This document shows positions 1 to 64,000 of a stretch of DNA of 64,000 nucleotides, in pieces. The position numbers and the translations under genes are program-made. Positions within the stretch are counted from its first letter, which is position 1. Each line of letters begins with the position of its first letter. The notes under the pieces are model-generated. The model ran no database searches, was not told the DNA's origin, and saw nothing but the letters and a program-made list of their open reading frames with translations. The stretch spans positions 1 through 64,000 of the forward strand of contig CADBAY010000004.1 in NCBI GenBank assembly GCA_902792815.1, in the 5' to 3' direction. The DNA comes from an uncultured Bacteroidia bacterium (GTDB lineage Bacteria; Bacteroidota; Bacteroidia; Bacteroidales; UBA932).

Positions 1-214
1 TTCAACATTGTGAAACGGCTCAGTAAAGATGTGTGTTTGGAATTATCTATTTCTCAAACTCAATGACATCTGCTGTTACGGTTGTTTTATTGTTACAAAG
101 ATATCATTTTTTATAGACACTGTAATACTTCCGTGAAACTATTATGGCTCCCGGTGAATTACACTCTTTGGAGTTTTTTGTGCGTTTCATTGCTCGGATA
201 CGGGCATATTATAT
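1..214. other. Non-coding left edge
   Basis: No reading frame is supported here. The sequence is AT-rich. A minus-strand TATCTTTG (complement of 96-103) fits the Bacteroidota -7 consensus TAnnTTTG and points out of the window, so a leftward gene probably begins at or beyond position 1. The first bases would allow a minus-strand ATG near position 8, but nothing else supports a call. Confidence 0.4.
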
Positions 215-222
215 TATATTTG
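215..222 (+). promoter_or_regulatory. -7 promoter element (TATATTTG) of M13 peptidase gene
   Basis: Exact match to TAnnTTTG, the -7 element used by the Bacteroidota primary sigma factor, 23 bases before the chosen ATG at 246. I found no convincing -33 TTTG at the right distance. Confidence 0.5.
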
Positions 223-245
223 GCGATTGAATTAAATTGATAGAT

Positions 246-2072
246 ATGAAGTTACGTTCGCTCCTCCATGCCGCTCTCTCTGTACTCATCATTGTTTCCT
301 GCACAAAAGAACCACAGTCTGCAACGGATCCGTTGCCGCTGCCACCCGGCGTTGAATCCGGCAAGGACCTTTCAATAAAGCCCGGAGACAATTTTTATGA
401 CTACTGCAACGGGACATGGCTCAAGAATACGCCCATTCCCGCCACGAGTGCCGTGGGCGGGATGTATGCGCAGACGGATGCTATGGAGGAGCGTGTTAAG
501 GAACTCCGCACCAAGGTTCCGGATATAGAAAAGTTCTACAGTCTCAAGGAAGCGGCTTCCGGACAGCCGGAGGCCTCCAAGGCGTTTATTGACGCCCAGA
601 AGGCCCGCTTCCCCAAGCCACAGACAAGGGAGGAGGCCTTCATCACCATTGGAAAGTTGATTGCCGAGGGTAACCCCGCGTGGGGAAATAATCTTTTCCA
701 GGTGTGGACTTTGGTATGGAAGGACGGCAAGCTTATGGGTAACCTCTTGCCTATCCTAGGGCTTTCCAGCGCTCCGGATTTACCCCTGCCTCCAGGAAAG
801 ATCGATCCCGCCCGGCTTGTTCCCGTCGTCCAGACCAAGGCAGGGGAGGAAGGATCGGCCCTGAGTCTTGTCATAAAGGGTATGGGGTTTGATCCCTCGC
901 TCTTTGCGATAGACTCCGGTACGGCGGCTTTCTGGGACAAAATGAGTCAAATGTCCCTTGATGATCTCTTGTCTGTGATTGACAACTGCTGGGAATACTT
1001 TGACCAGTTCTCAGAGGAAGAACTCAAGGAATCGGCTCGCAATACTGCTGCCTTTGCCAATGCCTATACCCTCTCATACTACTTTGCCAAAACTTTCCTC
1101 TCGCAGGAATTCAAAGATAAGTACCTGGGCATTACCAGGGAAATCCAGGGGGCGCTCAGGAAACGTATCCAGAACGTTGACTGGATGAGCGAGACCACGA
1201 AGAGCAACGCCATTGATAAACTGGACCACTGCACCCTTAATGTAGCTTTTCCGGACCAGTGGTATATGGATGCCGTGGCAAAGTATACAGACTGCGCAAC
1301 TCTTGCCGAGGCCGTTTACCGCGGCAACCGCGGCATTGCGTTAATGAAGAGTCATCTTCTGGGTAGCAAGGATATGTTCAGTTCCATGCTTACAAATGCG
1401 ATACCGTCCACTAACAGTTTTATTCCCGCAGACCTTACCCTTATGAACGCCATGTACGATCCTGCATATAACGCCGTGTTCATCTATCCCGCGTTAATGC
1501 TTCCGCCCACACTTCCGGAAAACGTCACGGCGGCCTATGAGTACGCGATGTTCGTCATTATCGGCCACGAACTCACCCACGGATTTGACACCAACGGCTC
1601 CAAGTATGACAAGTACGGCAACCAGGACAACTGGTGGACGGTGGCCGACAGGATGGCCTTCGAGGAGCGTCGTGACCTACTTGTCTCCTGCTACAACCAC
1701 CTTGAGATCGATCCTGTCCGTAAGCCCGGAATCTTTTCCAAGGGAGACCTCACCCAGACGGAGGATATCGCGGACCTTGGCGGTTTCCTTGCGGTCCTTG
1801 ATGCCTACAAGGCCCGTCTTGAGGCCGAGGGCTATAAAGGAGAGACCATGAAGGAGCAGCTCAGGAAGTTCTACGAGAGTTATGCCAATGTATGGAGGGT
1901 CCAGTACAGCGATGAAAAACTTGCTCAGTTCCCGGAAAAAGACGTCCACTCGCATGCGCGCCTCAGGGCAAACGGCGTTGTGATGAACACGGATCTTTGG
2001 TATGAGCTCTTTGAGGTGGACCGCAACTGCAGACTGTTCCTTCCCAAGGAGAGAAGGGCCTACATCTGGTGA
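246..2072 (+). CDS. M13 family zinc metallopeptidase (neprilysin/PepO-like) lipoprotein
   Basis: Secreted zinc endopeptidase expected to cut peptides in the periplasm or at the cell surface. The product has a short hydrophobic leader ending in a lipobox (IVSC, Cys about residue 17). The zinc motif HELTH lies at residues 441-445, followed by TEDIADLGG, the position of the third zinc ligand. The C-terminus ends in the Trp typical of M13 enzymes. At 608 residues it is slightly shorter than the usual 650-700. I chose the ATG at 246 over an in-frame TTG at 237 because it starts a normal signal peptide and follows a TATATTTG -7 element. It stands alone, followed by a terminator at 2155. Confidence 0.9.
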   Translation: MKLRSLLHAALSVLIIVSCTKEPQSATDPLPLPPGVESGKDLSIKPGDNFYDYCNGTWLKNTPIPATSAVGGMYAQTDAMEERVKELRTKVPDIEKFYSLKEAASGQPEASKAFIDAQKARFPKPQTREEAFITIGKLIAEGNPAWGNNLFQVWTLVWKDGKLMGNLLPILGLSSAPDLPLPPGKIDPARLVPVVQTKAGEEGSALSLVIKGMGFDPSLFAIDSGTAAFWDKMSQMSLDDLLSVIDNCWEYFDQFSEEELKESARNTAAFANAYTLSYYFAKTFLSQEFKDKYLGITREIQGALRKRIQNVDWMSETTKSNAIDKLDHCTLNVAFPDQWYMDAVAKYTDCATLAEAVYRGNRGIALMKSHLLGSKDMFSSMLTNAIPSTNSFIPADLTLMNAMYDPAYNAVFIYPALMLPPTLPENVTAAYEYAMFVIIGHELTHGFDTNGSKYDKYGNQDNWWTVADRMAFEERRDLLVSCYNHLEIDPVRKPGIFSKGDLTQTEDIADLGGFLAVLDAYKARLEAEGYKGETMKEQLRKFYESYANVWRVQYSDEKLAQFPEKDVHSHARLRANGVVMNTDLWYELFEVDRNCRLFLPKERRAYIW

Positions 2073-2154
2073 TAGATATTCACACAACTGCTGCCACGGC
2101 CTGGCGGGAGAGATTAGCATAATAATTTGACATGAAGGAGCTATTTCCGCTCCA

Positions 2155-2190
2155 AACGCCTCGCAGAAATGCGGGGCGTTTTTGTTTTTT
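2155..2190 (+). terminator. Rho-independent terminator after M13 peptidase
   Basis: Hairpin AACGCC (2155-2160) with GGCGTT (2175-2180) plus inner CGCA/TGCG pairing around a GAAA loop, then a T-rich run to 2190. It lies between convergent genes. A smaller GGAGC/GCTCC hairpin precedes it at about 2137-2152. Confidence 0.75.
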
Positions 2191-2255
2191 GCGCCTGCCA
2201 CCGCCCCCAAAAATGGGTGCAGCCATATACAAGCTCGGCGAGGCCGGCGGCTTTG

Positions 2256-3860
2256 TTAGTGTCTGAAGTTGAAGCGGATATCTGCCGGAATCCTCTCCAG
2301 GCCCAGATTCAGGCGGTCGGATTCGTAGTCGGAACAAAGCTTGGCGTACCGGGCCTCGAACTGCTCGGCATAGGTTCTGTCACCGGTCGCCTGCGTCTTG
2401 AGAACAAGGGCGGTAAGGTTTGAAAGGGCCTTTTCCATCTTCTTGAAATCCAGGGAATACTTTCCCGAAGCCTTGCGCTGGAAGGCACCGGCCTCCGCCA
2501 GGTAATTATAGATGATGATATTGGCCCGGCCCAACGCGGAACCCTCTCCGAAGCGCTCCGAACGTACCAGGGAGGCGAAGAACGTGGCCAAGGCGTCTTC
2601 TTTCGTGAACAGATGATGGATGTCGAAATGCTCCTGCAGCATACAAACCAAAAGGACTCCGGCGGCATTGGCCTTCACTTCCTCGAGGGTGGCGGCCATA
2701 CCGCCCAGCGCCTCTTCCACGCTGCCTTTTCCGTTGACGGTTTCCTTGACACCCAAACCATGGGCGACCTCCCGGAAACCGATGTTCCAGAAGAAGGCGT
2801 CCGCCGACAGATGCTCGGCGTAATCAGGTTCGAGAAGGACGATTCCGCTAGGGCTGACGATGAGGTTGTACTTGGTGCGGATGATGTTTTCCAGCAGGAT
2901 AGTGCGAGTGCCGCGGCCCTGCTGGACCTCTTTGTCAAAGGGCAGGTTCAGGGCGATGACCTTTACGCCCGCATTGGCCTTGCCGGCATAGTAGAGGGCG
3001 TCGCAGGCAAAGATCTCGGAGCCGGCACCGGGCTGGAAGGTCTTGTAGGCGGGATCTCCGGGGAGTTCCTCCTGGAATTCAGCGATCCGGGATACATACT
3101 GCATCAGTTCTCGGGTGTGCGCCTCATTTTTCAGCAGGACGAACGCCTCGTAGGATCGTTTGATGCCCATCAGCTGATCATCCGTCACTTCGTTGGGGCC
3201 GATAACCAAGTCCATCTTACTGTCTTCCATATCCAGCCAGGCGAGAGAACTCTCATAATAACGGTCTGTCCTGAGGGCTTCCGCCTTGCTGAGCAGATAG
3301 GCCGCCACGCTGGGCTTGATGGTAATGTCGGCCGCAGCCTTCAGATAATCACCGATCTTGTCGATATGTTCCTTGTAGGCGTCGTGGTACCACAAAGTCT
3401 TCAGGGACCCGTCCGGAGCGCGGCGGATCAGGGTATAAGGGCTGTTCTTGTCCGGGTTGTCCCAGGCATCGAACTCCTCCCTGGTCATATCCGCCGGGTA
3501 AAAACCGGCACCGGGAAGACGGTCGGCATAGCCTTTCACGAAAGATTTTCCCGTGGCCCGGTCCCAGGGACCGTAATTGATTTCGGCGAAAGTCTTTTGG
3601 ACGGGATCCGTTATCCCCTCCAGAAGGTCCTCCCTGCTTCCGAAATACTGTTCCCAGTAGATGGCGTCCACCTCGTCCGCCGCAAAGCGGTAGAGGTTGA
3701 GGACTTCCTTGCCGTTGTCGGAAATACCGCTGAGGTCCGGAGCCTTGATGTCAACGACGGCATATTTCTCCACGTCCCGGGCGAACGGCGATTCCGTATT
3801 TTTGCACGCCACTGCGGAGAGCAGGGCGAGAATCGTTAATGCTGCTGTACAATTTTTCAT
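2256..3860 (-). CDS. M49 (dipeptidyl-peptidase III-like) lipoprotein, probably inactive
   Basis: Predicted lipoprotein (SAVAC lipobox near residue 19) of 534 residues whose C-terminal half resembles the shorter Bacteroidota branch of peptidase family M49. Active members of that branch carry HEVAHGLG followed about 35-40 residues later by EExKAD. Here the first motif reads REVAHGLG (Arg at residue 363 in place of a zinc-binding His, codon CGG, two base changes from a His codon) and the second reads EEVKAN. One zinc ligand and a conserved Asp are therefore replaced, while the rest of the fold looks intact. It may be a pseudoenzyme that binds peptides. An M49 gene with an intact HECLGH motif is present at 16155. 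The family assignment is from motif memory, without a search. Confidence 0.7.
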   Translation of the reverse strand: MKNCTAALTILALLSAVACKNTESPFARDVEKYAVVDIKAPDLSGISDNGKEVLNLYRFAADEVDAIYWEQYFGSREDLLEGITDPVQKTFAEINYGPWDRATGKSFVKGYADRLPGAGFYPADMTREEFDAWDNPDKNSPYTLIRRAPDGSLKTLWYHDAYKEHIDKIGDYLKAAADITIKPSVAAYLLSKAEALRTDRYYESSLAWLDMEDSKMDLVIGPNEVTDDQLMGIKRSYEAFVLLKNEAHTRELMQYVSRIAEFQEELPGDPAYKTFQPGAGSEIFACDALYYAGKANAGVKVIALNLPFDKEVQQGRGTRTILLENIIRTKYNLIVSPSGIVLLEPDYAEHLSADAFFWNIGFREVAHGLGVKETVNGKGSVEEALGGMAATLEEVKANAAGVLLVCMLQEHFDIHHLFTKEDALATFFASLVRSERFGEGSALGRANIIIYNYLAEAGAFQRKASGKYSLDFKKMEKALSNLTALVLKTQATGDRTYAEQFEARYAKLCSDYESDRLNLGLERIPADIRFNFRH

Positions 3861-3936
3861 GATAAGCGATTTTTAAAAGCGAATTCAAATTCCTGAAGCG
3901 CAATAAAACAAAAGCCTGGGTAACCCATCGCAGTCA

Positions 3937-5622
3937 TCAGCCGAAAGAGATCAGGATCAGCAGCTGAGCCACCAGCACGCGCAAAAACATCGACAGCGGA
4001 TAGACTGTCGCATAATTAACTGAAGTATAGTCACTGCCATACATTCCTTGTGCAAAGGCAAGTACGGGCGGATTGGTGCAGGATCCCGAAATGAGGCCAC
4101 AGATCTGATAGAAATTCAGATGGCATACGGCACGGGAAACGATGAAAGTGATGCAAAGAGGGACGATGGTAATCAACGCGCCGAACAGGATCCACCAGTA
4201 GCCGCCGTTCACGATGGAACTGACGAAATTCTCGCCGGCGCCGAGGCCTACGGCGGCGAGGAACAGGGAGACGCCGATTTCGCGGATCATCAGGTTGGCA
4301 CTCATGGTGGTATAGGTCGTGATCTTGTATTTCGGCCCGAAATGGCCAAGCAGGATGGCGATGATGAGCGGGCCGCCGGCCAACCCCAGTTTGATAGCCT
4401 GCGGGATACCCGGGAAACGGATGGGCACGGAGCCGAAAATGATGCCCACGACGATACCGAGGAAGATCGGCACCAGATTGGGTTTGTCCAGGGCGCTGCT
4501 GGCGTTGCCAACCGTCCCGGCTACGCGCTTGATGTGATCCTCGGGGCCGACACAGATCAGAGCGTCGCCCATTTGCAGGTACAGGTCGGGACGGGCGACC
4601 AGTTCCACACCGGAGCGGATGACGCGGGTCACGCTCACTCCGTATGCGCCGCGGAAATGCAGGTCCTTGAGCTTCTTGCCGGTCATGGAAGATTTCGTGA
4701 CGGTCACGCGGCGGGTGACGAGATGGTGGTCTTTCTGAACCCAATCCTGTACATGCATGGGCACTTCCTGGCCAAAGAGGATGCGGATCTTGTCCACCTC
4801 GCCCTGGGAGGTGACCACCAGGATCTTGTCACCCTCGTCCAGGACGGTTTCCCCGGTCGGGAAGATGACTTCGTCGCCTTTCATGATTCGGGAGACGACA
4901 AAATCGTTGCCGAACTTTTGCAGGATGTCGGACAGTTTCTTGCCGAAGATGGCCGGATTCTCCACGGCGAGGTGCATACGCCGCGCCTGGCCCGTACTGC
5001 CTTCCTGGGACTCCAGTTCGGCGAGTTCCCCGGCCGGGTCGATCTTGAAAAGGCTCTTCCCGAAGATCAGGACCAGGATGACGCCGAGAACGCCGATTGG
5101 ATAGGCGACGGCATAGCCGGATGCAAGGTCGGAAGCAATCTGTGAGGCGGCTGCGGGGTCCATGCCGCCGGAAGCGGCCACGTCGATGAAGGTCTGCTGG
5201 GCGGCGCCAAGACCCGGGGTGTTGGTCACAGCACCGGACATCACACCCACCATGGTCTTGAGATCTTCCCCCGTGACGGCCGACAGGGCCAGGGTAACTC
5301 CGACGGCGAGGAGTATGTTCATCATGGCCAGGAGATTCATCTTTACGCCTCCGGACTTGAACGAGTGGAAAAAGCCGGGACCGACCTGAAGGCCGATGGA
5401 GAAGACGAACAGGATGAGGCCGAGCTCCTTGACGAAATGGAGGATCTCCGGGTCTGCACGCAAACCGAAATGACTCAGGAGGATACCGATGAACAGGATC
5501 CAGGTTGACCCCAGGGAAACGCCCTTGACCTTGAACCTGCCCAGGTAGATGCCGACGCCGATCGTGAGGGCGAGCAGCAGTATGGAATGGGCAATCCCTT
5601 GCCCGATGAAAAGTTCCTGCAT
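3937..5622 (-). CDS. AspT/YidE-type transporter with two TrkA-C domains
   Basis: Inner-membrane transporter of the aspartate:alanine exchanger family (YidE/YbjL-like duplication). Two hydrophobic halves of about five or six membrane segments flank a soluble middle (about residues 205-375) holding two TrkA-C/RCK-C domains, recognisable from the EGDKILVV and QMGDALICVGP strand patterns. The substrate is unknown; relatives exchange dicarboxylates or amino acids. The frame is open upstream to 5697, but the ATG at 5622 begins the normal N-terminus (MQELFIGQG), gives 561 residues (typical length), and lies just downstream of a minus-strand -7 element at 5651-5644 that falls inside the longer frame. 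It is divergent from a LysR gene that may regulate it. Confidence 0.85.
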   Translation of the reverse strand: MQELFIGQGIAHSILLLALTIGVGIYLGRFKVKGVSLGSTWILFIGILLSHFGLRADPEILHFVKELGLILFVFSIGLQVGPGFFHSFKSGGVKMNLLAMMNILLAVGVTLALSAVTGEDLKTMVGVMSGAVTNTPGLGAAQQTFIDVAASGGMDPAAASQIASDLASGYAVAYPIGVLGVILVLIFGKSLFKIDPAGELAELESQEGSTGQARRMHLAVENPAIFGKKLSDILQKFGNDFVVSRIMKGDEVIFPTGETVLDEGDKILVVTSQGEVDKIRILFGQEVPMHVQDWVQKDHHLVTRRVTVTKSSMTGKKLKDLHFRGAYGVSVTRVIRSGVELVARPDLYLQMGDALICVGPEDHIKRVAGTVGNASSALDKPNLVPIFLGIVVGIIFGSVPIRFPGIPQAIKLGLAGGPLIIAILLGHFGPKYKITTYTTMSANLMIREIGVSLFLAAVGLGAGENFVSSIVNGGYWWILFGALITIVPLCITFIVSRAVCHLNFYQICGLISGSCTNPPVLAFAQGMYGSDYTSVNYATVYPLSMFLRVLVAQLLILISFG

Positions 5623-5643
5623 AGCCTGTAACAAATGAACGTA

Positions 5644-5651
5644 CAAAGATA
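5644..5651 (-). promoter_or_regulatory. -7 element (TATCTTTG) of the AspT/YidE-type transporter
   Basis: The complement of CAAAGATA matches TAnnTTTG exactly and lies 21 bases upstream of the ATG at 5622. It decides the start codon, because a start at 5697 would put the promoter inside the gene. Confidence 0.6.
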
Positions 5652-5672
5652 GTGGCAATCTTGCGCTCTTTC

Positions 5673-5732
5673 TATTGATGAATCGAGTTTCTTTCAATAA
5701 AAATTATAGTTATTATCAATAAATATGACTAT
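5673..5732. promoter_or_regulatory. Divergent LysR/transporter control region with inverted repeats
   Basis: Between the divergent promoters lie two nested inverted repeats: TATTGAT (5673-5679) with ATCAATA (5715-5721), and ATAGT (5706-5710) with ACTAT (5728-5732). The outer ATAG(n19)CTAT overlaps the lysR -7 element. This arrangement fits LysR binding with autorepression, but the sites are inferred from symmetry alone. Confidence 0.4.
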
Positions 5733-5737
5733 ATTTG
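5730..5737 (+). promoter_or_regulatory. -7 element (TATATTTG) of lysR-type gene
   Basis: Exact TAnnTTTG match 18 bases before the ATG at 5756; it overlaps the ACTAT arm of an inverted repeat. Confidence 0.55.
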
Positions 5738-5755
5738 CTTGCGGATCGGACCGGT

Positions 5756-6658
5756 ATGGAATTGCGTCAGCTGAAATATTTCGTGACCGTGGGGCGGTTG
5801 GGAAGCTTTTCCCTGGCGTCCAAAGCCTTGTTTATCACGCAGGGAACCATTTCCCAGCAGATTCAGAAACTGGAGGAGGAGTTGGGGGTGGAACTGCTTA
5901 CACGTGATACGCGGCATGTGGCTCTCAGCGATTATGGCGAGCAGTTCTATCCCTGTGCCGTGCAAGTCCTGGAGGAAGCCCGTGCCGGGGTTGAAAGGAT
6001 CCAGGATGTAAAGGCGCTGAAAGTCGGCACGCTCAGCATCGGTGCAACCTATTCCTTCGGACCGCTGTTCAGGCGGACGGTTCAGGATTTCTACAAGCAG
6101 TTTCCCCACATCCGGCTGAATCTGGTCATCACATCCAAGGAGGAACTCCTGAAAAAAATGCTGGACCGCGAACTGGACCTGGCGCTCACGTACAGGCCGC
6201 CGCTCGGGGACGACCGGATCGAGTCACACCTGCTGTTCCGGAGCAGGCTCTGTCTGGTGGGGCGCGTGGACGAACTGAAGGGAGCAGGCAACGAAGTGTC
6301 CGTACGGGACCTTTCAAAGTTCCCGTTGGCCTTGCCGTCCAGGGGCCTTCAGGCGCGGGACACCCTGGAAGACGTCCTTTTCGCCCAGGATGTCAATCTC
6401 GATATCCGCCTGGAAATCAACAGCGTACGAACTCTGCTGGACCTGGTGGCAAATACCCCGCTGCTGACCATACTCTCAGAAGAATCCATCCATCAGGTGC
6501 AAGGCTTCGATGCCGTTCCCATCGCCCATCCCGACGGGCGCATGGACGGCTGCTACCATTATTTGAAAGGTTCCTACCTCAAAATGGCCGCCCGGAAGTT
6601 CATCGAACTCCTCAAGGAGAACAACTCATTCAACAAAACTTTCCTTGCGGGGCTCTGA
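5756..6658 (+). CDS. LysR-family transcriptional regulator
   Basis: DNA-binding regulator of 300 residues. The first 60 residues are a typical LysR winged helix-turn-helix (MELRQLKYF, then the SLASKALFITQGTISQQIQ helix pair and LEEELGVELLTRDTR wing). The remainder is a two-lobed co-inducer-binding domain of the CynR/CysB fold. The ATG at 5756 is chosen over an upstream TTG at 5735 because LysR proteins start at this point and the -7 element at 5730-5737 would otherwise be coding. The divergent AspT/YidE-type transporter is its most likely target. The effector cannot be read from sequence. Confidence 0.9.
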   Translation: MELRQLKYFVTVGRLGSFSLASKALFITQGTISQQIQKLEEELGVELLTRDTRHVALSDYGEQFYPCAVQVLEEARAGVERIQDVKALKVGTLSIGATYSFGPLFRRTVQDFYKQFPHIRLNLVITSKEELLKKMLDRELDLALTYRPPLGDDRIESHLLFRSRLCLVGRVDELKGAGNEVSVRDLSKFPLALPSRGLQARDTLEDVLFAQDVNLDIRLEINSVRTLLDLVANTPLLTILSEESIHQVQGFDAVPIAHPDGRMDGCYHYLKGSYLKMAARKFIELLKENNSFNKTFLAGL

Positions 6659-6703
6659 ATAATCCTTGCGGACGGCTCGAAGCCGACGACCCCTGGACCG
6701 GTG

Positions 6704-6835
6704 GACGGGTATGTAATTTGCAGGAGACCCCAGCAGCCCGTCTTCATCTCCGACGACGAGGTCCATGTGAGAGTCCCCGTCGAAATCGAAGGGTACCGGA
6801 ACGATCATTTCGATATGGAACCGGATTTCCCCCTT
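6704..6835 (-). pseudogene. Relic of an FG-GAP/VCBS-repeat protein gene
   Basis: On the minus strand about 44 codons read as part of an FG-GAP (VCBS) beta-propeller repeat: VPVPFDFDGD, then HMDLVVGDEDG, the calcium-binding DxDGDxxxDL pattern of these blades. The similarity stops on both sides and no start or remaining repeats exist nearby, so this is a fragment left by deletion of a larger secreted protein gene. It could be a chance frame, but the motif is long and specific. Confidence 0.5.
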
Positions 6836-6851
6836 CCTGTTTGACATCCAT

Positions 6852-6887
6852 TTCACTCCGGTTATATGCCGGAGTGAAATTGTTTTA
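6852..6887 (+). terminator. Rho-independent terminator
   Basis: Perfect 11-bp stem TTTCACTCCGG (6852-6862) with CCGGAGTGAAA (6870-6880), loop of seven, followed by TTGTTTT. It lies about 190 bases after lysR and may end that transcript or be left from a deleted gene. Confidence 0.8.
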
Positions 6888-7185
6888 TGAAGTTGAAGGG
6901 GGAGTATAATGGGCTGAAATAGCAACCTTTTTGCAACCTCCTATAAACTGCTGCTTGCTGCCTCCCGGGTGCAAAATTAAGTTGTTGATAGGCAGTGCTT
7001 TAAACATTTTAGGGTGCCAGTGAAACGGGCTCCCTAAATCAATTAAATTGCTGTAAATCAGCGCCTTAACTTTGCGCTGCGAAGCACGACCGGCATCCCT
7101 TAAGTTGTTCTAGCCCCGGAACGGCGACACAGCAATACGCTCCTGGTTGATTTAGCCCCGAAAGTGCGACTATTTCACGCCCCCC

Positions 7186-7224
7186 TCTAAACGAAACAAG
7201 CACCCGCGTTTCCGTAAGTGCTTG
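7186..7224 (-). terminator. Terminator of tRNA-Asn transcript
   Basis: On the minus strand CAAGCAC pairs with GTGCTTG (7197-7203 with 7218-7224) and is followed by TTTCGTTT. It sits 12 bases past the tRNA 3' end. Confidence 0.6.
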
Positions 7225-7235
7225 ATTTTCAGGAG

Positions 7236-7309
7236 CTCCCCCTCGGGGACTTGAACCCAGGACCCCCTGATTAACAGTCAGGTGCTCTAACCAACTGAGC
7301 TAAGGAGGA
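7236..7309 (-). tRNA. tRNA-Asn (anticodon GUU)
   Basis: Complete 74-nt cloverleaf on the minus strand. The acceptor stem TCCTCCT pairs with AGGGGGA (one T-G wobble), the D arm is GCTC/GAGC, the anticodon stem CCTGA/TCAGG encloses CTGTTAA with anticodon GTT, and the T loop is TTCAAGT. The T stem CTGGG/CCCCG contains one T-C mismatch. No CCA is encoded. Confidence 0.92.
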
Positions 7310-7423
7310 ATATTTCACCCGTCATTTCTGATGGGATTGCAAAGTTACGCTGAATTTTCAGATTTGCAAATAATTTCTGGATTTTTTTGTATCTTGTTCT
7401 TCGATTTGTAACGATTGGCTGCT

Positions 7424-7957
7424 ATGAATGCTAAGATACAGGAGGTTCTTGATTGGCTGGAGCGGAACGGGATTCCTTATGAGATTCACTACCATCCGCC
7501 GCTGTTTACGGTGGCGGAGGCTCTTGCATACTGGAAAGATATCGATTCTACCCATTGCAAGAACCTTTTCTTCCGCAATCACAAGGGCAACCGGCACTAT
7601 CTGGTGAGCCTGGAGTGCCATAAGGACCTGGATATCCACGCTCTTGAGCACAAGTTGAGGCAGGGCAAGCTGAGTTTTGCAAGCCCCGAGCGCATGGACC
7701 GCTGCCTTGGCGTGACTCCGGGCTCGGTGTGCGCTTTCGGGCTTATCCACGATATGGACATTGCTTCTACGGCCAATCCTAAAGAGCTTTTCGAGAACGG
7801 CCACAGGGTGAAGTATTTCATCGACTCGGACCTCAAAGACTCCCAGAGGGTGAGTTTCCATCCCTGTGACAACAGCGCCAGCGTCGTTATTTCAGGCGAA
7901 TCTTTCCAGCGCTTCCTGTCCATTTGGGGAGGGGAGTACGAGTGGATAGACGTATGA
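7424..7957 (+). CDS. prdX: YbaK/ProX-type aminoacyl-tRNA editing protein
   Basis: Free-standing homologue of the prolyl-tRNA synthetase editing domain, expected to hydrolyse mischarged tRNA (Ala-tRNA-Pro for the PrdX/ProXp-ala group). The roughly 177-residue product shows the family hallmarks: an N-terminal WLERNGIPYEIHYHPP segment, the HCKNLFFRN block with the conserved Lys, LVSLECHKDL, and the C-terminal VSFHPCDNSASVVIS strand. ATG at 7424 is preferred to an in-frame TTG at 7415. It precedes the peptidoglycan-salvage run on the same strand but is probably a separate unit, since a new -7 element follows it. Confidence 0.85.
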   Translation: MNAKIQEVLDWLERNGIPYEIHYHPPLFTVAEALAYWKDIDSTHCKNLFFRNHKGNRHYLVSLECHKDLDIHALEHKLRQGKLSFASPERMDRCLGVTPGSVCAFGLIHDMDIASTANPKELFENGHRVKYFIDSDLKDSQRVSFHPCDNSASVVISGESFQRFLSIWGGEYEWIDV

Positions 7958-7981
7958 TTTGCTCCGCTCGCGGATATTTGC

Positions 7982-7989
7982 TAAATTTG
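7982..7989 (+). promoter_or_regulatory. -7 element (TAAATTTG) at head of the salvage operon
   Basis: Exact TAnnTTTG match eight bases before the ATG at 7997, so the leader would be nearly absent. It probably starts the run of tightly packed genes through 18161. Confidence 0.5.
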
Positions 7990-7996
7990 CCTTGTT

Positions 7997-8794
7997 ATGG
8001 ATGTGACTTTTCTGTCAAGAATGATAGGGGAACTTATCCTCGACCACGATTCCCTGTCCCTGCCCGGGCTGGGGACTTTTGTGGTTGAAGATATGCCCGC
8101 TTCGTTCTCTGACCGTGGATATACCGTCAACCCTCCTTACCGTCGCCTGTCTTTCTCGGAGAGGGAGAGCGCGGACGGTTTGCTTGCCGAATTGTATGCC
8201 AGAAGCAATCCGGTGCAGGAGGAAGAGGCGGCGGCAATAATCAGTGCGTTTGTTCTGGATCTAAAGGCGGAGCTGCAGCGGGACAAGGGAGTAGATCTGC
8301 CCGGGCTGGGCCGTCTGAGGGCCACCCGTGAGAACCATATCTTCTTCGTTCCCGATGAAGATTTGGATATTTCGCCGGAGGCGTGCGGCCTGGAGCCGGT
8401 GTCGCTTAAGTCGCGCCGCAGTGCCACGCTGCCCGATGTGATGCAGCCGGTCCCTGCAGCCCCGGAACCTCAGATTGCCACGGAACCACAGGTTGCCCCG
8501 GAGCCTCCGGCAGTCCCTGCAGTGGAGCAGGTGCCCGCGGCAGAAGCGACAGCCCTTGAAGCTCCCGTTGTCGAAATACCTGCCGCCGAACCAAAGCCGG
8601 CCATAATAGCACCCAAGCCTCGCCGCAGGGCGCTGGGCTGGGCACTTGGCATTGTAGGCGCCGCCGCGGCCTTGCTGCTCGCATTCGTACTGGCCTCGCG
8701 CCTGTCGCCCGGCTCCACCGACCGCCTGCTCTATACTCAGGAGGAATTAGCAATCATTAACGCACCCGAAGATGGATCTGGTTTACCCCGTTAG
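7997..8794 (+). CDS. HU-domain (CCDC81-like) membrane protein
   Basis: 265-residue protein. Residues about 1-125 are two tandem HU/CCDC81-like domains, each with the LPGLGxF or LPGLGRL turn (at about 22 and 101) seen in Bacteroidota proteins that pair this domain with SPOR. A Pro/Ala/Glu-rich linker (about 145-205) follows, then one membrane helix (about 213-234) and a short tail. The SPOR peptidoglycan-binding domain that usually follows is absent. The layout suggests an inner-membrane anchor with a cytoplasmic head, possibly linked to envelope assembly. The next gene overlaps it by 23 bases. Confidence 0.7.
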   Translation: MDVTFLSRMIGELILDHDSLSLPGLGTFVVEDMPASFSDRGYTVNPPYRRLSFSERESADGLLAELYARSNPVQEEEAAAIISAFVLDLKAELQRDKGVDLPGLGRLRATRENHIFFVPDEDLDISPEACGLEPVSLKSRRSATLPDVMQPVPAAPEPQIATEPQVAPEPPAVPAVEQVPAAEATALEAPVVEIPAAEPKPAIIAPKPRRRALGWALGIVGAAAALLLAFVLASRLSPGSTDRLLYTQEELAIINAPEDGSGLPR

Positions 8795-9332
8795 CATAGC
8801 CCCCTTGGCATCGGCCGGCAAGGGCGCCCGCGAAATGGTGCCGGTAGTGGAACCCACCGGAACCGTCTTCGGACGGGCCTCCAGAGCTTCCTGCCACTCA
8901 GGCACCAAGCTCCTTCATCCGGTAGTCCACTTGCATATCATCAACCGTTTCGGCCAGGTTTACCTGCAGCGCCGCGCAGCCACCAAAACGCTCCTGCCCC
9001 TGTACTGGGATACGGCGGTGGGCGGCCATGTCAATTACGGCGAGTACCTTCGCGAGGCTCTCTTCCGCGAGGCGGCGGAGGAACTCGGCTTCTTCGACTT
9101 CAACCCTGTGCTTCTGGTCTCCTACATATACGAATCGCCCATCGAGAAGGAGCTGGTCAATACGTTCGCTACGGTGGGCAACTTTACCCTCAAGCCCGAC
9201 GGAACCGAGGTGTGCGAGGGCAGGTGGTGGACTGTTGAAGAGATCGAGGCGGCCTTTGGCAAGGATATACTTACTCCCAATTTCGAATACGAATTCCCCA
9301 AGATAAAGCAAAGCTTGTTAGCCCTACTTTAA
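8772..9332 (+). CDS. Nudix hydrolase
   Basis: Hydrolase of nucleoside diphosphates linked to another group, 186 residues. The complete Nudix box GX5EX7REUXEEXGU is present (GGHVNYGEYLREALF then REAAEELGF, about residues 80-102). Upstream residues QRRAATKTLLPLYWD are typical of the isopentenyl-diphosphate isomerase/YfcD-like branch, but the substrate is open. It overlaps the HU-domain gene and ends one base before the next start, so translation of the three is likely coupled. Confidence 0.85.
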   Translation: MDLVYPVSIAPLASAGKGAREMVPVVEPTGTVFGRASRASCHSGTKLLHPVVHLHIINRFGQVYLQRRAATKTLLPLYWDTAVGGHVNYGEYLREALFREAAEELGFFDFNPVLLVSYIYESPIEKELVNTFATVGNFTLKPDGTEVCEGRWWTVEEIEAAFGKDILTPNFEYEFPKIKQSLLALL

Positions 9333-9333
9333 A

Positions 9334-11430
9334 ATGGACCAGCTAAACAAATTCATACAGGACCAGTTGTCGGTGTGGCCCCTGGCCGCGGCCAACTTCC
9401 GGGCCCTCAAGGGTATGCAGACCCGCACCCTCAAGGTGGGCGGCCTGGAGTCAAAGATTCAGTTCAATCCCGAGCGTATAGCTTCCAGCACCGCCGACAC
9501 CGCCCCTGCTACGCTTGCGGCAAGACCTTGTTTCCTTTGCGTGAAGAACCGCCCCAAGGAGCAATTCCATCTTAAGTTCGAGGGGCGCAAGGGCCGCCTG
9601 TACAATATCCAGGTCAACCCTTATCCCATTTTCCAGAAGCATCTTGTGATAGCCCGGTCGGAGCATCTGCCGCAGGCCATCTGGCATCATCTGCCCGACA
9701 TGCTCGACTTTGCCTGGAACTACCAGGACTATACGGTCTATTATAACGGCCCCAAGAGCGGCGCTTCCGCACCTGACCATCTTCATTTCCAGGCCATACC
9801 CAGGGAGTCGCTGCCGCTCGAGAAGGCGATCGATGCCTTCCTTGAGGCCCCCGGAACCCCGCTTTCGGTAGTCAAGGACGCGCAATTGTATCATTATCAT
9901 GGTTTCACGCGAGGCGTTTATTGCATCAAGGCCCTCACCACCAAATCGCTGGCAAAAGTCTTTTACCAGTTCCTTGACTGCTGCCCCGTTCCCGACCCGG
10001 GCCTCGAGCCGCGCTTCAACCTGTACGCCTGGTACAAAGCCGATGTGAACGAGTACAGGGTGATGGTGGTGCTCCGCAGCCTGCTGCGCTCGCATCATTA
10101 TTATTCCGACGGCCCCGACCACTTGACCATTGGCCCCGGTGCGGCGGAAATGGCAGGCGTGTTTGTGGCTCCTCACCTTGAGGACTTCCTCAAGGCCACT
10201 CCCGAAATGCTGGAAGAAATGCTGTCGGAGGTAAGCGTGAGCCCCTCGGACGAGCAAATGATAAACAAGCGCCTTACGCGCCGCCAACCCGAGATCGAAG
10301 TGGGCATAATATCCGCTCCCGAAATCGAATTCGAAATAATCTCCGACGGCGCCGGCCCCCAGAGGGTGAGCGTCTGCGACGGGCGCATTAATTACAACGG
10401 CACCTTGTACGACGAGCTTCTTTTTGACTCGGTAACGCGCTCGACCCTGTTTGCCGAGCCTTCGTTCATACTGCGTAACGTGCCCATCGGCATCGACTTC
10501 CACTGGCAGAGAAAGCAAAACCAGAAGTTTGCCGGATCCCTCAAATTCATTGTCGAAGGCGACAAGATAACAGCCATCAACAAGGTAGGGCTGGAAGATT
10601 ACCTGCTGAGCGTCATCTCGTCAGAAATGAGCGCCGGCTCCTCGCTGGAGTTCCTCAAGGCACACGCCGTCATCTCCCGCAGCTGGGCTATGGCGCGAAT
10701 GCAGGACCGCCGCCACCCGGAGCAAGCCGAATCGGCAGTTCCGCATGCCAACTACGATGTGTGCGCCGACGACCATTGCCAGCGCTACCAGGGGCTTACC
10801 ATGGCAGTGGGGGACGGGGTGCGCGACGCCATCGACCAGACCTGGGGCGAGGTGCTCAGATACGGCGGCAAGATCTGCGATACCCGCTTCTCAAAGTGCT
10901 GCGGGGGCCGTACGGAGCTCTTCAGCACCTGCTGGGAAGACAGGGACTATCCATACCTCCAGAGCATCGAAGACCCGTACTGCAACTGTCAGGACGGGGA
11001 AATCCTTGCCAAGGTGCTTAACGACTACGACCTCGAGACTACCGACTTCCACGACTGGGAGCAGCGCTACACCCGCGAGGAACTCTCCAATCTTGTGCGT
11101 GAGCGCACCGGCACCGATTACGGCACCATCGAGTCGCTGGAGGCGGTGGAGCGCGGCCCTTCCGGACGTATCAAGCTCTTGAAAATCAATGGCAGCAAGG
11201 CTTCCGGCGTCATTGGCAAGGAGCTGGCCATCAGGCGTGCTCTCAGTACATCCCACCTCAAGAGTTCCAATTTCGATGTCACCGTTGAGGGTGACTCCTT
11301 TGTGCTGCGCGGGCATGGCTGGGGCCACGGCGTAGGGCTCTGCCAGATAGGTGCGGCCGTCATGGCCGAAAAGGGATTCGGTTACAAACAAATACTTGAA
11401 TACTATTACCGCGGTGCAGAAATCAGTTAG
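9334..11430 (+). CDS. DUF4922-SpoIID/LytB fusion protein
   Basis: 698-residue two-part protein. The N-terminal half (about 1-315) matches DUF4922 and carries PDHLHFQA at about 149-156, an HxHxQ motif like that of HIT/GalT-type nucleotidyltransferases and GDP-hexose phosphorylases; a Cys pair (CFLC) precedes it. The C-terminal half (about 330-698) is SpoIID/LytB, a glycan-strand lytic transglycosylase in spore formers: EDYLLSVISSEM, KAHAVISRSWAM, KCCGGRTE and the final GHGWGHGVGLCQIGA. No signal peptide is visible, which is odd for a wall enzyme. The neighbours AmpG and NamZ point to muropeptide salvage. Confidence 0.85.
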   Translation: MDQLNKFIQDQLSVWPLAAANFRALKGMQTRTLKVGGLESKIQFNPERIASSTADTAPATLAARPCFLCVKNRPKEQFHLKFEGRKGRLYNIQVNPYPIFQKHLVIARSEHLPQAIWHHLPDMLDFAWNYQDYTVYYNGPKSGASAPDHLHFQAIPRESLPLEKAIDAFLEAPGTPLSVVKDAQLYHYHGFTRGVYCIKALTTKSLAKVFYQFLDCCPVPDPGLEPRFNLYAWYKADVNEYRVMVVLRSLLRSHHYYSDGPDHLTIGPGAAEMAGVFVAPHLEDFLKATPEMLEEMLSEVSVSPSDEQMINKRLTRRQPEIEVGIISAPEIEFEIISDGAGPQRVSVCDGRINYNGTLYDELLFDSVTRSTLFAEPSFILRNVPIGIDFHWQRKQNQKFAGSLKFIVEGDKITAINKVGLEDYLLSVISSEMSAGSSLEFLKAHAVISRSWAMARMQDRRHPEQAESAVPHANYDVCADDHCQRYQGLTMAVGDGVRDAIDQTWGEVLRYGGKICDTRFSKCCGGRTELFSTCWEDRDYPYLQSIEDPYCNCQDGEILAKVLNDYDLETTDFHDWEQRYTREELSNLVRERTGTDYGTIESLEAVERGPSGRIKLLKINGSKASGVIGKELAIRRALSTSHLKSSNFDVTVEGDSFVLRGHGWGHGVGLCQIGAAVMAEKGFGYKQILEYYYRGAEIS

Positions 11431-12673
11431 CAAAACCCCTTGGCTGTGGATTCCTACCCTCTATTTTGTGGAAGGAATCCCGTATTTCATAGTCAACACC
11501 ATATCATTGATAATGTTCAAAGATATGGGCATGGACAACGGCACCCTTGCCTTGCTGACAAGCCTTATCAGCATTCCCTGGGTGATAAAACCCCTCTGGA
11601 GCCCCTTCGTTGACATATTCCGCAGCAAGCGCTGGTGGATAGTCACAATGCAGTTCATAATGCTTGCGGCCATTGCCCTTGTGGCCTTTTCGGTGCGGCT
11701 TACTACGTTCACCGTAACCCTGATCCTGTTCATTATCGCCGCATTTGCCTCGGCCACCCACGATATAGCGGCCGACGGCTTCTATATGATTGCTCTCGAC
11801 GAGCGCCGTCAGTCGGCATTCGTGGGCATCCGGAGCACTTTCTACCGCATCGCCATGGTGTTCGGGCAGGGCGTGCTGGTGGTGCTCGCCGGTGTGCTTG
11901 AAAAACGCATGGGAGATATCCCGGCGGCTTGGTCGGTGACCATGCTGGTTTCGGCGGGCCTGCTGTTGCTGATGGCTCTGTACCACGCATTTATCCTTCC
12001 GCGTCCCTCCGAAGACCGCAGTGCCGCCACGGTGCGCAACGCCTCCGACGTGGCCCGGGAATTCGGAGCCGCCTTCAGTTCGTTTTTCCGCAAGAAGGGA
12101 GTTTGGCTCGCAATAGCTTTCATGCTGCTTTACCGCCTTCCCGAGGCATTTTCGGTAAAGATGCTCTTCCCGTTCTTTAAAGATCCGGTGCAGGACGGCG
12201 GCCTTGGGCTGAGCACCGACACTTTCGGCCTGGTGTATGGCACTTTCGGCGTCATAGCCCTGCTTGCCGGAGGAATACTCGGCGGGCTTGCGGCGGCCCG
12301 CAGCGGGCTCAAACGCTGCATCTGGCCCATGGCGCTTTCGCTTGCCCTGCCGTGTTCGGTTTATCTGTTCATGAGCATATTCCAACCCTCCAATATTTGG
12401 GTAGTAGGTTCCTGCGTGGTGTTTGACCAGTTTGGCTACGGATTCGGTTTTTCGGCATACATGCTCTACATGATGCACTTCTCCGAAGGCCCGCTCAAGA
12501 CATCCCATTATGCCATCTGCACCGCGTTCATGGCCCTTTCCATGATGCTTCCCGGACTTGTGGCCGGATACTTGCAAGAAGCGCTAGGGTATGTTGGATT
12601 TTTTATACTTGTAATGCTATGCTGTCTCGCAACTTTCTTCGTTACTTTCTTTGTACGGCGGCGCTTGCCGTAA
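11414..12673 (+). CDS. ampG: AmpG-like muropeptide permease (MFS)
   Basis: Inner-membrane major facilitator protein with about 12 hydrophobic helices. The N-terminal YFVEGIPYFIVNTIS and the helix 4-5 segment SATHDIAADGF are characteristic of AmpG and acetyl-CoA transporter-type MFS proteins. AmpG imports GlcNAc-anhydroMurNAc peptides or related muropeptides. The frame is open back to 11351, but a GTG at 11414 gives a normal N-terminus (QKSVSKTPW) and only a 17-base overlap with the upstream gene. It lies between the SpoIID fusion and a NamZ-like muramidase, which supports a peptidoglycan-recycling substrate. Confidence 0.8.
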   Translation: MQKSVSKTPWLWIPTLYFVEGIPYFIVNTISLIMFKDMGMDNGTLALLTSLISIPWVIKPLWSPFVDIFRSKRWWIVTMQFIMLAAIALVAFSVRLTTFTVTLILFIIAAFASATHDIAADGFYMIALDERRQSAFVGIRSTFYRIAMVFGQGVLVVLAGVLEKRMGDIPAAWSVTMLVSAGLLLLMALYHAFILPRPSEDRSAATVRNASDVAREFGAAFSSFFRKKGVWLAIAFMLLYRLPEAFSVKMLFPFFKDPVQDGGLGLSTDTFGLVYGTFGVIALLAGGILGGLAAARSGLKRCIWPMALSLALPCSVYLFMSIFQPSNIWVVGSCVVFDQFGYGFGFSAYMLYMMHFSEGPLKTSHYAICTAFMALSMMLPGLVAGYLQEALGYVGFFILVMLCCLATFFVTFFVRRRLP

Positions 12674-13872
12674 GCCTTACCGCATTCTGTCAGGTCAAGC
12701 CGGGCATAGAAGTTCTGCGCGACCGCGGTTTCGAGGGCTTGAAGGGCAAGAGGGTAGGCCTTCTTACCAACCCGAGCGGAGTTGACAGGGAGCTTCGCTC
12801 TACCATCGATATACTCCGCGAAAACGTGAATCTTGTTGCCCTCTATGCGCCGGAGCACGGAGTGCGGGGCGATATCTGGGCCGGAGGCAAAGTGGAGTCC
12901 GGTAAAGACGCGGCTACCGGCCTTCCGGTGCATTCGCTTTACGGAGCCACGAGGCAGGCTACTCCCGAGATGCTCAAGGGCATCGATATCCTGGTGTATG
13001 ATATTCAGGACGTGGGCTCCCGCTCATATACATTCATCAGTTGCCTTGGCCTTACCATGCGTACCTGCGCCGAGCTCAAGATACCCGTTATGGTGCTCGA
13101 CCGTCCCAATCCTCTGGGAGGCCTCAAGATGGAGGGCAACGTGGTCCGCAAAGGCTTCCACTCTTACGTGAGCCAGTACCGCATTCCGTATATCTACGGC
13201 CTTACGGTGGGCGAACTGGCCACACTTATCAACGAAGAGGGGCTCAACTGCGGGCAGAAGGGCGACCAGCCCCCCGTCAAATGCTCTCTTACGGTTGTGC
13301 CCATGGAGGGCTGGAAGCGTAGCATGACCTATGAGCAGACGGGCCTGCCCTGGGTGATGCCCTCGCCCAACATCCCTTATCCGCGCAGTGCTATCTGCTA
13401 TCCTTGCGCGGGACTGGTAGGTGAATTCAACAATTATCTCAACATCGGAATCGGTTACACCATACCCTTCGATGCATTCGCTGCCGAGTGGATCGACGCC
13501 GACGCCCTCAAGGAGAGGCTCGACAGTTACAATGTGCCCGGGGTGGCCTGGCGCACCGTCCACTATACTCCTTTCTACGGCAGCAGCGCAAAAAAACTTA
13601 TCCACGGAGTACAGTATTATTTTACAGATTATAGCATAGCTCCTCTCACTCTGGTGCAGTTCTACGTCATGCAGGCGGTATATGAATTGTATAAAAAGAA
13701 TCCATTCGAACTCTCCGAAGGCAGAATCTCGATGTTCAACAAAGTTTGTGGAACGGATTTTGTCAGTAAGGAATTCAGCAAGCGATTTAAGGTCCAGGAT
13801 ATCCTTCCGTACTGGAACGCCGACATCCCCGCCTTCAGATCCTTGGCACAAAAGTATTGGATTTACAATTAA
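12619..13872 (+). CDS. namZ: DUF1343 / NamZ-type exo-beta-N-acetylmuramidase
   Basis: Predicted secreted glycosidase that releases terminal MurNAc from peptidoglycan fragments, by similarity to NamZ. The N-terminal membrane-like segment (LRYFLCTAALAVSLTAFC) is a signal peptide. Family landmarks follow: GIEVLRDRGFEGLKGKRVGL, LTNPSGVD, YAPEHGVRGD, YDIQDVGSRSYTF, VLDRPNPLGG and MPSPNIPYP. Length (417) is normal. It overlaps the permease gene by 55 bases, so the unit is tightly coupled and would supply MurNAc or muropeptides for uptake. Confidence 0.85.
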   Translation: MLSRNFLRYFLCTAALAVSLTAFCQVKPGIEVLRDRGFEGLKGKRVGLLTNPSGVDRELRSTIDILRENVNLVALYAPEHGVRGDIWAGGKVESGKDAATGLPVHSLYGATRQATPEMLKGIDILVYDIQDVGSRSYTFISCLGLTMRTCAELKIPVMVLDRPNPLGGLKMEGNVVRKGFHSYVSQYRIPYIYGLTVGELATLINEEGLNCGQKGDQPPVKCSLTVVPMEGWKRSMTYEQTGLPWVMPSPNIPYPRSAICYPCAGLVGEFNNYLNIGIGYTIPFDAFAAEWIDADALKERLDSYNVPGVAWRTVHYTPFYGSSAKKLIHGVQYYFTDYSIAPLTLVQFYVMQAVYELYKKNPFELSEGRISMFNKVCGTDFVSKEFSKRFKVQDILPYWNADIPAFRSLAQKYWIYN

Positions 13873-13884
13873 TACCACTGCCTT

Positions 13885-15408
13885 ATGAAACACTTGACAA
13901 GATTTGCAGCCTTGATGACGGCAGCCGCCATCTTAGCTTTCCTTCCCAGTGCCCAGGTTTGTGGCCAGTCCCGGCGCAGCGGTGCCGGTCCCTCAACAAG
14001 TTCCCATCATAGTGGATCTTCATATTCTTCTCACAGCCCAAGCCGTAGCGGCGGTTCGTTCAGCGGAGGTTCATCCTCTTCTCACCGAGCTTCGGGTATC
14101 TCCGCTTCGCCGAGCACCCGTTCTTCGGGCGCCCATGTAGGCGGTGGCTCAAGCTACAGCCGTTCGTCCAGCAGCTCCAGCCGTCCGTCAGGCGGCCATG
14201 TGAGCAGTTCTTCGGCACCCCGTTCGATGGGCAGTGCCCCTGCGTACGGCGGAGCGCACGTCAACCGCGGCGGTTCGGCCTCTTCGGCTTCACGCCCGTC
14301 CGGCGGCCACGTTAGCAGCAGCTCTTCGGCTCCCCGTTCAATGGGCAGCGCCCCTGCATACGGCGGAGCGCACGTGAGCGGCAACCGTCCTTCGGCCGGC
14401 AGCGACATCCAGAATCACGGAGCACGTGTGCCTTCAAGCGGCTCGCACTCCGGCGGCGGTCACTCCGGTGTACGTCCCGATAACGGTTCGCACCACGGCG
14501 GCGCAGCTTCCGGAGGTGTAAGGCCCGACGGTGCGCGCAGGCCCTCAGGCGGCAGCAATTACGGCGGACATTCCGGTGCTAACACCAGGTCTTATGCCGA
14601 CGGGAACCACAGCCCCCGTAACCACGGCGGCCCCGCTGCCCACAGGCCCGCTCCCGGACATCGTCCCGGAGTAGCACCCGGCGCAGGACGCATTCACGTC
14701 AATCCCAGGCCCGGCCATCACATGGCACCCCGCCATCGCGAGCCCATTGCCCTGAGAGGTAATCCCGCCCACTTCCATGTGTACGGACACCATAACTACG
14801 GACACTATATTACTGTCCTGCCTCGTTTCGAGATCCGTCACTACTGGGGCCGCGACTACTATTACTACGACAATATCTGGTACAGGTATTACTCCGGCAG
14901 ATACTGGGTGTGCCGTCCTCCTTTCGGATACGTGTTCAGCCCTCTGGCCGATGCAGTCTATACCGCCTGCCGCTTCGCATACTACTTCGACAATCTGTAT
15001 TACTACAATACGATCAACGACAACGCCCGTACAATCCAGGAGCAGAACAGCACCATAGCTGCCAACAATGCCCTGATTGCACAGCAGAACGCCAATATCG
15101 CTATGAACTCCTCGATGGCGGCCGCATCCGGCTCGCTCGCCCAGAGTCTCGGACTCGTGCAGAGCTACGCCAACGCCGGCGGCGAGTACTTCTACAACGA
15201 CGGAGTGTTCTACACCAAGGGCGCTGACGGACAGTATGTTGTGATAGTACCTCCGGCAGGAGCCATAGTGGACAAGCTGCCCGACGACTTTGAGGTCGTG
15301 GAGCTCGGCGGCGGAACCTACTACAAGGTTGACGACACTATCTACCGAATGATAGTCAGTGCGGACGGAGATGCCTGCTTCGAGGTGCTCGGACAGTTGG
15401 TCTCATAA
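13885..15408 (+). CDS. Ser/Gly/His-rich secreted protein with DUF6515-like C-terminus
   Basis: 507-residue exported protein (signal peptide ending near LPSAQVCGQ). Residues about 28-290 are low complexity, rich in Ser, Gly, His, Arg and Pro, and include two near-identical tandem units beginning RPSGGHVSSSS and ending SAPAYGGAHV (DNA about 14188-14265 and 14299-14376). The C-terminal half is Tyr-rich, then Asn/Gln-rich (about 375-410), and ends in repeated strands such as GEYFYNDGVFYTKGADGQYV and GGTYYKVDDTIYR, which fit DUF6515. A role at the cell surface or wall is likely; no enzymatic motif is seen. It sits 12 bases after namZ and 3 before murI. Confidence 0.6.
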   Translation: MKHLTRFAALMTAAAILAFLPSAQVCGQSRRSGAGPSTSSHHSGSSYSSHSPSRSGGSFSGGSSSSHRASGISASPSTRSSGAHVGGGSSYSRSSSSSSRPSGGHVSSSSAPRSMGSAPAYGGAHVNRGGSASSASRPSGGHVSSSSSAPRSMGSAPAYGGAHVSGNRPSAGSDIQNHGARVPSSGSHSGGGHSGVRPDNGSHHGGAASGGVRPDGARRPSGGSNYGGHSGANTRSYADGNHSPRNHGGPAAHRPAPGHRPGVAPGAGRIHVNPRPGHHMAPRHREPIALRGNPAHFHVYGHHNYGHYITVLPRFEIRHYWGRDYYYYDNIWYRYYSGRYWVCRPPFGYVFSPLADAVYTACRFAYYFDNLYYYNTINDNARTIQEQNSTIAANNALIAQQNANIAMNSSMAAASGSLAQSLGLVQSYANAGGEYFYNDGVFYTKGADGQYVVIVPPAGAIVDKLPDDFEVVELGGGTYYKVDDTIYRMIVSADGDACFEVLGQLVS

Positions 15409-15411
15409 CGC

Positions 15412-16158
15412 ATGGCTACGATAGGAATATTCGATTCAGGCTCAGGTGGCCTTTCAGTTCTCAGGGAGATTCGGAAGATTCTCCCTGAGCAACGTTATAT
15501 CTACTTCTCTGACAACGCGCATTGTCCGTACGGCGAAAAGTCGGCGCAATACATTACCGACCGATGCCGGGCCATAACGGACATGATGCTTTCGGAGGGA
15601 GCGAGCGCGGTGGTGGTGGCCTGCAACACGGCAACCGCCGCCGCGATTGCAACTTTACGCTCCGAGTACGCCTTGCCTTTCGTGGGTATGGAACCAGCCG
15701 TCAAACCGGCCGCTACCGGCACCAGGTCGGGAGTGGTGGGAGTGCTTGCTACCGCCGGGACCCTTAAAGCCCCTAAGTATCTTAATATCAAGGGCCAGTA
15801 TGCCGATGCGGTACGCATTGCCGAGCGTGTCGGCAAGGGCTTCGTGGAGCTGGTTGAGGCTATGGAGCTCGACGGCCCCCATGCCGAGGCCGTGGTCCGC
15901 GCCAGCTTGCAGCCGTTGCTTGACGAGGGCGCCGATACCATTGTGCTCGGCTGTACCCATTATCCTTTCCTGCTGCCCCTGATGCAGCGGATTGCCCCCG
16001 AGGGGGTGACTTTCATCAATCCTGCACCGGCTGTGGCAAGGCGCTTGAAGGACGTGCTGCAGGGGAGCGGCATACCGCTGACTGACCCCCATCCGGGCGT
16101 CGAGCTGCGCTCTTCCGGCAGCGATACAACTCTGAAAAAACTATTTACACTGATATGA
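15412..16158 (+). CDS. murI: Glutamate racemase
   Basis: Makes D-glutamate for peptidoglycan, 248 residues, cytoplasmic. All family signatures are present: IGIFDSGSGGLSVL at the N-terminus, PYGEKS, VVACNTATAAA with the first catalytic Cys, and VLGCTHYPFLLP with the second. Its place in a recycling operon is logical, since salvaged wall peptides contain D-Glu. The stop overlaps the next start in the ATGA arrangement. Confidence 0.97.
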   Translation: MATIGIFDSGSGGLSVLREIRKILPEQRYIYFSDNAHCPYGEKSAQYITDRCRAITDMMLSEGASAVVVACNTATAAAIATLRSEYALPFVGMEPAVKPAATGTRSGVVGVLATAGTLKAPKYLNIKGQYADAVRIAERVGKGFVELVEAMELDGPHAEAVVRASLQPLLDEGADTIVLGCTHYPFLLPLMQRIAPEGVTFINPAPAVARRLKDVLQGSGIPLTDPHPGVELRSSGSDTTLKKLFTLI

Positions 16159-18161
16159 AAAGACTGATTGTAATGACGATGTGTGTTTCCGCAGCTTTGC
16201 TTACAACCGCTTGCGGGCAGAAGAAGGCTGATTTCCGTTATACTGTCGACCAGTTCGCCGATGTTAAAGTTATCCGCTACCAGGTTCCCGGCTGGGACGA
16301 GCTGACCCTTCAGCAGAAGGAGTACGCCTACCATCTTGCCGAGGCTGCAAAGTGGGGCCGCGATATCCTTTGGGACCAGAACTGCCGCTATAACCTGCAG
16401 CTGCGCCACGCTGTGGAGGATATACTCACCAACTATGCCGGCGACCGTAAATGCAGCGAATTCGAGGCTTTTACCGAGTACGCCAAGAGGCTTTTCTTCA
16501 GTAACGGCATACATCATCATTATGCCGAAGATAAATTCTTCCCCGCCTGCGACGCCGCTTATTTCGAGAAGCTTCTTGACGCCGTCGGGCGTTCCGACGA
16601 AGCCGGTTTCCTTCTGGAGTATGTCTATGATCCTTCGGTGTGCCCGCAGCGCAGGTGCACATCCGGCGAGGGTGACATTGTGGAGCAGTCGTCGGTCAAC
16701 TTCTACGACGGGGTGACCCGTGAGGAGGTTGAGGCCTACTATGCATCCATCGAGGATCCTTCAGACCCCCGTCCCGTTTCTTACGGACTTAACACCAAGC
16801 TGGTCAAAGAAGGCGACGAGGTAGTGGAGAAGCCTTGGAAGGTGGATGGAATTTACGGCCCCGCAATCGAAAAGATCTGCGCCGAGCTTGACCTGGCCCG
16901 CAAGGTGGCCGAGAACGATATCCAGAAGAAGGCTCTCTCGCTCCTGATTGAGTACTACCGTACAGGAGACCTGCGCAAATGGGATGAATTCAACATCGAG
17001 TGGGTCAAGGATACTCTGGGCACCGTCGATTTCGTGAACGGTTTTGTGGAAGACTACAACGATCCTCTGGGCCGCAAGGGCTCCTGGGAGGGCCACGTGA
17101 ATATCAAAGACGCCAAGGCCTCCGAGCGCTCCGCCATCTTGAGCGCCAACGCCCAGTGGTTCGAAGACAATTCGCCGGTCGATCCGCGTTTCAAAAAGTC
17201 AAAGGTCAAGGGTATCAGCGCCAAGGTTATCAATGCGGTGTGCCTGGCGGGGGACTCTTATCCCGCTACCCCCATCGGTATCAATCTGCCCAACGCCGAC
17301 TGGATACGCCGCGACTACGGCTCCAAGAGCGTAACCATAGCCAATATTTCGCATGCCTACGATTTCTCCGCCGACGAACAGCCCAAGAGTGTGCTGACCG
17401 AGTTCGCCTGGGACGAGGCCGAGATTGCACGTTCCAAGAAATATGGCTCCTATGCTTCCGAGATCCATACCGACCTGCACGAATGCCTTGGACATGGCTC
17501 GGGACAGTTGCTCCCGGGAGTTTCGAGCACTGCCATGGGCGAGTATTCTTCGGCGCTTGAGGAGTCGAGGGCCGACCTGTTCGGACTCTACTACGCGGCC
17601 GACCCCAAACTTGTGGAGCTTGGCATCATGCCCGACGCCGAAGCCTTCAAGGCCGAGTACGATTCGTTCATCCGTAACGGCCTTATGGTGCAGTTCAACC
17701 GCGTGGAACTCGGACGCTCCAACACCGAGGCTCACATGCAGGACCGCAAGCTCATTGCCGAGTGGTGCTACCAGCAGGGGCGCGGTGCTGCGGCCGAGGG
17801 AGGCGATGTGATCGAGAAGCGCGTACGCGACGGAAAGACATACTTCGTGGTCACTGACTACGAGGCGCTGCGCGGCTTGTTCGGAAAGCTTCTTGCCGAA
17901 ATCCAGCGCATCAAGTCAGAGGGTGATTATGCCGCCGGTAAGAACCTCGTGGAGACTTATGCCGTCAAGATCGATCCTGCCATTCACAAAGAAGTCAAGG
18001 AGCGCTATGCTGCACTTGAACTTAAGCCTTATGGCGGTTTTATCAATCCCGAGATAGTTCCCGTCCAGAAGGGCGGTGTGATTACCGACTACGAAATCCG
18101 TTACACCGACGACTACCTTGGTCAGATGCTTGACTACGGCAGCCGCTACGGAGTCCTTTAA
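16155..18161 (+). CDS. Dipeptidyl-peptidase III (M49) lipoprotein
   Basis: Zinc exopeptidase that removes dipeptides from the N-terminus of short peptides. An N-terminal lipobox (LTTAC, Cys about 20) places it outside the cytoplasm. The M49 signatures are intact: HECLGH at residues 442-447 and EESRAD at 469-474, with zinc ligands His442, His447 and Glu470. Length 668 is normal for bacterial DPP III. It is the last gene of the salvage run and overlaps murI by four bases, so it may process peptides released from the wall or from food protein. Compare the degenerate M49 homologue at 2256-3860. Confidence 0.93.
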   Translation: MKRLIVMTMCVSAALLTTACGQKKADFRYTVDQFADVKVIRYQVPGWDELTLQQKEYAYHLAEAAKWGRDILWDQNCRYNLQLRHAVEDILTNYAGDRKCSEFEAFTEYAKRLFFSNGIHHHYAEDKFFPACDAAYFEKLLDAVGRSDEAGFLLEYVYDPSVCPQRRCTSGEGDIVEQSSVNFYDGVTREEVEAYYASIEDPSDPRPVSYGLNTKLVKEGDEVVEKPWKVDGIYGPAIEKICAELDLARKVAENDIQKKALSLLIEYYRTGDLRKWDEFNIEWVKDTLGTVDFVNGFVEDYNDPLGRKGSWEGHVNIKDAKASERSAILSANAQWFEDNSPVDPRFKKSKVKGISAKVINAVCLAGDSYPATPIGINLPNADWIRRDYGSKSVTIANISHAYDFSADEQPKSVLTEFAWDEAEIARSKKYGSYASEIHTDLHECLGHGSGQLLPGVSSTAMGEYSSALEESRADLFGLYYAADPKLVELGIMPDAEAFKAEYDSFIRNGLMVQFNRVELGRSNTEAHMQDRKLIAEWCYQQGRGAAAEGGDVIEKRVRDGKTYFVVTDYEALRGLFGKLLAEIQRIKSEGDYAAGKNLVETYAVKIDPAIHKEVKERYAALELKPYGGFINPEIVPVQKGGVITDYEIRYTDDYLGQMLDYGSRYGVL

Positions 18162-18175
18162 AGAATTGGTAACAG

Positions 18176-19219
18176 TTAGCGGGGGAGCAGAACGAGTGTT
18201 TTCTTGCGGGCGCGGAGCACGTAAGAGGGCGACTGGAAAGCTTTGCCGCTGAGCGTGACAGTGCCGAGCGGCTCGGTGCGGTAGCGATCCAGAAGCTCGC
18301 AGAGCTTGCCGAAAGTGGGCGCGCTGAAAGAACAATCTTCCAGAATACGCCATAGGACATAGCGCCAGTGCTTAAGTTCCAGAAGGGGCAATACGCTGAT
18401 TTCCAGCGTGCTGCCCTTTTCTTCCACTATCTTTTGGGCAGCCTCCCTGAAGTACTCGTCGGCAATGTCGTCAGTCTGGCGTATGCGCTCCATATCTTCG
18501 CCGAGCGTGCGGATAAACGACGGGTTGATGCGGCCGAAGATGGGGAAGACTTCGTTGCGGATGATGTTCCGGCGGGCGTCGTTAAGGGCGTTGGTGCTGT
18601 CTTCGCGCCAGCTCAAGCCCCTCTGCTGCATCCACTTTTTGATTTCTTTGCGCCCTACTCCCAGCAGCGGCCTGATGATCAGAGGGGCTTGCTGTGGGGT
18701 TCCTTCAGGAAACCGTAGCCGCCCGTGACTACGTGAACGGGAGGGGCCCGCAAGCGAAGCGCAGTGGGAGGGATGGAGCGAACCGGAAGTTTCCTGAAGG
18801 AACCCTGCAGCAGGCTCTCCCGGGATACCCCTCAGGCCCTTTGTTCCGCTGCCTCTGAGGAGGTTGAGAATCAGGGTCTCGGCATTGTCGTTGGCATTAT
18901 GCGCCGTGGCCAGGGCATCGAAGCCATGCTCGGCAATCAGCTCGCCGAACCAGGCGTAACGCAGGTCCCGGGCCGCCATCTCCACCGAAATTCCGTGCTC
19001 CCCGGCGTATCCCAAGGTGTCGAAGCGCTTGACGTAGCACTCTACCCCGAGCCCGGAACACACCTCCCGCACAAACTCCTCGTCTCCGTCCGACTCCTCC
19101 CCGCGAAGGGCAAAATTGCAGTGCGCGGCAGCAAAAGAAGCCCCCGGAAAAAGCTCGGGGGCTCTGTGCAGCATATACATCGAATCTACACCGCCGCTGA
19201 CTGCAAGGAGTACTTTCAT
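18176..19219 (-). CDS. tilS: tRNA(Ile)-lysidine synthase with an in-frame insertion
   Basis: ATP-dependent enzyme that changes the wobble C of tRNA-Ile(CAU) to lysidine; essential in most bacteria. The PP-loop AVSGGVDSMYML is at residues 6-17, and HNANDNAETLILNLLRGSGTKGLRGIP is followed normally by LIIRPLLGVGRKEI. Between these, residues about 136-177 form an extra segment encoded by a palindromic DNA element (17-bp perfect arms at 18697-18713 and 18789-18805). Known TilS proteins join the two blocks directly. The reading frame survives and the gene is presumably functional. The C-terminal domain is short. It overlaps the DUF3078 gene by four bases. Confidence 0.92.
   Translation of the reverse strand: MKVLLAVSGGVDSMYMLHRAPELFPGASFAAAHCNFALRGEESDGDEEFVREVCSGLGVECYVKRFDTLGYAGEHGISVEMAARDLRYAWFGELIAEHGFDALATAHNANDNAETLILNLLRGSGTKGLRGIPGEPAAGFLQETSGSLHPSHCASLAGPSRSRSHGRLRFPEGTPQQAPLIIRPLLGVGRKEIKKWMQQRGLSWREDSTNALNDARRNIIRNEVFPIFGRINPSFIRTLGEDMERIRQTDDIADEYFREAAQKIVEEKGSTLEISVLPLLELKHWRYVLWRILEDCSFSAPTFGKLCELLDRYRTEPLGTVTLSGKAFQSPSYVLRARKKTLVLLPR
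18697..18805. repeat. Palindromic element inserted in tilS
   Basis: Perfect 17-bp inverted repeat (GGGTTCCTTCAGGAAAC at 18697-18713, its complement at 18789-18805) enclosing 75 bases that contain GGGAGGGGCC (18739-18748) and GCGAAGCG. It encodes about 37 extra residues of TilS and keeps the frame open. The decamer also occurs in the element at 42187-42298 and twice in the 34.3-34.45 kb block, which suggests one family of mobile palindromes. Confidence 0.65.
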
Positions 19220-20262
19220 TTCTTGGCGCCCAGCGTGTAGGTGAAGTTGAATGCGAGAAAGTCTTTGAACTGGAGCTTGCTCACCACTCCGTCAATCTCT
19301 ACGATAGGATCGTAGATGAGCCAGGTGTTGAATCCCACTTTGAAGAACTTTGCGATCTGCCAGGTAATCTTGTTGTCCCAGTTGACCCTGTTCTGCAGGA
19401 AAGGCTTGTTGAGATAGTCGGTGAAGAGTACCACCTGAGTCTCGTATGTAAACACATCGTTCAGGGCAAACTTGGCGTTGGCCTTGACGGATGCACCGAG
19501 CTGGAAGAGCATATTCCTGTAGAACTTTCCGAACTGGGCGGGGTCTTTGGTGTCGAGAGCGGCCACATAGGCGGCATCGTCCTCGGCGCAGCCGAGAGGC
19601 ATACCGTAGCCCTTGCGAAGCTCCGGAATGGTACAAATGGTAAGACTACCGGTAATCGGGGAGATGTTCACGTCGAACCACTCGTTGGGCTTCCATTCCA
19701 TACCGAGCGCGATGTTGTTGTACGCCGGAGCGATAAAGCCCGATTTGAGGTTGATGGCCTCCCAGATGCCGGGCTCGCTCTCTTTCTCGACATACTTGCC
19801 CCAGGTGTCTGTAAACTGTGAACGGAAGTCGTAGCTTGCGGTGTAGTTCCACTTGCTGTCCTTACCGGTCTTGTATGCCAGCTTGCTCTCGAGGTAGATG
19901 CGGTCGTTGCTCTTCTGGAGCACGTTCTTCTTGTCTTGCGACCAGATAAAGCCGTACTGGAGCTGCAGGCGGTTGTTCCAGCTTAGAAGTTCCTTGGCGT
20001 AGTCGGCCTTGGCGTCAACTCCGGCGCTGAGCGTCACGTTGTTGAAACCGCCGGCCGCCCAGTTGGTGAGCGAAGTCTGGTTGAGTCCGAGGTCAAATAC
20101 CGAAGAAGACTTCCAGTATTTGGGTTTTGCCACCGGGGCCTCTTCCTTGGGGGCTCCTACAAGCTCTGCCGCCGCTTCGGCCGCGGCCTGCTGGGCGTCG
20201 TCCTGCGCATACGCCCAAACGCTCAGGACAAGCAGTCCTGCCAAAAATGTAAGCTTCTTCAT
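19216..20262 (-). CDS. DUF3078 outer-membrane-associated protein
   Basis: 348-residue exported protein with signal peptide MKKLTFLAGLLVLSVWAYAQ. An Ala/Glu-rich stretch is followed by the DUF3078 core: WKSSSVFDLGLNQTSLTNWA, GGFNNVTLSAGVDAKADY and LQLQYGFIWSQDKKNV, alternating aromatic strands that suggest a small outer-membrane beta-barrel. Function unknown. The ATG at 20262 is chosen over one at 20280 because it starts the signal peptide and lies one base after the proS stop. It forms a proS-DUF3078-tilS unit. Confidence 0.8.
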   Translation of the reverse strand: MKKLTFLAGLLVLSVWAYAQDDAQQAAAEAAAELVGAPKEEAPVAKPKYWKSSSVFDLGLNQTSLTNWAAGGFNNVTLSAGVDAKADYAKELLSWNNRLQLQYGFIWSQDKKNVLQKSNDRIYLESKLAYKTGKDSKWNYTASYDFRSQFTDTWGKYVEKESEPGIWEAINLKSGFIAPAYNNIALGMEWKPNEWFDVNISPITGSLTICTIPELRKGYGMPLGCAEDDAAYVAALDTKDPAQFGKFYRNMLFQLGASVKANAKFALNDVFTYETQVVLFTDYLNKPFLQNRVNWDNKITWQIAKFFKVGFNTWLIYDPIVEIDGVVSKLQFKDFLAFNFTYTLGAKK

Positions 20263-20263
20263 A

Positions 20264-21742
20264 TCAATAAGAAATTGCAAATACTACTCTTTGCTCCGAA
20301 GGCTTGCCGGAGAAGATATCCTTGCCCTCTTCCTTGCACACATAGCTGTCCACGGGGATGCAGCGGATGGTGGCCTTGGTGGCGTCCTTGATGGCCTGTT
20401 CGGTCTCGGTGGTCCCGTCCCAGTGGCAGAGCAGGAACTTGCCCTGCTGGATCTTGACCTTGAACTCCTCCCAGTCGTCGCACTTCTCTACATTGCTCTC
20501 GCGGAAAGCGAGCGCCTTGTTGTAGATGTTCTGCTGGATGTCGTCCAGCAGGCCCTTGATATGTGCTTCGATGCCCTCGAGCTGCATGGTTTCTTTGGTG
20601 AGCGTGTCTCTGCGGGCAACCTCCACGGTGCCGGCGGCAAGGTCGCGTGCACCCATTGCAAGACGCACGGGCACGCCCTTGAGCTCCCATTCAGCAAATT
20701 TGAAGCCGGGGCGCAGCGTGTCGCGGCTGTCGATCTTGACGCTCACGCCGAGAGCCTCCAGGCCTGCCTTTATCTTGTCGAACTCGGTGAGTACCGCGTT
20801 CATCTCTTCTTCGGTGCGGTAGATAGGCACCATTACCACCTGGATAGGAGCCAGGGCGGGAGGCAGGACGAGACCGTTGTCGTCGCCGTGAGCCATGATG
20901 AGCGCGCCCATCAGACGGGTACTCACGCCCCACGAAGTAGCCCACACATAGTCCATCTTGCCCTCTTTGTTGGTAAACTGCACGTCGAAGCTCTTGGCGA
21001 AATTCTGGCCCAGGAAATGCGACGTACCTGCCTGCAGGGCCTTTCCGTCCTGCATCATAGCCTCGATGGTAAGGGTGTCGATGGCACCTGCAAAGCGCTC
21101 GTTGGGGCTCTTGTGGCCCACAATCACCGGCAGCGCCATGACGTTACGGGCAAAGTCGGCGTAAACGTGTACCATCTCCTCTGCCTTGGCCTGAGCCTCG
21201 TCGGCGGTGGCGTGGGCGGTGTGTCCCTCCTGCCAGAGGAACTCGGCGGTACGAAGGAACAGCCTTGTACGCATCTCCCAGCGGACTACGTTGCACCACT
21301 GGTTGCACAGCAGGGGAAGGTCCCTCCAGGAAGTGATCCAGTTTTTGTATGTATTCCAGATAATGGTTTCAGATGTAGGGCGGACTATCAGTTCTTCCTC
21401 GAGCTTGGCCGAAGGATCGACCACTACGCCGCTGCCGTCGGGTGCGTTCATGAGGCGGTGATGTGTTACCACGGCGCACTCCTTGGCGAAGCCGGCCACG
21501 TGTTCAGCCTCGCGGCTGAAGAACGATTTGGGTATGAACAGGGGGAAATAGGCGTTCTGGACTCCGGTTTTCTTGAACATTCCGTCCAAGATCGACTGCA
21601 TCTTCTCCCAAATGGCGTAACCATAAGGCTTTATGACCATACATCCGCGTACCGCGGACTGCTCTGCCAGGTCGGCCTTGAGAGCAAGGTCGTTGTACCA
21701 CTGGGAATAATTTTCTTCTCGTTTTGTTACCTCTTTTGCCAT
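20264..21742 (-). CDS. proS: Prolyl-tRNA synthetase (short, archaeal/eukaryal-type)
   Basis: Class II synthetase that charges tRNA-Pro, 492 residues. This is the form without the inserted editing domain, standard in Bacteroidota: N-terminal [16 protein letters not shown], motif 1 region [13 protein letters not shown], motif 2 [20 protein letters not shown] with HTAH, and a C-terminal extension ending in a zinc-like or KVYCF-like domain. The separate YbaK-type editing gene at 7424 complements the missing editing domain. Confidence 0.96.
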
Positions 21743-21783
21743 ATTAAGTTTTTTTTGCCAAATTTGTATCGTTAACTGAGTCT

Positions 21784-21860
21784 GTCAGCCTGCCTGTGTC
21801 TTGCCTGAGGCCCTTTTGCCCAGGTTTGATGCACCTTAGGCGGGACGCAGACCGGCTGAC
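21784..21860. repeat. Long imperfect hairpin between proS and lipoprotein gene
   Basis: Arms 21784-21810 and 21834-21860 pair over about 27 positions with roughly two true mismatches if G-U pairs are allowed (GTCAGCC with GGCTGAC at the base, GCCTGAGG with CCTTAGGC near the loop). It lies in the divergent region and lacks a T tail, so it is not a simple terminator. It may be an intergenic palindromic repeat or a structured leader. Confidence 0.45.
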
Positions 21861-21920
21861 GGCAGCATCGGGCGCATACGCGGCACGAATGTTGCGATAC
21901 AAAGATACAAACTTTTATCA

Positions 21921-21927
21921 AAGGAGG
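21921..21927 (+). promoter_or_regulatory. Strong Shine-Dalgarno (AAGGAGG)
   Basis: A near-perfect SD seven bases before the ATG at 21935. Most starts in this window have none, so this gene is probably translated at a high rate. Confidence 0.65.
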
Positions 21928-21934
21928 TAACATA

Positions 21935-22807
21935 ATGAAACGGAGCCTGATTATTTTATTGCCTGCGTTGCTTGCGCTCGCATCTTGCGGGACTGCCGCT
22001 CAATATGCCTCGGACCAGCGTTTTCCGGACGGGATCTATTATAGGCCCCAGCCTCCGGTGGAGCTCTACAGCGAGGAAGATTTCCGTGATATGGCAGCCC
22101 GTAACATCGCTTCCGACAGCCTCAAGCTGAAGGAAAAGAACTACGATGACTACGGGTACAGCTATTACAGTCCCTATTACTACTACAGCCCTTATTGGGG
22201 TTACAGAGGCTATGCCTGGAGCCGTTACTGGGATCCTTTCTGGGACCCTTACTGGGATCCATACTGGGGAATCGGCCGTTATGGCTACTACGGTTTTTAT
22301 TCTCCGTACAGCTATTACTCCTACGGCTATCCCTATTACGGGTACTACGGCTACTATAGCTATGCGCCCTATTATCCTCATTACTACTACTCTACGCCTG
22401 TCAATAGGAGCGGCTACGCCAATCCCGGCAACTACCTGACCGGTGGCAACAACTACCGCAGGTCGGGCACCATGGCCACTTCTTCATCGTACGGCGTACG
22501 TTCCGCAACTTCGTCCTACCACAGGTCGGGCAGCTCTTCTTCATCTTCGGTGTCGCGCAGCTCCTCGGGCAGCAGGCGCTCGGGGGTAAGCGCATCCGGC
22601 AGCGGCTCGTCCTACACCCGCAGCGGCGGCTCCTATAGCGGCGGCTCGTCGTATTCGCGCAGCAGCTCATCGGGCAGCAGCTACTCCAGCGGCAGCAGCT
22701 ACTCCGGCGGCAGCAGCTATTCCGGCGGTGGCGGCGGTTACTCCGGTGGCGGCGGTGGCAGCAGCCATTCCGGCGGCAGCGGCGGTGGTGGCGGTGGCCG
22801 CAGGTAG
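21935..22807 (+). CDS. Tyr/Gly/Ser-rich lipoprotein
   Basis: 290-residue lipoprotein (LALASC lipobox, Cys about 19) of unknown family. Residues about 55-160 are extremely rich in Tyr with Trp-Asp-Pro repeats (WDPFWDPYWDPYW), and residues about 185-285 are Ser/Gly/Arg repeats such as SSYSGGSSYSRSS ending in poly-Gly. This composition resembles adhesive or amyloid-like surface coats, and the Asp/Tyr/Trp repeats might bind metal. The strong Shine-Dalgarno suggests an abundant product. No catalytic motif is visible. The following FadL-type porin lies 27 bases downstream. Confidence 0.65.
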   Translation: MKRSLIILLPALLALASCGTAAQYASDQRFPDGIYYRPQPPVELYSEEDFRDMAARNIASDSLKLKEKNYDDYGYSYYSPYYYYSPYWGYRGYAWSRYWDPFWDPYWDPYWGIGRYGYYGFYSPYSYYSYGYPYYGYYGYYSYAPYYPHYYYSTPVNRSGYANPGNYLTGGNNYRRSGTMATSSSYGVRSATSSYHRSGSSSSSSVSRSSSGSRRSGVSASGSGSSYTRSGGSYSGGSSYSRSSSSGSSYSSGSSYSGGSSYSGGGGGYSGGGGGSSHSGGSGGGGGGRR

Positions 22808-22834
22808 TTTGTCAACCATTAACACTATTGCAGT

Positions 22835-24526
22835 ATGAAACGTATCTTAGTAACTATAATCGCTTTTGCGGCAATCTCTTTTGCCGCCGGCGCACAGGAT
22901 ATGTATTATGCAGAGATGCTGAGCCGCAACAACTACTACGGCACGGCGCGCTCTGTGGCCCTGGGAAACGCAATGACTGCCCTTGGCGGTGATCTTGGTT
23001 CCATCGGCATCAACCCGGCAGGCTCGGCCGTGGCCCCTTACGGGCAGCTGACCATCACTCCCGGCGTGCTCATCTCGTCCAGCGGTGCTTCTTATTCGCC
23101 CGACGGCTCGGAGGTTTTCGGCAAGGCCTTCAGGACTTCTCACCCCAAGTTCAATCTGCCCAACCTTGGCCTGACCATGGTGATGTACAGCGATTCGCGC
23201 AGCGCCGTGGACTATGTAACCATGGGTGTGGTGGCCAATACGTCCAACACCTTCTTGAATTACACTACCGCCCACGGTGAGAATTCCGCTACATCTTTCC
23301 TCGGCAGCCTGGCGGCAGGCGCCCGCGGGACGGATTATTCCAACCTTCCCAGGGACCTGTATTCCGCATATGCGGCCAACCAGATCGGCGAATTCGGCCC
23401 GGTGGGCTCCAACCGCTACGTGGGCGCCAACCAGAGGCTTAACTCCGGCGAGACTTACGCCTACGTGCCCGGAACGCTTGACCAGACGGCTATGTACAAT
23501 ACCTACGGTTCCAAGACGGACCTGGCGTTCAATATGGGATTCAGCATCCAGAACTCTTTCTATTTAGGCTTCAACCTGGGCATTCCTTTCCTCACCTACC
23601 AGCGTGAAGAGGTTTTTGCCGAGGCTGCACAGAACCCTGGCGCATTCCCTACCATCTTCGAAGTTCCCGGAGGCAAGGATATGACCAATTATCTGTCTTC
23701 CGACAATACTTATAAGCTTAACACCAAGGCCACGGGCGTTTATGCCAAGGTCGGCTTCATCGCCCTGCCCACCGAGCACCTGAGGATAGGTGCCGCCATC
23801 CAGACTCCTACTCTTTATCAGATATCGGAGTCGTGGCGCTACTTCGCCTCCGCCTGCTACGAGAATCCTACCTACGACGGTGAGGCCATGTCCACCCTCG
23901 GGGAGTACAACTACAACCTGCGTTCTCCTTACGTGTTCAATGCCGGTATCGCCTACACTCTTCCCGGAGTGGGTCTGTTCAGCCTCGACTACGAGCTCAC
24001 CGACTACAGCGTCATGAAGTACAAAGATGTCGACCAGTTCTATTCTGAATCGACATCTTGGGACCGCACCAACCTTATCAACCGTACTTTCTGCGGTTCT
24101 TCGCACGCTGTGCGTACCGGTATCGAGGTTAAGCCCCTGCCTGTGCTGGCCATCCGCGCCGGTTATTCCATCCTCACCGATCCCGAGAAGTACTGGGACG
24201 ACGAAAAGGGCAACCGCGTAACCGCCGAGACCGTTCAGTTCATAGGCAATTCTTCAGCAATCAGGCAGAACCTCGTCAAGAGCCATCACTTTGACAGTAT
24301 AACCCATGCAGTATCGCTCGGTGCAGGTTATTCCTCGCCCGGCTCCTTCTACGCCGACCTGGCCGTCCGCCTGACCAGCTATCCCACAGCATACTATTCG
24401 CCTTATTACTATGGTGCATACGATGCCATGGACAGCGCCGGGAGGTCTATAAACGTGGGAGCCCCTCTGGAGAAGCTCGAGCGTAGCGTATATGATGTGA
24501 TGATGACTCTGGGTTGGAGATTCTGA
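22835..24526 (+). CDS. OmpP1/FadL-family outer-membrane transporter
   Basis: 563-residue outer-membrane beta-barrel related to FadL long-chain fatty acid and hydrophobic compound channels. A signal peptide (IAFAAISFAAGAQ) is followed by the family hatch segment TARSVALGNAMTALGGDLGSIGINPAG, and the protein ends in an aromatic residue (MMTLGWRF), the usual barrel insertion signal. The substrate is not evident. It is followed one base later by the lipid A genes lpxD-lpxC-lpxA. Confidence 0.85.
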   Translation: MKRILVTIIAFAAISFAAGAQDMYYAEMLSRNNYYGTARSVALGNAMTALGGDLGSIGINPAGSAVAPYGQLTITPGVLISSSGASYSPDGSEVFGKAFRTSHPKFNLPNLGLTMVMYSDSRSAVDYVTMGVVANTSNTFLNYTTAHGENSATSFLGSLAAGARGTDYSNLPRDLYSAYAANQIGEFGPVGSNRYVGANQRLNSGETYAYVPGTLDQTAMYNTYGSKTDLAFNMGFSIQNSFYLGFNLGIPFLTYQREEVFAEAAQNPGAFPTIFEVPGGKDMTNYLSSDNTYKLNTKATGVYAKVGFIALPTEHLRIGAAIQTPTLYQISESWRYFASACYENPTYDGEAMSTLGEYNYNLRSPYVFNAGIAYTLPGVGLFSLDYELTDYSVMKYKDVDQFYSESTSWDRTNLINRTFCGSSHAVRTGIEVKPLPVLAIRAGYSILTDPEKYWDDEKGNRVTAETVQFIGNSSAIRQNLVKSHHFDSITHAVSLGAGYSSPGSFYADLAVRLTSYPTAYYSPYYYGAYDAMDSAGRSINVGAPLEKLERSVYDVMMTLGWRF

Positions 24527-24527
24527 T

Positions 24528-25517
24528 ATGGAAATGACAGCTAAAGAGCTCGCGGCCGCCTTGGGCGGAACCGTCGAAGGGGATCCCGAGGCCAAAGTGA
24601 GCTCATTCGCAAAGATAGAACACGGCCGGCCCGGCCAGCTCTGTTTCTTTGCAAATCCTAAATACGAAAAGTATGTTTATACCAGCAAGGCTTCGGTCTT
24701 GCTGGTTAATTGCGATTTTGAACCAAAGGAGAAAGTGACTCCTACGCTTGTGAGAGTGCCTGACGCGTACAGCGCCGTGGCGCAGCTGCTTAAGGTTATG
24801 GCGGAGCGCAAGCGTAAGTACCGCGTCCGCCGTTCGCTGCGCAGCCGCATTGCCTGCAGCGCAAAGCTCGGCAAGCAGGTGTGGGTGGGGGACTTTGTGA
24901 CCATAGGCAAGAAATGCCGTATAGGTGACCGCACACACATCTGCGACAATGTAACCATTGGCGAGGGGACCGTGATAGGCAAAGACTGTCTGATCTACCC
25001 GGGGGTCCACATTTTCCCCGGCATGGTCATAGGAGACAGGGTCATCCTCCACGCCGGCTGCATAATCGGAGACGACGGATTCGGCAATTCCCGCCAGAGT
25101 GACGGCAGCTGGCAGAAGATAGAGCACCTGGGCAACGTGATAATCGGCAACGATGTGGAGATAGGCTCCAACACCACCATCGACAAGGCCCCCATGGAAT
25201 CGACCATAATCGCCGACGGGGTGCGTATCGACAACCTCTGCCAGATAGCCCACAACGTTGTGGTGGGCAAGAACACCGCCATGGCCGCCCAGTGCGGCGT
25301 GGCCGGCTCGACCAAGATAGGGGAGGGCGTGATAATGGGCGGACAGGTGGGAGTCGTAGGTCACATAAACATTGCCGACGGAACCACTGTGTGCGCCAAG
25401 AGCGCCATTATAGGCAATATACGCAAGAGCGGGCAGACGCTTTACGGCAATCCCGCTATTCCGAACCAGACATATTTGCGTGCATACGCCAAATTCAAGA
25501 AAGAGGGCGAGGAATAA
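24528..25517 (+). CDS. lpxD: UDP-3-O-acylglucosamine N-acyltransferase
   Basis: Third step of lipid A synthesis: adds the N-linked 3-hydroxyacyl chain to UDP-3-O-acyl-glucosamine. The N-terminal domain (about 1-100) binds the uridine and is followed by hexapeptide repeats forming a left-handed beta-helix. The catalytic His is in NLCQIAHNVVVGKN (about residue 241), and GDDGFGNSRQSDGSWQKI is the typical loop. First of an lpxD-lpxC-lpxA-wbqC chain with touching or overlapping ends. Confidence 0.96.
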   Translation: MEMTAKELAAALGGTVEGDPEAKVSSFAKIEHGRPGQLCFFANPKYEKYVYTSKASVLLVNCDFEPKEKVTPTLVRVPDAYSAVAQLLKVMAERKRKYRVRRSLRSRIACSAKLGKQVWVGDFVTIGKKCRIGDRTHICDNVTIGEGTVIGKDCLIYPGVHIFPGMVIGDRVILHAGCIIGDDGFGNSRQSDGSWQKIEHLGNVIIGNDVEIGSNTTIDKAPMESTIIADGVRIDNLCQIAHNVVVGKNTAMAAQCGVAGSTKIGEGVIMGGQVGVVGHINIADGTTVCAKSAIIGNIRKSGQTLYGNPAIPNQTYLRAYAKFKKEGEE

Positions 25518-25518
25518 T

Positions 25519-26418
25519 ATGAATCAGCGCACACTAAGTAAAGAGTATCCATTCGAGGGCAAAGGATTGCACACGGGTAAGCACTCCCGTGTGCTTTTGC
25601 GTCCTGCCCCCGCCAGTACGGGCATAGTATTCGTCCGCACCGACCTGGGAGGTGCGCAAGTGAGTGCGGTGGCTGCCAATGTTGTTTCTACCCGCCGCAG
25701 CACCATGCTGGGCTCCGGCAGCGCCAAAGTGGGCACGGTGGAGCACGTGCTTTCGGCCCTTACAGGCCTTGGCGTCGATAACGCCTACATCGATATCGAC
25801 AGCTCCGAGATGCCCATCCTGGACGGGAGCGCAGCCCCTTATGTAGCAGCGATAGCTCCCGACGGACTCTCCGAGCAGGATGCTCCGCGTGTGTGGGTAG
25901 AAGTGCCGGGCGAGATACTGGTGCGCCGCGAGAAGAGCGGCGCTTGGATCAAGATAACCCCGAGCGATGAGCCTTCGGTGGAGCTTACCATCGATTTCCC
26001 TTCCAAGGTGCTGGTCAAGCAGACTGTTCGCTGCGACGCATCTACCGATTATGCCTCCCAGATAGCCCCGTGCCGTACTTTCTGCTTCCTTCACGAGGTG
26101 CTGCCCCTGCTCTGTCTCGGGCTTGCAAAGGGCGGTGACATAGGGAACGCAATAGTGATAGTAGAGAAGCCCATGAAGCGCTGGCAGGCGCGCCTGATGT
26201 CCAAGGCCATTGGCAAATCCCTCCCCGGGAAGCTCTCCGAGGGCTTTCTTTGCGATCCTCCGCTGCGTTTCCCCGACGAGTGCGCCCGTCACAAACTCCT
26301 CGACCTGCTGGGTGACCTCCGCCTTTGCGGGGGCTTCCTGAAGGCGCGGGTGGAGGCCTACAAACCCGGTCACGCCCTCAACACCAGGGCGGCCAAAGAA
26401 CTATTCAGTAAATTCTAA
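25519..26418 (+). CDS. lpxC: UDP-3-O-acyl-N-acetylglucosamine deacetylase, not fused to FabZ
   Basis: Zinc deacetylase for the committed step of lipid A synthesis. All key residues are visible: VEHVLSALTGLGVDN (first zinc His), the RHKLLDLLGDL segment (second His and Asp) and KPGHALNT (catalytic His). The product is 299 residues and stops at the end of the LpxC domain. In most Bacteroidota LpxC is fused to the dehydratase FabZ (about 460 residues); here that part is absent and lpxA follows six bases later. ATG at 25519 is used rather than 25480 because it lies one base after the lpxD stop and starts the conserved KEYPFEGKGLHTG region. Confidence 0.95.
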   Translation: MNQRTLSKEYPFEGKGLHTGKHSRVLLRPAPASTGIVFVRTDLGGAQVSAVAANVVSTRRSTMLGSGSAKVGTVEHVLSALTGLGVDNAYIDIDSSEMPILDGSAAPYVAAIAPDGLSEQDAPRVWVEVPGEILVRREKSGAWIKITPSDEPSVELTIDFPSKVLVKQTVRCDASTDYASQIAPCRTFCFLHEVLPLLCLGLAKGGDIGNAIVIVEKPMKRWQARLMSKAIGKSLPGKLSEGFLCDPPLRFPDECARHKLLDLLGDLRLCGGFLKARVEAYKPGHALNTRAAKELFSKF

Positions 26419-26424
26419 TCTAAT

Positions 26425-27237
26425 ATGGCAATAATACATCCTTTAGCAACAGTACATCCCGGCGCCCGCCTTGCGGACGACGTTGAGGTAGGTCCTTACG
26501 CATTCATCGACGACAATGTAGAGATCGGTCCCGGCTGCAAGATACTTCCTCACGCCACCATCTTCTCTTATGTCAAAATGGGACGTGACTGCAATGTGTT
26601 CCCAGGCGCCGTGGTGGGCGCCATCCCTCAGGACCTCAAGTTCGACGGCGAGGTGACCTGGGTGGAGATAGGAGACAGGGTGAACATACGCGAGTGCGCC
26701 ACCATCAACCGTGGCACCAAGGCCAGCGGCAAGGGGGTTACCCGCATCGGAAGCGACACTCTTATAATGTCTTACGTGCACGTGGCGCACGATTGCTGCG
26801 TGGGTAACCACTGTATACTTGTGAGCTACGTGGGTATCGCCGGTGAGACCGACGTTGACGACTGGGCCATCATCGGCGGCGGCACCAAGGTGCATCAGTT
26901 TACAAAGATCGGCACACACGCCATGGTGGGAGGCGGCACTGCTGTCAACAAGGATATCCCGCCGTATTCCATCTGCGGCCGCGTGCCCATCTGCTACGCG
27001 GGCGTGAACCTGGTGGGCCTGAGGCGCAGGGGCTTTGACTCCGATGCCATCCGCACCATCAAAGATATCTACGACGTGCTTTACTATCAGGGATATAACT
27101 TTACCGACGCTATCGCCCGTGTGCGTGAGGGTTTCCCGGAGAGCGTAGAGCGCGACACCATCCTTAATTTTGTCGAGCGTTCCAAGAGGGGCATCGTGCG
27201 CGCCGGAGACGCTCACGAAAAGGGCGGAATAGAGTAG
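26425..27237 (+). CDS. lpxA: UDP-N-acetylglucosamine acyltransferase
   Basis: First acylation of lipid A synthesis. 270 residues built from hexapeptide repeats (IHPLATVHPGARLADDVEVG onward) with the catalytic His in SYVHVAHDCCVGN and the typical GIAGETDVDDWAIIGGGTKVHQF block. The C-terminal helical domain begins with NLVGLRRRGFDSDAIRTI. Its TAG stop overlaps the GTG start of the next gene. Confidence 0.97.
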   Translation: MAIIHPLATVHPGARLADDVEVGPYAFIDDNVEIGPGCKILPHATIFSYVKMGRDCNVFPGAVVGAIPQDLKFDGEVTWVEIGDRVNIRECATINRGTKASGKGVTRIGSDTLIMSYVHVAHDCCVGNHCILVSYVGIAGETDVDDWAIIGGGTKVHQFTKIGTHAMVGGGTAVNKDIPPYSICGRVPICYAGVNLVGLRRRGFDSDAIRTIKDIYDVLYYQGYNFTDAIARVREGFPESVERDTILNFVERSKRGIVRAGDAHEKGGIE

Positions 27238-27833
27238 TGGTAGTCTCCACTGCCTGGTTCCCTCCTGTCGGGTTCTTCGCTTTGCTGGCGGGGAACCCGA
27301 AGGTGTATATAGAGGCCTGCGAGAGCTATCGCAAGCAGACCTGGCGCAACCGCTGCCGCATACTCACCGAGAGCGGACCTATGGATCTGCGCGTGCCCGT
27401 GTTGCACGACGGCGAGCGCCTTATTACCCGCGTCCGCATCGACTGGAGCACCCCCTGGCTGCGGCAGAACTGCTATGCCATCGACAGCGCCTACTACAAT
27501 TCGCCTTTCTTTGAGTATTACCGGGATGAGCTTTGGGGCATACTGGAGCGCAGACGTGAGTTCCTGTGGGACATGAACCTCGACATTATCGACTTTTTCT
27601 GCCGCAAGATAGGTATAGCGCCTCAATTGATTCCCACAACCGATTTTGTTCCCTGCCTCCCCGATGACTGGCGTGAGGCCCTCAGCCCAAAACGCCCATC
27701 ACCTCTGACGGTGCGCCCTTACTGGCAGGTCTTCCGTGACCGCTATGGCTTTACCGACGGCCTCTCGGTAATGGATCTTTTGTTTAACGAAGGTCCGGAG
27801 AGCCTGGGGTATATTCAGAATGTGAAGATATGA
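27237..27833 (+). CDS. WbqC-like family protein
   Basis: 198-residue protein of the WbqC-like family, often found near envelope polysaccharide or lipid genes in Bacteroidota; biochemical role unknown. The N-terminus WFPPVGFFALLAGNPKVYIE and the YRKQTWRNRCRIL segment are the family signature, followed by SYYNSPFFEYYRDE-like text. It starts with GTG one base into the lpxA stop codon and is the last GC-rich gene before the AT-rich block. Confidence 0.8.
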   Translation: MVVSTAWFPPVGFFALLAGNPKVYIEACESYRKQTWRNRCRILTESGPMDLRVPVLHDGERLITRVRIDWSTPWLRQNCYAIDSAYYNSPFFEYYRDELWGILERRREFLWDMNLDIIDFFCRKIGIAPQLIPTTDFVPCLPDDWREALSPKRPSPLTVRPYWQVFRDRYGFTDGLSVMDLLFNEGPESLGYIQNVKI

Positions 27834-29485
27834 TGCAAAGAATTATAAGATTTCTCTTTTTGTGCGCCTGTTGCGTGCAAGCGGTCTCCTGCCAAGGCTT
27901 GAGAACCCATAAGTTGCTTCGCGACATAGAGTCTTACATCGATAACTGTCCCGACAGTGCCCTTGCTGCCTTGAGGGGAATAGATACGCTCAGTCTTTGT
28001 ACTGCCCGTCTTCGTGCCGAATATTCTTTGCTCTCGGCCATTGCTTTCGACAAGAATTATATCGATACCACAGATACTAAGATTATCGAACCTGCGGTAG
28101 AGTATTTTTCGAGGGTAGGAGAGAAGGATCATTTGATGAAGGCTTATTATTACCGGGGCCTTATGTGTGATTATTCGAATGACCGTGATAATGCTATAAA
28201 AGATTATACTCTGTCCTGGGATCTGGCCCAAACGTCTAATGAAAATTATAAATTTAAGGGGCAGATATGTTCTGCTTTGTCTCGCGTGTATTCTTATAAC
28301 CATAATTCAAATCAAGAGTTATTGTTTGCATTAAAAGCCGAAGAATGCTTCAAAAAGGCGGGGGATGATTATAACGTTTGGATTATGCAGAGCATTATTC
28401 CATTTTGTTACGGCAATACTAACAAGTGGGATATTTCAGATAGCCTGTATAATGCTTTTCTGGGCCAGGATATTAGGGATACTGCCGTTTATGCTAATGC
28501 AATGATGAATGCTGTAAAGGCAAAAGTTCGTAAAACAGAACCTGAACCCGCATTAGCGTGCGAGCTATTTGAAAAAGCATTAAGTATGGGAGCGAAGCCT
28601 TCAGCAGGAAATCTTTCTGTATATGCATATGCATTGGAACAGAACGGAAATAAACAAGCTGTTAACTCTTTACTCCCAATACTAAATCATCTGAAGAAGA
28701 CCCCGAAAAATTTTGGAGTGGTAAATCTCTGGGAGTATAGAATATTCAAGAATCGTAAAGAGTATGAGGCAGCTTTGTCTTCGTTTGAGAATAGTGTTGC
28801 AGCACAGGACTCCATGCTTATTATTATTCTTGGACAGTCGTTGGAAAAGGCCCAAAAAGACTATTATGCCGAAAAAGCATCCAGGCTTATTACCGAGACA
28901 AAACTGCGGAACACTATATATGCCATTGTTTTGATAATTGTTATAACGCTACTTGTTATTGTGGCTTGTCAAGCGGTTCGGAGGCGTAAGGAATGGATTA
29001 AAGTAGTGGGCGAGGCAGAGTGCCTGAGGAATGATTTAGCTCTTCTGGAAGAAGATAACGCTAGATCTGATAGTAACTTGTCAAAACTTAGGAAGGAATA
29101 CGTCATTTTATTCAAAGAGCAGTTCTCAATAGTGGATGAATTGTGTTCTGTATATTGGTCACCCGCGCAAAGAAACAAACACGAAAGGACTTTGCGGGTT
29201 GCTATCAATGCTGTCAAGTCAATCTCTGAGAAAGATAATCTGGAATCGACAATCAACTCTCACTTCGACGGTGTGATAACTAAATTACGTAGTGACCTGC
29301 CGAATCTGAGCGAGAATACATACCGTATGATTTGCTTCTTTATCATTGGCTTCAGCGGTAAGACCATAGCTATATTGATGAATGTTGGCGTAGGCACCGT
29401 GTACACCACCAAGAACCGTATCAAGGGAAAGATTCAGGGGCTTGATTCACAATACAAGAAGCTCTACTTGGAGTTACTTTCTTAG
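27830..29485 (+). CDS. TPR membrane protein with C-terminal LuxR-like HTH
   Basis: 551-residue regulator of a Bacteroidota type: signal peptide or lipobox at the start (AVSC), helical TPR-like repeats (about 30-340), one membrane helix (about 363-385, IYAIVLIIVITLLVIVAC), a coiled coil, and a C-terminal helix-turn-helix (about 490-545: LSENTYRMICFFIIG, SGKTIAILMNVGVGTVYTTK, NRIKGKI). It would sense outside the membrane and act on DNA inside. It starts in the WbqC stop codon (ATGATG at 27830) yet has much lower GC than its upstream neighbours, so it marks the edge of an acquired block. Likely controls the secreted proteins downstream. Confidence 0.75.
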   Translation: MMQRIIRFLFLCACCVQAVSCQGLRTHKLLRDIESYIDNCPDSALAALRGIDTLSLCTARLRAEYSLLSAIAFDKNYIDTTDTKIIEPAVEYFSRVGEKDHLMKAYYYRGLMCDYSNDRDNAIKDYTLSWDLAQTSNENYKFKGQICSALSRVYSYNHNSNQELLFALKAEECFKKAGDDYNVWIMQSIIPFCYGNTNKWDISDSLYNAFLGQDIRDTAVYANAMMNAVKAKVRKTEPEPALACELFEKALSMGAKPSAGNLSVYAYALEQNGNKQAVNSLLPILNHLKKTPKNFGVVNLWEYRIFKNRKEYEAALSSFENSVAAQDSMLIIILGQSLEKAQKDYYAEKASRLITETKLRNTIYAIVLIIVITLLVIVACQAVRRRKEWIKVVGEAECLRNDLALLEEDNARSDSNLSKLRKEYVILFKEQFSIVDELCSVYWSPAQRNKHERTLRVAINAVKSISEKDNLESTINSHFDGVITKLRSDLPNLSENTYRMICFFIIGFSGKTIAILMNVGVGTVYTTKNRIKGKIQGLDSQYKKLYLELLS

Positions 29486-29509
29486 CTTTTCAAGGCAATT
29501 AATACAAAT

Positions 29510-29544
29510 TGCCGGAACTTGCTCATTTAAAGCGAGTTCCGGCA
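29510..29544 (+). terminator. Hairpin after the TPR/HTH regulator
   Basis: 14-bp stem TGCCGGAACTTGCT (29510-29523) with AGCGAGTTCCGGCA (29531-29544), one G-U pair, 25 bases after the stop codon. There is no clear T run, so it may terminate weakly or protect the 3' end. Confidence 0.55.
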
Positions 29545-29681
29545 GGCGTGTTAAGATATTGGCTTTGATGTGTTTTGTATAGTCTTTATAATCAGCGAGT
29601 TATGTATAATAAGTATTAAGGCGGTATTTTATTGTTATTTGAATAATGGGGTTTATATTCGGCTCATAAAACTCAAAGGTT

Positions 29682-30066
29682 ATGAAAAAAATACTGTTTC
29701 TCTTATTATTTACTATTAGCTTCTAGCTTCTGCCAGTCAATATGTGCGCAGCAAATAATAAATGTGCCCATTTTTGATGGTGGTGAGCAAACTCCCACTC
29801 CTCACCCTCGATCAACGACTATCGTTCCCATCCAATGCTTCTTCAATCCTGTAATATGTGAAGTATGCCTGATATTCCAAACAGATTTGGGAATGGTTGA
29901 TATTGTCATCACAAATATAACTAATATGACGGACACTACCTATTATGAGGATTCTTGTGAGGGGACCCTTTATTTACCTGTTGATGAAGGACAAACAATA
30001 GTCAGTATTACAACCACGTCAGGGCAGACTTATTATGGTATCTTCTATGCTTATTATTCAGAATGA
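29682..30066 (+). pseudogene. DUF3244-like small secreted protein, frameshifted in its signal peptide
   Basis: An ATG at 29682 opens a signal peptide (MKKILFLLLFTISF) that ends at a TAG at 29724. In another frame the sequence continues as LASSFCQSICAQQIINVPIF and runs to a stop at 30066 with a DUF3244-like beta-sandwich pattern (VDIVITNITNMTDTTYYE, ITTTSGQTYYGIFYAYYSE). A one-base change near 29716-29724 would restore a normal secreted protein of about 127 residues. Either the gene is broken or the assembly has an error. DUF3244 proteins commonly sit beside secreted proteases and TPR-HTH regulators in Bacteroidales. Confidence 0.6.
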
Positions 30067-30086
30067 AAATCTATTTTTGATTAATT

Positions 30087-31742
30087 ATGAAATCATTCAA
30101 TTTCTTTTATTTGTTGTTGCTGCCTTTAGCTTTATTCACAGCTTGTAACAAGCAGGATTTATCAATTGAATGTAACTCTCCCTCAACTGATATGATCCTG
30201 ACCCGATCCAATTGTTTAGAATACAACGCGGCGGTTTATCAGAAATCAACAAATTCTTGGCTGGTTAAGCGAGAAGATCCTTATTGCTTGAATTTTCAAA
30301 AAAAGGTCATTGGGAACAATATAAAACTGAAAAGTCTTATTAGCTCTTCATCGGGATTAGAACTCCTACCAACTCACTATGCTATAAGATTATATCCCAA
30401 AGATGAGAGGGAATATGAGACAATTATAAAGATAAAGGATATTGATGTCGCTTATTTCCCATTTGACTATGTTCCAGTACAGGTTGATGCTTCTGTTAGA
30501 GAAGATTCACTCTATTTAGAGGAGGACACTAAGTATACAATTGAAAAGGATATATATGACATTGATGGCAACTTTGAAAGAATAGATACAGAAGTTATGC
30601 CGGTGCTGTATGCAGTGTGGCCTGTAGCTAAGCCATTTCCCGACAATATCGATTTCAAAGTGGATTATGAAGTGCTGATACCACAAAAGGCAAGTAACTA
30701 TTCTGTAAACAAGGACTTTTTTGATCTATTGGAGAGAGTCTCTGTCTTTCAGGCGACAGGTATAAGTATGCCAATAAACGCAAATGGGCCAAGAAATGTC
30801 TATTATATTACTGATTATGATGAACAACTTGATGAAAATGTGCCACTTGCTCACTTGAAGGTTCGATTTCAGATAGGCTCTTCAATTATCGATAGGATAA
30901 CGAATAGTAATGGTTCGTTTTCTTACAACTATACAAATGGGACAACCGTCCAGGCAATACTACAAAATGACAAATGGAATATAACAAATACTTCATCAAC
31001 TAACCCCATAACCATCAATATCACGTCTCTATTCACGTCAGGCTCTAATAATATTGAAATAGATAATGACATATGTCCGGTGCTTCGTGCTTTGGATTAT
31101 TACTACTATGGAAATCACGAAGTTGTCATAACAAATAACTCATCTTTAATAAGAGTGAAAATTCTCTCCAGCTCACAATATAGTGGTAAATCAGGTGAAT
31201 TTCACCCTGGTCTGCTCGGACCTAGCGCAATTGATATATACCCGGGTATATTTTCAGATATGGAGTTATTTGCTATTGTATGCCATGAGATGGGGCACTT
31301 TAACCATTATTTGAGAAGAGGGAATTTCCTTAATTATACATCTGTCCATCGGCTATTTAAAGAGTCATACGCTTCTTATAGTGGTTGGTATTTAGGACAT
31401 AAATATTTTAGAATATACAATACAACGACATCTGATTGGTGGGTGGATTATTATATTGGATATTCGTGGCAAAATTGGAGGAAAACGGATACAGGTGATA
31501 GTTCTCATTACTCACCTTTATTTGTTGATTTAATTGACGATTTTGACCAATGCTATAACAATCCTTTGCTTAATTATGACCCTATCTCTGGCGCTAATCA
31601 TCAAATAATATTTGCTATGATTGCGCCGAAGAATTGGAGTGATATAAAGGCAAAACTTGCTGAATATATAGGATCTGTAATAACACAAACTGAATATACC
31701 TCATTTATTGTCCCATATGATTATTATTTTGCTAATAACTAG
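30087..31742 (+). CDS. Putative HExxH zinc metallopeptidase lipoprotein
   Basis: 551-residue lipoprotein (LFTAC lipobox, Cys20) without a family I recognise. The N-terminal 330 residues are beta-rich, with an Asn/Ser/Thr-rich stretch about residues 300-330. A zinc-peptidase motif HEMGH lies at residues 400-404 in ELFAIVCHEMGHFNHYLRR, and Glu426 in FKESYASYSGW, 22 residues on, is well placed as third ligand (gluzincin pattern). The tail is rich in Trp and Tyr. AT-rich, like its neighbours. Probably a surface protease controlled by the upstream TPR/HTH protein; activity is inferred only from the motif. Confidence 0.6.
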   Translation: MKSFNFFYLLLLPLALFTACNKQDLSIECNSPSTDMILTRSNCLEYNAAVYQKSTNSWLVKREDPYCLNFQKKVIGNNIKLKSLISSSSGLELLPTHYAIRLYPKDEREYETIIKIKDIDVAYFPFDYVPVQVDASVREDSLYLEEDTKYTIEKDIYDIDGNFERIDTEVMPVLYAVWPVAKPFPDNIDFKVDYEVLIPQKASNYSVNKDFFDLLERVSVFQATGISMPINANGPRNVYYITDYDEQLDENVPLAHLKVRFQIGSSIIDRITNSNGSFSYNYTNGTTVQAILQNDKWNITNTSSTNPITINITSLFTSGSNNIEIDNDICPVLRALDYYYYGNHEVVITNNSSLIRVKILSSSQYSGKSGEFHPGLLGPSAIDIYPGIFSDMELFAIVCHEMGHFNHYLRRGNFLNYTSVHRLFKESYASYSGWYLGHKYFRIYNTTTSDWWVDYYIGYSWQNWRKTDTGDSSHYSPLFVDLIDDFDQCYNNPLLNYDPISGANHQIIFAMIAPKNWSDIKAKLAEYIGSVITQTEYTSFIVPYDYYFANN

Positions 31743-31793
31743 AAGCACAATGCAACATAAAAGCTTCTGCACGCATCTAAAATAAACAATGGT

Positions 31794-32318
31794 ATGAATA
31801 GTATGAATAAAATAATTATGTGGGTATTGTTACTCAGTTCTTGTATAGCTGTCGCTTCCTGTGATATTGAGGATTATCGTATGGAAAAATACTCCAAGGA
31901 GTCTTTGGCCAATTCGGTGTGGACTGGAGGTTTGTCCCAGTCTTGCGAGTGCACGATAGATGGAGTAAATGCAAATAAATCCTTTATAGACATTTCCAAG
32001 GGCGCTGACGGTAATCATGTTATCATTTCTATTGCAGTTTCGCGTGACATTGGTGATTGGACCATTACTGCTGATGGCATTAAGTTATCCGGGACCGTTT
32101 ATGATGTGTCTTTCGACCAGAATGCAAAAGTTGCATTTACAAATCTTGGCAAAACCGGTGAGGATTATGAAGTTGATGCCAAGGTCGTCGGCCATTTGAA
32201 AAATCATACTTATACCAAGTCTACCTATACGCCCATAATCGTTGGTGACATTACTTACGACTGGACAAAGGACGGTCGAGCGCATTCAATCCGGATTAAA
32301 ATGACCGATCCGCGATAA
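31794..32318 (+). CDS. Small lipoprotein of unknown function
   Basis: 174 residues with lipobox AVASC (Cys about 23). The mature part alternates short beta strands (NHVIISIAVSRDIGDWTITA, KLSGTVYDVSFDQNAKVAF), suggesting a small beta-barrel or calycin-like fold. No family is recognised. It follows the HExxH lipoprotein by about 50 bases, so a role as partner or inhibitor of that protease is possible but unproven. The ATG at 31803 (Met4) is an alternative start. Last gene of the AT-rich block. Confidence 0.55.
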   Translation: MNSMNKIIMWVLLLSSCIAVASCDIEDYRMEKYSKESLANSVWTGGLSQSCECTIDGVNANKSFIDISKGADGNHVIISIAVSRDIGDWTITADGIKLSGTVYDVSFDQNAKVAFTNLGKTGEDYEVDAKVVGHLKNHTYTKSTYTPIIVGDITYDWTKDGRAHSIRIKMTDPR

Positions 32319-32343
32319 TCTTATGTGAGCGCAGAGCGGTGAT

Positions 32344-33111
32344 TTATCTCAATTGTGATATTAATGGGTAGTCTGCACGGCTGAGCCGCAGCCAGTTGCG
32401 CAGTCCGTTGAGCGAATTGAGCAGGTAGAAGGAGTATTTGATGATGTAGATGAGGGCGTAGGATGAGCCGGGGTCGCCCTTGAGTGTTACGGCCCACATG
32501 GTTATCGAAAAAACGTTCACTCCTATCCAGAATATCCATTGCTCCATATAGGCGGTACTCATGAGCAGCTGCCCGATGATGTTGCATATCAGTGGCAGTA
32601 CGTCCAGCACCACGGCGGTCTTGATGAATGTGTCAGCAGCCGATTTGTCGAAACGGGCGATAATGAAGTAGGCCACTACCGATCCGGCGAGGAACAGCAG
32701 GGCGGCGAGCCATCGCTGCTTGCCGTTAAGCCTTCGGGCCTTTACGCTCCCCTCGGCGGTGTTGCCTCGGTGGCGCCATTGGAAGAATCCTACGAACTGC
32801 ATTGGTACGAAGTATAAGAAATGCAGTACGGCATTGCCCAGGCCGGAGCTTCCGTTCTTCCAGTTAATCAGGCACATGGCCCCGTAGATACTCACGTCTA
32901 TTAGTCCGAAGAGGAATGTGATTATCTTTCCGCTGGCCGATGCCACCGTGGCGGCTACTCCCATCAGCGAGCCGAAGGCGGCAAATATCAGCAGCCATCT
33001 TGCCTCTGTATCGGCGGGGACGAACTTAAGCGCCGTGGCCAGGATTGTCACCACGGTCATACCCACCATGATGAAAACGGAGAAATACTTGTTGAAGGTC
33101 TTGTTATCCAC
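32344..33111 (-). CDS. pnuC: PnuC-type nicotinamide riboside/mononucleotide transporter
   Basis: Inner-membrane facilitator of NAD precursor uptake, about 255 residues with seven hydrophobic helices. PnuC traits: ASASGKIITFLFGLIDVSIY, NWKNGSSGLGNAVLHFLYFV with MQFVGFFQW, and the C-terminal SSYALIYIIKYSFYLLNSL. The frame is open to 33234, but the upstream part is the translated 51-nt repeat, not protein. A GTG at 33111 directly follows a -7 element (33123-33116), implying a leaderless or near-leaderless message; an ATG at 33069 is the alternative. Confidence 0.85.
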   Translation of the reverse strand: MDNKTFNKYFSVFIMVGMTVVTILATALKFVPADTEARWLLIFAAFGSLMGVAATVASASGKIITFLFGLIDVSIYGAMCLINWKNGSSGLGNAVLHFLYFVPMQFVGFFQWRHRGNTAEGSVKARRLNGKQRWLAALLFLAGSVVAYFIIARFDKSAADTFIKTAVVLDVLPLICNIIGQLLMSTAYMEQWIFWIGVNVFSITMWAVTLKGDPGSSYALIYIIKYSFYLLNSLNGLRNWLRLSRADYPLISQLR

Positions 33112-33115
33112 CTTG

Positions 33116-33123
33116 CAAAGATA
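33116..33123 (-). promoter_or_regulatory. -7 element (TATCTTTG) of pnuC
   Basis: Exact TAnnTTTG match on the minus strand, 5 bases from the proposed GTG start and 16 bases from the first 51-nt repeat unit. Confidence 0.5.
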
Positions 33124-33138
33124 ATGTTTTTTCCGAAG

Positions 33139-33224
33139 TCCCGTGTGCAAAACGGCCCTTTCTGCCCCCGGGACCGGCCTGCAGCGGCCTCCCGTGTGCA
33201 AAACGGCCCTTCCTGCCCCCGGGG
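33139..33224. repeat. 51-nt-period repeat array, upstream part (2 units)
   Basis: Two copies of a 35-nt core (33139-33173 and 33190-33224) with period exactly 51. The core begins TCCCGTGTGCAAAACGG, continues through CTTTCTGCCCCCGGG, and can fold by CCGT/ACGG and by outer TCCCG/CGGGA pairing. Same orientation and period as five copies downstream of the transposase-like gene. Confidence 0.85.
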
Positions 33225-33280
33225 ATTCTTGCAACTCTGAGGAATAATCGCCATATTTGCTTCAACTAAATAAATGAATT

Positions 33281-34210
33281 ATGAAAAACTTATCTTTTTA
33301 CGATCAAGAGGCGTATTGTCAAAATTTGTTTGACCGGAAAGGCCCATTCTGGCACATAGCCACGCCAGGTGATTCCACATCCATCTTGTTTACTAATCCG
33401 GACGATTACCGATTTGGAATGTCCCTTTTTGCTGTCTGCGCGTGGGAATGCAACCTTAAGGTTTATGCCTTCCAGATAATGAGCAATCATCTTCATAATA
33501 TTGCCGGAGCAAGTGAGGAGCAATGCTGTTACGATTTCTTGGAGTCATATTCGCACCGTCTGATGAGATATGCCTCAAATAAAGGATATGAACTTGACTT
33601 GTCGACTTTTGTTGCCTCGCCCATAGAAATAGACTCGCTACAGTCGTTGCGCAATAATATCGTTTATACTCACCGAAACGCTTATGTAATAGATGCCTCA
33701 CAGACTCCTTTTTCTTGTCCGTGGGGGAGTGGCCCGTTGTATTTCGGATGCGATATTAACGAATTCGCCTCGCGTAAGTTTAACGATTTGCCATACAGGG
33801 AGAAGCGTATGATTCTCAACGGGCGGGTGAAAGATCTTCCGGACACTTTTGTGGTCAGGAATTCATGTATCGCTCCGGAAAGCATATGCGACTGGCGCAC
33901 GGGGCGGAGCTTTTTCCGGGACGCTCATCAGTATTTCAATTTGCTCGGAAGAAACTTTGAGGCATATGCTGAGTTCGCGTCGCTATTAAAGGATAAGTCG
34001 TTCATGACAGATGCTGAGATGTATTCGGCGGCGTGTGTTGTGGCTAAGCAGCAGTATAATATCTCCGTTCCATCGTTGCTTCCATCTGAGGCGAAGTTGG
34101 AGATGGCGAGGAAACTTCATTTCGATTATCGGGCGGGTAACAATCAGATTCGCCGTATTCTTAAGATTGATATCGATACGGTCAACGCCATGTTCCCCTC
34201 GGCCCGATAA
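33281..34210 (+). CDS. RAYT-like Y1 (IS200/HUH) transposase
   Basis: 309-residue member of the IS200-like HUH transposase group, most like the REP-associated tyrosine transposases. The metal-binding HUH motif is H70-L-H72 in QIMSNHLHNIAG and the nucleophile is Tyr129 in NNIVYTHRNAYV. A C-terminal helical region (about 255-305, with NNQIRRILKIDIDTVNAMFP) looks like a helix-turn-helix. RAYTs act on REP hairpins, and this gene is bracketed by seven copies of a GC-rich 51-nt-period repeat, which are its likely substrate. The gene itself is AT-richer than those repeats. Start ATG at 33281. Confidence 0.75.
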   Translation: MKNLSFYDQEAYCQNLFDRKGPFWHIATPGDSTSILFTNPDDYRFGMSLFAVCAWECNLKVYAFQIMSNHLHNIAGASEEQCCYDFLESYSHRLMRYASNKGYELDLSTFVASPIEIDSLQSLRNNIVYTHRNAYVIDASQTPFSCPWGSGPLYFGCDINEFASRKFNDLPYREKRMILNGRVKDLPDTFVVRNSCIAPESICDWRTGRSFFRDAHQYFNLLGRNFEAYAEFASLLKDKSFMTDAEMYSAACVVAKQQYNISVPSLLPSEAKLEMARKLHFDYRAGNNQIRRILKIDIDTVNAMFPSAR

Positions 34211-34223
34211 TCTTTGTCTCCCA

Positions 34224-34309
34224 TCTCGTGTGTAATTCGGCCGTCTCTGCCCCCGGGACCAGACCGTCGCGGCTCCCCGTGTGCAAATCGGGCCTTCCTG
34301 CCCCCGGGA
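34224..34309. repeat. 51-nt-period repeat array, proximal downstream part (2 units)
   Basis: Cores at 34224-34258 (diverged: TCTCGTGTGTAATTCGG) and 34275-34309, period 51, starting 13 bases after the transposase-like stop codon. Confidence 0.8.
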
Positions 34310-34501
34310 GCGGTTCACGGGCGCTTTGCCGGCAGACTGCCAGCAGCGGGCGGGACTCCATTCGCTGCGCTCACTCCGGCCCCTCCCAACGTCTACTGCG
34401 TCCGCGCTGCGCGCGAACTTGTATCCGTCGGGCCCCTCCCCCTGCCCGTGTCCGTGGGTGGACACGCCCGCCCGCCGCCGCATCCCGCCGGCTCCTGCCC
34501 T
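34310..34501. repeat. GC-rich block between repeat groups, with two GGGAGGGGCC boxes
   Basis: Very GC-rich, non-coding in any convincing frame. On the minus strand it contains GGGAGGGGCC at 34378-34387 and 34431-34440, each followed by GCGCAGCG- or GATACAAG-like text that resembles the palindromic elements in tilS (18697-18805) and after the ClC gene (42187-42298). It may be an insertion into the 51-nt array. Confidence 0.5.
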
Positions 34502-34654
34502 CCCCGTGTGCAAAACGGCCCTTCCTGCCCCCGGGACCTGCCAGCTACTGCCTCCCGTGTGCAAAACAGCCTTCTCTGCCCCCGGGACCAGCCCGTCGCA
34601 GCCTCCCGTGTGCAAAACGGCCCTTTCTGCCCCCTGGACCGGCCCGCCGCAGCC
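34502..34654. repeat. 51-nt-period repeat array, distal part (3 units)
   Basis: Cores at 34502-34536, 34553-34587 and 34604-34638, period 51, each followed by a 16-nt spacer of the form CCnGCC...GCnGCC. Both cores and spacers are similar between units, unlike CRISPR. On the minus strand each unit would encode 17 residues because 51 is a multiple of three. Confidence 0.85.
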
Positions 34655-34680
34655 ACAAACACGTCTCCCGCCGACTTTAT

Positions 34681-34711
34681 TTTGGTAATTCGGGAATTAT
34701 TACTATCTTTG
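34681..34711 (+). promoter_or_regulatory. Promoter of rimP-nusA-infB
   Basis: A -33 TTTG (34681-34684) and an exact -7 TATCTTTG (34704-34711), 19 bases apart, the spacing expected for the Bacteroidota primary sigma factor. Transcription would begin near 34716-34720, upstream of an intrinsic terminator. Confidence 0.7.
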
Positions 34712-34727
34712 TGCCCGTGTTGAAGAG

Positions 34728-34754
34728 ATAGAGGCCGAAGGGCTTCTATTTTTT
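34728..34754 (+). terminator. Leader terminator (attenuator) before rimP-nusA-infB
   Basis: Nine-pair stem ATAGAGGCC (34728-34736) with GGCTTCTAT (34741-34749, one G-U), GAAG loop, then six T residues ending at 34754. It lies between the promoter and the rimP start at 34770, so part of the transcription would stop here. NusA stimulates such terminators, so autoregulation is plausible. Confidence 0.75.
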
Positions 34755-34769
34755 GTTATAAAAAGCCGT

Positions 34770-35042
34770 ATGCAAAGAGAAGAATTTGACAAGGTAGTGC
34801 TTAAGGCTGCGCAAGAGCGCGGCTGCAGCGTGGTGGCCGTCGACTTTAACGACGACGACAACATTTTTGAGGTAACTCTCGACAAAGATTCCGCCCCGGT
34901 GGATCTCCAGGACTGCGAGTATGTGCACAGGGCAGTGCTCGCCGCCTTCGACCGCAACATCGAAGATTACGCACTCACCGTGGGCTCTCTTGGCATAGGG
35001 GCTGAAGAAGCAGATGAAATATTGAAAACGATACAAGAATAA
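34770..35042 (+). CDS. rimP: RimP-like ribosome maturation factor, N-terminal domain only
   Basis: 90-residue protein in the conserved rimP-nusA-infB position. It fits the N-terminal domain of RimP (30S maturation): RGCSVVAVDFNDDDNIFEVTLD, then DCEYVHRAVLAAFDRNIEDYALTVGSLG, where normal proteins continue as VxSPGLxRPL. Typical RimP is about 150 residues with a C-terminal SH3-like domain that binds S12; that domain is absent and the stop overlaps the nusA ATG (TAATG), so this is a compact gene and not a simple frameshift. Identification rests partly on context. Confidence 0.7.
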   Translation: MQREEFDKVVLKAAQERGCSVVAVDFNDDDNIFEVTLDKDSAPVDLQDCEYVHRAVLAAFDRNIEDYALTVGSLGIGAEEADEILKTIQE

Positions 35043-36310
35043 TGGAAAAAGAAAAAGCCATCACCCTCATTGATGCCTTCAAGGACTTCAAAGAGGAGAA
35101 GAACATCGACCGCTCTGTAATGATGGGCGTGCTCAAAGACGTATTCCTTACCCAGATTGCCAAGACCTTCGGCAGTTCCGACAACTTCGACGTCATTGTG
35201 AACGTCGACAAGGGTACCTGCGAAATCTATCAGAACTTCGAGATAGTTGAAGAAGTGGAGAACCCCAACGCCGAGATGACCCTCGAACAGGTCTGCCAGG
35301 ACAGCGGCGACGACGACTACGAGATCGGCGACACCTATGCCAAGCTCTTCCCCCTGTCTTCATTCGGCCGCCGCGGTATCCTTAACATTCGCCAGAACCT
35401 CCAGGGCCGCATCATGGACATAGAGAAGGCCAACGTCTATAAGAAATACTCCGAGAAGGTAGGCGAGATCTTCGTGGGCGAGGTCTATCAGACCTGGAGC
35501 AAGGAGGTTCTCATCCTCGACGAGGACGGCAACGAACTCCACATCCCCAAGGCGGAGCAGATTCCCGGCGAGCACTTCAAGAAGAGCGAGTCGGTACGCG
35601 CCATCATCAAGAGCGTGGAGATGCGCAACAATACCACTCCTTACATCACCCTGAGCCGTACCAGCGACGAATTCCTGGAGCGCCTCTTCGAGCAGGAAGT
35701 TCCCGAGATCGCCGACGGCCTCATCACCGTCAAGAAGGTAGTCCGCGTACCCGGCGACCGCGCCAAGGTGGCCGTTGAGTCTTACGACGACCGTGTGGAT
35801 CCTATCGGCGCCTGCATCGGTGTCAAGGGAAGCAGGATCCTGGGTATCGTCCGCGAGCTCCGCAACGAGAACATCGACGTTATTCCCTGGTCGTCCAACC
35901 CCACCCTGCTTATCCAGAGGGCCCTTTCGCCCGGTATGGTGTCCAACATCGACATGGGTAAGAGCCCCGAAGACAAAGTCAAGGTGTACATGCTTCCCGA
36001 CGAGGTCAAGAAGGGTATCGGCCGCGGCGGTGTGAACGTGCTGCTTGCCGGCAAGCTCATCGGCCGCGAGATCGAGGTCTGGCGTGAGCTTTCCAAGGCA
36101 GAAGCTGAAGACGGAGAGGAAGACGTGCTGCTGGACGAGTTCGACAACGAAATCGACGGCTGGGTCATAGACAAGCTCAAGAGCATTGGCTGCGACACTG
36201 CCAAGAGCGTTCTGGCTATCGATCCCGAGGATATCGCCAAGCGTGCGGACCTCGACGACGAGACTGTGGAAGATGTACTCCGGATACTTAAAGCTGAATT
36301 TGAAGACTAA
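35042..36310 (+). CDS. nusA: Transcription termination/antitermination factor NusA
   Basis: 422 residues, normal for Bacteroidota. N-terminal RNA-polymerase-binding domain (to about 130), S1 domain (about 140-205, [20 protein letters not shown]), and two KH domains (about 235-350) with [18 protein letters not shown] and the GIGRGGVNV loop, followed by an acidic helical tail with helix-hairpin-helix-like repeats ([21 protein letters not shown]). It modulates pausing and termination and may act on the leader terminator of its own operon. It is translationally linked to both neighbours by TAATG overlaps. Confidence 0.96.
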
Positions 36311-39102
36311 TGGCAGAAATCAGAATAAACAAACTTTTAAAGCAGTTCAACATCGGTTTGTCCGACCTCGTTGAGTTCCTTCATAAGAAGGGCTTCGAGG
36401 TGGAAGAGAATCCGAATGCCAAGGTGTCGGACGAGTGTCTGCCCGACCTCCATAAGCAGTTCGGTAAAGATAAAGAAGCCTTGGAGCAAGCCCAGCAGGT
36501 GGATATCAAGGTTAAGGAAATCCTGGAAAAGACCAACCGCCGCATCTCCCGTCAGGAAGAAGAGGAGGAAGAGCAGGAACTTACCATCAAGTCCACCACT
36601 TTCGAGCGCAAGGCAAAGCCCGCTCCTGCACCGGAGCCCGAGCCCGAGCCCGTAAAGCCGGAGCCCGAACCGGAGCCGGTTAAACCCGAGCCGGAGCCGG
36701 AACCTGAGCCGGTAAAACCCGCCCCGGAGCCCGAGCCCGTGAAGGTGGAACCTGAGCCCGAGCCTGTAAAGCCTGAGCCCGAACCGGAGCCCGTAAAGCC
36801 CGAGCCTGTGAAGGTTGAACCCGAACCCGAGCCTGAGCCGGTGAAGCCGGAGCCTGCACCGGAACCCGAGCCCGTGAAGGCGGAACCCGCCAAGCCGGAA
36901 CCCGTCAATCCCGAGGCCAAGAAGGATGGCGATGCCGCATCGCCTTTCAAGGTGGTCGGCAAGGTTGACCTCAGCCAGTTCGACCGCAAGCCCGCCAAGC
37001 GCGAGCGCATCGGCAAGGGCGCCCAGAAAGTGGACGTCGCCAAGGCCGGAGCCAATATCGACCGCAACGCCGGCAAGAAAGACAAGCCCAAGAATGCTCC
37101 CGCCCAGCCCGCTCCGGGCCAGGGCAAGCGCAAGCGTGACCGCGACCGCGACCGTCTCAAGCCCGCCCTCACCGAGGCCCAGCAGGAAGAGATGCAAAAG
37201 GAGATTCAGAAGCAGGTCAAGGAGACTTACGCCCGTATGAACGAGGGCAAGAAGAATAACTTCGGAGCTAAATACCGTAAGGAGAAGCGTGAGGCCGCTG
37301 CGGCCCGCAGCCAGGAAGAGCAGATGGAACTTGCCGCCGAGCAGAAGGTGCTCAAAGTCACCGAGTTCGTAACGGTAAACGACCTTGCCACCCTTATGAA
37401 CAATACTCCTGTGGTTAAGGTTATCGGCGCCTGCATGAGCCTTGGCCTGATGGTGTCCATCAACCAGAGGCTCGATGCCGAGACGCTGGTGCTGGTGGCC
37501 GAGGAGTTCGGCTACAAGGTGGAGTTCGTGACTGCCGGACTTACCGACGAAATCAATTCCAACGAGCAGCCCGACCGTCCCGAGGACCTCAAGCCGCGCG
37601 AGCCTATCATTACCGTCATGGGTCACGTTGACCACGGTAAGACTTCGCTCCTCGACTACATCCGCAAGACCAATGTCATTGCCGGTGAGGCCGGCGGTAT
37701 CACCCAGCACATCGGTGCTTACAGCGTCAAGCTGGAAGACGGCCGCAAGATCACCTTCCTGGATACTCCGGGTCACGAGGCGTTTACCGCCATGCGTGCC
37801 CGTGGCGCCCAGATGACCGACCTTGCCATCATCATAGTGGCCGCCGACGACGCGGTGATGCCCCAGACCGTTGAGGCTATCAACCACGCCCAGGCTGCCA
37901 ACGTGCCTATGGTGTTTGCTATCAACAAGATAGATAAGCCCGGCGCGGATCCCGAGAAGATTCGCCGCCAGCTCTCCGAGATGAACATTCTGGTGGAAGA
38001 CTGGGGCGGTAAGTACCAGTGCCAGGAAATCTCCGCCAAGAAGGGTATCAACGTCGATAAGCTTCTCGAGAAGGTGCTCCTCGAGACCGACCTTCTGGAG
38101 CTTAAGGCCAATCCCAACAAGCTTGCAAGCGGTGCAGTCATCGAGTCGAGTCTCGACAAGGGCCGCGGCTACCTGGCCACCGTGCTGGTCCAGGACGGAA
38201 CCCTGCATCAGGGTGACGTAGTGCTGTGCGGAAGCTTCTACGGCCGCATCAAGAGCATGTTCAACGAGCGCGGACAGAAGGTGCAGGAGGCTGGTCCTTC
38301 TACGCCGGTGTCGGTGCTCGGCCTTAACGGCGCTCCCGCAGCAGGCGAGAAGTTCAATGTGATGACCGACGAGAGGGAGGCCAAGAATATAGCGGCCAAG
38401 CGCGAGCAGCTCATACGTATCCAGGGCATCAAGACCCAGAAGCATATGACTCTCGAAGAGATCGGCCGTCGTATCGCTATCGGCAACTTCAAGGAACTCA
38501 ATGTCATCGTCAAGGGTGACGTGGACGGCTCCGTTGAGGCCCTGTCCGACTCTCTCATCAAGCTCAGCACCGAGGAAGTGCGCGTAAATGTCATCCACAA
38601 GGCTGTGGGCGCCATTTCCGAGTCCGACGTGCTACTTGCCGAGGCCTCCGACGCCGTTATCATCGGCTTCCAGGTGCGTCCTTCCGTTGAGGCACGCAAG
38701 AGCGCCGACCGCGAGGGCATCGAAATCCGTCTCTACTCAGTTATTTACGACTGTATCAACGACGTCAAGGACGGTATCGAGGGTATGCTCGAGCCGGAGA
38801 AGAAGGAAGAGGTCATCTCTACCGCCGAGGTCAAGCAGACCTTCAGGATTTCCAAGGTCGGTACCATCGCCGGATGTATTGTCCGCGACGGCAAGATGAT
38901 ACAGAAGTCCAAAGTGCGCCTTATCCGCGACGGTATAGTCATCTACACCGGCGAGCTTGGCTCACTCCAGATCGGCAAAGATTCCGTCAAGGAAGTCCTG
39001 GCCGGCAAGGAGTGCGGTATGAGCATCGCAGGCTACAACGACATCAAGGAGGGAGATATGATAGAAGCCTTCCAGATCGTGGAAATCAAGCGTACGCTAT
39101 AG
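36310..39102 (+). CDS. infB: Translation initiation factor IF-2
   Basis: 930-residue GTPase that places initiator tRNA on the 30S subunit. IF2_N-like start ([23 protein letters not shown]), then a long linker (about residues 95-200) of Pro-Glu-Pro-Val-Lys repeats and a basic Arg/Asp/Lys stretch (about 275-290). The G domain has G1 [13 protein letters not shown]3 DTPGHEAF and G4 NKID (NKIDKPGAD). Domains II-IV follow. The proline-glutamate linker is longer and more regular than usual but of a kind common in Bacteroidota. Transcription ends at the hairpin at 39121. Confidence 0.97.
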
Positions 39103-39120
39103 AAGGAGCGTAACAACAGC

Positions 39121-39153
39121 GAAGGGCGGCCCTGACGGACCACCCTTCTTTTT
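39121..39153 (+). terminator. Terminator of the rimP-nusA-infB operon
   Basis: GAAGGG (39121-39126) pairs with CCCTTC (39143-39148), extended by GG/CC inside, followed by TTTTT. It starts 19 bases after the infB stop. Confidence 0.8.
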
Positions 39154-39154
39154 G

Positions 39155-39227
39155 AGCCACTCATCAGGCTCGAACTGACGACCTGCGCGTTACGAATGCG
39201 CTGCTCTACCGACTGAGCTAAAGTGGC
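39155..39227 (-). tRNA. tRNA-Thr (anticodon CGU)
   Basis: 73-nt cloverleaf on the minus strand: acceptor GCCACTT with GAGTGGC, D arm GCTC/GAGC, anticodon loop TTCGTAA (anticodon CGT), T arm GTCAG/CTGAT with loop TTCGAGC. The anticodon stem GCGCA/CGCGC has an A-C mismatch next to the loop (position 31-39). CCA not encoded. Confidence 0.9.
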
Positions 39228-39253
39228 TTTGGGACTGCAAATATAAATCTTTT

Positions 39254-39976
39254 TCAGAGATTCTGCAAAAATACTTCTTTGAGCTTGCGCATGCCAGCGG
39301 TGGCTACATCGTTGATGAAAGTCACTCCGGGGATATGGCCTCCCAGGTGGCTGTCGGGGTCGATCAGGTAGATGGGGCAGCCTTGGGGAGCGTAGTGGTA
39401 GAGGCTTGCCGCGGGATATACCTGGAGCGATGTGCCTACTATAACCAATATGTCGGCTACGCTCACCAGGCGGGCTGCAGTCTCCAGATTGGGAACTGCC
39501 TCGCCGAACCATACGATGTGGGGGCGCAGCTGCCGGCCTCTCGGGCCTCCCGTCTCGCCCATGGCCACGGGGCGGTAGCCTACATCTTGTACGTATTTGG
39601 TGGAAAACCCGTCGCTCTCGGTGTAGCAGTCTTCGGGGCGCACCTTTGTGAGCTCCCCGTGCAGATGTACCACGCGGGTGCTGCCGGCCCTCTCGTGCAG
39701 ATTGTCTACATTCTGGGTAACGACGCACACGTTGTAGTCTTTTTCCAGCTCCGCCACAATCTGGTGAGCCTCGTTGGGGAAGCGCTCGCCCAGCTGGGCG
39801 CGCAACTTGTTGTAAAAGCCCTGGACTTTGGCCGGATTGCGTATCCAGCCCTGAGGGGTGCAGATTTCTTCGACGGGGACATTGTCCCACAGGCCGTTAC
39901 CTCCACGGAAGGTGGCTATGCCGCTCTCGGCGCTGATGCCCGAGCCGCTGAGTACTACAAGATTTTTTTTACTCAT
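39254..39976 (-). CDS. Sir2-family NAD-dependent protein deacylase
   Basis: 240-residue class III sirtuin (CobB/SIRT5-like length). NAD-binding motifs: VLSGSGISAESGIATFR (GSGIS where GAGIS is usual), TQNVDNLHERAG, HLHGEL with the catalytic His, PHIVWFGEAVP and GTSLQVYPAA. No four-Cys zinc site is visible, as in several Bacteroidota sirtuins. The YxxR pair that confers desuccinylase activity in CobB/SIRT5 reads YNKL here, so plain deacetylation or another acyl group is more likely. ATG at 39976 is preferred to 39997 because a -7 element lies at 39990-39983. Confidence 0.9.
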   Translation of the reverse strand: MSKKNLVVLSGSGISAESGIATFRGGNGLWDNVPVEEICTPQGWIRNPAKVQGFYNKLRAQLGERFPNEAHQIVAELEKDYNVCVVTQNVDNLHERAGSTRVVHLHGELTKVRPEDCYTESDGFSTKYVQDVGYRPVAMGETGGPRGRQLRPHIVWFGEAVPNLETAARLVSVADILVIVGTSLQVYPAASLYHYAPQGCPIYLIDPDSHLGGHIPGVTFINDVATAGMRKLKEVFLQNL

Positions 39977-39982
39977 AATGCT

Positions 39983-39990
39983 CAAAGATA
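39983..39990 (-). promoter_or_regulatory. -7 element (TATCTTTG) of the sirtuin gene
   Basis: Exact TAnnTTTG on the minus strand, six bases from the ATG at 39976; it excludes the longer start at 39997. Confidence 0.5.
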
Positions 39991-40056
39991 GAAACAATAT
40001 TTGTTTGATTAAAATATTTGCCTTAATATTGCACTGGATTAAGCCACAGATAGGAA

Positions 40057-40443
40057 ATGAACGCAGACAGCAAGCACAGACACGTCATCAGCCAGGAGAA
40101 TCTTCCGGCTGAAATAGCCGCCATTTTCAATGATAAGTATCCCAAGGGTTTCAGTGATTTCCTGCCGGATCTTGTCAAGTATTCTCCGGGAGTCAACCCC
40201 CGCACCGGCAAGACCATCGATCCTTTCTACGCCGTTACCATCGAGACGGACACCGATATCTATCTGGTTAAGATCAAAGTAGATATCGACAACCCCGAGG
40301 ATGTGGAGCGTTGGCTCGAGGGCGAGGAGGAGGCTGAGACCGAGGAGGTGGCCGGAACCAGCGGTGCGCCCGACGGAGATACGCCTCTGCCCGACGACAA
40401 CATTTCCCAGTACGGTGGGGATGACGACTCCTCAGACGCATAA
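40057..40443 (+). CDS. Small acidic protein of unknown function
   Basis: 128-residue soluble protein resembling small uncharacterised Bacteroidota proteins with the pattern LPAEIAAIFNDKYPKGFSDF and FYAVTIETDTDIYLVKIKVDID. The last 45 residues are strongly acidic (Glu/Asp) and probably disordered. No enzymatic motif. It overlaps the ClC channel start by 23 bases, so the two are made together; it may be a soluble partner of the channel. Confidence 0.65.
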   Translation: MNADSKHRHVISQENLPAEIAAIFNDKYPKGFSDFLPDLVKYSPGVNPRTGKTIDPFYAVTIETDTDIYLVKIKVDIDNPEDVERWLEGEEEAETEEVAGTSGAPDGDTPLPDDNISQYGGDDDSSDA

Positions 40444-42181
40444 ATCGGGCAGGTTTCATATATCCGAGCGGAGCCTTCTGCTGCTGCTCAGTCTGCTTGT
40501 GGGCTTGTGCTCGGGGCTGGCGGCAGTGCTTCTAACAGCAGCCATCGACGGCATCAAGCATTTGCTTGACAATACTTTAAGCCTCAGCTACAACATTCAG
40601 TACCTGATTCTTCCGGGTGCTGGTATGTTGATCAGCCTGCTGCTTCTCCGATATCTAATCAAAGACAACATCGGCCACGGGGTTACCAAGGTGCTGCTTG
40701 CCGTAAGCCGCGGCGAGAGCAAAATCAAGCCTCACAATATGTGGTCCTCTATGCTCACTTCCTCCATCACCATAGGCTTCGGTGGCTCGGTGGGAGCTGA
40801 GGCGCCTATAGTTTATACGGGGGCAGCAATCGGCAGCAACCTGGGCCGCTGGTCGGGGCTTTCGTACCGCAATATCACGGTTCTGCTTGGCTGCGGGGCC
40901 GCAGGGGCCATAGCGGGCATTTTCAAGGCCCCTCTGGCCGGGGTGCTGTTTACGATGGAGATTCTGCTTTTCAACATCTCCCTGTCGTCGATGCTGCCGC
41001 TGTTGATTTCCACCATATCGGCTACGGTGGTGGCTTATATCTTCCGCGGGCAGACTCCTATGTTCGCCTGCACCCTCACGCCCTTCTCGATGGGCAATAT
41101 TCCCTTCTATTTGATTATGGGAGTGGTACTTGGCTTCGGGTCGCTGTATTTTACCGGCACCACCCTGTGGCTGGAGGACAAGATGGCCAAGATAGGCAAT
41201 GTATACGTTAAGTGGATTCTGTGCGCCGTGGCGCTCGGCCTGACCATTTTCCTGTTCCCCCAGCTTTACGGCGAGGGATACGGTGTGCTGTCCGACCTGC
41301 TTAACGGGCGGGAGATCGAAGTGGAGGGTAATTCAATTCTCTCTTTTATGATGCGGAGCGGGTGGGGGATAGTGCTGTTCTTTGCCCTGGTGTTCTTTAT
41401 TAAGGTCTTTGCCATGACTGCCACCAACGTGGGCGGAGGCAACGGCGGAACCTTCGGTCCTACGCTGTTCTGCGGAGCCATTGCGGGCTTCGTGCTGGCG
41501 CGCTGCTTCAACCAGCTGGGCGCTGATGTGCCCGAGCAGAACTTTGTGCTGGTGGGCATGGCTGCCTTGATGGCCGGCGTGATGCAGGCGCCTATGACGG
41601 CTATCTTCCTTATTGCCGAGATTTCCGGAGGCTACGAGTTGCTGATCCCTTTGATCCTTACCTCTACGGTGTCGTACGGAACGGTTCGGCTGTTCGAGAA
41701 ATACTCCATCTACACAAAACGTATCGCCCAGAGCGGCGACCTTCTCACGCACGATAACGACCAGGCGGTGCTGACGCTCCTTCGCACGCGCGACCTCATA
41801 CGCGACAAGTATCCCCGCTTAAGCATGAATGATAAGTTGAGGGATGTTGTGGCGGCAGTGAAGGACAGCACTGCGGCGGTGATAGCAGTGCTCGACGAGG
41901 ACGGGCGTTTCCAGGGGCTGATAGATATCGGCAATGTACGTAAGTATTTGCTGCGTACCGATTTGTACGACAAGCTCAAGGTTACCGGCATTATGGAGAA
42001 CGCTCCCGCGCTGCTGCATCAGGGCGAGAAGATGGACAGCGTTATGCAGAAGTTCGATTCGACCGGGGCGTGGAGGCTGCCGGTGGTTGACGAAGACGGA
42101 AAGTATCTTGGGTTCATCTCCCGCTCCCGCCTTCTTATGGCTTACCGTAGCGAACTCGTCGAAATTTCCAATTCAGATTAA
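40421..42181 (+). CDS. ClC-family chloride channel/antiporter with CBS domains
   Basis: Membrane protein of 586 residues. About the first 420 residues carry the ClC helices with GFGGSVGAEAPIVYTGAAIG (the Glu is the gating/proton glutamate) and GGNGGTFGPTLFCGA (the GxFxP anion-binding turn). The cytoplasmic tail holds two CBS domains (about 460-580, AAVIAVLDEDGRFQGLIDI and WRLPVVDEDGKYLGFIS). ATG at 40421 chosen: upstream codons overlap the small acidic gene in another frame. Presence of the gating Glu suggests H+/Cl- exchange. Confidence 0.92.
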   Translation: MTTPQTHKSGRFHISERSLLLLLSLLVGLCSGLAAVLLTAAIDGIKHLLDNTLSLSYNIQYLILPGAGMLISLLLLRYLIKDNIGHGVTKVLLAVSRGESKIKPHNMWSSMLTSSITIGFGGSVGAEAPIVYTGAAIGSNLGRWSGLSYRNITVLLGCGAAGAIAGIFKAPLAGVLFTMEILLFNISLSSMLPLLISTISATVVAYIFRGQTPMFACTLTPFSMGNIPFYLIMGVVLGFGSLYFTGTTLWLEDKMAKIGNVYVKWILCAVALGLTIFLFPQLYGEGYGVLSDLLNGREIEVEGNSILSFMMRSGWGIVLFFALVFFIKVFAMTATNVGGGNGGTFGPTLFCGAIAGFVLARCFNQLGADVPEQNFVLVGMAALMAGVMQAPMTAIFLIAEISGGYELLIPLILTSTVSYGTVRLFEKYSIYTKRIAQSGDLLTHDNDQAVLTLLRTRDLIRDKYPRLSMNDKLRDVVAAVKDSTAAVIAVLDEDGRFQGLIDIGNVRKYLLRTDLYDKLKVTGIMENAPALLHQGEKMDSVMQKFDSTGAWRLPVVDEDGKYLGFISRSRLLMAYRSELVEISNSD

Positions 42182-42186
42182 CTGCC

Positions 42187-42298
42187 GGAAGGCTCCGGAT
42201 ACAGACGGCAGACCGTGCCACCCTCGGCACCGGAAGAGGGAGGGGCCCTTTGGGAAGGGTCGCGAAGCGACGTCTGCCGTCTGTATCCGGAGCCTTCC
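42187..42298. repeat. Palindromic element between ClC and tex genes
   Basis: Perfect 27-bp inverted repeat (42187-42213 with 42272-42298; starts GGAAGGCTCCGGATACAGAC) around a 58-bp centre containing GGGAGGGGCC (42238-42247) and GCGAAGCG. It sits between convergent genes, where it might end both transcripts, but the long perfect arms and the core shared with the tilS insertion point to a miniature mobile element. Confidence 0.7.
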
Positions 42299-42307
42299 CA
42301 AGGGGGA

Positions 42308-44464
42308 TTATATCATTCCGAGGCTGATGCGGCGGCGGTCAAGATCGACGTCCAGGACGCGTACATTGATATGCTGATGAAGCTTCACAACCTTTGACGG
42401 GTCGGTCCCGCGTGGCCCCATCTGCGACACGTGCAGAAGCCCGTTGTCGTGGAGGCCTATATCGACGAATGCGCCGAAAGCAGTAATGTTGGTAACGATT
42501 CCCGGCAGCTCCATCCCTACTTTCAGATCCTCCAGCTCGTGAATATCGTCCGCAAAAGCAAACTCCGACGCTTGCTCGCGCGGATCGAGCCCAGGCTTGG
42601 CAAGCTCCTTGACAATATCGGTAACGGTAGGAAGACCGGCGTCGCCGCTTACAAAATCTTCCGGCTTGATACGGGAGCACAGCTCCTCATTGCCCACCAG
42701 TTCGCTGGCTTTCACTCCCAGCGAGGCCGCCATCGAATCGACTATATGATACGACTCCGGATGTACCGCAGAGCCGTCCAAAGGATTGGCGGCGCCGCGA
42801 ATCCTTAAGAATCCGGCGCATTGCTGGAATGCCTTCGGCCCCAGGCGCGGTACCTTTAGCAGTTGTGAGCGGCTCTCGAAAGGGCCGTTCTGCGCGCGCC
42901 ATGCTACGATGTTCGACGCAAGCACGGGGCCTATGCCCGACACGTACGAGAGCAGGTATGGCGAAGCAGTATTGAGATTCACTCCCACGCTGTTGACGCA
43001 AGACTCCACTGTATTGTCGAGCGTCTCTTTGAGCAGGGCCTGGTCCACATCGTGCTGGTACTGGCCGATGCCGAGGTTCTTTGGGTCTATCTTCACAAGC
43101 TCCGAAAGAGGGTCCATCAGGCGGCGGCCTATGCTTACCGCGCCGCGCACTGTCACATCTTCGTCGGGGAATTCTTCGCGGGCGATTTCGGAGGCGCTGT
43201 AGATGGACGCTCCGTCTTCGCTGACAGTCCAGAGTTTGCAGCCCTCGGGAAGCTGGACCTTGCGGAAGAACTCTTCAGTCTCGCGGGATGCAGTCCCGTT
43301 GCCTATTGCGACTGCCTGTATATCATACTTCTGCAGCATGTTCTGCACCGCCATCAGGGCCTTCACCTTGTCGTTTTGCGGCGGGTGTGGGAAGATGATG
43401 GTGTGGTATAGCAAGCCGCCTTGCTCGTCGAGGCAGGCTATTTTGCATCCGTTACGGAAACCGGGGTCCACGGCCATAGTGCGCTTTTCGCCCACAGGGG
43501 CCTGGAGCAACAGCTGCCGGAGGTTCTCGCCGAACACGCGTATCGATTCGATATCAGCCTTCTCTTTGGCCTCGCGTATAACTTCGGAACTTATTGATGG
43601 CTCGAGCAGGCGTTTGAATGCGTCGGCTACGGCCTCTTTTATCTGCTCCGAAAGCGCCCCTCCCGGGTAACCCTGGGCCTGGCAGAAATCGTAATAAATC
43701 TTGTTGCCGCACTTCTCGGCGTCGGTGTCAAGGCCGACCGACAGGAAGCCTTCGTTCTCGGCCCGCAGTATGGCGAGCAGATTGTGCGAGGGCATTCGGT
43801 CAAGCGGCATGGTAAAGTCGAAATAGCTGCGGTATTTGCCGCTCTCGGGATTCTCTTTGGCGGCCTTGGTGGCCTTCGAGTGGAGCCTGCGGGTGCGGAA
43901 GAGGGAGCGAAGGTCCTGGCGGATGAGCGCAGTCTCGCTGAGCCTTTCGGCAATAATGTCACGGGCGCCGGCAAGAGCCTCCTCGGGGGTCTCTGCGCCT
44001 GGCTTTCCGCCAAGTGCGGGCGAGCCTTTGACATAGGCGCGGGCGCTTTGGTGCGGATCTCTGGTCCGCAAGTTCCACATAATGTCGGCAAGCGGTTCGA
44101 GGCCCAGTTCCTTGGCAGCAGTGGCCTTGGTGCGGCGTTTGGGACGCCAGGGAAGATAGATGTCTTCCAGTTCTGTGGAGTTTACGCACTCTTCGATGCG
44201 CGCCTTAAGCTCGGGGGTAAGGGCCCCTGCCTGCTCGATGGTGGCAAGGATGGTTCCCTTGCGCTTTTCCATCTCGTCGTACACATCTATCCAGTGCTTG
44301 ACTTCCGCCACGGTGGCGTCGTCCATCCCGCCGGTCTTCTCTTTGCGGTAGCGGCTGATGAAGGGGATGGTGTCGCCGTCGGCGAACATATCGGCGCAAT
44401 TCTCTATCTGCCAGACCTTTGCGCCTACCGTCGCGGCTATTTGCGTAAGGTATAGTTCTTTCAT
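42308..44464 (-). CDS. tex: Tex-family S1 RNA-binding protein
   Basis: Cytoplasmic nucleic-acid-binding protein of 718 residues related to transcription accessory protein Tex/Spt6. N-terminal helical Tex domain with PFISRYRKEKTGGMDD, YqgF-like RNase H fold in the middle (TMAVDPGFRNGCKIACLD), helix-hairpin-helix region (NTASPYLLSYVSGIGPVLASN), and C-terminal S1 domain (VGMELPGIVTNITAFGAFVD, IGLHDNGLLHVSQMG). Overlaps the glycosyltransferase gene by four bases. Confidence 0.95.
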   Translation of the reverse strand: MKELYLTQIAATVGAKVWQIENCADMFADGDTIPFISRYRKEKTGGMDDATVAEVKHWIDVYDEMEKRKGTILATIEQAGALTPELKARIEECVNSTELEDIYLPWRPKRRTKATAAKELGLEPLADIMWNLRTRDPHQSARAYVKGSPALGGKPGAETPEEALAGARDIIAERLSETALIRQDLRSLFRTRRLHSKATKAAKENPESGKYRSYFDFTMPLDRMPSHNLLAILRAENEGFLSVGLDTDAEKCGNKIYYDFCQAQGYPGGALSEQIKEAVADAFKRLLEPSISSEVIREAKEKADIESIRVFGENLRQLLLQAPVGEKRTMAVDPGFRNGCKIACLDEQGGLLYHTIIFPHPPQNDKVKALMAVQNMLQKYDIQAVAIGNGTASRETEEFFRKVQLPEGCKLWTVSEDGASIYSASEIAREEFPDEDVTVRGAVSIGRRLMDPLSELVKIDPKNLGIGQYQHDVDQALLKETLDNTVESCVNSVGVNLNTASPYLLSYVSGIGPVLASNIVAWRAQNGPFESRSQLLKVPRLGPKAFQQCAGFLRIRGAANPLDGSAVHPESYHIVDSMAASLGVKASELVGNEELCSRIKPEDFVSGDAGLPTVTDIVKELAKPGLDPREQASEFAFADDIHELEDLKVGMELPGIVTNITAFGAFVDIGLHDNGLLHVSQMGPRGTDPSKVVKLHQHINVRVLDVDLDRRRISLGMI

Positions 44465-45174
44465 TTCTTGAATTTACGGCAGCGGAGCTTGAGAACGCCC
44501 CAGAAAGCTTCTCCGAAAATGCCGCCGGACATCTTGGAAGTCCCTTCTTTGCGGTTGACGAAGATAACGGGGACCTCGGCAATGTGGAAACCGAGTTTGT
44601 AGGCCGTGTACTTCATCTCAATCTGGAAGCCGTAGCCCTTCATCTGAACGCTGTCAAGGTTGATGGTCTCCAGCACGCGGCGGCTGTAACACACAAAGCC
44701 GGCGGTGCTGTCGTAGATCTTGAAACCCAGTATGGTACGCACGTAGACCGATGCGAAGTAAGAAATGAGAATCCGGCCTATGGGCCAGTTGACCACGCTT
44801 ACTCCGTTGCAGTATCGCGAACCGATGGCCATATCAGCACCGCCCTCGCAGGCCGCCAGAAGACGGGGCAGGTCGGAAGGGGCGTGCGAGAAGTCGGCGT
44901 CCATCTCGAAAATATAGTCATATCCGCGCTCGAGCGCCCAGCGGAACCCGGTAAGGTATGCCGTGCCAAGTCCGAGCTTGCCGTTGCGCTCTATGAGGTG
45001 CAGCCTTTCTGAGAATTCCTGCTGGAGCCCCTTCACTACCGAGGCGGTACCGTCGGGTGAACCGTCGTCGATAATGAGTATTTCGAACCCTTGCGAGAGG
45101 CCAAGTACCGCACGTATAATCTTTTCTGCATTCTCGACCTCGTTGTAGGTCGGTATAATCACCAGATTCTTCAT
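44461..45174 (-). CDS. Dolichol/polyprenol-phosphate mannosyltransferase-like glycosyltransferase
   Basis: 237-residue GT2 enzyme similar to Dpm1/polyprenol monophosphomannose synthase, which transfers a hexose to a lipid phosphate carrier. Motifs: IIPTYNEVENAEKII, LIIDDGSPDGTA, FEMDADFSHAP (DxD) and the C-terminal VNRKEGTSKMSGGI. No C-terminal membrane helices, as in the short Dpm1 class. It begins about 8 bases after a -7 element and overlaps tex. Confidence 0.88.
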   Translation of the reverse strand: MKNLVIIPTYNEVENAEKIIRAVLGLSQGFEILIIDDGSPDGTASVVKGLQQEFSERLHLIERNGKLGLGTAYLTGFRWALERGYDYIFEMDADFSHAPSDLPRLLAACEGGADMAIGSRYCNGVSVVNWPIGRILISYFASVYVRTILGFKIYDSTAGFVCYSRRVLETINLDSVQMKGYGFQIEMKYTAYKLGFHIAEVPVIFVNRKEGTSKMSGGIFGEAFWGVLKLRCRKFKK

Positions 45175-45181
45175 AAGAATA

Positions 45182-45189
45182 CAAATATA
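45182..45189 (-). promoter_or_regulatory. -7 element (TATATTTG) of the glycosyltransferase-tex pair
   Basis: Exact match on the minus strand; only about eight bases separate it from the ATG at 45174, again a nearly leaderless arrangement. Confidence 0.5.
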
Positions 45190-45222
45190 GAAAGAATCCG
45201 GGATAATACAACCTTAGCCCTC

Positions 45223-45303
45223 GGTACATTTGCCGGCACCTTTGGCGATGGATTCGGGGGGAATCGGCCCCAAGGGTACATCCGACGGCACCCTTGGCAA
45301 CGG
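45223..45303. repeat. Degenerate 52-nt direct repeats with hairpin
   Basis: Two imperfect copies, GGTACATTTGCCGGCACC (45223 onward) and GGTACATCCGACGGCACC (45275 onward), 52 bases apart. The second forms a hairpin CCAAGGGT (45270-45277) with ACCCTTGG (45290-45297); GATTC/GAATC forms another at 45250-45264. Position is the divergent region between the glycosyltransferase and ettA. Confidence 0.45.
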
Positions 45304-45332
45304 CAGAAATGCGATTTTTGAAAATAAATGTC

Positions 45333-45340
45333 TATCTTTG
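45333..45340 (+). promoter_or_regulatory. -7 element (TATCTTTG) of ettA
   Basis: Exact TAnnTTTG match 23 bases before the ATG at 45363. Confidence 0.55.
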
Positions 45341-45362
45341 AAAACATCCAACAAAACTAACC

Positions 45363-47039
45363 ATGGCCGACGAAAAGATTATATTCTCGATGAACGGGGT
45401 GAGCAAGATTCTCCCTCACAACAACAAAGCAATTCTTAAAGACATTTACCTGGGTTTCTTCTACGGTGCTAAAATCGGCATCATCGGCCTTAACGGGGCC
45501 GGTAAGTCCACCGTCCTTAAGATTATAGCCGGAGTAGAAAAACCCACGCGCGGGGAGGTTGTGTGGGCTCCTGGCTACAGCGTCGGCTATTTGGAGCAGG
45601 AACCTCAGATGGACCCCGGCAAGACCGTGCTTGAAGTGGTTCAGGAGGGCGTGCAGGAGGTGATGGACATGCTCGCCGAGTACAATGAGATCGGCATGAA
45701 GTTCTGCGAGCCTCTTACCGACGACCAGATGAACGCTCTTATCGAGCGTCAGGGAGAGCTGACCGAACTCATTGAGCATCACGACGGCTGGGAGATAGAT
45801 GCCAAGCTGGAGCGTGCTATGGACGCCCTCCAGTGCCCTCCGCCGGACGCCAGTATAGCCACCCTGTCGGGAGGCGAGAGGCGCCGGGTGGCACTTTGCC
45901 GTCTGCTGCTTCGCGAGCCCGATGTGCTACTGCTCGATGAGCCCACCAACCATCTCGACACCGAGAGTATCCAGTGGCTGGAAGCCCACCTCCAGAAGTA
46001 CAAGGGCACCGTTATTGCGGTCACCCACGACCGCTATTTCCTCGACAACGTGGCAGGATGGATCCTTGAGCTCGACCGCGGCGAGGGCATCCCCTGGAAG
46101 GGCAATTACTCCGGCTGGCTGGAGCAGAAGAGCAAGCGCCTGGCCCAGGAAGAGAAGCAGGAAAGCAAGCGCCGCAAGACTCTGGAGCGCGAGCTCGAGT
46201 GGGTGCGAATGGCGCCCCGCGCCCGTCAGGCCAAGCAGAAAGCGCGTCTTGGCGCATACGAAAAGCTGGCTTCGGCCGACACCAAGGAGAAGGAGGCCAA
46301 TCTGGAGATTTACATCCCCAACGGTCCGCACCTCGGAAACAAAGTCATCGAGTTTCACGACGTCAGCAAGGGCTATGGCGACAAGTTGCTGTTCGAGCAT
46401 CTGAGCTTTGTGCTCCCTCCTGCCGGCATAGTGGGCGTGATTGGCCCCAACGGCGCCGGCAAGACAACGCTCTTCCGCCTCATCATGGGTATCGAGAAGC
46501 CCGACAGCGGCACTATCGAGATAGGCGACACGGTTAAACTGGCCTACGTGGACCAGCAGCACAAGAGCATTGATCCCGACCTTACGGTGTATGAGACCAT
46601 AGCAGGCAATTCTGAGTGGATACGCCTTGGCAGCCGCGAGATCAACGCCCGCAGCTGGGTGAGCCGCTTCAACTTCTCGGGCGCCGACCAGGAAAAACTC
46701 TGCGGCGTGCTGTCGGGTGGCGAGCGCAACCGCCTGCATCTTGCCCTGACGCTGAAGGACGAAGGCAACGTGCTACTGCTTGACGAACCTACCAACGACG
46801 TGGATGTCAATACTATACGTGCGCTCGAGGAGGGTCTTGACGGATTTGCGGGGTGTGCCGTCGTGGTCAGCCACGACCGTTGGTTCCTCGACCGTATCGC
46901 CACTCATATCCTGGCATTCGAAGGGGATTCGCAGGTGTATTTCTTCGAGGGTAGCTATTCGGAGTACGAGGAGAATAAGAAAATGCGCCTGGGCTCCGAA
47001 GAACCCAAGCGCTTCAAGTACAAGAAACTGATGGAATAA
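45363..47039 (+). CDS. ettA: ABC-F protein EttA (energy-dependent translational throttle)
   Basis: 558-residue cytoplasmic ABC-F ATPase that acts at the ribosomal E site. Two ATPase cassettes: Walker A GLNGAGKST and GPNGAGKTT, signature LSGGERRRVALC and LSGGERNRLHL, Walker B LLLDEPTNHLD and LLLDEPTNDVD. The arm and linker lie between them (KRRKTLERELEWVRMAPRAR). Length and motifs match EttA closely. No membrane helices. It ends at a shared terminator with nhaA. Confidence 0.95.
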   Translation: MADEKIIFSMNGVSKILPHNNKAILKDIYLGFFYGAKIGIIGLNGAGKSTVLKIIAGVEKPTRGEVVWAPGYSVGYLEQEPQMDPGKTVLEVVQEGVQEVMDMLAEYNEIGMKFCEPLTDDQMNALIERQGELTELIEHHDGWEIDAKLERAMDALQCPPPDASIATLSGGERRRVALCRLLLREPDVLLLDEPTNHLDTESIQWLEAHLQKYKGTVIAVTHDRYFLDNVAGWILELDRGEGIPWKGNYSGWLEQKSKRLAQEEKQESKRRKTLERELEWVRMAPRARQAKQKARLGAYEKLASADTKEKEANLEIYIPNGPHLGNKVIEFHDVSKGYGDKLLFEHLSFVLPPAGIVGVIGPNGAGKTTLFRLIMGIEKPDSGTIEIGDTVKLAYVDQQHKSIDPDLTVYETIAGNSEWIRLGSREINARSWVSRFNFSGADQEKLCGVLSGGERNRLHLALTLKDEGNVLLLDEPTNDVDVNTIRALEEGLDGFAGCAVVVSHDRWFLDRIATHILAFEGDSQVYFFEGSYSEYEENKKMRLGSEEPKRFKYKKLME

Positions 47040-47069
47040 AAGACAGGCGTTTATTCGCCTGTCTTATTA
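47040..47069. terminator. Bidirectional terminator of ettA and nhaA
   Basis: Perfect 10-bp stem AAGACAGGCG (47040-47049) with CGCCTGTCTT (47056-47065) and loop TTTATT. The nhaA stop codon lies in the loop, so the hairpin overlaps the end of that gene; read from the minus strand it is followed by TTTT-rich sequence. Confidence 0.8.
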
Positions 47070-48469
47070 TGCTGCAGTTTGTGCGTCAGACTTATCAAGG
47101 CTGCGCCGAGCAGTCCGGCGCATACCGAGCCCATAAGCACGGCTATCTTGCCGGCACTTCTTAAATGCTCCATCACCTCTGGTGCCTGGTCGGCAAACGA
47201 AAGTGTATCTACGAATATGCTCATGGTGAAGCCTATGCCTCCGAGGCAGGCCACGGCCATGAACATCTTCCAGTTCGCTCCCTGAGGCATCTCGCCTGCC
47301 TTGAGTTTGATGGCGAGCCAGCTGAACAGGGTGATTCCCAGAGGCTTTCCGAGTAGCAGCCCGAGGAAGATACCCATAGATACGCTGCCCAGCGCGGGAT
47401 CTGTAGCGAACACGTTGAACATCGCGGGATTCTCAATTACTACACCTGCATTGGCCAGTGCGAATATCGGCATGATGAGGAAGCTGACCCAGGGGCTCAG
47501 GGCGTGCTCGACCCTGTAACTCATATCCATGGTGCCGTGTGCGATGTTCTCGAGCTTGCGGAGGCAATGCTTCTGCGGTCCGTTGGGGAAGGGCTCATCG
47601 TCTATGCCGTCGTACTGTTCGAGTTTGGCGAGGTAGCGGTTGCGCTTGTGTATGTACTGCGCCTTGTTGTAGCGCGACTGTGCCGGTATTAAGAATGCCA
47701 TCACCACTCCCGACATTGTGGCGTGGATGCCACTGTAGTAGAACAGCGCCCACACTACTACCGAGAAGAAAACATAGGGGAAGAGATGCTTCTCACCCAG
47801 TTTGCGGAGCAGCAGGGTGAATGCTATGACGCCCAGGGCAATAAGAAGCAACGGCAGCTTGATGGCGCCTCCGTAGAACAGGGCCACGACAAGGATGGCT
47901 ATGAGGTCGTCGGCAATTGCGAGGGCAGTCAGGAACACCTTGAGAGAGGTGGGAACCTTGTCTGACAGAACCGACAGTATGCACACCGCGAAGGCAATGT
48001 CGGTGGCGGTAGGGATGCCCCAGCCGCTCGCGGCCGCAGTGCCGTGATTGATAAGGGTATAGATGACTGCGGGAGCGATGACGCCGCCGAAAGCCGCTAT
48101 CACGGGAAGCAGTGCTTTCTTGACCGATGAAAGCTCGCCGTGCGCTACTTCGCGCCTGATTTCGAGGCCCACCGAGAAGAAGAATATCACCATTAGGATA
48201 TCGTTGATGAAGCCTTCTACGGTGAGGTCACGCGGGAACAGGACGTTTACGGCCCCGTCGGGACTGGCCAGGCGCAACTGAATGTCAGTGTCCAGGATGG
48301 AATGGTATAAGTCTTTTGTAAAGGGTAAGTTGGCAAGAAGCATAGCCACCACCACGCAGGCAAGCAGCAGTGCTCCTTGGAACCAGGGCTTCCTGGACAG
48401 CTTGTTGCTGCGCTTGTTGAAAGCAAGGAGGCCTTTGTTCCAGGTGTATATTGGAATAAGTTTAGCCAT
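47051..48469 (-). CDS. nhaA: Na+/H+ antiporter NhaA
   Basis: Inner-membrane sodium/proton antiporter, 472 residues, about 12 helices. Family segments: FFFSVGLEIRREVAHGELSS, GWGIPTATDIAFAVCILSVL (paired unwound helix region with the Asp ion site nearby) and LTALAIADDLIAILVVALFY, where two adjacent Asp residues form the transport site. The central loop (about 270-300) is longer than in E. coli NhaA, as is usual in Bacteroidota. It meets the exonuclease gene end to start at 48469. Confidence 0.95.
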   Translation of the reverse strand: MAKLIPIYTWNKGLLAFNKRSNKLSRKPWFQGALLLACVVVAMLLANLPFTKDLYHSILDTDIQLRLASPDGAVNVLFPRDLTVEGFINDILMVIFFFSVGLEIRREVAHGELSSVKKALLPVIAAFGGVIAPAVIYTLINHGTAAASGWGIPTATDIAFAVCILSVLSDKVPTSLKVFLTALAIADDLIAILVVALFYGGAIKLPLLLIALGVIAFTLLLRKLGEKHLFPYVFFSVVVWALFYYSGIHATMSGVVMAFLIPAQSRYNKAQYIHKRNRYLAKLEQYDGIDDEPFPNGPQKHCLRKLENIAHGTMDMSYRVEHALSPWVSFLIMPIFALANAGVVIENPAMFNVFATDPALGSVSMGIFLGLLLGKPLGITLFSWLAIKLKAGEMPQGANWKMFMAVACLGGIGFTMSIFVDTLSFADQAPEVMEHLRSAGKIAVLMGSVCAGLLGAALISLTHKLQHNKTGE

Positions 48470-49302
48470 TATCTACGGTTGAATTTCTGCTGCAGCTTCT
48501 CCAGTCGGAATTGTTCTTCCAGTTTTTCGAATTGCCTTTTGGTATCCAGAGTGAAGCTGCCCTGCTGGATCCAGGCAAAATAGGACGGCTCGGTCATGTA
48601 CACCAGTTTTGCCGTCTTGCCTTTGTGCTTGCCGAAGTTTATGACCGCCTCGCCTTTGTCGTTGTACACCAGGTGAGAAGAGAAATCTACAGCCTTGCGG
48701 CTCACGAAGCTCGAAAGCTGCTCCACGTCGTTCTTGAGTTGGTCGGGGTAGCGGTCCAGCTGTGCCTTGAGCACCTCGAGGGTGGCCAGGGTGTCGGCCT
48801 CGGCGGAGTGGGCGTTTTCGAAGTCTTTTCCCCCGCAGTAAAAACGGTAGGCCGCCTTGAGGTTGCGGGGCTCCATTACGTGGAAGATGTTCTGCACGTC
48901 CACCATTCGCGGCGCGTGCAGATCTACGCCCAGTTTCTTGCCGGCGAGGGCGGCTCTCTCAAACTCCTCGGCCAGCATGGGCAGGTCGAATTTGAACGAG
49001 TTGAAGCCTGCCAGGTCGCTGCCCTCCAGCCATCCGGCTATCTCTTCTGCGAGCTCGTAGAAGGTGGGGCAGTCGGTGAGCATGTCGTCGGTGAACCCGT
49101 TTACCGCAGATGCACCGGGCTCAATCGGGCGCTGGCATTTGCCGATGTAGTCCCAAGGCTTTATCTTCCAGGTTTTTATGCGCTGTTCGCCACCCGGGAA
49201 GACCTTGACGAAGCTAAGTTCTATGATGGAATTTACAGGAATATCCAAGCCCGTACTCTCAATGTCGAAGAAGAGGAGGGGCTTCTGAAGGTTCAGCTCC
49301 AT
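48469..49302 (-). CDS. DEDDh 3'-5' exonuclease (DnaQ-like)
   Basis: 277-residue exonuclease with Exo I LFFDIESTGLD (Asp and Glu), Exo II AGFNSFKFDLPML and Exo III HSAEADTLATLEVL (His and Asp). A C-terminal extension of about 85 residues includes VINFGKHKGKTAKLVYMTEP, a motif found at the end of other Bacteroidota exonucleases of this type, followed by a basic coiled tail. It lies just downstream of dnaN on the same strand, which fits replication or repair, but it need not be the Pol III proofreading subunit. Confidence 0.88.
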   Translation of the reverse strand: MELNLQKPLLFFDIESTGLDIPVNSIIELSFVKVFPGGEQRIKTWKIKPWDYIGKCQRPIEPGASAVNGFTDDMLTDCPTFYELAEEIAGWLEGSDLAGFNSFKFDLPMLAEEFERAALAGKKLGVDLHAPRMVDVQNIFHVMEPRNLKAAYRFYCGGKDFENAHSAEADTLATLEVLKAQLDRYPDQLKNDVEQLSSFVSRKAVDFSSHLVYNDKGEAVINFGKHKGKTAKLVYMTEPSYFAWIQQGSFTLDTKRQFEKLEEQFRLEKLQQKFNRR

Positions 49303-49306
49303 TGTG

Positions 49307-50425
49307 TCAGGATATCATTATAGGCATCAGGATGCCGCAGATCTTTTCGCTTGATTCTTCTTCCTCGGAGGGGATGATGAGGGCTGCCCTGCGGGCGTCC
49401 ATGAATTTGATTACCAGATTCTCGCAGCTCATGTTGCTGAGAATGTCCACCAGGAACGAAGACTTGAATCCTATGGCCAGGTCTTCTCCTGCGTAGTCGC
49501 ACTCGAGCTTTTCGTATGCTGCCAGGGCGAAGCCGAGATCCTGCGCGGTGATTTCAAGCGAACCGGGCGAGAGGGTGAATTTGACGTGGTTGGACGCCTT
49601 GTTGGCGCATACCGATACGCGGCGCACGGTGTTGAGGAGCTGTGCGCGGTCGATCCTCAGGATGTTGGAGTTGTTCTGGGGGATGACGTCACGGTATTTG
49701 GGGTACTTGCCCACAATGAGGCGGCACACCATGGTGGTGGGGCCGTATGTGAACAGCACGTTGGCGGCGTCGAACTTGATTTCTACGTCTTCCTCGCCTT
49801 TCTCAAGCAGCGAGCGGAGCACTGCCGCGGGCTTCTTGTGCAGGATGAACGATGATTTCTGCACCGCTTTGACGTCTGCCGTGGTGTAGCAAATAAGTTT
49901 GTGGGAGTCCGAAGCCACGAGGGTGGTGCTCTCGGTGTCGATATCGAAGTAGATACCGTTCATGGCGGGCCTCATTTCGTCGTCGGCAGTGGCGTAGATG
50001 GTGCCGCTGATGCCGTCGGCGAGTGATTTGGCGGGGAATATTACTGTTTCTGCGTCTTCTCCTACGCCTTTGATTTCGGGATAGTCCGATGCGGGGAAGA
50101 AGGGCAGGGTGGAGTTACCGTTGTTCCAGATGCACTCGAAGGAACCCTCGGATTTGACTTTGATGGTGAGGGGCTGGTCGGGGAGTGCCTTGAGCAGGTC
50201 CGTGAGCTGGCGGGCGGGGACGGCCATGCGGCCGGGGGCCTTGACTTCTACGGGCACCGAGGTGCGCAGGGTGAGCTCTTGGTCGGATGCGGTGAGGTCG
50301 AGGCGGCCGTCGCCGAGGACGAAGAGGAAGTTTTCCAGTATGGGGAGGGATGTCTTGGCGGGGATGGCCTTGGAGACATTGAGGACTCCCTTGAGTAGTT
50401 CTGCGCTTGATACTATGAATTCCAT
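49307..50425 (-). CDS. dnaN: DNA polymerase III sliding clamp (beta subunit)
   Basis: 372-residue beta clamp. The N-terminus MEFIVSSAELLKGVLNVSKAIPAK with LPILENFLF and the C-terminal LAAYEKLECDYAGEDLAIGF are standard, three repeated clamp domains in all. The frame continues upstream to 50536, but the ATG at 50425 is the family start and follows a minus-strand -7 element at 50458-50451. Intergenic repeats lie between its promoter and the divergent htrA. Confidence 0.97.
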   Translation of the reverse strand: MEFIVSSAELLKGVLNVSKAIPAKTSLPILENFLFVLGDGRLDLTASDQELTLRTSVPVEVKAPGRMAVPARQLTDLLKALPDQPLTIKVKSEGSFECIWNNGNSTLPFFPASDYPEIKGVGEDAETVIFPAKSLADGISGTIYATADDEMRPAMNGIYFDIDTESTTLVASDSHKLICYTTADVKAVQKSSFILHKKPAAVLRSLLEKGEEDVEIKFDAANVLFTYGPTTMVCRLIVGKYPKYRDVIPQNNSNILRIDRAQLLNTVRRVSVCANKASNHVKFTLSPGSLEITAQDLGFALAAYEKLECDYAGEDLAIGFKSSFLVDILSNMSCENLVIKFMDARRAALIIPSEEEESSEKICGILMPIMIS

Positions 50426-50450
50426 ATTCTTTGTTTTATAGTTATTTGTG

Positions 50451-50458
50451 CAAAAATA
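50451..50458 (-). promoter_or_regulatory. -7 element (TATTTTTG) of dnaN
   Basis: The complement of CAAAAATA matches TAnnTTTG and lies 26 bases from the ATG at 50425. Confidence 0.55.
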
Positions 50459-50505
50459 GTAAATATTCGTGACATTTGGCACAGGTTTTGACTTTTTATA
50501 GAAGG

Positions 50506-50752
50506 CTTCGGCTGGCACTGTGCTGACGGGGCCCATAAAATTTGGGAAAAGGGCCCCGGCAGTACAGTGCCGGCCGAAGTAGAAGAACGTAAAAACTTGG
50601 AAATGAATGGTTATGGCAGCACAGTAGTAACAGGAACTGCTGAACCGGAACCAATGGAAAAGCGCTCCGGTAGTAAAGTGCCAAACGAAGTTGCTGAACC
50701 ATAAACATTAAGAAGGGCTCGGGCAGTATGGTGCCAGCCGAGGCTGACAGCC
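50506..50752. repeat. Intergenic repeat cluster between dnaN and htrA
   Basis: The 360-base divergent gap holds an inverted repeat of 29 bp with three mismatches (50506-50534 with 50551-50579; arm begins CTTCGGCTGGCACTGTGC). It is followed by imperfect direct copies of its right half, with the GGCAG/GGTAG box at 50558, 50615, 50669 and 50722 (spacings 57, 54, 53). Common text is GGnAGTAnnGTGCCnnnCGAAG, then TGCTGAACC in two copies. No gene is supported here. Confidence 0.65.
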
Positions 50753-50787
50753 GGGGCGTTTGAAATTGAAAACAGTTTAGATTATAT

Positions 50788-52209
50788 ATGGCAAAAGGAT
50801 TTTTTACAGTTGTAGCGTCGGTCTTGCTTAGCGGACTGACTGCTTTTGGTATTGTCAAGGCTGCTACTCCGCAGCAGAATGGCATTGTTTATTCGAAAGA
50901 AGATGGCGAGTCACCTCGTACTGTCAATTTGTCAGTGTCGGATTATCCCGATTTTACATATGCTGCCGAGCACGCCGTTGAGGCCGTGGTTTACGTCAAG
51001 GTTACCATCAAGTATCAGCAGCAGTATCAGATGATCGATCCGTTCTTCCGTTTCTTCTTCGGCGACGAGGGACAGCCCCAGACACGTGAGCAGGAGAGGC
51101 AGGGAAGCGGCAGCGGCGTTATCATCCGTCCCGACGGTTATATTGTCACCAACAATCACGTGGTGCAGAACGCTACCAGTATCGAGGTCACTCTGAATAA
51201 CAATAAAACCTATCCCGCAACGGTCATAGGCACCGATCCCGCCACCGACGTGGCTCTTATCAAGATCGACGCCGCCGGCCTTCCGACCCTCAAGTTCGCC
51301 GACTCCGACAAGCTGCGTCTGGGCGAGTGGGTGCTGGCCATAGGTTCGCCTCTGGGCGAGGAGCTCCGTTCCACCATTACCGCCGGAATCGTGAGCGCCA
51401 AGGGCCGTTCGATGCCTAATTACAACGGCGAGTTCAAGATTGAGTCTTTCATCCAGACCGATGCTGCCGTCAATCCCGGCAACTCGGGCGGCGCTCTTGT
51501 GAACAAGGCAGGTGAGCTGGTGGGTATCAACACCGCCATCATCTCCACCACCGGATCTTACACCGGATACTCGTTCGCGGTGCCTTCCAATATCGTGAGC
51601 AAGATTGTCAGCGACCTTATCGATTTCGGTTCCGTCAAGAGGGCCCGCCTGGGTGTGACGATGTCGCCCGTTACCGACAAGATCGCCAAGGATATGAATC
51701 TCCCTTCACTCGACGGCGTGTATGTCAACGAAGTCGCCCAGGGCAGTGCCGCCGACCAGGCTGGCATCAAGAAGGAAGATGTGATTGTCAAGGTCGATTC
51801 TACCCTCATCAAGAGTCCTTCCGACCTTCAGGTGGTAGTCAACAACTTCCATCCCGGCGACAAAGCTCTGGTGACTGTCATCCGTGACGGCAAAGCCAAG
51901 CAGGTCGAAGTCCAGTTCCAGGGTACTTCCGAGATCACCGGTACCGTGGGCGCCGACGGAAGCGTAGCATTCTACGGAGCACGTATCGGCATGGGCGACA
52001 AGGGCGTGACCATCCTCTCCGCCGGCAGCGGTAAGCTTGCACAGGCGGGCGGCGAAGACGGATTCGTGATCCAGTTCGTCAACGACCAGAGGGTGAACAA
52101 GCCCCAGGATGTTATCGACATTGCCAAGAAGGCACGCCGCAGCATCGTCATCGAGGGTGTGACCGCTACAGGACGCCAGGGCTATTTCGCCTTCGGCAAG
52201 GAGGAGTAG
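50788..52209 (+). CDS. degP: HtrA/DegP-type periplasmic serine protease
   Basis: 473-residue Do-family protease/chaperone. After a membrane-like leader come the catalytic residues: His in IVTNNHVVQNA, Asp in ATDVALIKI and Ser in NPGNSGGALVN. PDZ1 follows (LGVTMSPVTDKIAK to VTVIRDGKAK), then a second, poorly matching PDZ-like segment to the end (VTILSAGSGKLAQAGGEDGF). It handles misfolded envelope proteins. Terminator at 52234. Confidence 0.95.
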   Translation: MAKGFFTVVASVLLSGLTAFGIVKAATPQQNGIVYSKEDGESPRTVNLSVSDYPDFTYAAEHAVEAVVYVKVTIKYQQQYQMIDPFFRFFFGDEGQPQTREQERQGSGSGVIIRPDGYIVTNNHVVQNATSIEVTLNNNKTYPATVIGTDPATDVALIKIDAAGLPTLKFADSDKLRLGEWVLAIGSPLGEELRSTITAGIVSAKGRSMPNYNGEFKIESFIQTDAAVNPGNSGGALVNKAGELVGINTAIISTTGSYTGYSFAVPSNIVSKIVSDLIDFGSVKRARLGVTMSPVTDKIAKDMNLPSLDGVYVNEVAQGSAADQAGIKKEDVIVKVDSTLIKSPSDLQVVVNNFHPGDKALVTVIRDGKAKQVEVQFQGTSEITGTVGADGSVAFYGARIGMGDKGVTILSAGSGKLAQAGGEDGFVIQFVNDQRVNKPQDVIDIAKKARRSIVIEGVTATGRQGYFAFGKEE

Positions 52210-52233
52210 TGAGTCAAAAAAAATGTGAAACTT

Positions 52234-52267
52234 TCCCCGGCAAGCGTGAAACTTACCGGGGATTTTT
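52234..52267 (+). terminator. Terminator of htrA
   Basis: TCCCCGG (52234-52240) pairs with CCGGGGA (52256-52262), followed by TTTTT. The loop repeats the preceding GTGAAACTT word. Confidence 0.75.
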
Positions 52268-52294
52268 CCGTATATATGGTACAATAACTTTTGT

Positions 52295-53155
52295 ATGAGA
52301 CAATTAAAGATTACTAAATCCATTACCAACCGCGAAAGCGCTTCCCTCGATAAATATCTTCAGGAGATAGGCCGCGAGGAACTCGTGAGCCCCGAGGAGG
52401 AAGTAGAACTCGCCCAGCGCATACGCAAAGGCGACCAGGCGGCGCTCGAAAAGCTTACCCGCGCCAACCTCCGCTTCGTGGTATCGGTAGCCAAACAGTA
52501 CCAAAACCAGGGCCTCAGCCTTCCCGACCTTATCAACGAAGGCAATCTCGGACTCATCAAGGCAGCCGAGAAATTCGACGAAACCCGTGGTTTCAAGTTC
52601 ATCTCTTATGCAGTGTGGTGGATACGCCAGAGCATTCTCCAGGCTCTCGCCGAGCAAAGCCGTATAGTCCGCCTCCCGCTCAACCAGGTGGGTTCCTTGA
52701 ACAAGATCAACAAGGCCCTCGGTAAGTTCGAGCAGGAGAACGAGCGCCAGCCCTCGGCCGAGGAACTCTCCGAGATGATAGACGTTCCCAAAGACAAAAT
52801 CGCCGATACTCTCCGTGTGTCGGGCCGCCACGTCAGTGTGGACGATCCGTTTGTGGAAGGAGAAGACAACTCCCTGCTGGACGTTCTCCCCAACGACGAT
52901 TCGCCCAGCGCCGACAAGGGCCTTACCAACGAGAGCCTCAGCACCGAAATAGAGCGTGCCCTTCAGATCCTTACTCCCCGCGAGAGGGAAATCATCAAGA
53001 GCTTCTTCGGCATCGGTTGCCAGGAAATGACTCTCGAAGAGATAGGCGAGAGGCTTGACCTCACCCGTGAGCGTGTGCGCCAGATCAAGGAGAAGGCCAT
53101 ACGCAAACTCAAGAAACCCTCGGCCAGCAAACTTCTCAAATCATATCTGGGCTGA
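52295..53155 (+). CDS. rpoD: Primary sigma factor RpoD (Bacteroidota type)
   Basis: 286-residue sigma-70 group 1 factor lacking region 1.1, as is normal for this phylum. Region 1.2 ([20 protein letters not shown]), region 2 ([34 protein letters not shown]), region 3 and region 4 ([33 protein letters not shown]) are all present. This protein recognises the TAnnTTTG/-33 TTTG promoters seen throughout the window. Its stop overlaps the argS start. Confidence 0.96.
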
Positions 53156-54885
53156 TGAGTACGGAACAATTCATTGCATCCAGGGCGGTACAGGCGGTAA
53201 AGGCTCTTTACGGGGCTGACGTGGAGCAGGGCGTGATGCAGATTGGCCCCACTCGCAAAGATTTTGAAGGGGACTACACCCTTGTGGTGTTCCCCCTGCT
53301 GCGTATTTCGCGCAAGGCTCCCGCTGCAACTGCGCAGGAAATAGGGGAGTGGCTCACTGCCAACTGCCCCGAGATCAGTTCGTTCAATGCGGTGCAGGGC
53401 TTCCTGAACCTGTGCCTGAGCAATATCTACTGGCGTGAAGTCCTCGAAGAAGTGACCGCCGATCCCGGCTTCGGCACCCTGCCCTCCACGGGCCGCAGGG
53501 TGATGGTAGAGTTCTCTTCGCCCAATACCAACAAGCCCCTCCACCTTGGGCACATCCGTAACAACCTTCTGGGCGCCGGCGTGTCCGAGCTGCTCAAGGC
53601 TGCCGGCGATGATGTGATAAAAGCAACCCTTGTCAACGACCGCGGCGTGCACATCTGCAAGAGCATGTACGCTTGGGAGAAGCTCTTCGACGGAGCTACT
53701 CCCGAGAGCACCGGCATCAAGGGCGACCACCTTGTGGGAGACTGCTACGTTGCCTATGCCAAGCTGGAGAAGGAGCACCCCGAGGTGATTGACGACGTCC
53801 ATCAGATGCTCATCAAGTGGGAGGAAGGGGACCCGCAGGTCCGCGCTCTCTGGGAGAAGATGAACGGCTGGGTGTTCGACGGCTTCGAGCAGACCTACAA
53901 AGCCCTGGGCATCAGCTTCGACCGTACTTATTATGAGCACGACACTTATCTGCTCGGCAAGGAACTGGTGCAGAAGGGCCTGGATATGGGCGTCTTCGTG
54001 CGCGACCCCGACGGAAGCGTATGGTGCGACCTTACCTCCGACGGCCTCGACCGCAAGCTCCTGCTCCGTTCCGACGGTACTTCGGTGTATATGACCCAGG
54101 ACTTGGGCACCGCGGAGCGCCGTTTCTCGGAGTACAAGCTCGACTCGCACGTGTATGTAGTGGGTGACGAGCAGAACTACCACTTCCAGGTGCTCAAGCT
54201 CGTGCTCCGCAAGCTCGGCTTCGAGTGGGCGGACCAGATATTCCACCTCAGCTACGGCATGGTGGAGCTCCCCGAGGGCAAGATGAAGAGCCGCGAGGGC
54301 ACTGTTGTCGATGCCGACGACCTTATCGAAAAGATGTACCAGGAGGCAAAAGCTACCAGCGAGGAGTCCGGAAAGCTCGAGGGCATAGCCGACGAGGAGA
54401 AAGAACGCCTCTATCGCATGATAGGTTTGGGAGCTCTCAAGTACTTCATACTCAAGGTGGATCCTAAGAAGAAGATGCTCTTCAACCCCAAGGAATCCAT
54501 CGACTTCAACGGCAATACCGGTCCGTTTATCCAGTACACTCACGCGCGCATATGCAGCATACTCCGCAAGGCGTCCGAGTCGGGGATACAAGCGGGCATC
54601 GCTCCCGACGCCGTGCTTAGCCCCAAGGAAATCAGGCTGGTGAAGCTCATAGCTACCTATCCGCAGAAAGTCGGGGAGGCAGCCGCTGCATACTCGCCGG
54701 CGCTTATCGCCAACTTCGCATATGACCTTGCCAAGGAGTTCAACCAGTACTACCACGAGACTCCTGTCCTCAAGGAACCGGACAGCGTACTGCTCTCAAT
54801 GAGGCTGGCGCTGATAGGCACCCTCGCCTCCACGCTCCGCAAGGCAATGGGTATTCTCGGAATTCAGCTCCCCGAACGGATGTGA
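53155..54885 (+). CDS. argS: Arginyl-tRNA synthetase
   Basis: Class I synthetase charging tRNA-Arg, 576 residues. HIGH-type motif in SSPNTNKPLHLGHIRNN (HLGH about residues 128-131), the KMSKS-like site is KMKSREGTVVDADDL, and the anticodon-binding DALR-like domain ends the protein (AKEFNQYYHETPVL). Co-transcribed with rpoD (TGATG overlap) and with the radical SAM gene. Confidence 0.97.
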   Translation: MSTEQFIASRAVQAVKALYGADVEQGVMQIGPTRKDFEGDYTLVVFPLLRISRKAPAATAQEIGEWLTANCPEISSFNAVQGFLNLCLSNIYWREVLEEVTADPGFGTLPSTGRRVMVEFSSPNTNKPLHLGHIRNNLLGAGVSELLKAAGDDVIKATLVNDRGVHICKSMYAWEKLFDGATPESTGIKGDHLVGDCYVAYAKLEKEHPEVIDDVHQMLIKWEEGDPQVRALWEKMNGWVFDGFEQTYKALGISFDRTYYEHDTYLLGKELVQKGLDMGVFVRDPDGSVWCDLTSDGLDRKLLLRSDGTSVYMTQDLGTAERRFSEYKLDSHVYVVGDEQNYHFQVLKLVLRKLGFEWADQIFHLSYGMVELPEGKMKSREGTVVDADDLIEKMYQEAKATSEESGKLEGIADEEKERLYRMIGLGALKYFILKVDPKKKMLFNPKESIDFNGNTGPFIQYTHARICSILRKASESGIQAGIAPDAVLSPKEIRLVKLIATYPQKVGEAAAAYSPALIANFAYDLAKEFNQYYHETPVLKEPDSVLLSMRLALIGTLASTLRKAMGILGIQLPERM

Positions 54886-56738
54886 TTGACCAGCAGGCAT
54901 ATATGTTCCCTACCTCCGTCAAGGAGGTGCAGAAACTCGGGTGGGACTACATCGATGTGATCTTCTTTACCGGAGACGCCTTTGTAGACCATCCGAGTTT
55001 CGGTACAGCCTGCATATCCCGCTGGCTCCAGAAAGCCGGCTATCGAGTGGCGGTAGTGCCCCAGCCCAATTGGAGAGACGACTTGAGGGACTTCCGCAAA
55101 CTGGGTGCTCCAAGGCTCTATTTTGCCGTAAACTCCGGGGCAATGGATTCGATGGTCAACCACTATACGGCTGCCAAGCGCCTTCGGCACGACGATGCCT
55201 ATACCCCTGACGGCCGTGCCGGAGCAAGGCCCGACCGGGCCGTAACCGTTTACTGCAAGATACTTAAGCAGCTTTGGCCCGATGTGCCGATAGTTATAGG
55301 TGGCGTCGAGGCATCGCTCCGCCGCTTGACGCACTACGACTACTGGGACGACCGCCTGATGCCATCCATCCTTGTAGACAGCGGTGCCGACTGGCTCTGC
55401 TATGGCATGGGCGAAAAGCCAATGCTCTCCCTTACCCGCGCTATCGAAAAAGGCTGGTCCCGCCGCCAGATCGAAAAGCTCCCGCAGCTGGCCTTTTACC
55501 TGGCCGGTAAAAGGCCGGCTACTATCCCCCTGCGCCCCCAGGGGACGGGGGAAGGCTCCCCCGAGACCCCCTCTGTCGGCCTGTCGGCCTCCGATCCTTC
55601 AATACACGGCGCAGCTTCGGAGACACTCCCTTCAACAGCAGAGCCGGGACAGCCGTTCGTGCTGCATTCGTACGAAGAGTGCTGCAAGAGCAAACAAGCA
55701 TTCGCCGAGAACTTCCATCACATCGAAATATACGCCAACATGCTCCATCCCCCGGTGCTCATCGAGCCGGTAGGGGACGGATACGTGCAGGTCAACCCCA
55801 CCTGCGAGCCTTCCACCACCGAGGAGATGGACTCCTTCTGGGACCTGCCGTTCACCAAACTCCCGCATCCCCGCTACCAAGGCAAACGCATCCCCGCCTA
55901 CGACATGATCAAAGACAGCATCATCACTCACCGGGGCTGCTTCGGAGGATGCAATTTCTGCACGATCGCCGCTCACCAAGGCAAATTCATCCAGAGCCGC
56001 AGCGAGGAGAGCATACTCAAGGAGGTCCGCAAACTGGCTGCCATGCCCGAATTCCACGGCAATATTTCCGACGTTGGCGCTCCCACCGCCAATATGTACG
56101 GCATGCGGGGAATGGACCCGTCGCGCTGCGAGAAGTGCCGCCGCAAATCGTGCCTCTATCCCGCTCCGTGCGTCAATCTCGACCGCTCTCACGAAAGGCT
56201 CCTGCGCCTCTACGAGCGCATCGACTCTGTAAAGGGAGTGCGCCATTCATACATCGGCAGCGGCATACGCTACGACCTGTTCCTGAGCGAGAATGGATTC
56301 GTTGACAAGAGTTCCTGCCCTTACCTTGAGACCGTAATGCTCAAGCATACTTCGGGACGAATGAAAGTGGCTCCCGAGCACACCTCCGACAAAGTGCTGG
56401 GATATATGGCGAAACCCAGTTTCCGTCTCTTCGAGCGTCTGCGCAAGGAATTCGACACCATCAACAGGCGGGCGGGAACACATGTAGAACTTGTGCCGTA
56501 TTTCATTTCTTCACACCCCGGGTGCACGCTCAAGGATATGCAAGACCTCTCGCATCACCCGGCCCTCAAAGGAATCTGGATGGACCAGGTGCAGGATTTC
56601 ATGCCCACACCCATGACAACATCCGGCGTCATGTTCTATTCGGGCATCGACCCGCGCACCATGAAACCCGTCTTCGTGGAGCGTGATCCCGAGCGCAAGA
56701 AAGCGCAGAAGTCGCAGTTTTTCAGGAAGAAAGGCTGA
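54882..56738 (+). CDS. YgiQ-family radical SAM protein with a low-complexity insertion
   Basis: Radical SAM protein of the YgiQ/UPF0313 group, up to 618 residues. N-terminal segment YIDVIFFTGDAFVDHPSFGT, cluster motif CFGGCNFC in THRGCFGGCNFCTIAAHQG (about residues 351-358), and C-terminal HPGCTLKDMQDL and VQDFMPTPMT. Residues about 212-255 are an extra Pro/Gly/Ser/Thr-rich stretch (RPQGTGEGSPETPS) encoded by unusually GC-rich DNA (55515-55650). Function is unknown for the family. GTG at 54882 or ATG at 54903 may be the start. Confidence 0.88.
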   Translation: MIDQQAYMFPTSVKEVQKLGWDYIDVIFFTGDAFVDHPSFGTACISRWLQKAGYRVAVVPQPNWRDDLRDFRKLGAPRLYFAVNSGAMDSMVNHYTAAKRLRHDDAYTPDGRAGARPDRAVTVYCKILKQLWPDVPIVIGGVEASLRRLTHYDYWDDRLMPSILVDSGADWLCYGMGEKPMLSLTRAIEKGWSRRQIEKLPQLAFYLAGKRPATIPLRPQGTGEGSPETPSVGLSASDPSIHGAASETLPSTAEPGQPFVLHSYEECCKSKQAFAENFHHIEIYANMLHPPVLIEPVGDGYVQVNPTCEPSTTEEMDSFWDLPFTKLPHPRYQGKRIPAYDMIKDSIITHRGCFGGCNFCTIAAHQGKFIQSRSEESILKEVRKLAAMPEFHGNISDVGAPTANMYGMRGMDPSRCEKCRRKSCLYPAPCVNLDRSHERLLRLYERIDSVKGVRHSYIGSGIRYDLFLSENGFVDKSSCPYLETVMLKHTSGRMKVAPEHTSDKVLGYMAKPSFRLFERLRKEFDTINRRAGTHVELVPYFISSHPGCTLKDMQDLSHHPALKGIWMDQVQDFMPTPMTTSGVMFYSGIDPRTMKPVFVERDPERKKAQKSQFFRKKG

Positions 56739-56810
56739 GGCCTGAGGTGAATGTTCTGAGTTTCCGTTTTTTTTTGCTATCTTGCAGGCAAAGAAAAAAC
56801 TAGTAGCCAT

Positions 56811-57428
56811 ATGAAGAAAAACATCCTCAGCCGTCTTAACGATTTGACTAACATCTCCCGCCGGGCAGCATTTTCCGACATGGAGCAGCAAATCAAAAAG
56901 TACAAATACGGCTCTGATGCGTTCATGCAGATTCTGGAGAGCCGTTATTCCTGCCACGCTTTTACCAATCATCCCGTATCCGAAGCCAAGCTGGATATGA
57001 TTCTCGACGCCGGCCGCATGGCCCCTTCGGCATCGAACAACCAGCCGACCCGCATCTGGGTTGTCAAGAGCGAGGAAGCGCTTGCCAAGCTGCGCACCGT
57101 GCACCCTTGCTACAACGCTCCGGTGGTGCTCATTGTCGGCTGCCGTAACGAGGAGGCCTGGGTACGCCCGAGCGACGGGGTGAATTCGGCAAAGACCGAC
57201 GCCGCCATAGTGCTTACCCACCTTATGCTCACCGCCACCGACGTGGGCCTGGCTAATATGTGGATCTGGGATTTCGATCCCAGCAAGATACGCGAGGTGC
57301 TTCCCCAGACCCGTGAGCATGGAGTTTATGCACTGCTGGCCATCGGCCATGCCGCCGTTGGCGAAGGAAAGCCGCTCGACCTGCACGGAAGGCGCAAGTC
57401 TATCGAAGAGCTGGTAAGCGAGCTGTAG
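56811..57428 (+). CDS. Nitroreductase-family flavoprotein
   Basis: 205-residue FMN enzyme. Core fold from about residue 40: ESRYSCHAFTNHPVSEAKLD, AGRMAPSASNNQPTRIWVV (FMN-binding), and the C-terminal VYALLAIGHAAVGEGKP. The first 35 residues are an extra helical extension; the shorter reading would start at Met23 or later. NAD(P)H-dependent reduction of a nitro, quinone or flavin substrate is expected. A weak -7-like TATCTTGC lies upstream. Confidence 0.88.
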   Translation: MKKNILSRLNDLTNISRRAAFSDMEQQIKKYKYGSDAFMQILESRYSCHAFTNHPVSEAKLDMILDAGRMAPSASNNQPTRIWVVKSEEALAKLRTVHPCYNAPVVLIVGCRNEEAWVRPSDGVNSAKTDAAIVLTHLMLTATDVGLANMWIWDFDPSKIREVLPQTREHGVYALLAIGHAAVGEGKPLDLHGRRKSIEELVSEL

Positions 57429-57441
57429 GTCGGGGCGGAAG

Positions 57442-58617
57442 CTATTTGCTCAGTGAGTGTGAGTGAATCTCTTTCCCTTCCTGGTTAATGATTTTAATGT
57501 TGATGCTCTTGGCTGTAACGCTGCAGTCAAGGCGGTCAACATTGCTGTTGACCAGAATCGGGAAAGCGTTCTTGTTGCCTTCGGCGCCGGGCGTCACGTA
57601 AATGTATTTATGGTGGTGGCCGCTTAGCATAAGGTCCACACCTGCCTCGTTAAGTACGGGCAGCACATTGTCGCACAGCCACTGCTGGGTGTACCAGGGA
57701 GTGATATGGGAGATAGTGGGTATGTGGATGAGTACAATGCGCCAAGGAGCGTTTACAAACTCGGGATTCTTGACCGCAGTCTTAAGCCATTCCAGCTCAG
57801 CCTGACGGTAGGTATCAAAGTCGGCGGTGTCGGAGTACTCACCGCTGGAGTCGGGCTTGTCTTCGCCGCCGTCGAGCACCAGGAAGGCGCAAGGACCCTG
57901 GCGGAACTGGAAGTAGAATTCGCCGGTGGGGGAGTCGAAGATGCGGGGCACCATGTCAAACTGCCGCCCACGGCTCTCGTGATTGCCCCTTACGTAAATA
58001 GACGGCACGCTTTGAATCAGTTCCTTGGCAGGGCCGAAGGTGTATTTCATCATGGTGTCGAGGCTGTTGACGTAAGACGCCATGTCGCCGTTCATTACCA
58101 GGAAGTCCATATCCTCGGGCTTCAGTCCCTTTACGAGGGCCTTGTAGCGGTCGGAATGGGCATGTATGTCGTTGATCATGCTGAAGCGGCACTCCGTGGC
58201 TTTGGCGTCAAGGGTGCGTATGCCGCTTATCTGTTCTACCATATGAAGTTGGGGGCCCCAGACAGTACCGTACGCGTAGCTGTCGTCGAGCGCGACTTTG
58301 CCGGTGACCCTGTACCTGTAGGCGGTACCCGGCTCCAGGCCGGTAACGCGAATCTTGTGAAGGGTGCCGCTGGTGCGCCTTCCTGCAACGGTCTCGTAGA
58401 ACCGGTGCAGCTCAGAGTTGTACATCGACGATCCGTCCTCCGGAGCTACTTCTACAAAGGCCAGGGTGGGCTCGGGAGTTTTGAAAACCACGGTGAAGCC
58501 CGTTTCCGTTACATTCTGAATCCAGGGACCGTACTGAAAAGATGCCTTTTTGGGCTGGGCTGAGCACAGAGCGGTTGTCAAGAATAGCGCCGCAATTATA
58601 GTAAGGTATTTATTCAT
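57442..58617 (-). CDS. Secreted purple-acid-phosphatase-like metallophosphoesterase
   Basis: About 391 residues with a cleavable signal peptide (YLTIIAALFLTTALCSAQ). An N-terminal fibronectin-like domain (about 28-125, NVTETGFTVVFKTPEPTLAF, GTAYRYRVTG) precedes a calcineurin-type metallophosphoesterase domain with MINDIHAHSD, LVMNGDMAS, YVRGNHESRG, VLIHIPTI and LSGHHHKYIYV (metal ligands Asp, Asn, His). It would remove phosphate in the periplasm. It starts opposite a phosphatase-glycosidase fusion, so both may act on the same phosphorylated material. Confidence 0.9.
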   Translation of the reverse strand: MNKYLTIIAALFLTTALCSAQPKKASFQYGPWIQNVTETGFTVVFKTPEPTLAFVEVAPEDGSSMYNSELHRFYETVAGRRTSGTLHKIRVTGLEPGTAYRYRVTGKVALDDSYAYGTVWGPQLHMVEQISGIRTLDAKATECRFSMINDIHAHSDRYKALVKGLKPEDMDFLVMNGDMASYVNSLDTMMKYTFGPAKELIQSVPSIYVRGNHESRGRQFDMVPRIFDSPTGEFYFQFRQGPCAFLVLDGGEDKPDSSGEYSDTADFDTYRQAELEWLKTAVKNPEFVNAPWRIVLIHIPTISHITPWYTQQWLCDNVLPVLNEAGVDLMLSGHHHKYIYVTPGAEGNKNAFPILVNSNVDRLDCSVTAKSINIKIINQEGKEIHSHSLSK

Positions 58618-58651
58618 AGCCATAAATATAGCATTTTAATTCCGAAAATTC

Positions 58652-58659
58652 TATATTTG
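58652..58659 (+). promoter_or_regulatory. -7 element (TATATTTG) of the fusion gene
   Basis: Exact TAnnTTTG match 19 bases before the ATG at 58679. On the other strand a one-mismatch TATATTTA serves as a possible element for the phosphoesterase. Confidence 0.55.
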
Positions 58660-58678
58660 TTAGCATAAACCTACCGAT

Positions 58679-60835
58679 ATGAAGTCCAATATACTCATCT
58701 GCCTTCTGGTCGTATCTGCTTGGAGCATAGCAGCTCCCGCCCAGAATTCCCGTAGCGGAGAAATACGTCAAGCTGTAATCGCCGACCCCAATATGGCCGC
58801 CGGCCTCGATGGCCTTTACGACTTTTCGCCCAAAGCTTCCACTCCTGCCCCCAAGGGATACGAAGCCGTATATATCAGCCATTACGGGCGCCACGGTTCG
58901 CGTTATGCCTATACTGAGAAGACTTACACTACTGTCCTCAATCTTCTTTCGGAAGGGCGCAGGTGCGCTAACCTGACTCCATTCGGCGAGAAACTTCTGA
59001 ACGAATTGCAGCCCTTCTGGGACAATGCACGCTACAGGGTGGGTGACCTTACTCCCGCGGGATGGGACCAGCACCGGAAGATTGCCGGCATTATGGTCAA
59101 GAGTTTCCCTTCGGCTTTCGGCAAGGGGAGCAAGGTGGATGCGTGCTCTTCGGCATCGGTAAGGAGCATTATAAGCATGTCGTCGTTCTGTAATGCCGTC
59201 TCGCTTGCTGCCCCCAAGGCGGAAGTTTATGAGCATCAGGGTATTATGGACGTTCAGGCGACGCGGCCCAATATGGGCGGCAACCCTTTCCGTTACCAGG
59301 GCCCTGCAATTCCTTTCCCTTACCCCGAAGACTCCGAGGCGTTCTTCCTCAGGCATATGCTGGGCTACGCCAACGTGCTTGCGCGCCTGTTCAAAGACCC
59401 CGAAAAGGGCATGTGCGGAATGAATGCCCACGATATCTTTTTCTATCTCTATATGTTTGTGGCAGGCATGAACAGTCTGCCTGAGGATGAAAAGCTGGAC
59501 CTCACCGGCCTCCTGACCCCGGAGGAGTTTGCAACCCTTTGGGAAACAGACAACTACGAGCGCTTCCGCGAGTATCTGCCGTATTGCACGTCTTGCTTTT
59601 CCATCATCGACGATATGATCTCCAAGGCAGATGCCGCTCTTTCGGAGGGCAGCAGGGGCGCGCACCTCCGTTTCGGACACGACCACGTGCTGATGTCTCT
59701 TATGATGGATATGGACTTGGAAGGCTCGGGCAGTTTCGCTCCCGATGCCGACGACCTCATTCAGAGCTTCAGGACGTTCCTGTCTCCTATGGCCACCAAT
59801 ATCCAGATGGTGTTTTTCTGTCCCAAAAAGAAAAACGGCGGTCCCGTACTGGTGAAGTTCCTGCTGAACGGCGGCGAAGCCTCTCTGGGCGACCTTAGCC
59901 CGGTAAGCGGGCCATACTATAGCTGGGAAGCGGTCAAGTCGTTCCTGCTAGCCCGCAAGAGCCTGTTTGTAACCCACACCCTCGACGAGGGATGGAGCAG
60001 CACCGAGATAGGTCCCGGATTGGTGTACCGGCATTTCAGCGGCATCGATCCCGTATCCGGAAGCGCCCAGCAAGTGTACGTGGCAGACTGGGATATGAAC
60101 GTCCCCGGTTATGCGCTCAAATTCACCAGTTCCTTCCCCACCAGCATTACTTCCGATGTGATGAAGGAGTACGGCGCCACGATAGCAATGAACGCCTGCT
60201 ACGAGACGCCTTCGGTGGTGGTCAAGGTTGACGGCGAGCTGCTGTCCAATATGCCCAACCATACAATCATGACTACCGGAGTGCCCAACTGGAAAAGCGA
60301 TGGGGCGGTCTATACCGACGGTCAGAGAGGCGTAAGGATATCGTGGGACGGCAAGGACCGGACTCCATCCGAGCTCCGCGCCTTCTATGCTTCCAGCACG
60401 GCTCCCAACATATTTACCAGCGCACCTATGCTGATTGACGATTTTGAACCCGTCGGGGAGACCTTTGCGGGATTCTATTCCGCCGACGCCATAAAGAACT
60501 TCAACTACGAGGATTACCGCCGCCACCAGGGCGTGAGGCATCCCCGTACCGCAGTTGCCATAACCTCTGATAATCACTTCCTTATGGTGGTCGTGGACGG
60601 GCGCCGGACGGGAGTGTGCGAGGGTATGACCGCTCGGGAGCTGACCCGCTACCTGAGGGCAAACTTCAATCCCCGCTACGCGCTCAATATGGACGGAGGC
60701 GGCTCTTCGACGCTATGCGTCGAGGGCCATGGCGATCCTAAAACCCACGTGGTGAATTATCCTACCGACAATAAGCGCTACGACCACGCAGGGGAACGCT
60801 CAATCCCCACTCACTTCTGCATCGTGCGTCAATAG
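58679..60835 (+). CDS. Fusion of histidine acid phosphatase and phosphodiester glycosidase
   Basis: 718-residue secreted protein (signal peptide to about residue 21, ending APAQ). Residues about 25-430 are a histidine acid phosphatase related to phytases/MINPP: RHGSR at 71-75 (phosphohistidine site) and GHDH at 333-336 (proton donor). Residues about 440-718 are a phosphodiester glycosidase (NAGPA, DUF2233): AMNACYETPSVVVKVDGEL, RHPRTAVAI (620-628), GVCEGMTARELTRYL and LNMDGGGSSTL (669-679). In animals the second activity removes GlcNAc from a phosphodiester, exposing a phosphate that a phosphatase could then cut. One continuous frame, no frameshift. Confidence 0.85.
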   Translation: MKSNILICLLVVSAWSIAAPAQNSRSGEIRQAVIADPNMAAGLDGLYDFSPKASTPAPKGYEAVYISHYGRHGSRYAYTEKTYTTVLNLLSEGRRCANLTPFGEKLLNELQPFWDNARYRVGDLTPAGWDQHRKIAGIMVKSFPSAFGKGSKVDACSSASVRSIISMSSFCNAVSLAAPKAEVYEHQGIMDVQATRPNMGGNPFRYQGPAIPFPYPEDSEAFFLRHMLGYANVLARLFKDPEKGMCGMNAHDIFFYLYMFVAGMNSLPEDEKLDLTGLLTPEEFATLWETDNYERFREYLPYCTSCFSIIDDMISKADAALSEGSRGAHLRFGHDHVLMSLMMDMDLEGSGSFAPDADDLIQSFRTFLSPMATNIQMVFFCPKKKNGGPVLVKFLLNGGEASLGDLSPVSGPYYSWEAVKSFLLARKSLFVTHTLDEGWSSTEIGPGLVYRHFSGIDPVSGSAQQVYVADWDMNVPGYALKFTSSFPTSITSDVMKEYGATIAMNACYETPSVVVKVDGELLSNMPNHTIMTTGVPNWKSDGAVYTDGQRGVRISWDGKDRTPSELRAFYASSTAPNIFTSAPMLIDDFEPVGETFAGFYSADAIKNFNYEDYRRHQGVRHPRTAVAITSDNHFLMVVVDGRRTGVCEGMTARELTRYLRANFNPRYALNMDGGGSSTLCVEGHGDPKTHVVNYPTDNKRYDHAGERSIPTHFCIVRQ

Positions 60836-60837
60836 CT

Positions 60838-61530
60838 CTACTGCGTTTCTATCCCGTAAAGCTGCTCGGAAGTCTCCTGGCGGCCGTCGAGGAAGAAGCT
60901 GTCGTGCTTAATCATGCCGTAGCCGAGGGCATACCAGGTGTAGGTAATACGTTCGCGCTTGTAGAGTGGCGCGCTTTCCTTCTTGTGCTCTTTTATCACG
61001 ATGCACTCGAAAGTGCCTCCGGGTACGGTGATTGTCTCTTTCTTTACTACTGAACGTTCGGTATAGTCGATGTTGTACTTTATGCCGCTCCACGCTACCT
61101 CGGCGTGGATTTCTTCCAGTTTGTCACCCGGCTTTGCGGTGGCTTTCATTATCGACGTGCCGCCGCTGGAAGTGAAGTTGAAGGCCGAGAAACGCTTCTT
61201 GGCCGCGATTGCTGCAGCCTCGGAGATGTTTACCTCTATTGTGCCGTCGGCGTGTAGATACGACTTTGTCTTAACAGAGCCTTTGACCGGGGGAGTGGCA
61301 TTGCGGGGCACGATGTTGGCGCTGACGGTAATCTCCAGCGACCCGTCTGCGGCTTTCTGGACATCGTTGATTGTAACGGTGTTAGTCCACCAGTGCTTGG
61401 AGTTGTCGGGGGAGTATCTTTCGTAGCGGAGCGACATTCCCTTGGTTGAACAAAAGTATCCTTTAGGCTGAGCCGTCGAGCCCAGTGCGGCCAAGATGGC
61501 CAGGGAGCATATGAGAAGGCGTTTTAGCAT
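60838..61530 (-). CDS. DUF3108/TapB-like secreted protein
   Basis: About 230 residues with signal peptide MLKRLLICSLAILAALGSTAQ. The mature protein is beta-rich: MSLRYERYSPDNSKHWWTNTV, GTIEVNISEAAAIAAKKR and the strand pair KKETITVPGGTFECIVIKEH, typical of the TapB/DUF3108 fold found in Bacteroidota lipid-transport-like or periplasmic proteins. Function unknown. ATG at 61530 is preferred to 61614 since it starts the signal peptide and overlaps the stop of the transglutaminase-like gene (TAATG). Confidence 0.7.
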   Translation of the reverse strand: MLKRLLICSLAILAALGSTAQPKGYFCSTKGMSLRYERYSPDNSKHWWTNTVTINDVQKAADGSLEITVSANIVPRNATPPVKGSVKTKSYLHADGTIEVNISEAAAIAAKKRFSAFNFTSSGGTSIMKATAKPGDKLEEIHAEVAWSGIKYNIDYTERSVVKKETITVPGGTFECIVIKEHKKESAPLYKRERITYTWYALGYGMIKHDSFFLDGRQETSEQLYGIETQ

Positions 61531-63791
61531 TACTTGATGACCGAGCTTAAATCGCTCTTTAATGATGTGTTGTAACCTTTTGAAATATAGAAGATCCGCC
61601 CGAAACTGTCGCACAGGGCAACAATCGGGAGTTCGTCTCCGCCCGTGCCCGTGCCGGATAGTCCCTTTCGGACAGCTCCGCCTTTATCGCTTCCGTAAAC
61701 GGCGCGGTTAAGGCCTTTTAAGTGGCAGCTTCCCAGCACCACGACCGGTTTCCCCCAGGCGTTGAGGGCTTCTGCCGATGCTTCCAGCTCATGAATTGCA
61801 TGGTTCGTGGGTTCATGCCCTTCGCGGCCGGGAATGAAAAGCAAATAATCGCCTCTCCCGCTTAGCTCCAGCAGGGGATCGGCGTTGAATGTGCCGATAA
61901 CCGACAGCTTGCCTTCTTGCTTTCGAAGTACCAGAGGGACGTTGTAAGGCCCTTCGTCTCCAAGGTCGAAAAACTCCAGGTGTGCAAGTACACTGCCGTC
62001 CTGCAGGCGGGTGCCTGAAGTGAGCAGGTAGTATCCTTTCTCCAAAACGTAGTCGAGGCGGAAGGGACCGTTCTCATCGTATTCCATAAGGCGGGAGCCG
62101 CTTTGGCCTATGCGGGTAAAGGTGTATTGCCTGTAATACTCCGGCTTCGAAGAGAGGGGAGTGGAAAGCTTCACGATTGCCACGGGAGCAGCATTTCCGG
62201 GTACTTCGCTTTCAAATGCCGCGTCAATCCACAGGTCTCTTTGGAAATACTGCACCTTCCCGGTCACCTGGTCGATGCGGGCGGGTATGCCGAGGGTGCG
62301 GCACAGGGCCACAAAGAAGATGTCCCTCCCGCGGGCGTCGGCTTTGCGGGCTCGCCATACATCCACCGGCGAGGTGCGCAGGCCCTGCGGGTTCCGTCCC
62401 TCCACCAGGGAAATGCTGTCGCGCACCCATTGAACCACTTCCCGGGCGGAATGCAGCCGCCCGGCTATTCCGGAGCCCCGGACTTCTTTCCTGAAAGGCC
62501 TGAGGTGCTCCAGCTCCACACGGGGCGAGACAACATCAGGATTGTCGCTCGTAATGGGGAGGACGTCTTCAAGGACATCCAGGGTAACATCACTCCGGTC
62601 TTTGTCGGAGAGGGACTGAAGCACTGTTGTGCCCTCCTCGCCGTGGGCTTCAAAAAATGAGTCGGAATCAGGGTTGCGGTGGGGATGGGAATTGCGTATG
62701 GCATCTTCGGCGGCAAGGCGCTGCCTGTTGGCCTCTTCCTGCTCCGGGGTGGCTCCGGAAGGAATGGGGTTCTCGGGCGGCGGCACTATGTCGATATCGG
62801 CGCTGAAACGCTCCCCGATGTTATGCTCAAGGCGTACTGTCACGCTCTCGGAACTTGCTTTTGCAAATCCGAACTTCCCGTCTTTTTGCGCCCATACCAG
62901 CAGGTCTCCCAGACCGGTGTCGAGGGCTGCAGTGCCGTCGGCTCCCGTGGTGTAAGCGGCAACGGTATAGAACTCGGCATAATTGTAAATCTTGAATTCC
63001 ACCTTTGCTCCTTGGACGGGAGATCCGCCGTCGAGCACGGTCACAACGGTGCGCCGTGCAGGTACGTAGCCTCGGATTACATTGATTTCGGTATAGCATG
63101 GGGTGCGCCGGATAACATCCTCGGGTCCGTCGTAATTGCCGTACACCTTGGTGTGCAGGAGCATTGCCCGTGACACAGGGGCGTTGAACCAGGCATTGTC
63201 AAGTGTGGGCGCAGGCTCACAGGCGCCCATGAAATGCCACTTTCCGTCTTCGGTGTAAACTTCTACCCAGGCATGGTTGTCGTCGGTGTGTGCCCAGCGG
63301 GGAGTGTAAACCTGCCGCGCCGGTATGCCTGCTGCCCTTAGAGCGGCTACGGTAAGTACCGATTCCTCGCCGCAGCGCCCTACACCCCGTCGGACGGTAG
63401 CCATAGGAGCGCTGGTGCGGCCGTCGGAAGGTTCGTAACAAGCCTGCTCGTGGCACCAGTGATTGATTTCCAGTGCAGCTTGGCTCAGGCTCATTCCCTT
63501 GATCCGGGCGCAAAGAGTATCGGCATATGTGGTGCGGAAGTCGTCAAGTGTTTCGTTGTTCACCCTTAGGGGCAGCACAAAGTGGAGAAACTCCCGCTCC
63601 GGAACATTCCACTTCATGTCCTTGCGGACCTGGAGTGTTTTGGCCACGTTTGCCTCCCAGTAGCTGCGCGGGTACATCAGGCTGTCCGGCAGAGGCATAG
63701 CCTCATACAGCCAGTCGACGTATTTTTCCGATCCCGTGCAGGAAGAGAGCAGCAGTAAAAGAAAGCAAAAAAAAGCGGCACGTTTCATCAT
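61530..63791 (-). CDS. Transglutaminase-like lipoprotein
   Basis: 753-residue lipoprotein (LLSSC lipobox). An N-terminal helical part precedes a transglutaminase-core (papain-like) domain at about 125-200: Cys in GVGRCGEESVLTVAALRAAG, His in DNHAWVEVYTEDGKW and an acidic residue in the GACEPAP turn. Then a carboxypeptidase-like beta domain (VTVLDGGSPVQGAKVEF), and a second transglutaminase-like helical region (about 470-530, RDIFFVALCRTLGIPARID). Acts outside the cytoplasm, perhaps as a protease or amidase; substrate unknown. Confidence 0.85.
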   Translation of the reverse strand: MMKRAAFFCFLLLLLSSCTGSEKYVDWLYEAMPLPDSLMYPRSYWEANVAKTLQVRKDMKWNVPEREFLHFVLPLRVNNETLDDFRTTYADTLCARIKGMSLSQAALEINHWCHEQACYEPSDGRTSAPMATVRRGVGRCGEESVLTVAALRAAGIPARQVYTPRWAHTDDNHAWVEVYTEDGKWHFMGACEPAPTLDNAWFNAPVSRAMLLHTKVYGNYDGPEDVIRRTPCYTEINVIRGYVPARRTVVTVLDGGSPVQGAKVEFKIYNYAEFYTVAAYTTGADGTAALDTGLGDLLVWAQKDGKFGFAKASSESVTVRLEHNIGERFSADIDIVPPPENPIPSGATPEQEEANRQRLAAEDAIRNSHPHRNPDSDSFFEAHGEEGTTVLQSLSDKDRSDVTLDVLEDVLPITSDNPDVVSPRVELEHLRPFRKEVRGSGIAGRLHSAREVVQWVRDSISLVEGRNPQGLRTSPVDVWRARKADARGRDIFFVALCRTLGIPARIDQVTGKVQYFQRDLWIDAAFESEVPGNAAPVAIVKLSTPLSSKPEYYRQYTFTRIGQSGSRLMEYDENGPFRLDYVLEKGYYLLTSGTRLQDGSVLAHLEFFDLGDEGPYNVPLVLRKQEGKLSVIGTFNADPLLELSGRGDYLLFIPGREGHEPTNHAIHELEASAEALNAWGKPVVVLGSCHLKGLNRAVYGSDKGGAVRKGLSGTGTGGDELPIVALCDSFGRIFYISKGYNTSLKSDLSSVIK

Positions 63792-63821
63792 GCCGCTAAT
63801 TTAGTAAAAAAAACTTTGCCG

Positions 63822-64000
63822 TTACTTAAGAATCTTTTTGAACAAGCCTTTGGCAAGACCCTCGAGTCCGCCTTGACTGGATGCCTTGGGAGATTCCTGG
63901 CGAGGAGGAGTATCAACGTAGAAATAGGTGCAGATCTGCCCGTCCATGCAGGCGTCGGTGCGGTTCCAACTCCAGCACACTCCGTCGATAATCTTGTAGT
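63822..64000 (-). CDS. C-terminal end of an unidentified protein (truncated by window edge)
   Basis: Minus-strand frame, stop at 63822-63824, the last 58 codons only. The residues end in QGGLEGLAKGLFKKILK; earlier WSWNRTDACMDGQICTYFYV is Cys/Trp-rich. Same strand as the transglutaminase-like gene, 30 bases upstream of its start, so probably the same operon. Too short to identify. Confidence 0.55.
   Translation of the reverse strand, partial: YKIIDGVCWSWNRTDACMDGQICTYFYVDTPPRQESPKASSQGGLEGLAKGLFKKILK

Follow-up and report, generated by a model that had tools for sequence, protein, structure and literature searches.

RAYT-like genes of Bacteroidales and unlike hairpin arrays with a common spacing of about 51 nt

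Introduction

The REP-RAYT systems (TnpA-REP, class 2), as far as parts of the text of Quentin et al. (2018; PMC6006769) describe them, combine an enzyme carrying HUH and Tyr motifs with hairpins that lie beside its gene and elsewhere in the genome, the repeat family being specific to the enzyme and its stems retaining conserved mismatches. All of these features recur at the locus described here, which lies in a 64,000-nt stretch of DNA from an uncultured Bacteroidia bacterium (the whole stretch analysed, hereafter the window). Compared with the same parts of that paper, neither a GT[AG]G foot nor a W motif is present here, YxxRN replaces YIxxNP, and single hairpins are arranged in one-direction arrays with a spacing of 51 nt that extends across unlike repeat families. 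In these parts of the source, TnpA-Y1 subclass 2.6 corresponds to the RAYT group 5 of Bertels et al. (2017) and resembles the present system in belonging to Bacteroidetes and in having "atypical secondary structures" that flank the genes, with copies elsewhere in the genome. However, its Tyr motif is given there as YIH[QN]NP and its median HUH-to-Tyr distance as 82 residues, and here the Tyr motif is a different one and the distance is 58–59. The words "tandem" and "array" are absent from the main text of that paper (PMC6006769). Ordered tandem REP/REPIN arrays, some of them beside RAYT genes, have been described in Pseudomonas fluorescens SBW25 (Bertels and Rainey, 2011; PMC3116915); their units are 72 and 112 bp long, and the parts of that paper drawn on here do not describe a spacing across unlike families.

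The TnpA proteins of IS200/IS605 share the HUH/Y1 motifs with the protein studied here. IS200/IS605 elements carry hairpins at their ends. The profile similarity to their TnpA is weak (E 0.02), however, and the arrays reported here far outnumber the gene copies. In the literature surveyed, mostly papers available without subscription, no report was found of a spacing common to different repeat families, and to our knowledge it is still unsettled how REP sequences multiply.

Results and Discussion

The RAYT-like gene and its protein

The gene occupies positions 33281-34210 on the plus strand of the window and encodes a RAYT-like HUH/Y1-type protein of 309 aa that is akin, along its entire length, to other RAYT-like proteins of the genomes compared. 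Both motifs named in a preliminary description of this DNA, H70-L-H72 and Tyr129, are carried by this ORF. N69, H70, H72 and Y129 are invariant in all 34 aligned relatives, as are R132 and N133, the motif in the window being YTHRNA. HxH and YxxRN are present in 99/99 rows of the in-group, the clade of close relatives defined below (96 and 99 by regular expression, the remaining three showing HLH), and the distance from HUH to Tyr is 58 or 59 residues in 81 of the 93 in-group rows measured. The window's protein has no W between HUH and Tyr and thus does not carry the W[QE] core motif of REP-RAYT; some W is found there in 16 of the 93 in-group rows having both regular-expression motifs. Its YTHRNA also departs from YI-x-x-NP, the Tyr motif listed among the class 2 motifs in part of PMC6006769.

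No match of the protein to Y1_Tnp (PF01797) was reported up to E 10, and NCBIfam and PHROGs gave no match. Among the relatives, Y1_Tnp is weakly matched by 14 of the 34 in-group proteins (E up to 0.1, best 1.7e-4) and by seven of 12 control proteins, which are distant RAYT-like proteins, and NCBIfam REP_Tyr_transpos is weakly matched by 11 of the 34 (best E 0.0046). Profiles of in-group and control proteins can be aligned from end to end (281 columns, 28% identity). At this gene, the closest relative with a name is the Bacteroidales MAG RGIG9677 from yak omasum, with 99% protein identity. Since the W motif and YIxxNP are absent and GT[AG]G stands at the hairpin foot in only 6 of the 55 array units with a clear hairpin, near the rough chance of one in ten, we call the protein RAYT-like, without assignment to a named subclass. 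The preliminary description had called the locus a REP-RAYT unit, which holds for a RAYT-related protein with its own dispersed hairpin family and fails for two classical features, a W motif in the protein and GT[AG]G at the hairpin foot.

A weak profile match (E 0.02) connects the window's protein with the transposase structures 2xm3, 2xma and 2xo6, which we take to be ISDra2 TnpA. Together with the HUH/Tyr motifs and the hairpins on both sides of the gene, this match would suit an ordinary transposon of the IS200/IS605 type next to which its end hairpins have multiplied. Such an origin appears quite improbable, given that seven arrays stand against a single such gene copy in the genome, where the next most similar copy is 33% identical, that plasmid or phage homologues are absent at E 1e-5, and that the Y1_Tnp profile gave no match.

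The repeat array around the gene

Seven copies of a 35-nt imperfect hairpin core surround the gene, all in a single orientation and starting at 33139, 33190, 34224, 34275, 34502, 34553 and 34604. The upstream array (33139..33224, plus strand) consists of two hairpins (33139-33173 and 33190-33224) 51 nt apart. Downstream, a first part (34224..34309, plus strand) comprises the hairpins 34224-34258 and 34275-34309, again 51 nt apart, and a second part (34502..34654, plus strand) comprises 34502-34536, 34553-34587 and 34604-34638 with their linkers at the same spacing. These positions, the copy number and the orientation agree with what had been described before, whereas the claim that all adjacent downstream pairs lie 51 nt apart does not hold: the five downstream copies are grouped as 2 + 3 and parted by a 192-nt insert (34310..34501, no strand assigned), so that 34275 and 34502 are 227 nt apart.

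A stretch of ~190 nt like this insert is present within arrays at three sites of the window's genome (G000) and at one of a second genome (G193), with hairpin-to-hairpin gaps of 220-228 nt (227, 228, 220 and 227 nt). It lies at 34310-34501 in the window and, marked by a shared 32-mer, near 4344-4375 in L031, 4688-4719 in L032 and 5348-5379 in L210, and is perhaps a second repeat landing in arrays.

Other features of the surroundings were also recorded. Between pnuC (NMN_transporter) and the upstream array, which the preliminary description had placed on the pnuC promoter, TATCTTTG is found on the minus strand at window 33108-33139, and we take it to resemble the Bacteroidota -7 element. Proline-glutamate-rich tandem repeats at window 36631-36908 belong to the N-terminal part of an IF-2 gene. 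A search of 33000-34800 for known RNA families returned one sub-threshold match only, which was taken as chance.

Dispersed copies and cosegregation with the enzyme

In G000 (2.37 Mb, 48 contigs), the core pattern with up to three mismatches has 36 matches at seven sites, each an array, and the reversed-pattern control has 0; six of the seven arrays are distant from the gene. All are unidirectional, and nearly every unit follows its neighbour at 51 nt. Across 12 arrays in the two genomes, 57 spacings between neighbours were counted, of which 55 are exactly 51 nt and the other two 50 and 52; the count omits six longer gaps (two over the gene and four over an insert). The core copies are likely to be mostly intergenic. 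Six arrays lie between long ORFs and are overlapped by ORFs of 143-407 aa, which may be chance ORFs; in L036, a 406-aa ORF runs through the array and has weak Pfam matches beyond it.

The core is present in two of 300 same-genus genomes, both encoding a protein 99-100% identical to that of the window. Matches to the protein at E up to 1e-60 occur in 65 of the 300, the next after the 99-100% pair being 64% identical, and the core is absent from the 63 further genomes, which have relatives at 64% or less. The expectations that the core would occur in tens of copies and would cosegregate with the transposase gene are thus borne out, the latter by two positive genomes only, and neither a core confined to this locus nor one widespread in genomes lacking the transposase family was found.

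Hairpin and linker sequences

The hairpin parts CGTGTGCAAA and CTGCCCCCG are nearly invariant over the 74 units of the two genomes, and the stem contains two T.C mismatches, conserved in 66 and 68 of the 74 units. In E. coli REP, it is reported in part of PMC3733652 that cleavage is lost once the unpaired bases at the loop edge are made to pair. Compensatory changes in the hairpin family of the window were too few to count. Hairpins are 85-87% identical and linkers 64-69%, only linkers leading to another unit being counted. Identity within an array and between arrays is 0.872 and 0.851 for hairpins and 0.692 and 0.639 for linkers, and neighbouring units are slightly more alike (hairpins 0.891, linkers 0.723). 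Because units of one array are barely more alike than units of different arrays, the arrays are not simply recent local duplications. A CRISPR array was ruled out, as the linkers share a consensus at the above identity and are not unique spacers.

Turnover of units between two genomes

The gene in G193 (L126) has 97.2% nucleotide identity to that of the window, and the upstream array there has the same outer junctions and four units. Arrays differ by whole units between the two genomes: the five orthologous arrays have, in G193 and G000, respectively, 11 and 7 units (around the gene), 2 and 12, 8 and 4, 5 and 3, and 3 and 4. A clean empty site was sought in G193 and none was found, the site of the seventh array (L031) falling on contig ends and the place that matches the nine-unit array L033 of G000 lacking its family and holding a 52-nt array of another family instead. 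That 52-nt repeat has 6 matches at 3 places in G193, including L236 (G193:C52:98501-98639) and G193:C79:78889-78975, and 0 in G000.

Paralogs with their own repeat families

Counting the protein itself, G000 contains nine matches to it, down to E 0.0025. The two nearest paralogs (33% and 32% identity) are located between arrays on both sides, which have another sequence and again a 51-nt period. The repeat family of one has 18 matches in G000, all around its own gene, and that of the other (C25 gene) has 22, comprising 17 around the gene and 5 distributed over four further sites. In G000, every enzyme that was examined is adjoined by a repeat family of its own, differing between enzymes. Near the 33%-identical paralog, tandem repeats with a period of 25 nt (75 nt) form another array at L038 222-477.

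The distant RAYT-like paralogs of G000 (L040, L043 and L044) have, on either side, copies of their own hairpin sequences that are near-identical or inverted and arranged in other layouts. At L040, one side has a hairpin pair 52 nt apart, and the spacing may therefore not be exclusive to the in-group.

A spacing shared across the enzyme clade

The first collection, drawn from 149 genomes of the family, comprised 34 in-group genes with E below 1e-40, and as a control served 21 distant RAYT-like genes, which are the best 21 of 43 other matches and include six near copies of each other. A lag of 51 was detected in 26 of 68 in-group flanks versus 0 of 42 control flanks. In a second collection of 80 loci, lag 51 was found in 30, lag 52 in five and the best unrelated lag in three. 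Dropping 15 loci on contigs already used left 99 in-group loci, some still near copies (e.g., L150/L153/L155, and G103b with L195). Any tandem signal was seen in 72 of their 198 flanks, the top lag being 50, 51, 52 or 102 in 61 of the 72; control flanks gave a signal in 6 of 42, with none of the six at these lags. In a quick tree of the 99 in-group and 21 control proteins, the in-group falls on one side of a branch with an SH-aLRT support of 97.

Hairpins were searched as stems within 350 nt of the genes, and their distances were taken from centre to centre. The 99 in-group loci yielded 122 adjacent pairs, of which 74 have a distance of 50-52 nt (47 exactly 51), compared with 0 of 10 at the 21 control loci, where six of the ten are at 36-38. 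Even where tandem sequence similarity is lacking, at 23 in-group loci, the distance is 50-52 nt for 9 of 24 pairs, against a mean of 0.05 such pairs in 20 runs of single-base shuffles of their flanks; their far flanks hold one pair, at 64. When recounted from the true stop codon, 68 of 116 pairs are at 50-52 nt, and among these 68 the hairpins are 27-38 nt long and the gaps between their feet 13-24 nt. At the 73 loci having a hairpin, the median distance from the stop codon to the first is 33 nt.

With the spacing rule set as a lag of 51, 52, 102 or 153 or hairpins 50-52 nt apart, 73 of 99 in-group loci and 0 of 21 control loci show the spacing. At the set thresholds 26 in-group loci do not, of which six pass with a looser hairpin score (far flanks 0 of 1 pair, control 0 of 14); relaxing the score further brings in another three loci, but also gives 1 of 13 in the far flanks. 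The spacing is common to about 29 array families that remain unclustered at 62% identity. These come from 30 clusters, one of which is spurious: the lag-51 signal near G103b, L195 and L200 resembles an alanine-rich coding repeat and was rejected as an array. At G067a, the upstream and downstream arrays are not in the same orientation. In a thin sample of 394 other genomes of the phylum no protein match was found at E 1e-20, and 5 of the 20 genomes listed without a match belong to the same order.

At four control RAYT-like loci (L115, L119, L122 and L124), two unlike hairpins 36-38 nt apart lie beside the gene. Given pairs at this distance in the control, different spacings may be characteristic of other clades.

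Arrays with a 52-nt period occur in the same clade (G027a with ~12 copies and L140 with ~8), and 51 is therefore not an absolute value. They also speak against the earlier proposal that a period of 51, as a multiple of three, keeps a reading frame open through units that insert into genes. The array had been described as open on the minus strand, and open frames do exist, on both strands; 53 units have a mean of 4.19 open frames out of 6, exceeding single-base shuffles (3.26) and hairpin-keeping shuffles (3.42). Dinucleotide shuffles, however, give an equal number (4.15 +/- 0.12), i.e., the frames are as open as the dinucleotide composition makes them, and we regard selection of the period for open units as very improbable indeed.

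It could also be proposed that the arrays grow by replication slippage or unequal recombination and that the 51-nt period is a functionless legacy of a single ancestral hairpin pair. Tandem repeats do vary by whole units, as between G000 and G193, adjoining units are a little more alike, and the in-group enzymes share one ancestor, so a single ancestral spacing is possible. Nevertheless, the excess similarity within arrays is slight, linkers of 64-69% identity should have drifted in length if unconstrained, yet 55 of 57 spacings are exactly 51 nt, and the spacing is common to the ~29 unclustered families as well as to hairpin pairs without tandem similarity (9/24). On this evidence, inheritance of a passive period is unlikely.

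Proposed origin of the spacing

The unit length is common to unlike sequences while the linkers vary, which suggests that the system sets or keeps the length, and the occurrence of the same spacing at the unlike hairpins beside these gut-bacterial enzymes points to the enzyme itself as what may set it. We consider it somewhat more likely than not that the locus belongs to a RAYT-type system of a Bacteroidales clade, in which an HUH/Y1-type protein together with its own hairpin family sets or keeps a spacing of 51 (+/-1) nt; binding, nicking and transposition by the protein are what we infer from its kinship.

Because it is the contour length that stays constant, and not the gap separating one hairpin foot from the next, a ruler could also work on duplex DNA. 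In one such scheme, the arrays would be under selection for a host or regulatory function, offering even sites on duplex DNA to the protein or to a nucleoid protein, e.g., for autoregulation. Constant contour length combined with variable gaps between feet (13-24 nt) and variable hairpin lengths (27-38 nt) is what a duplex ruler leads one to expect, and the arrays start close to the gene. However, six of the seven arrays in G000 are far from the gene, unit numbers change fast, and pairs one helical turn off are not enriched (three at 40-41 nt and 0 at 61-62 nt, versus 44 at 51), leaving helical phasing alone unsupported. A regulatory role of this kind seems about as unlikely as the passive inheritance of the period, if not slightly more so.

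Regarding the RAYT-type system, a more specific proposal, to which we would give somewhat less than an even chance, is that the clade possesses a ruler: whatever hairpin is recognised, only units of 51 (+/-1) nt would be cut and joined, resulting in one-direction arrays of unit length in the genome, and sequence specificity would be able to change freely from member to member with the ruler preserved. From its homology, the protein is expected to cleave single strands at hairpins and to join them. TnpA of IS200/IS605 acts as a dimer. In the simplest model, the enzyme, probably a dimer likewise, would hold two neighbouring hairpins and nick both at the same relative place, which would free one unit, i.e., a hairpin and its linker, as a 51-nt single strand. 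The freed unit would then be joined beside another hairpin, the ruler being the distance between the two held hairpins, and arrays could grow or shrink in 51-nt steps and seed new sites.

The ~29 unlike array families provide natural replicates of one geometry, in which spacing and sequence are separately alterable. If the protein sets the spacing, the system would represent a naturally occurring means of building DNA arrays with even spacing, and the paralogs would represent matched enzyme-repeat pairs of different specificities inside one genome.
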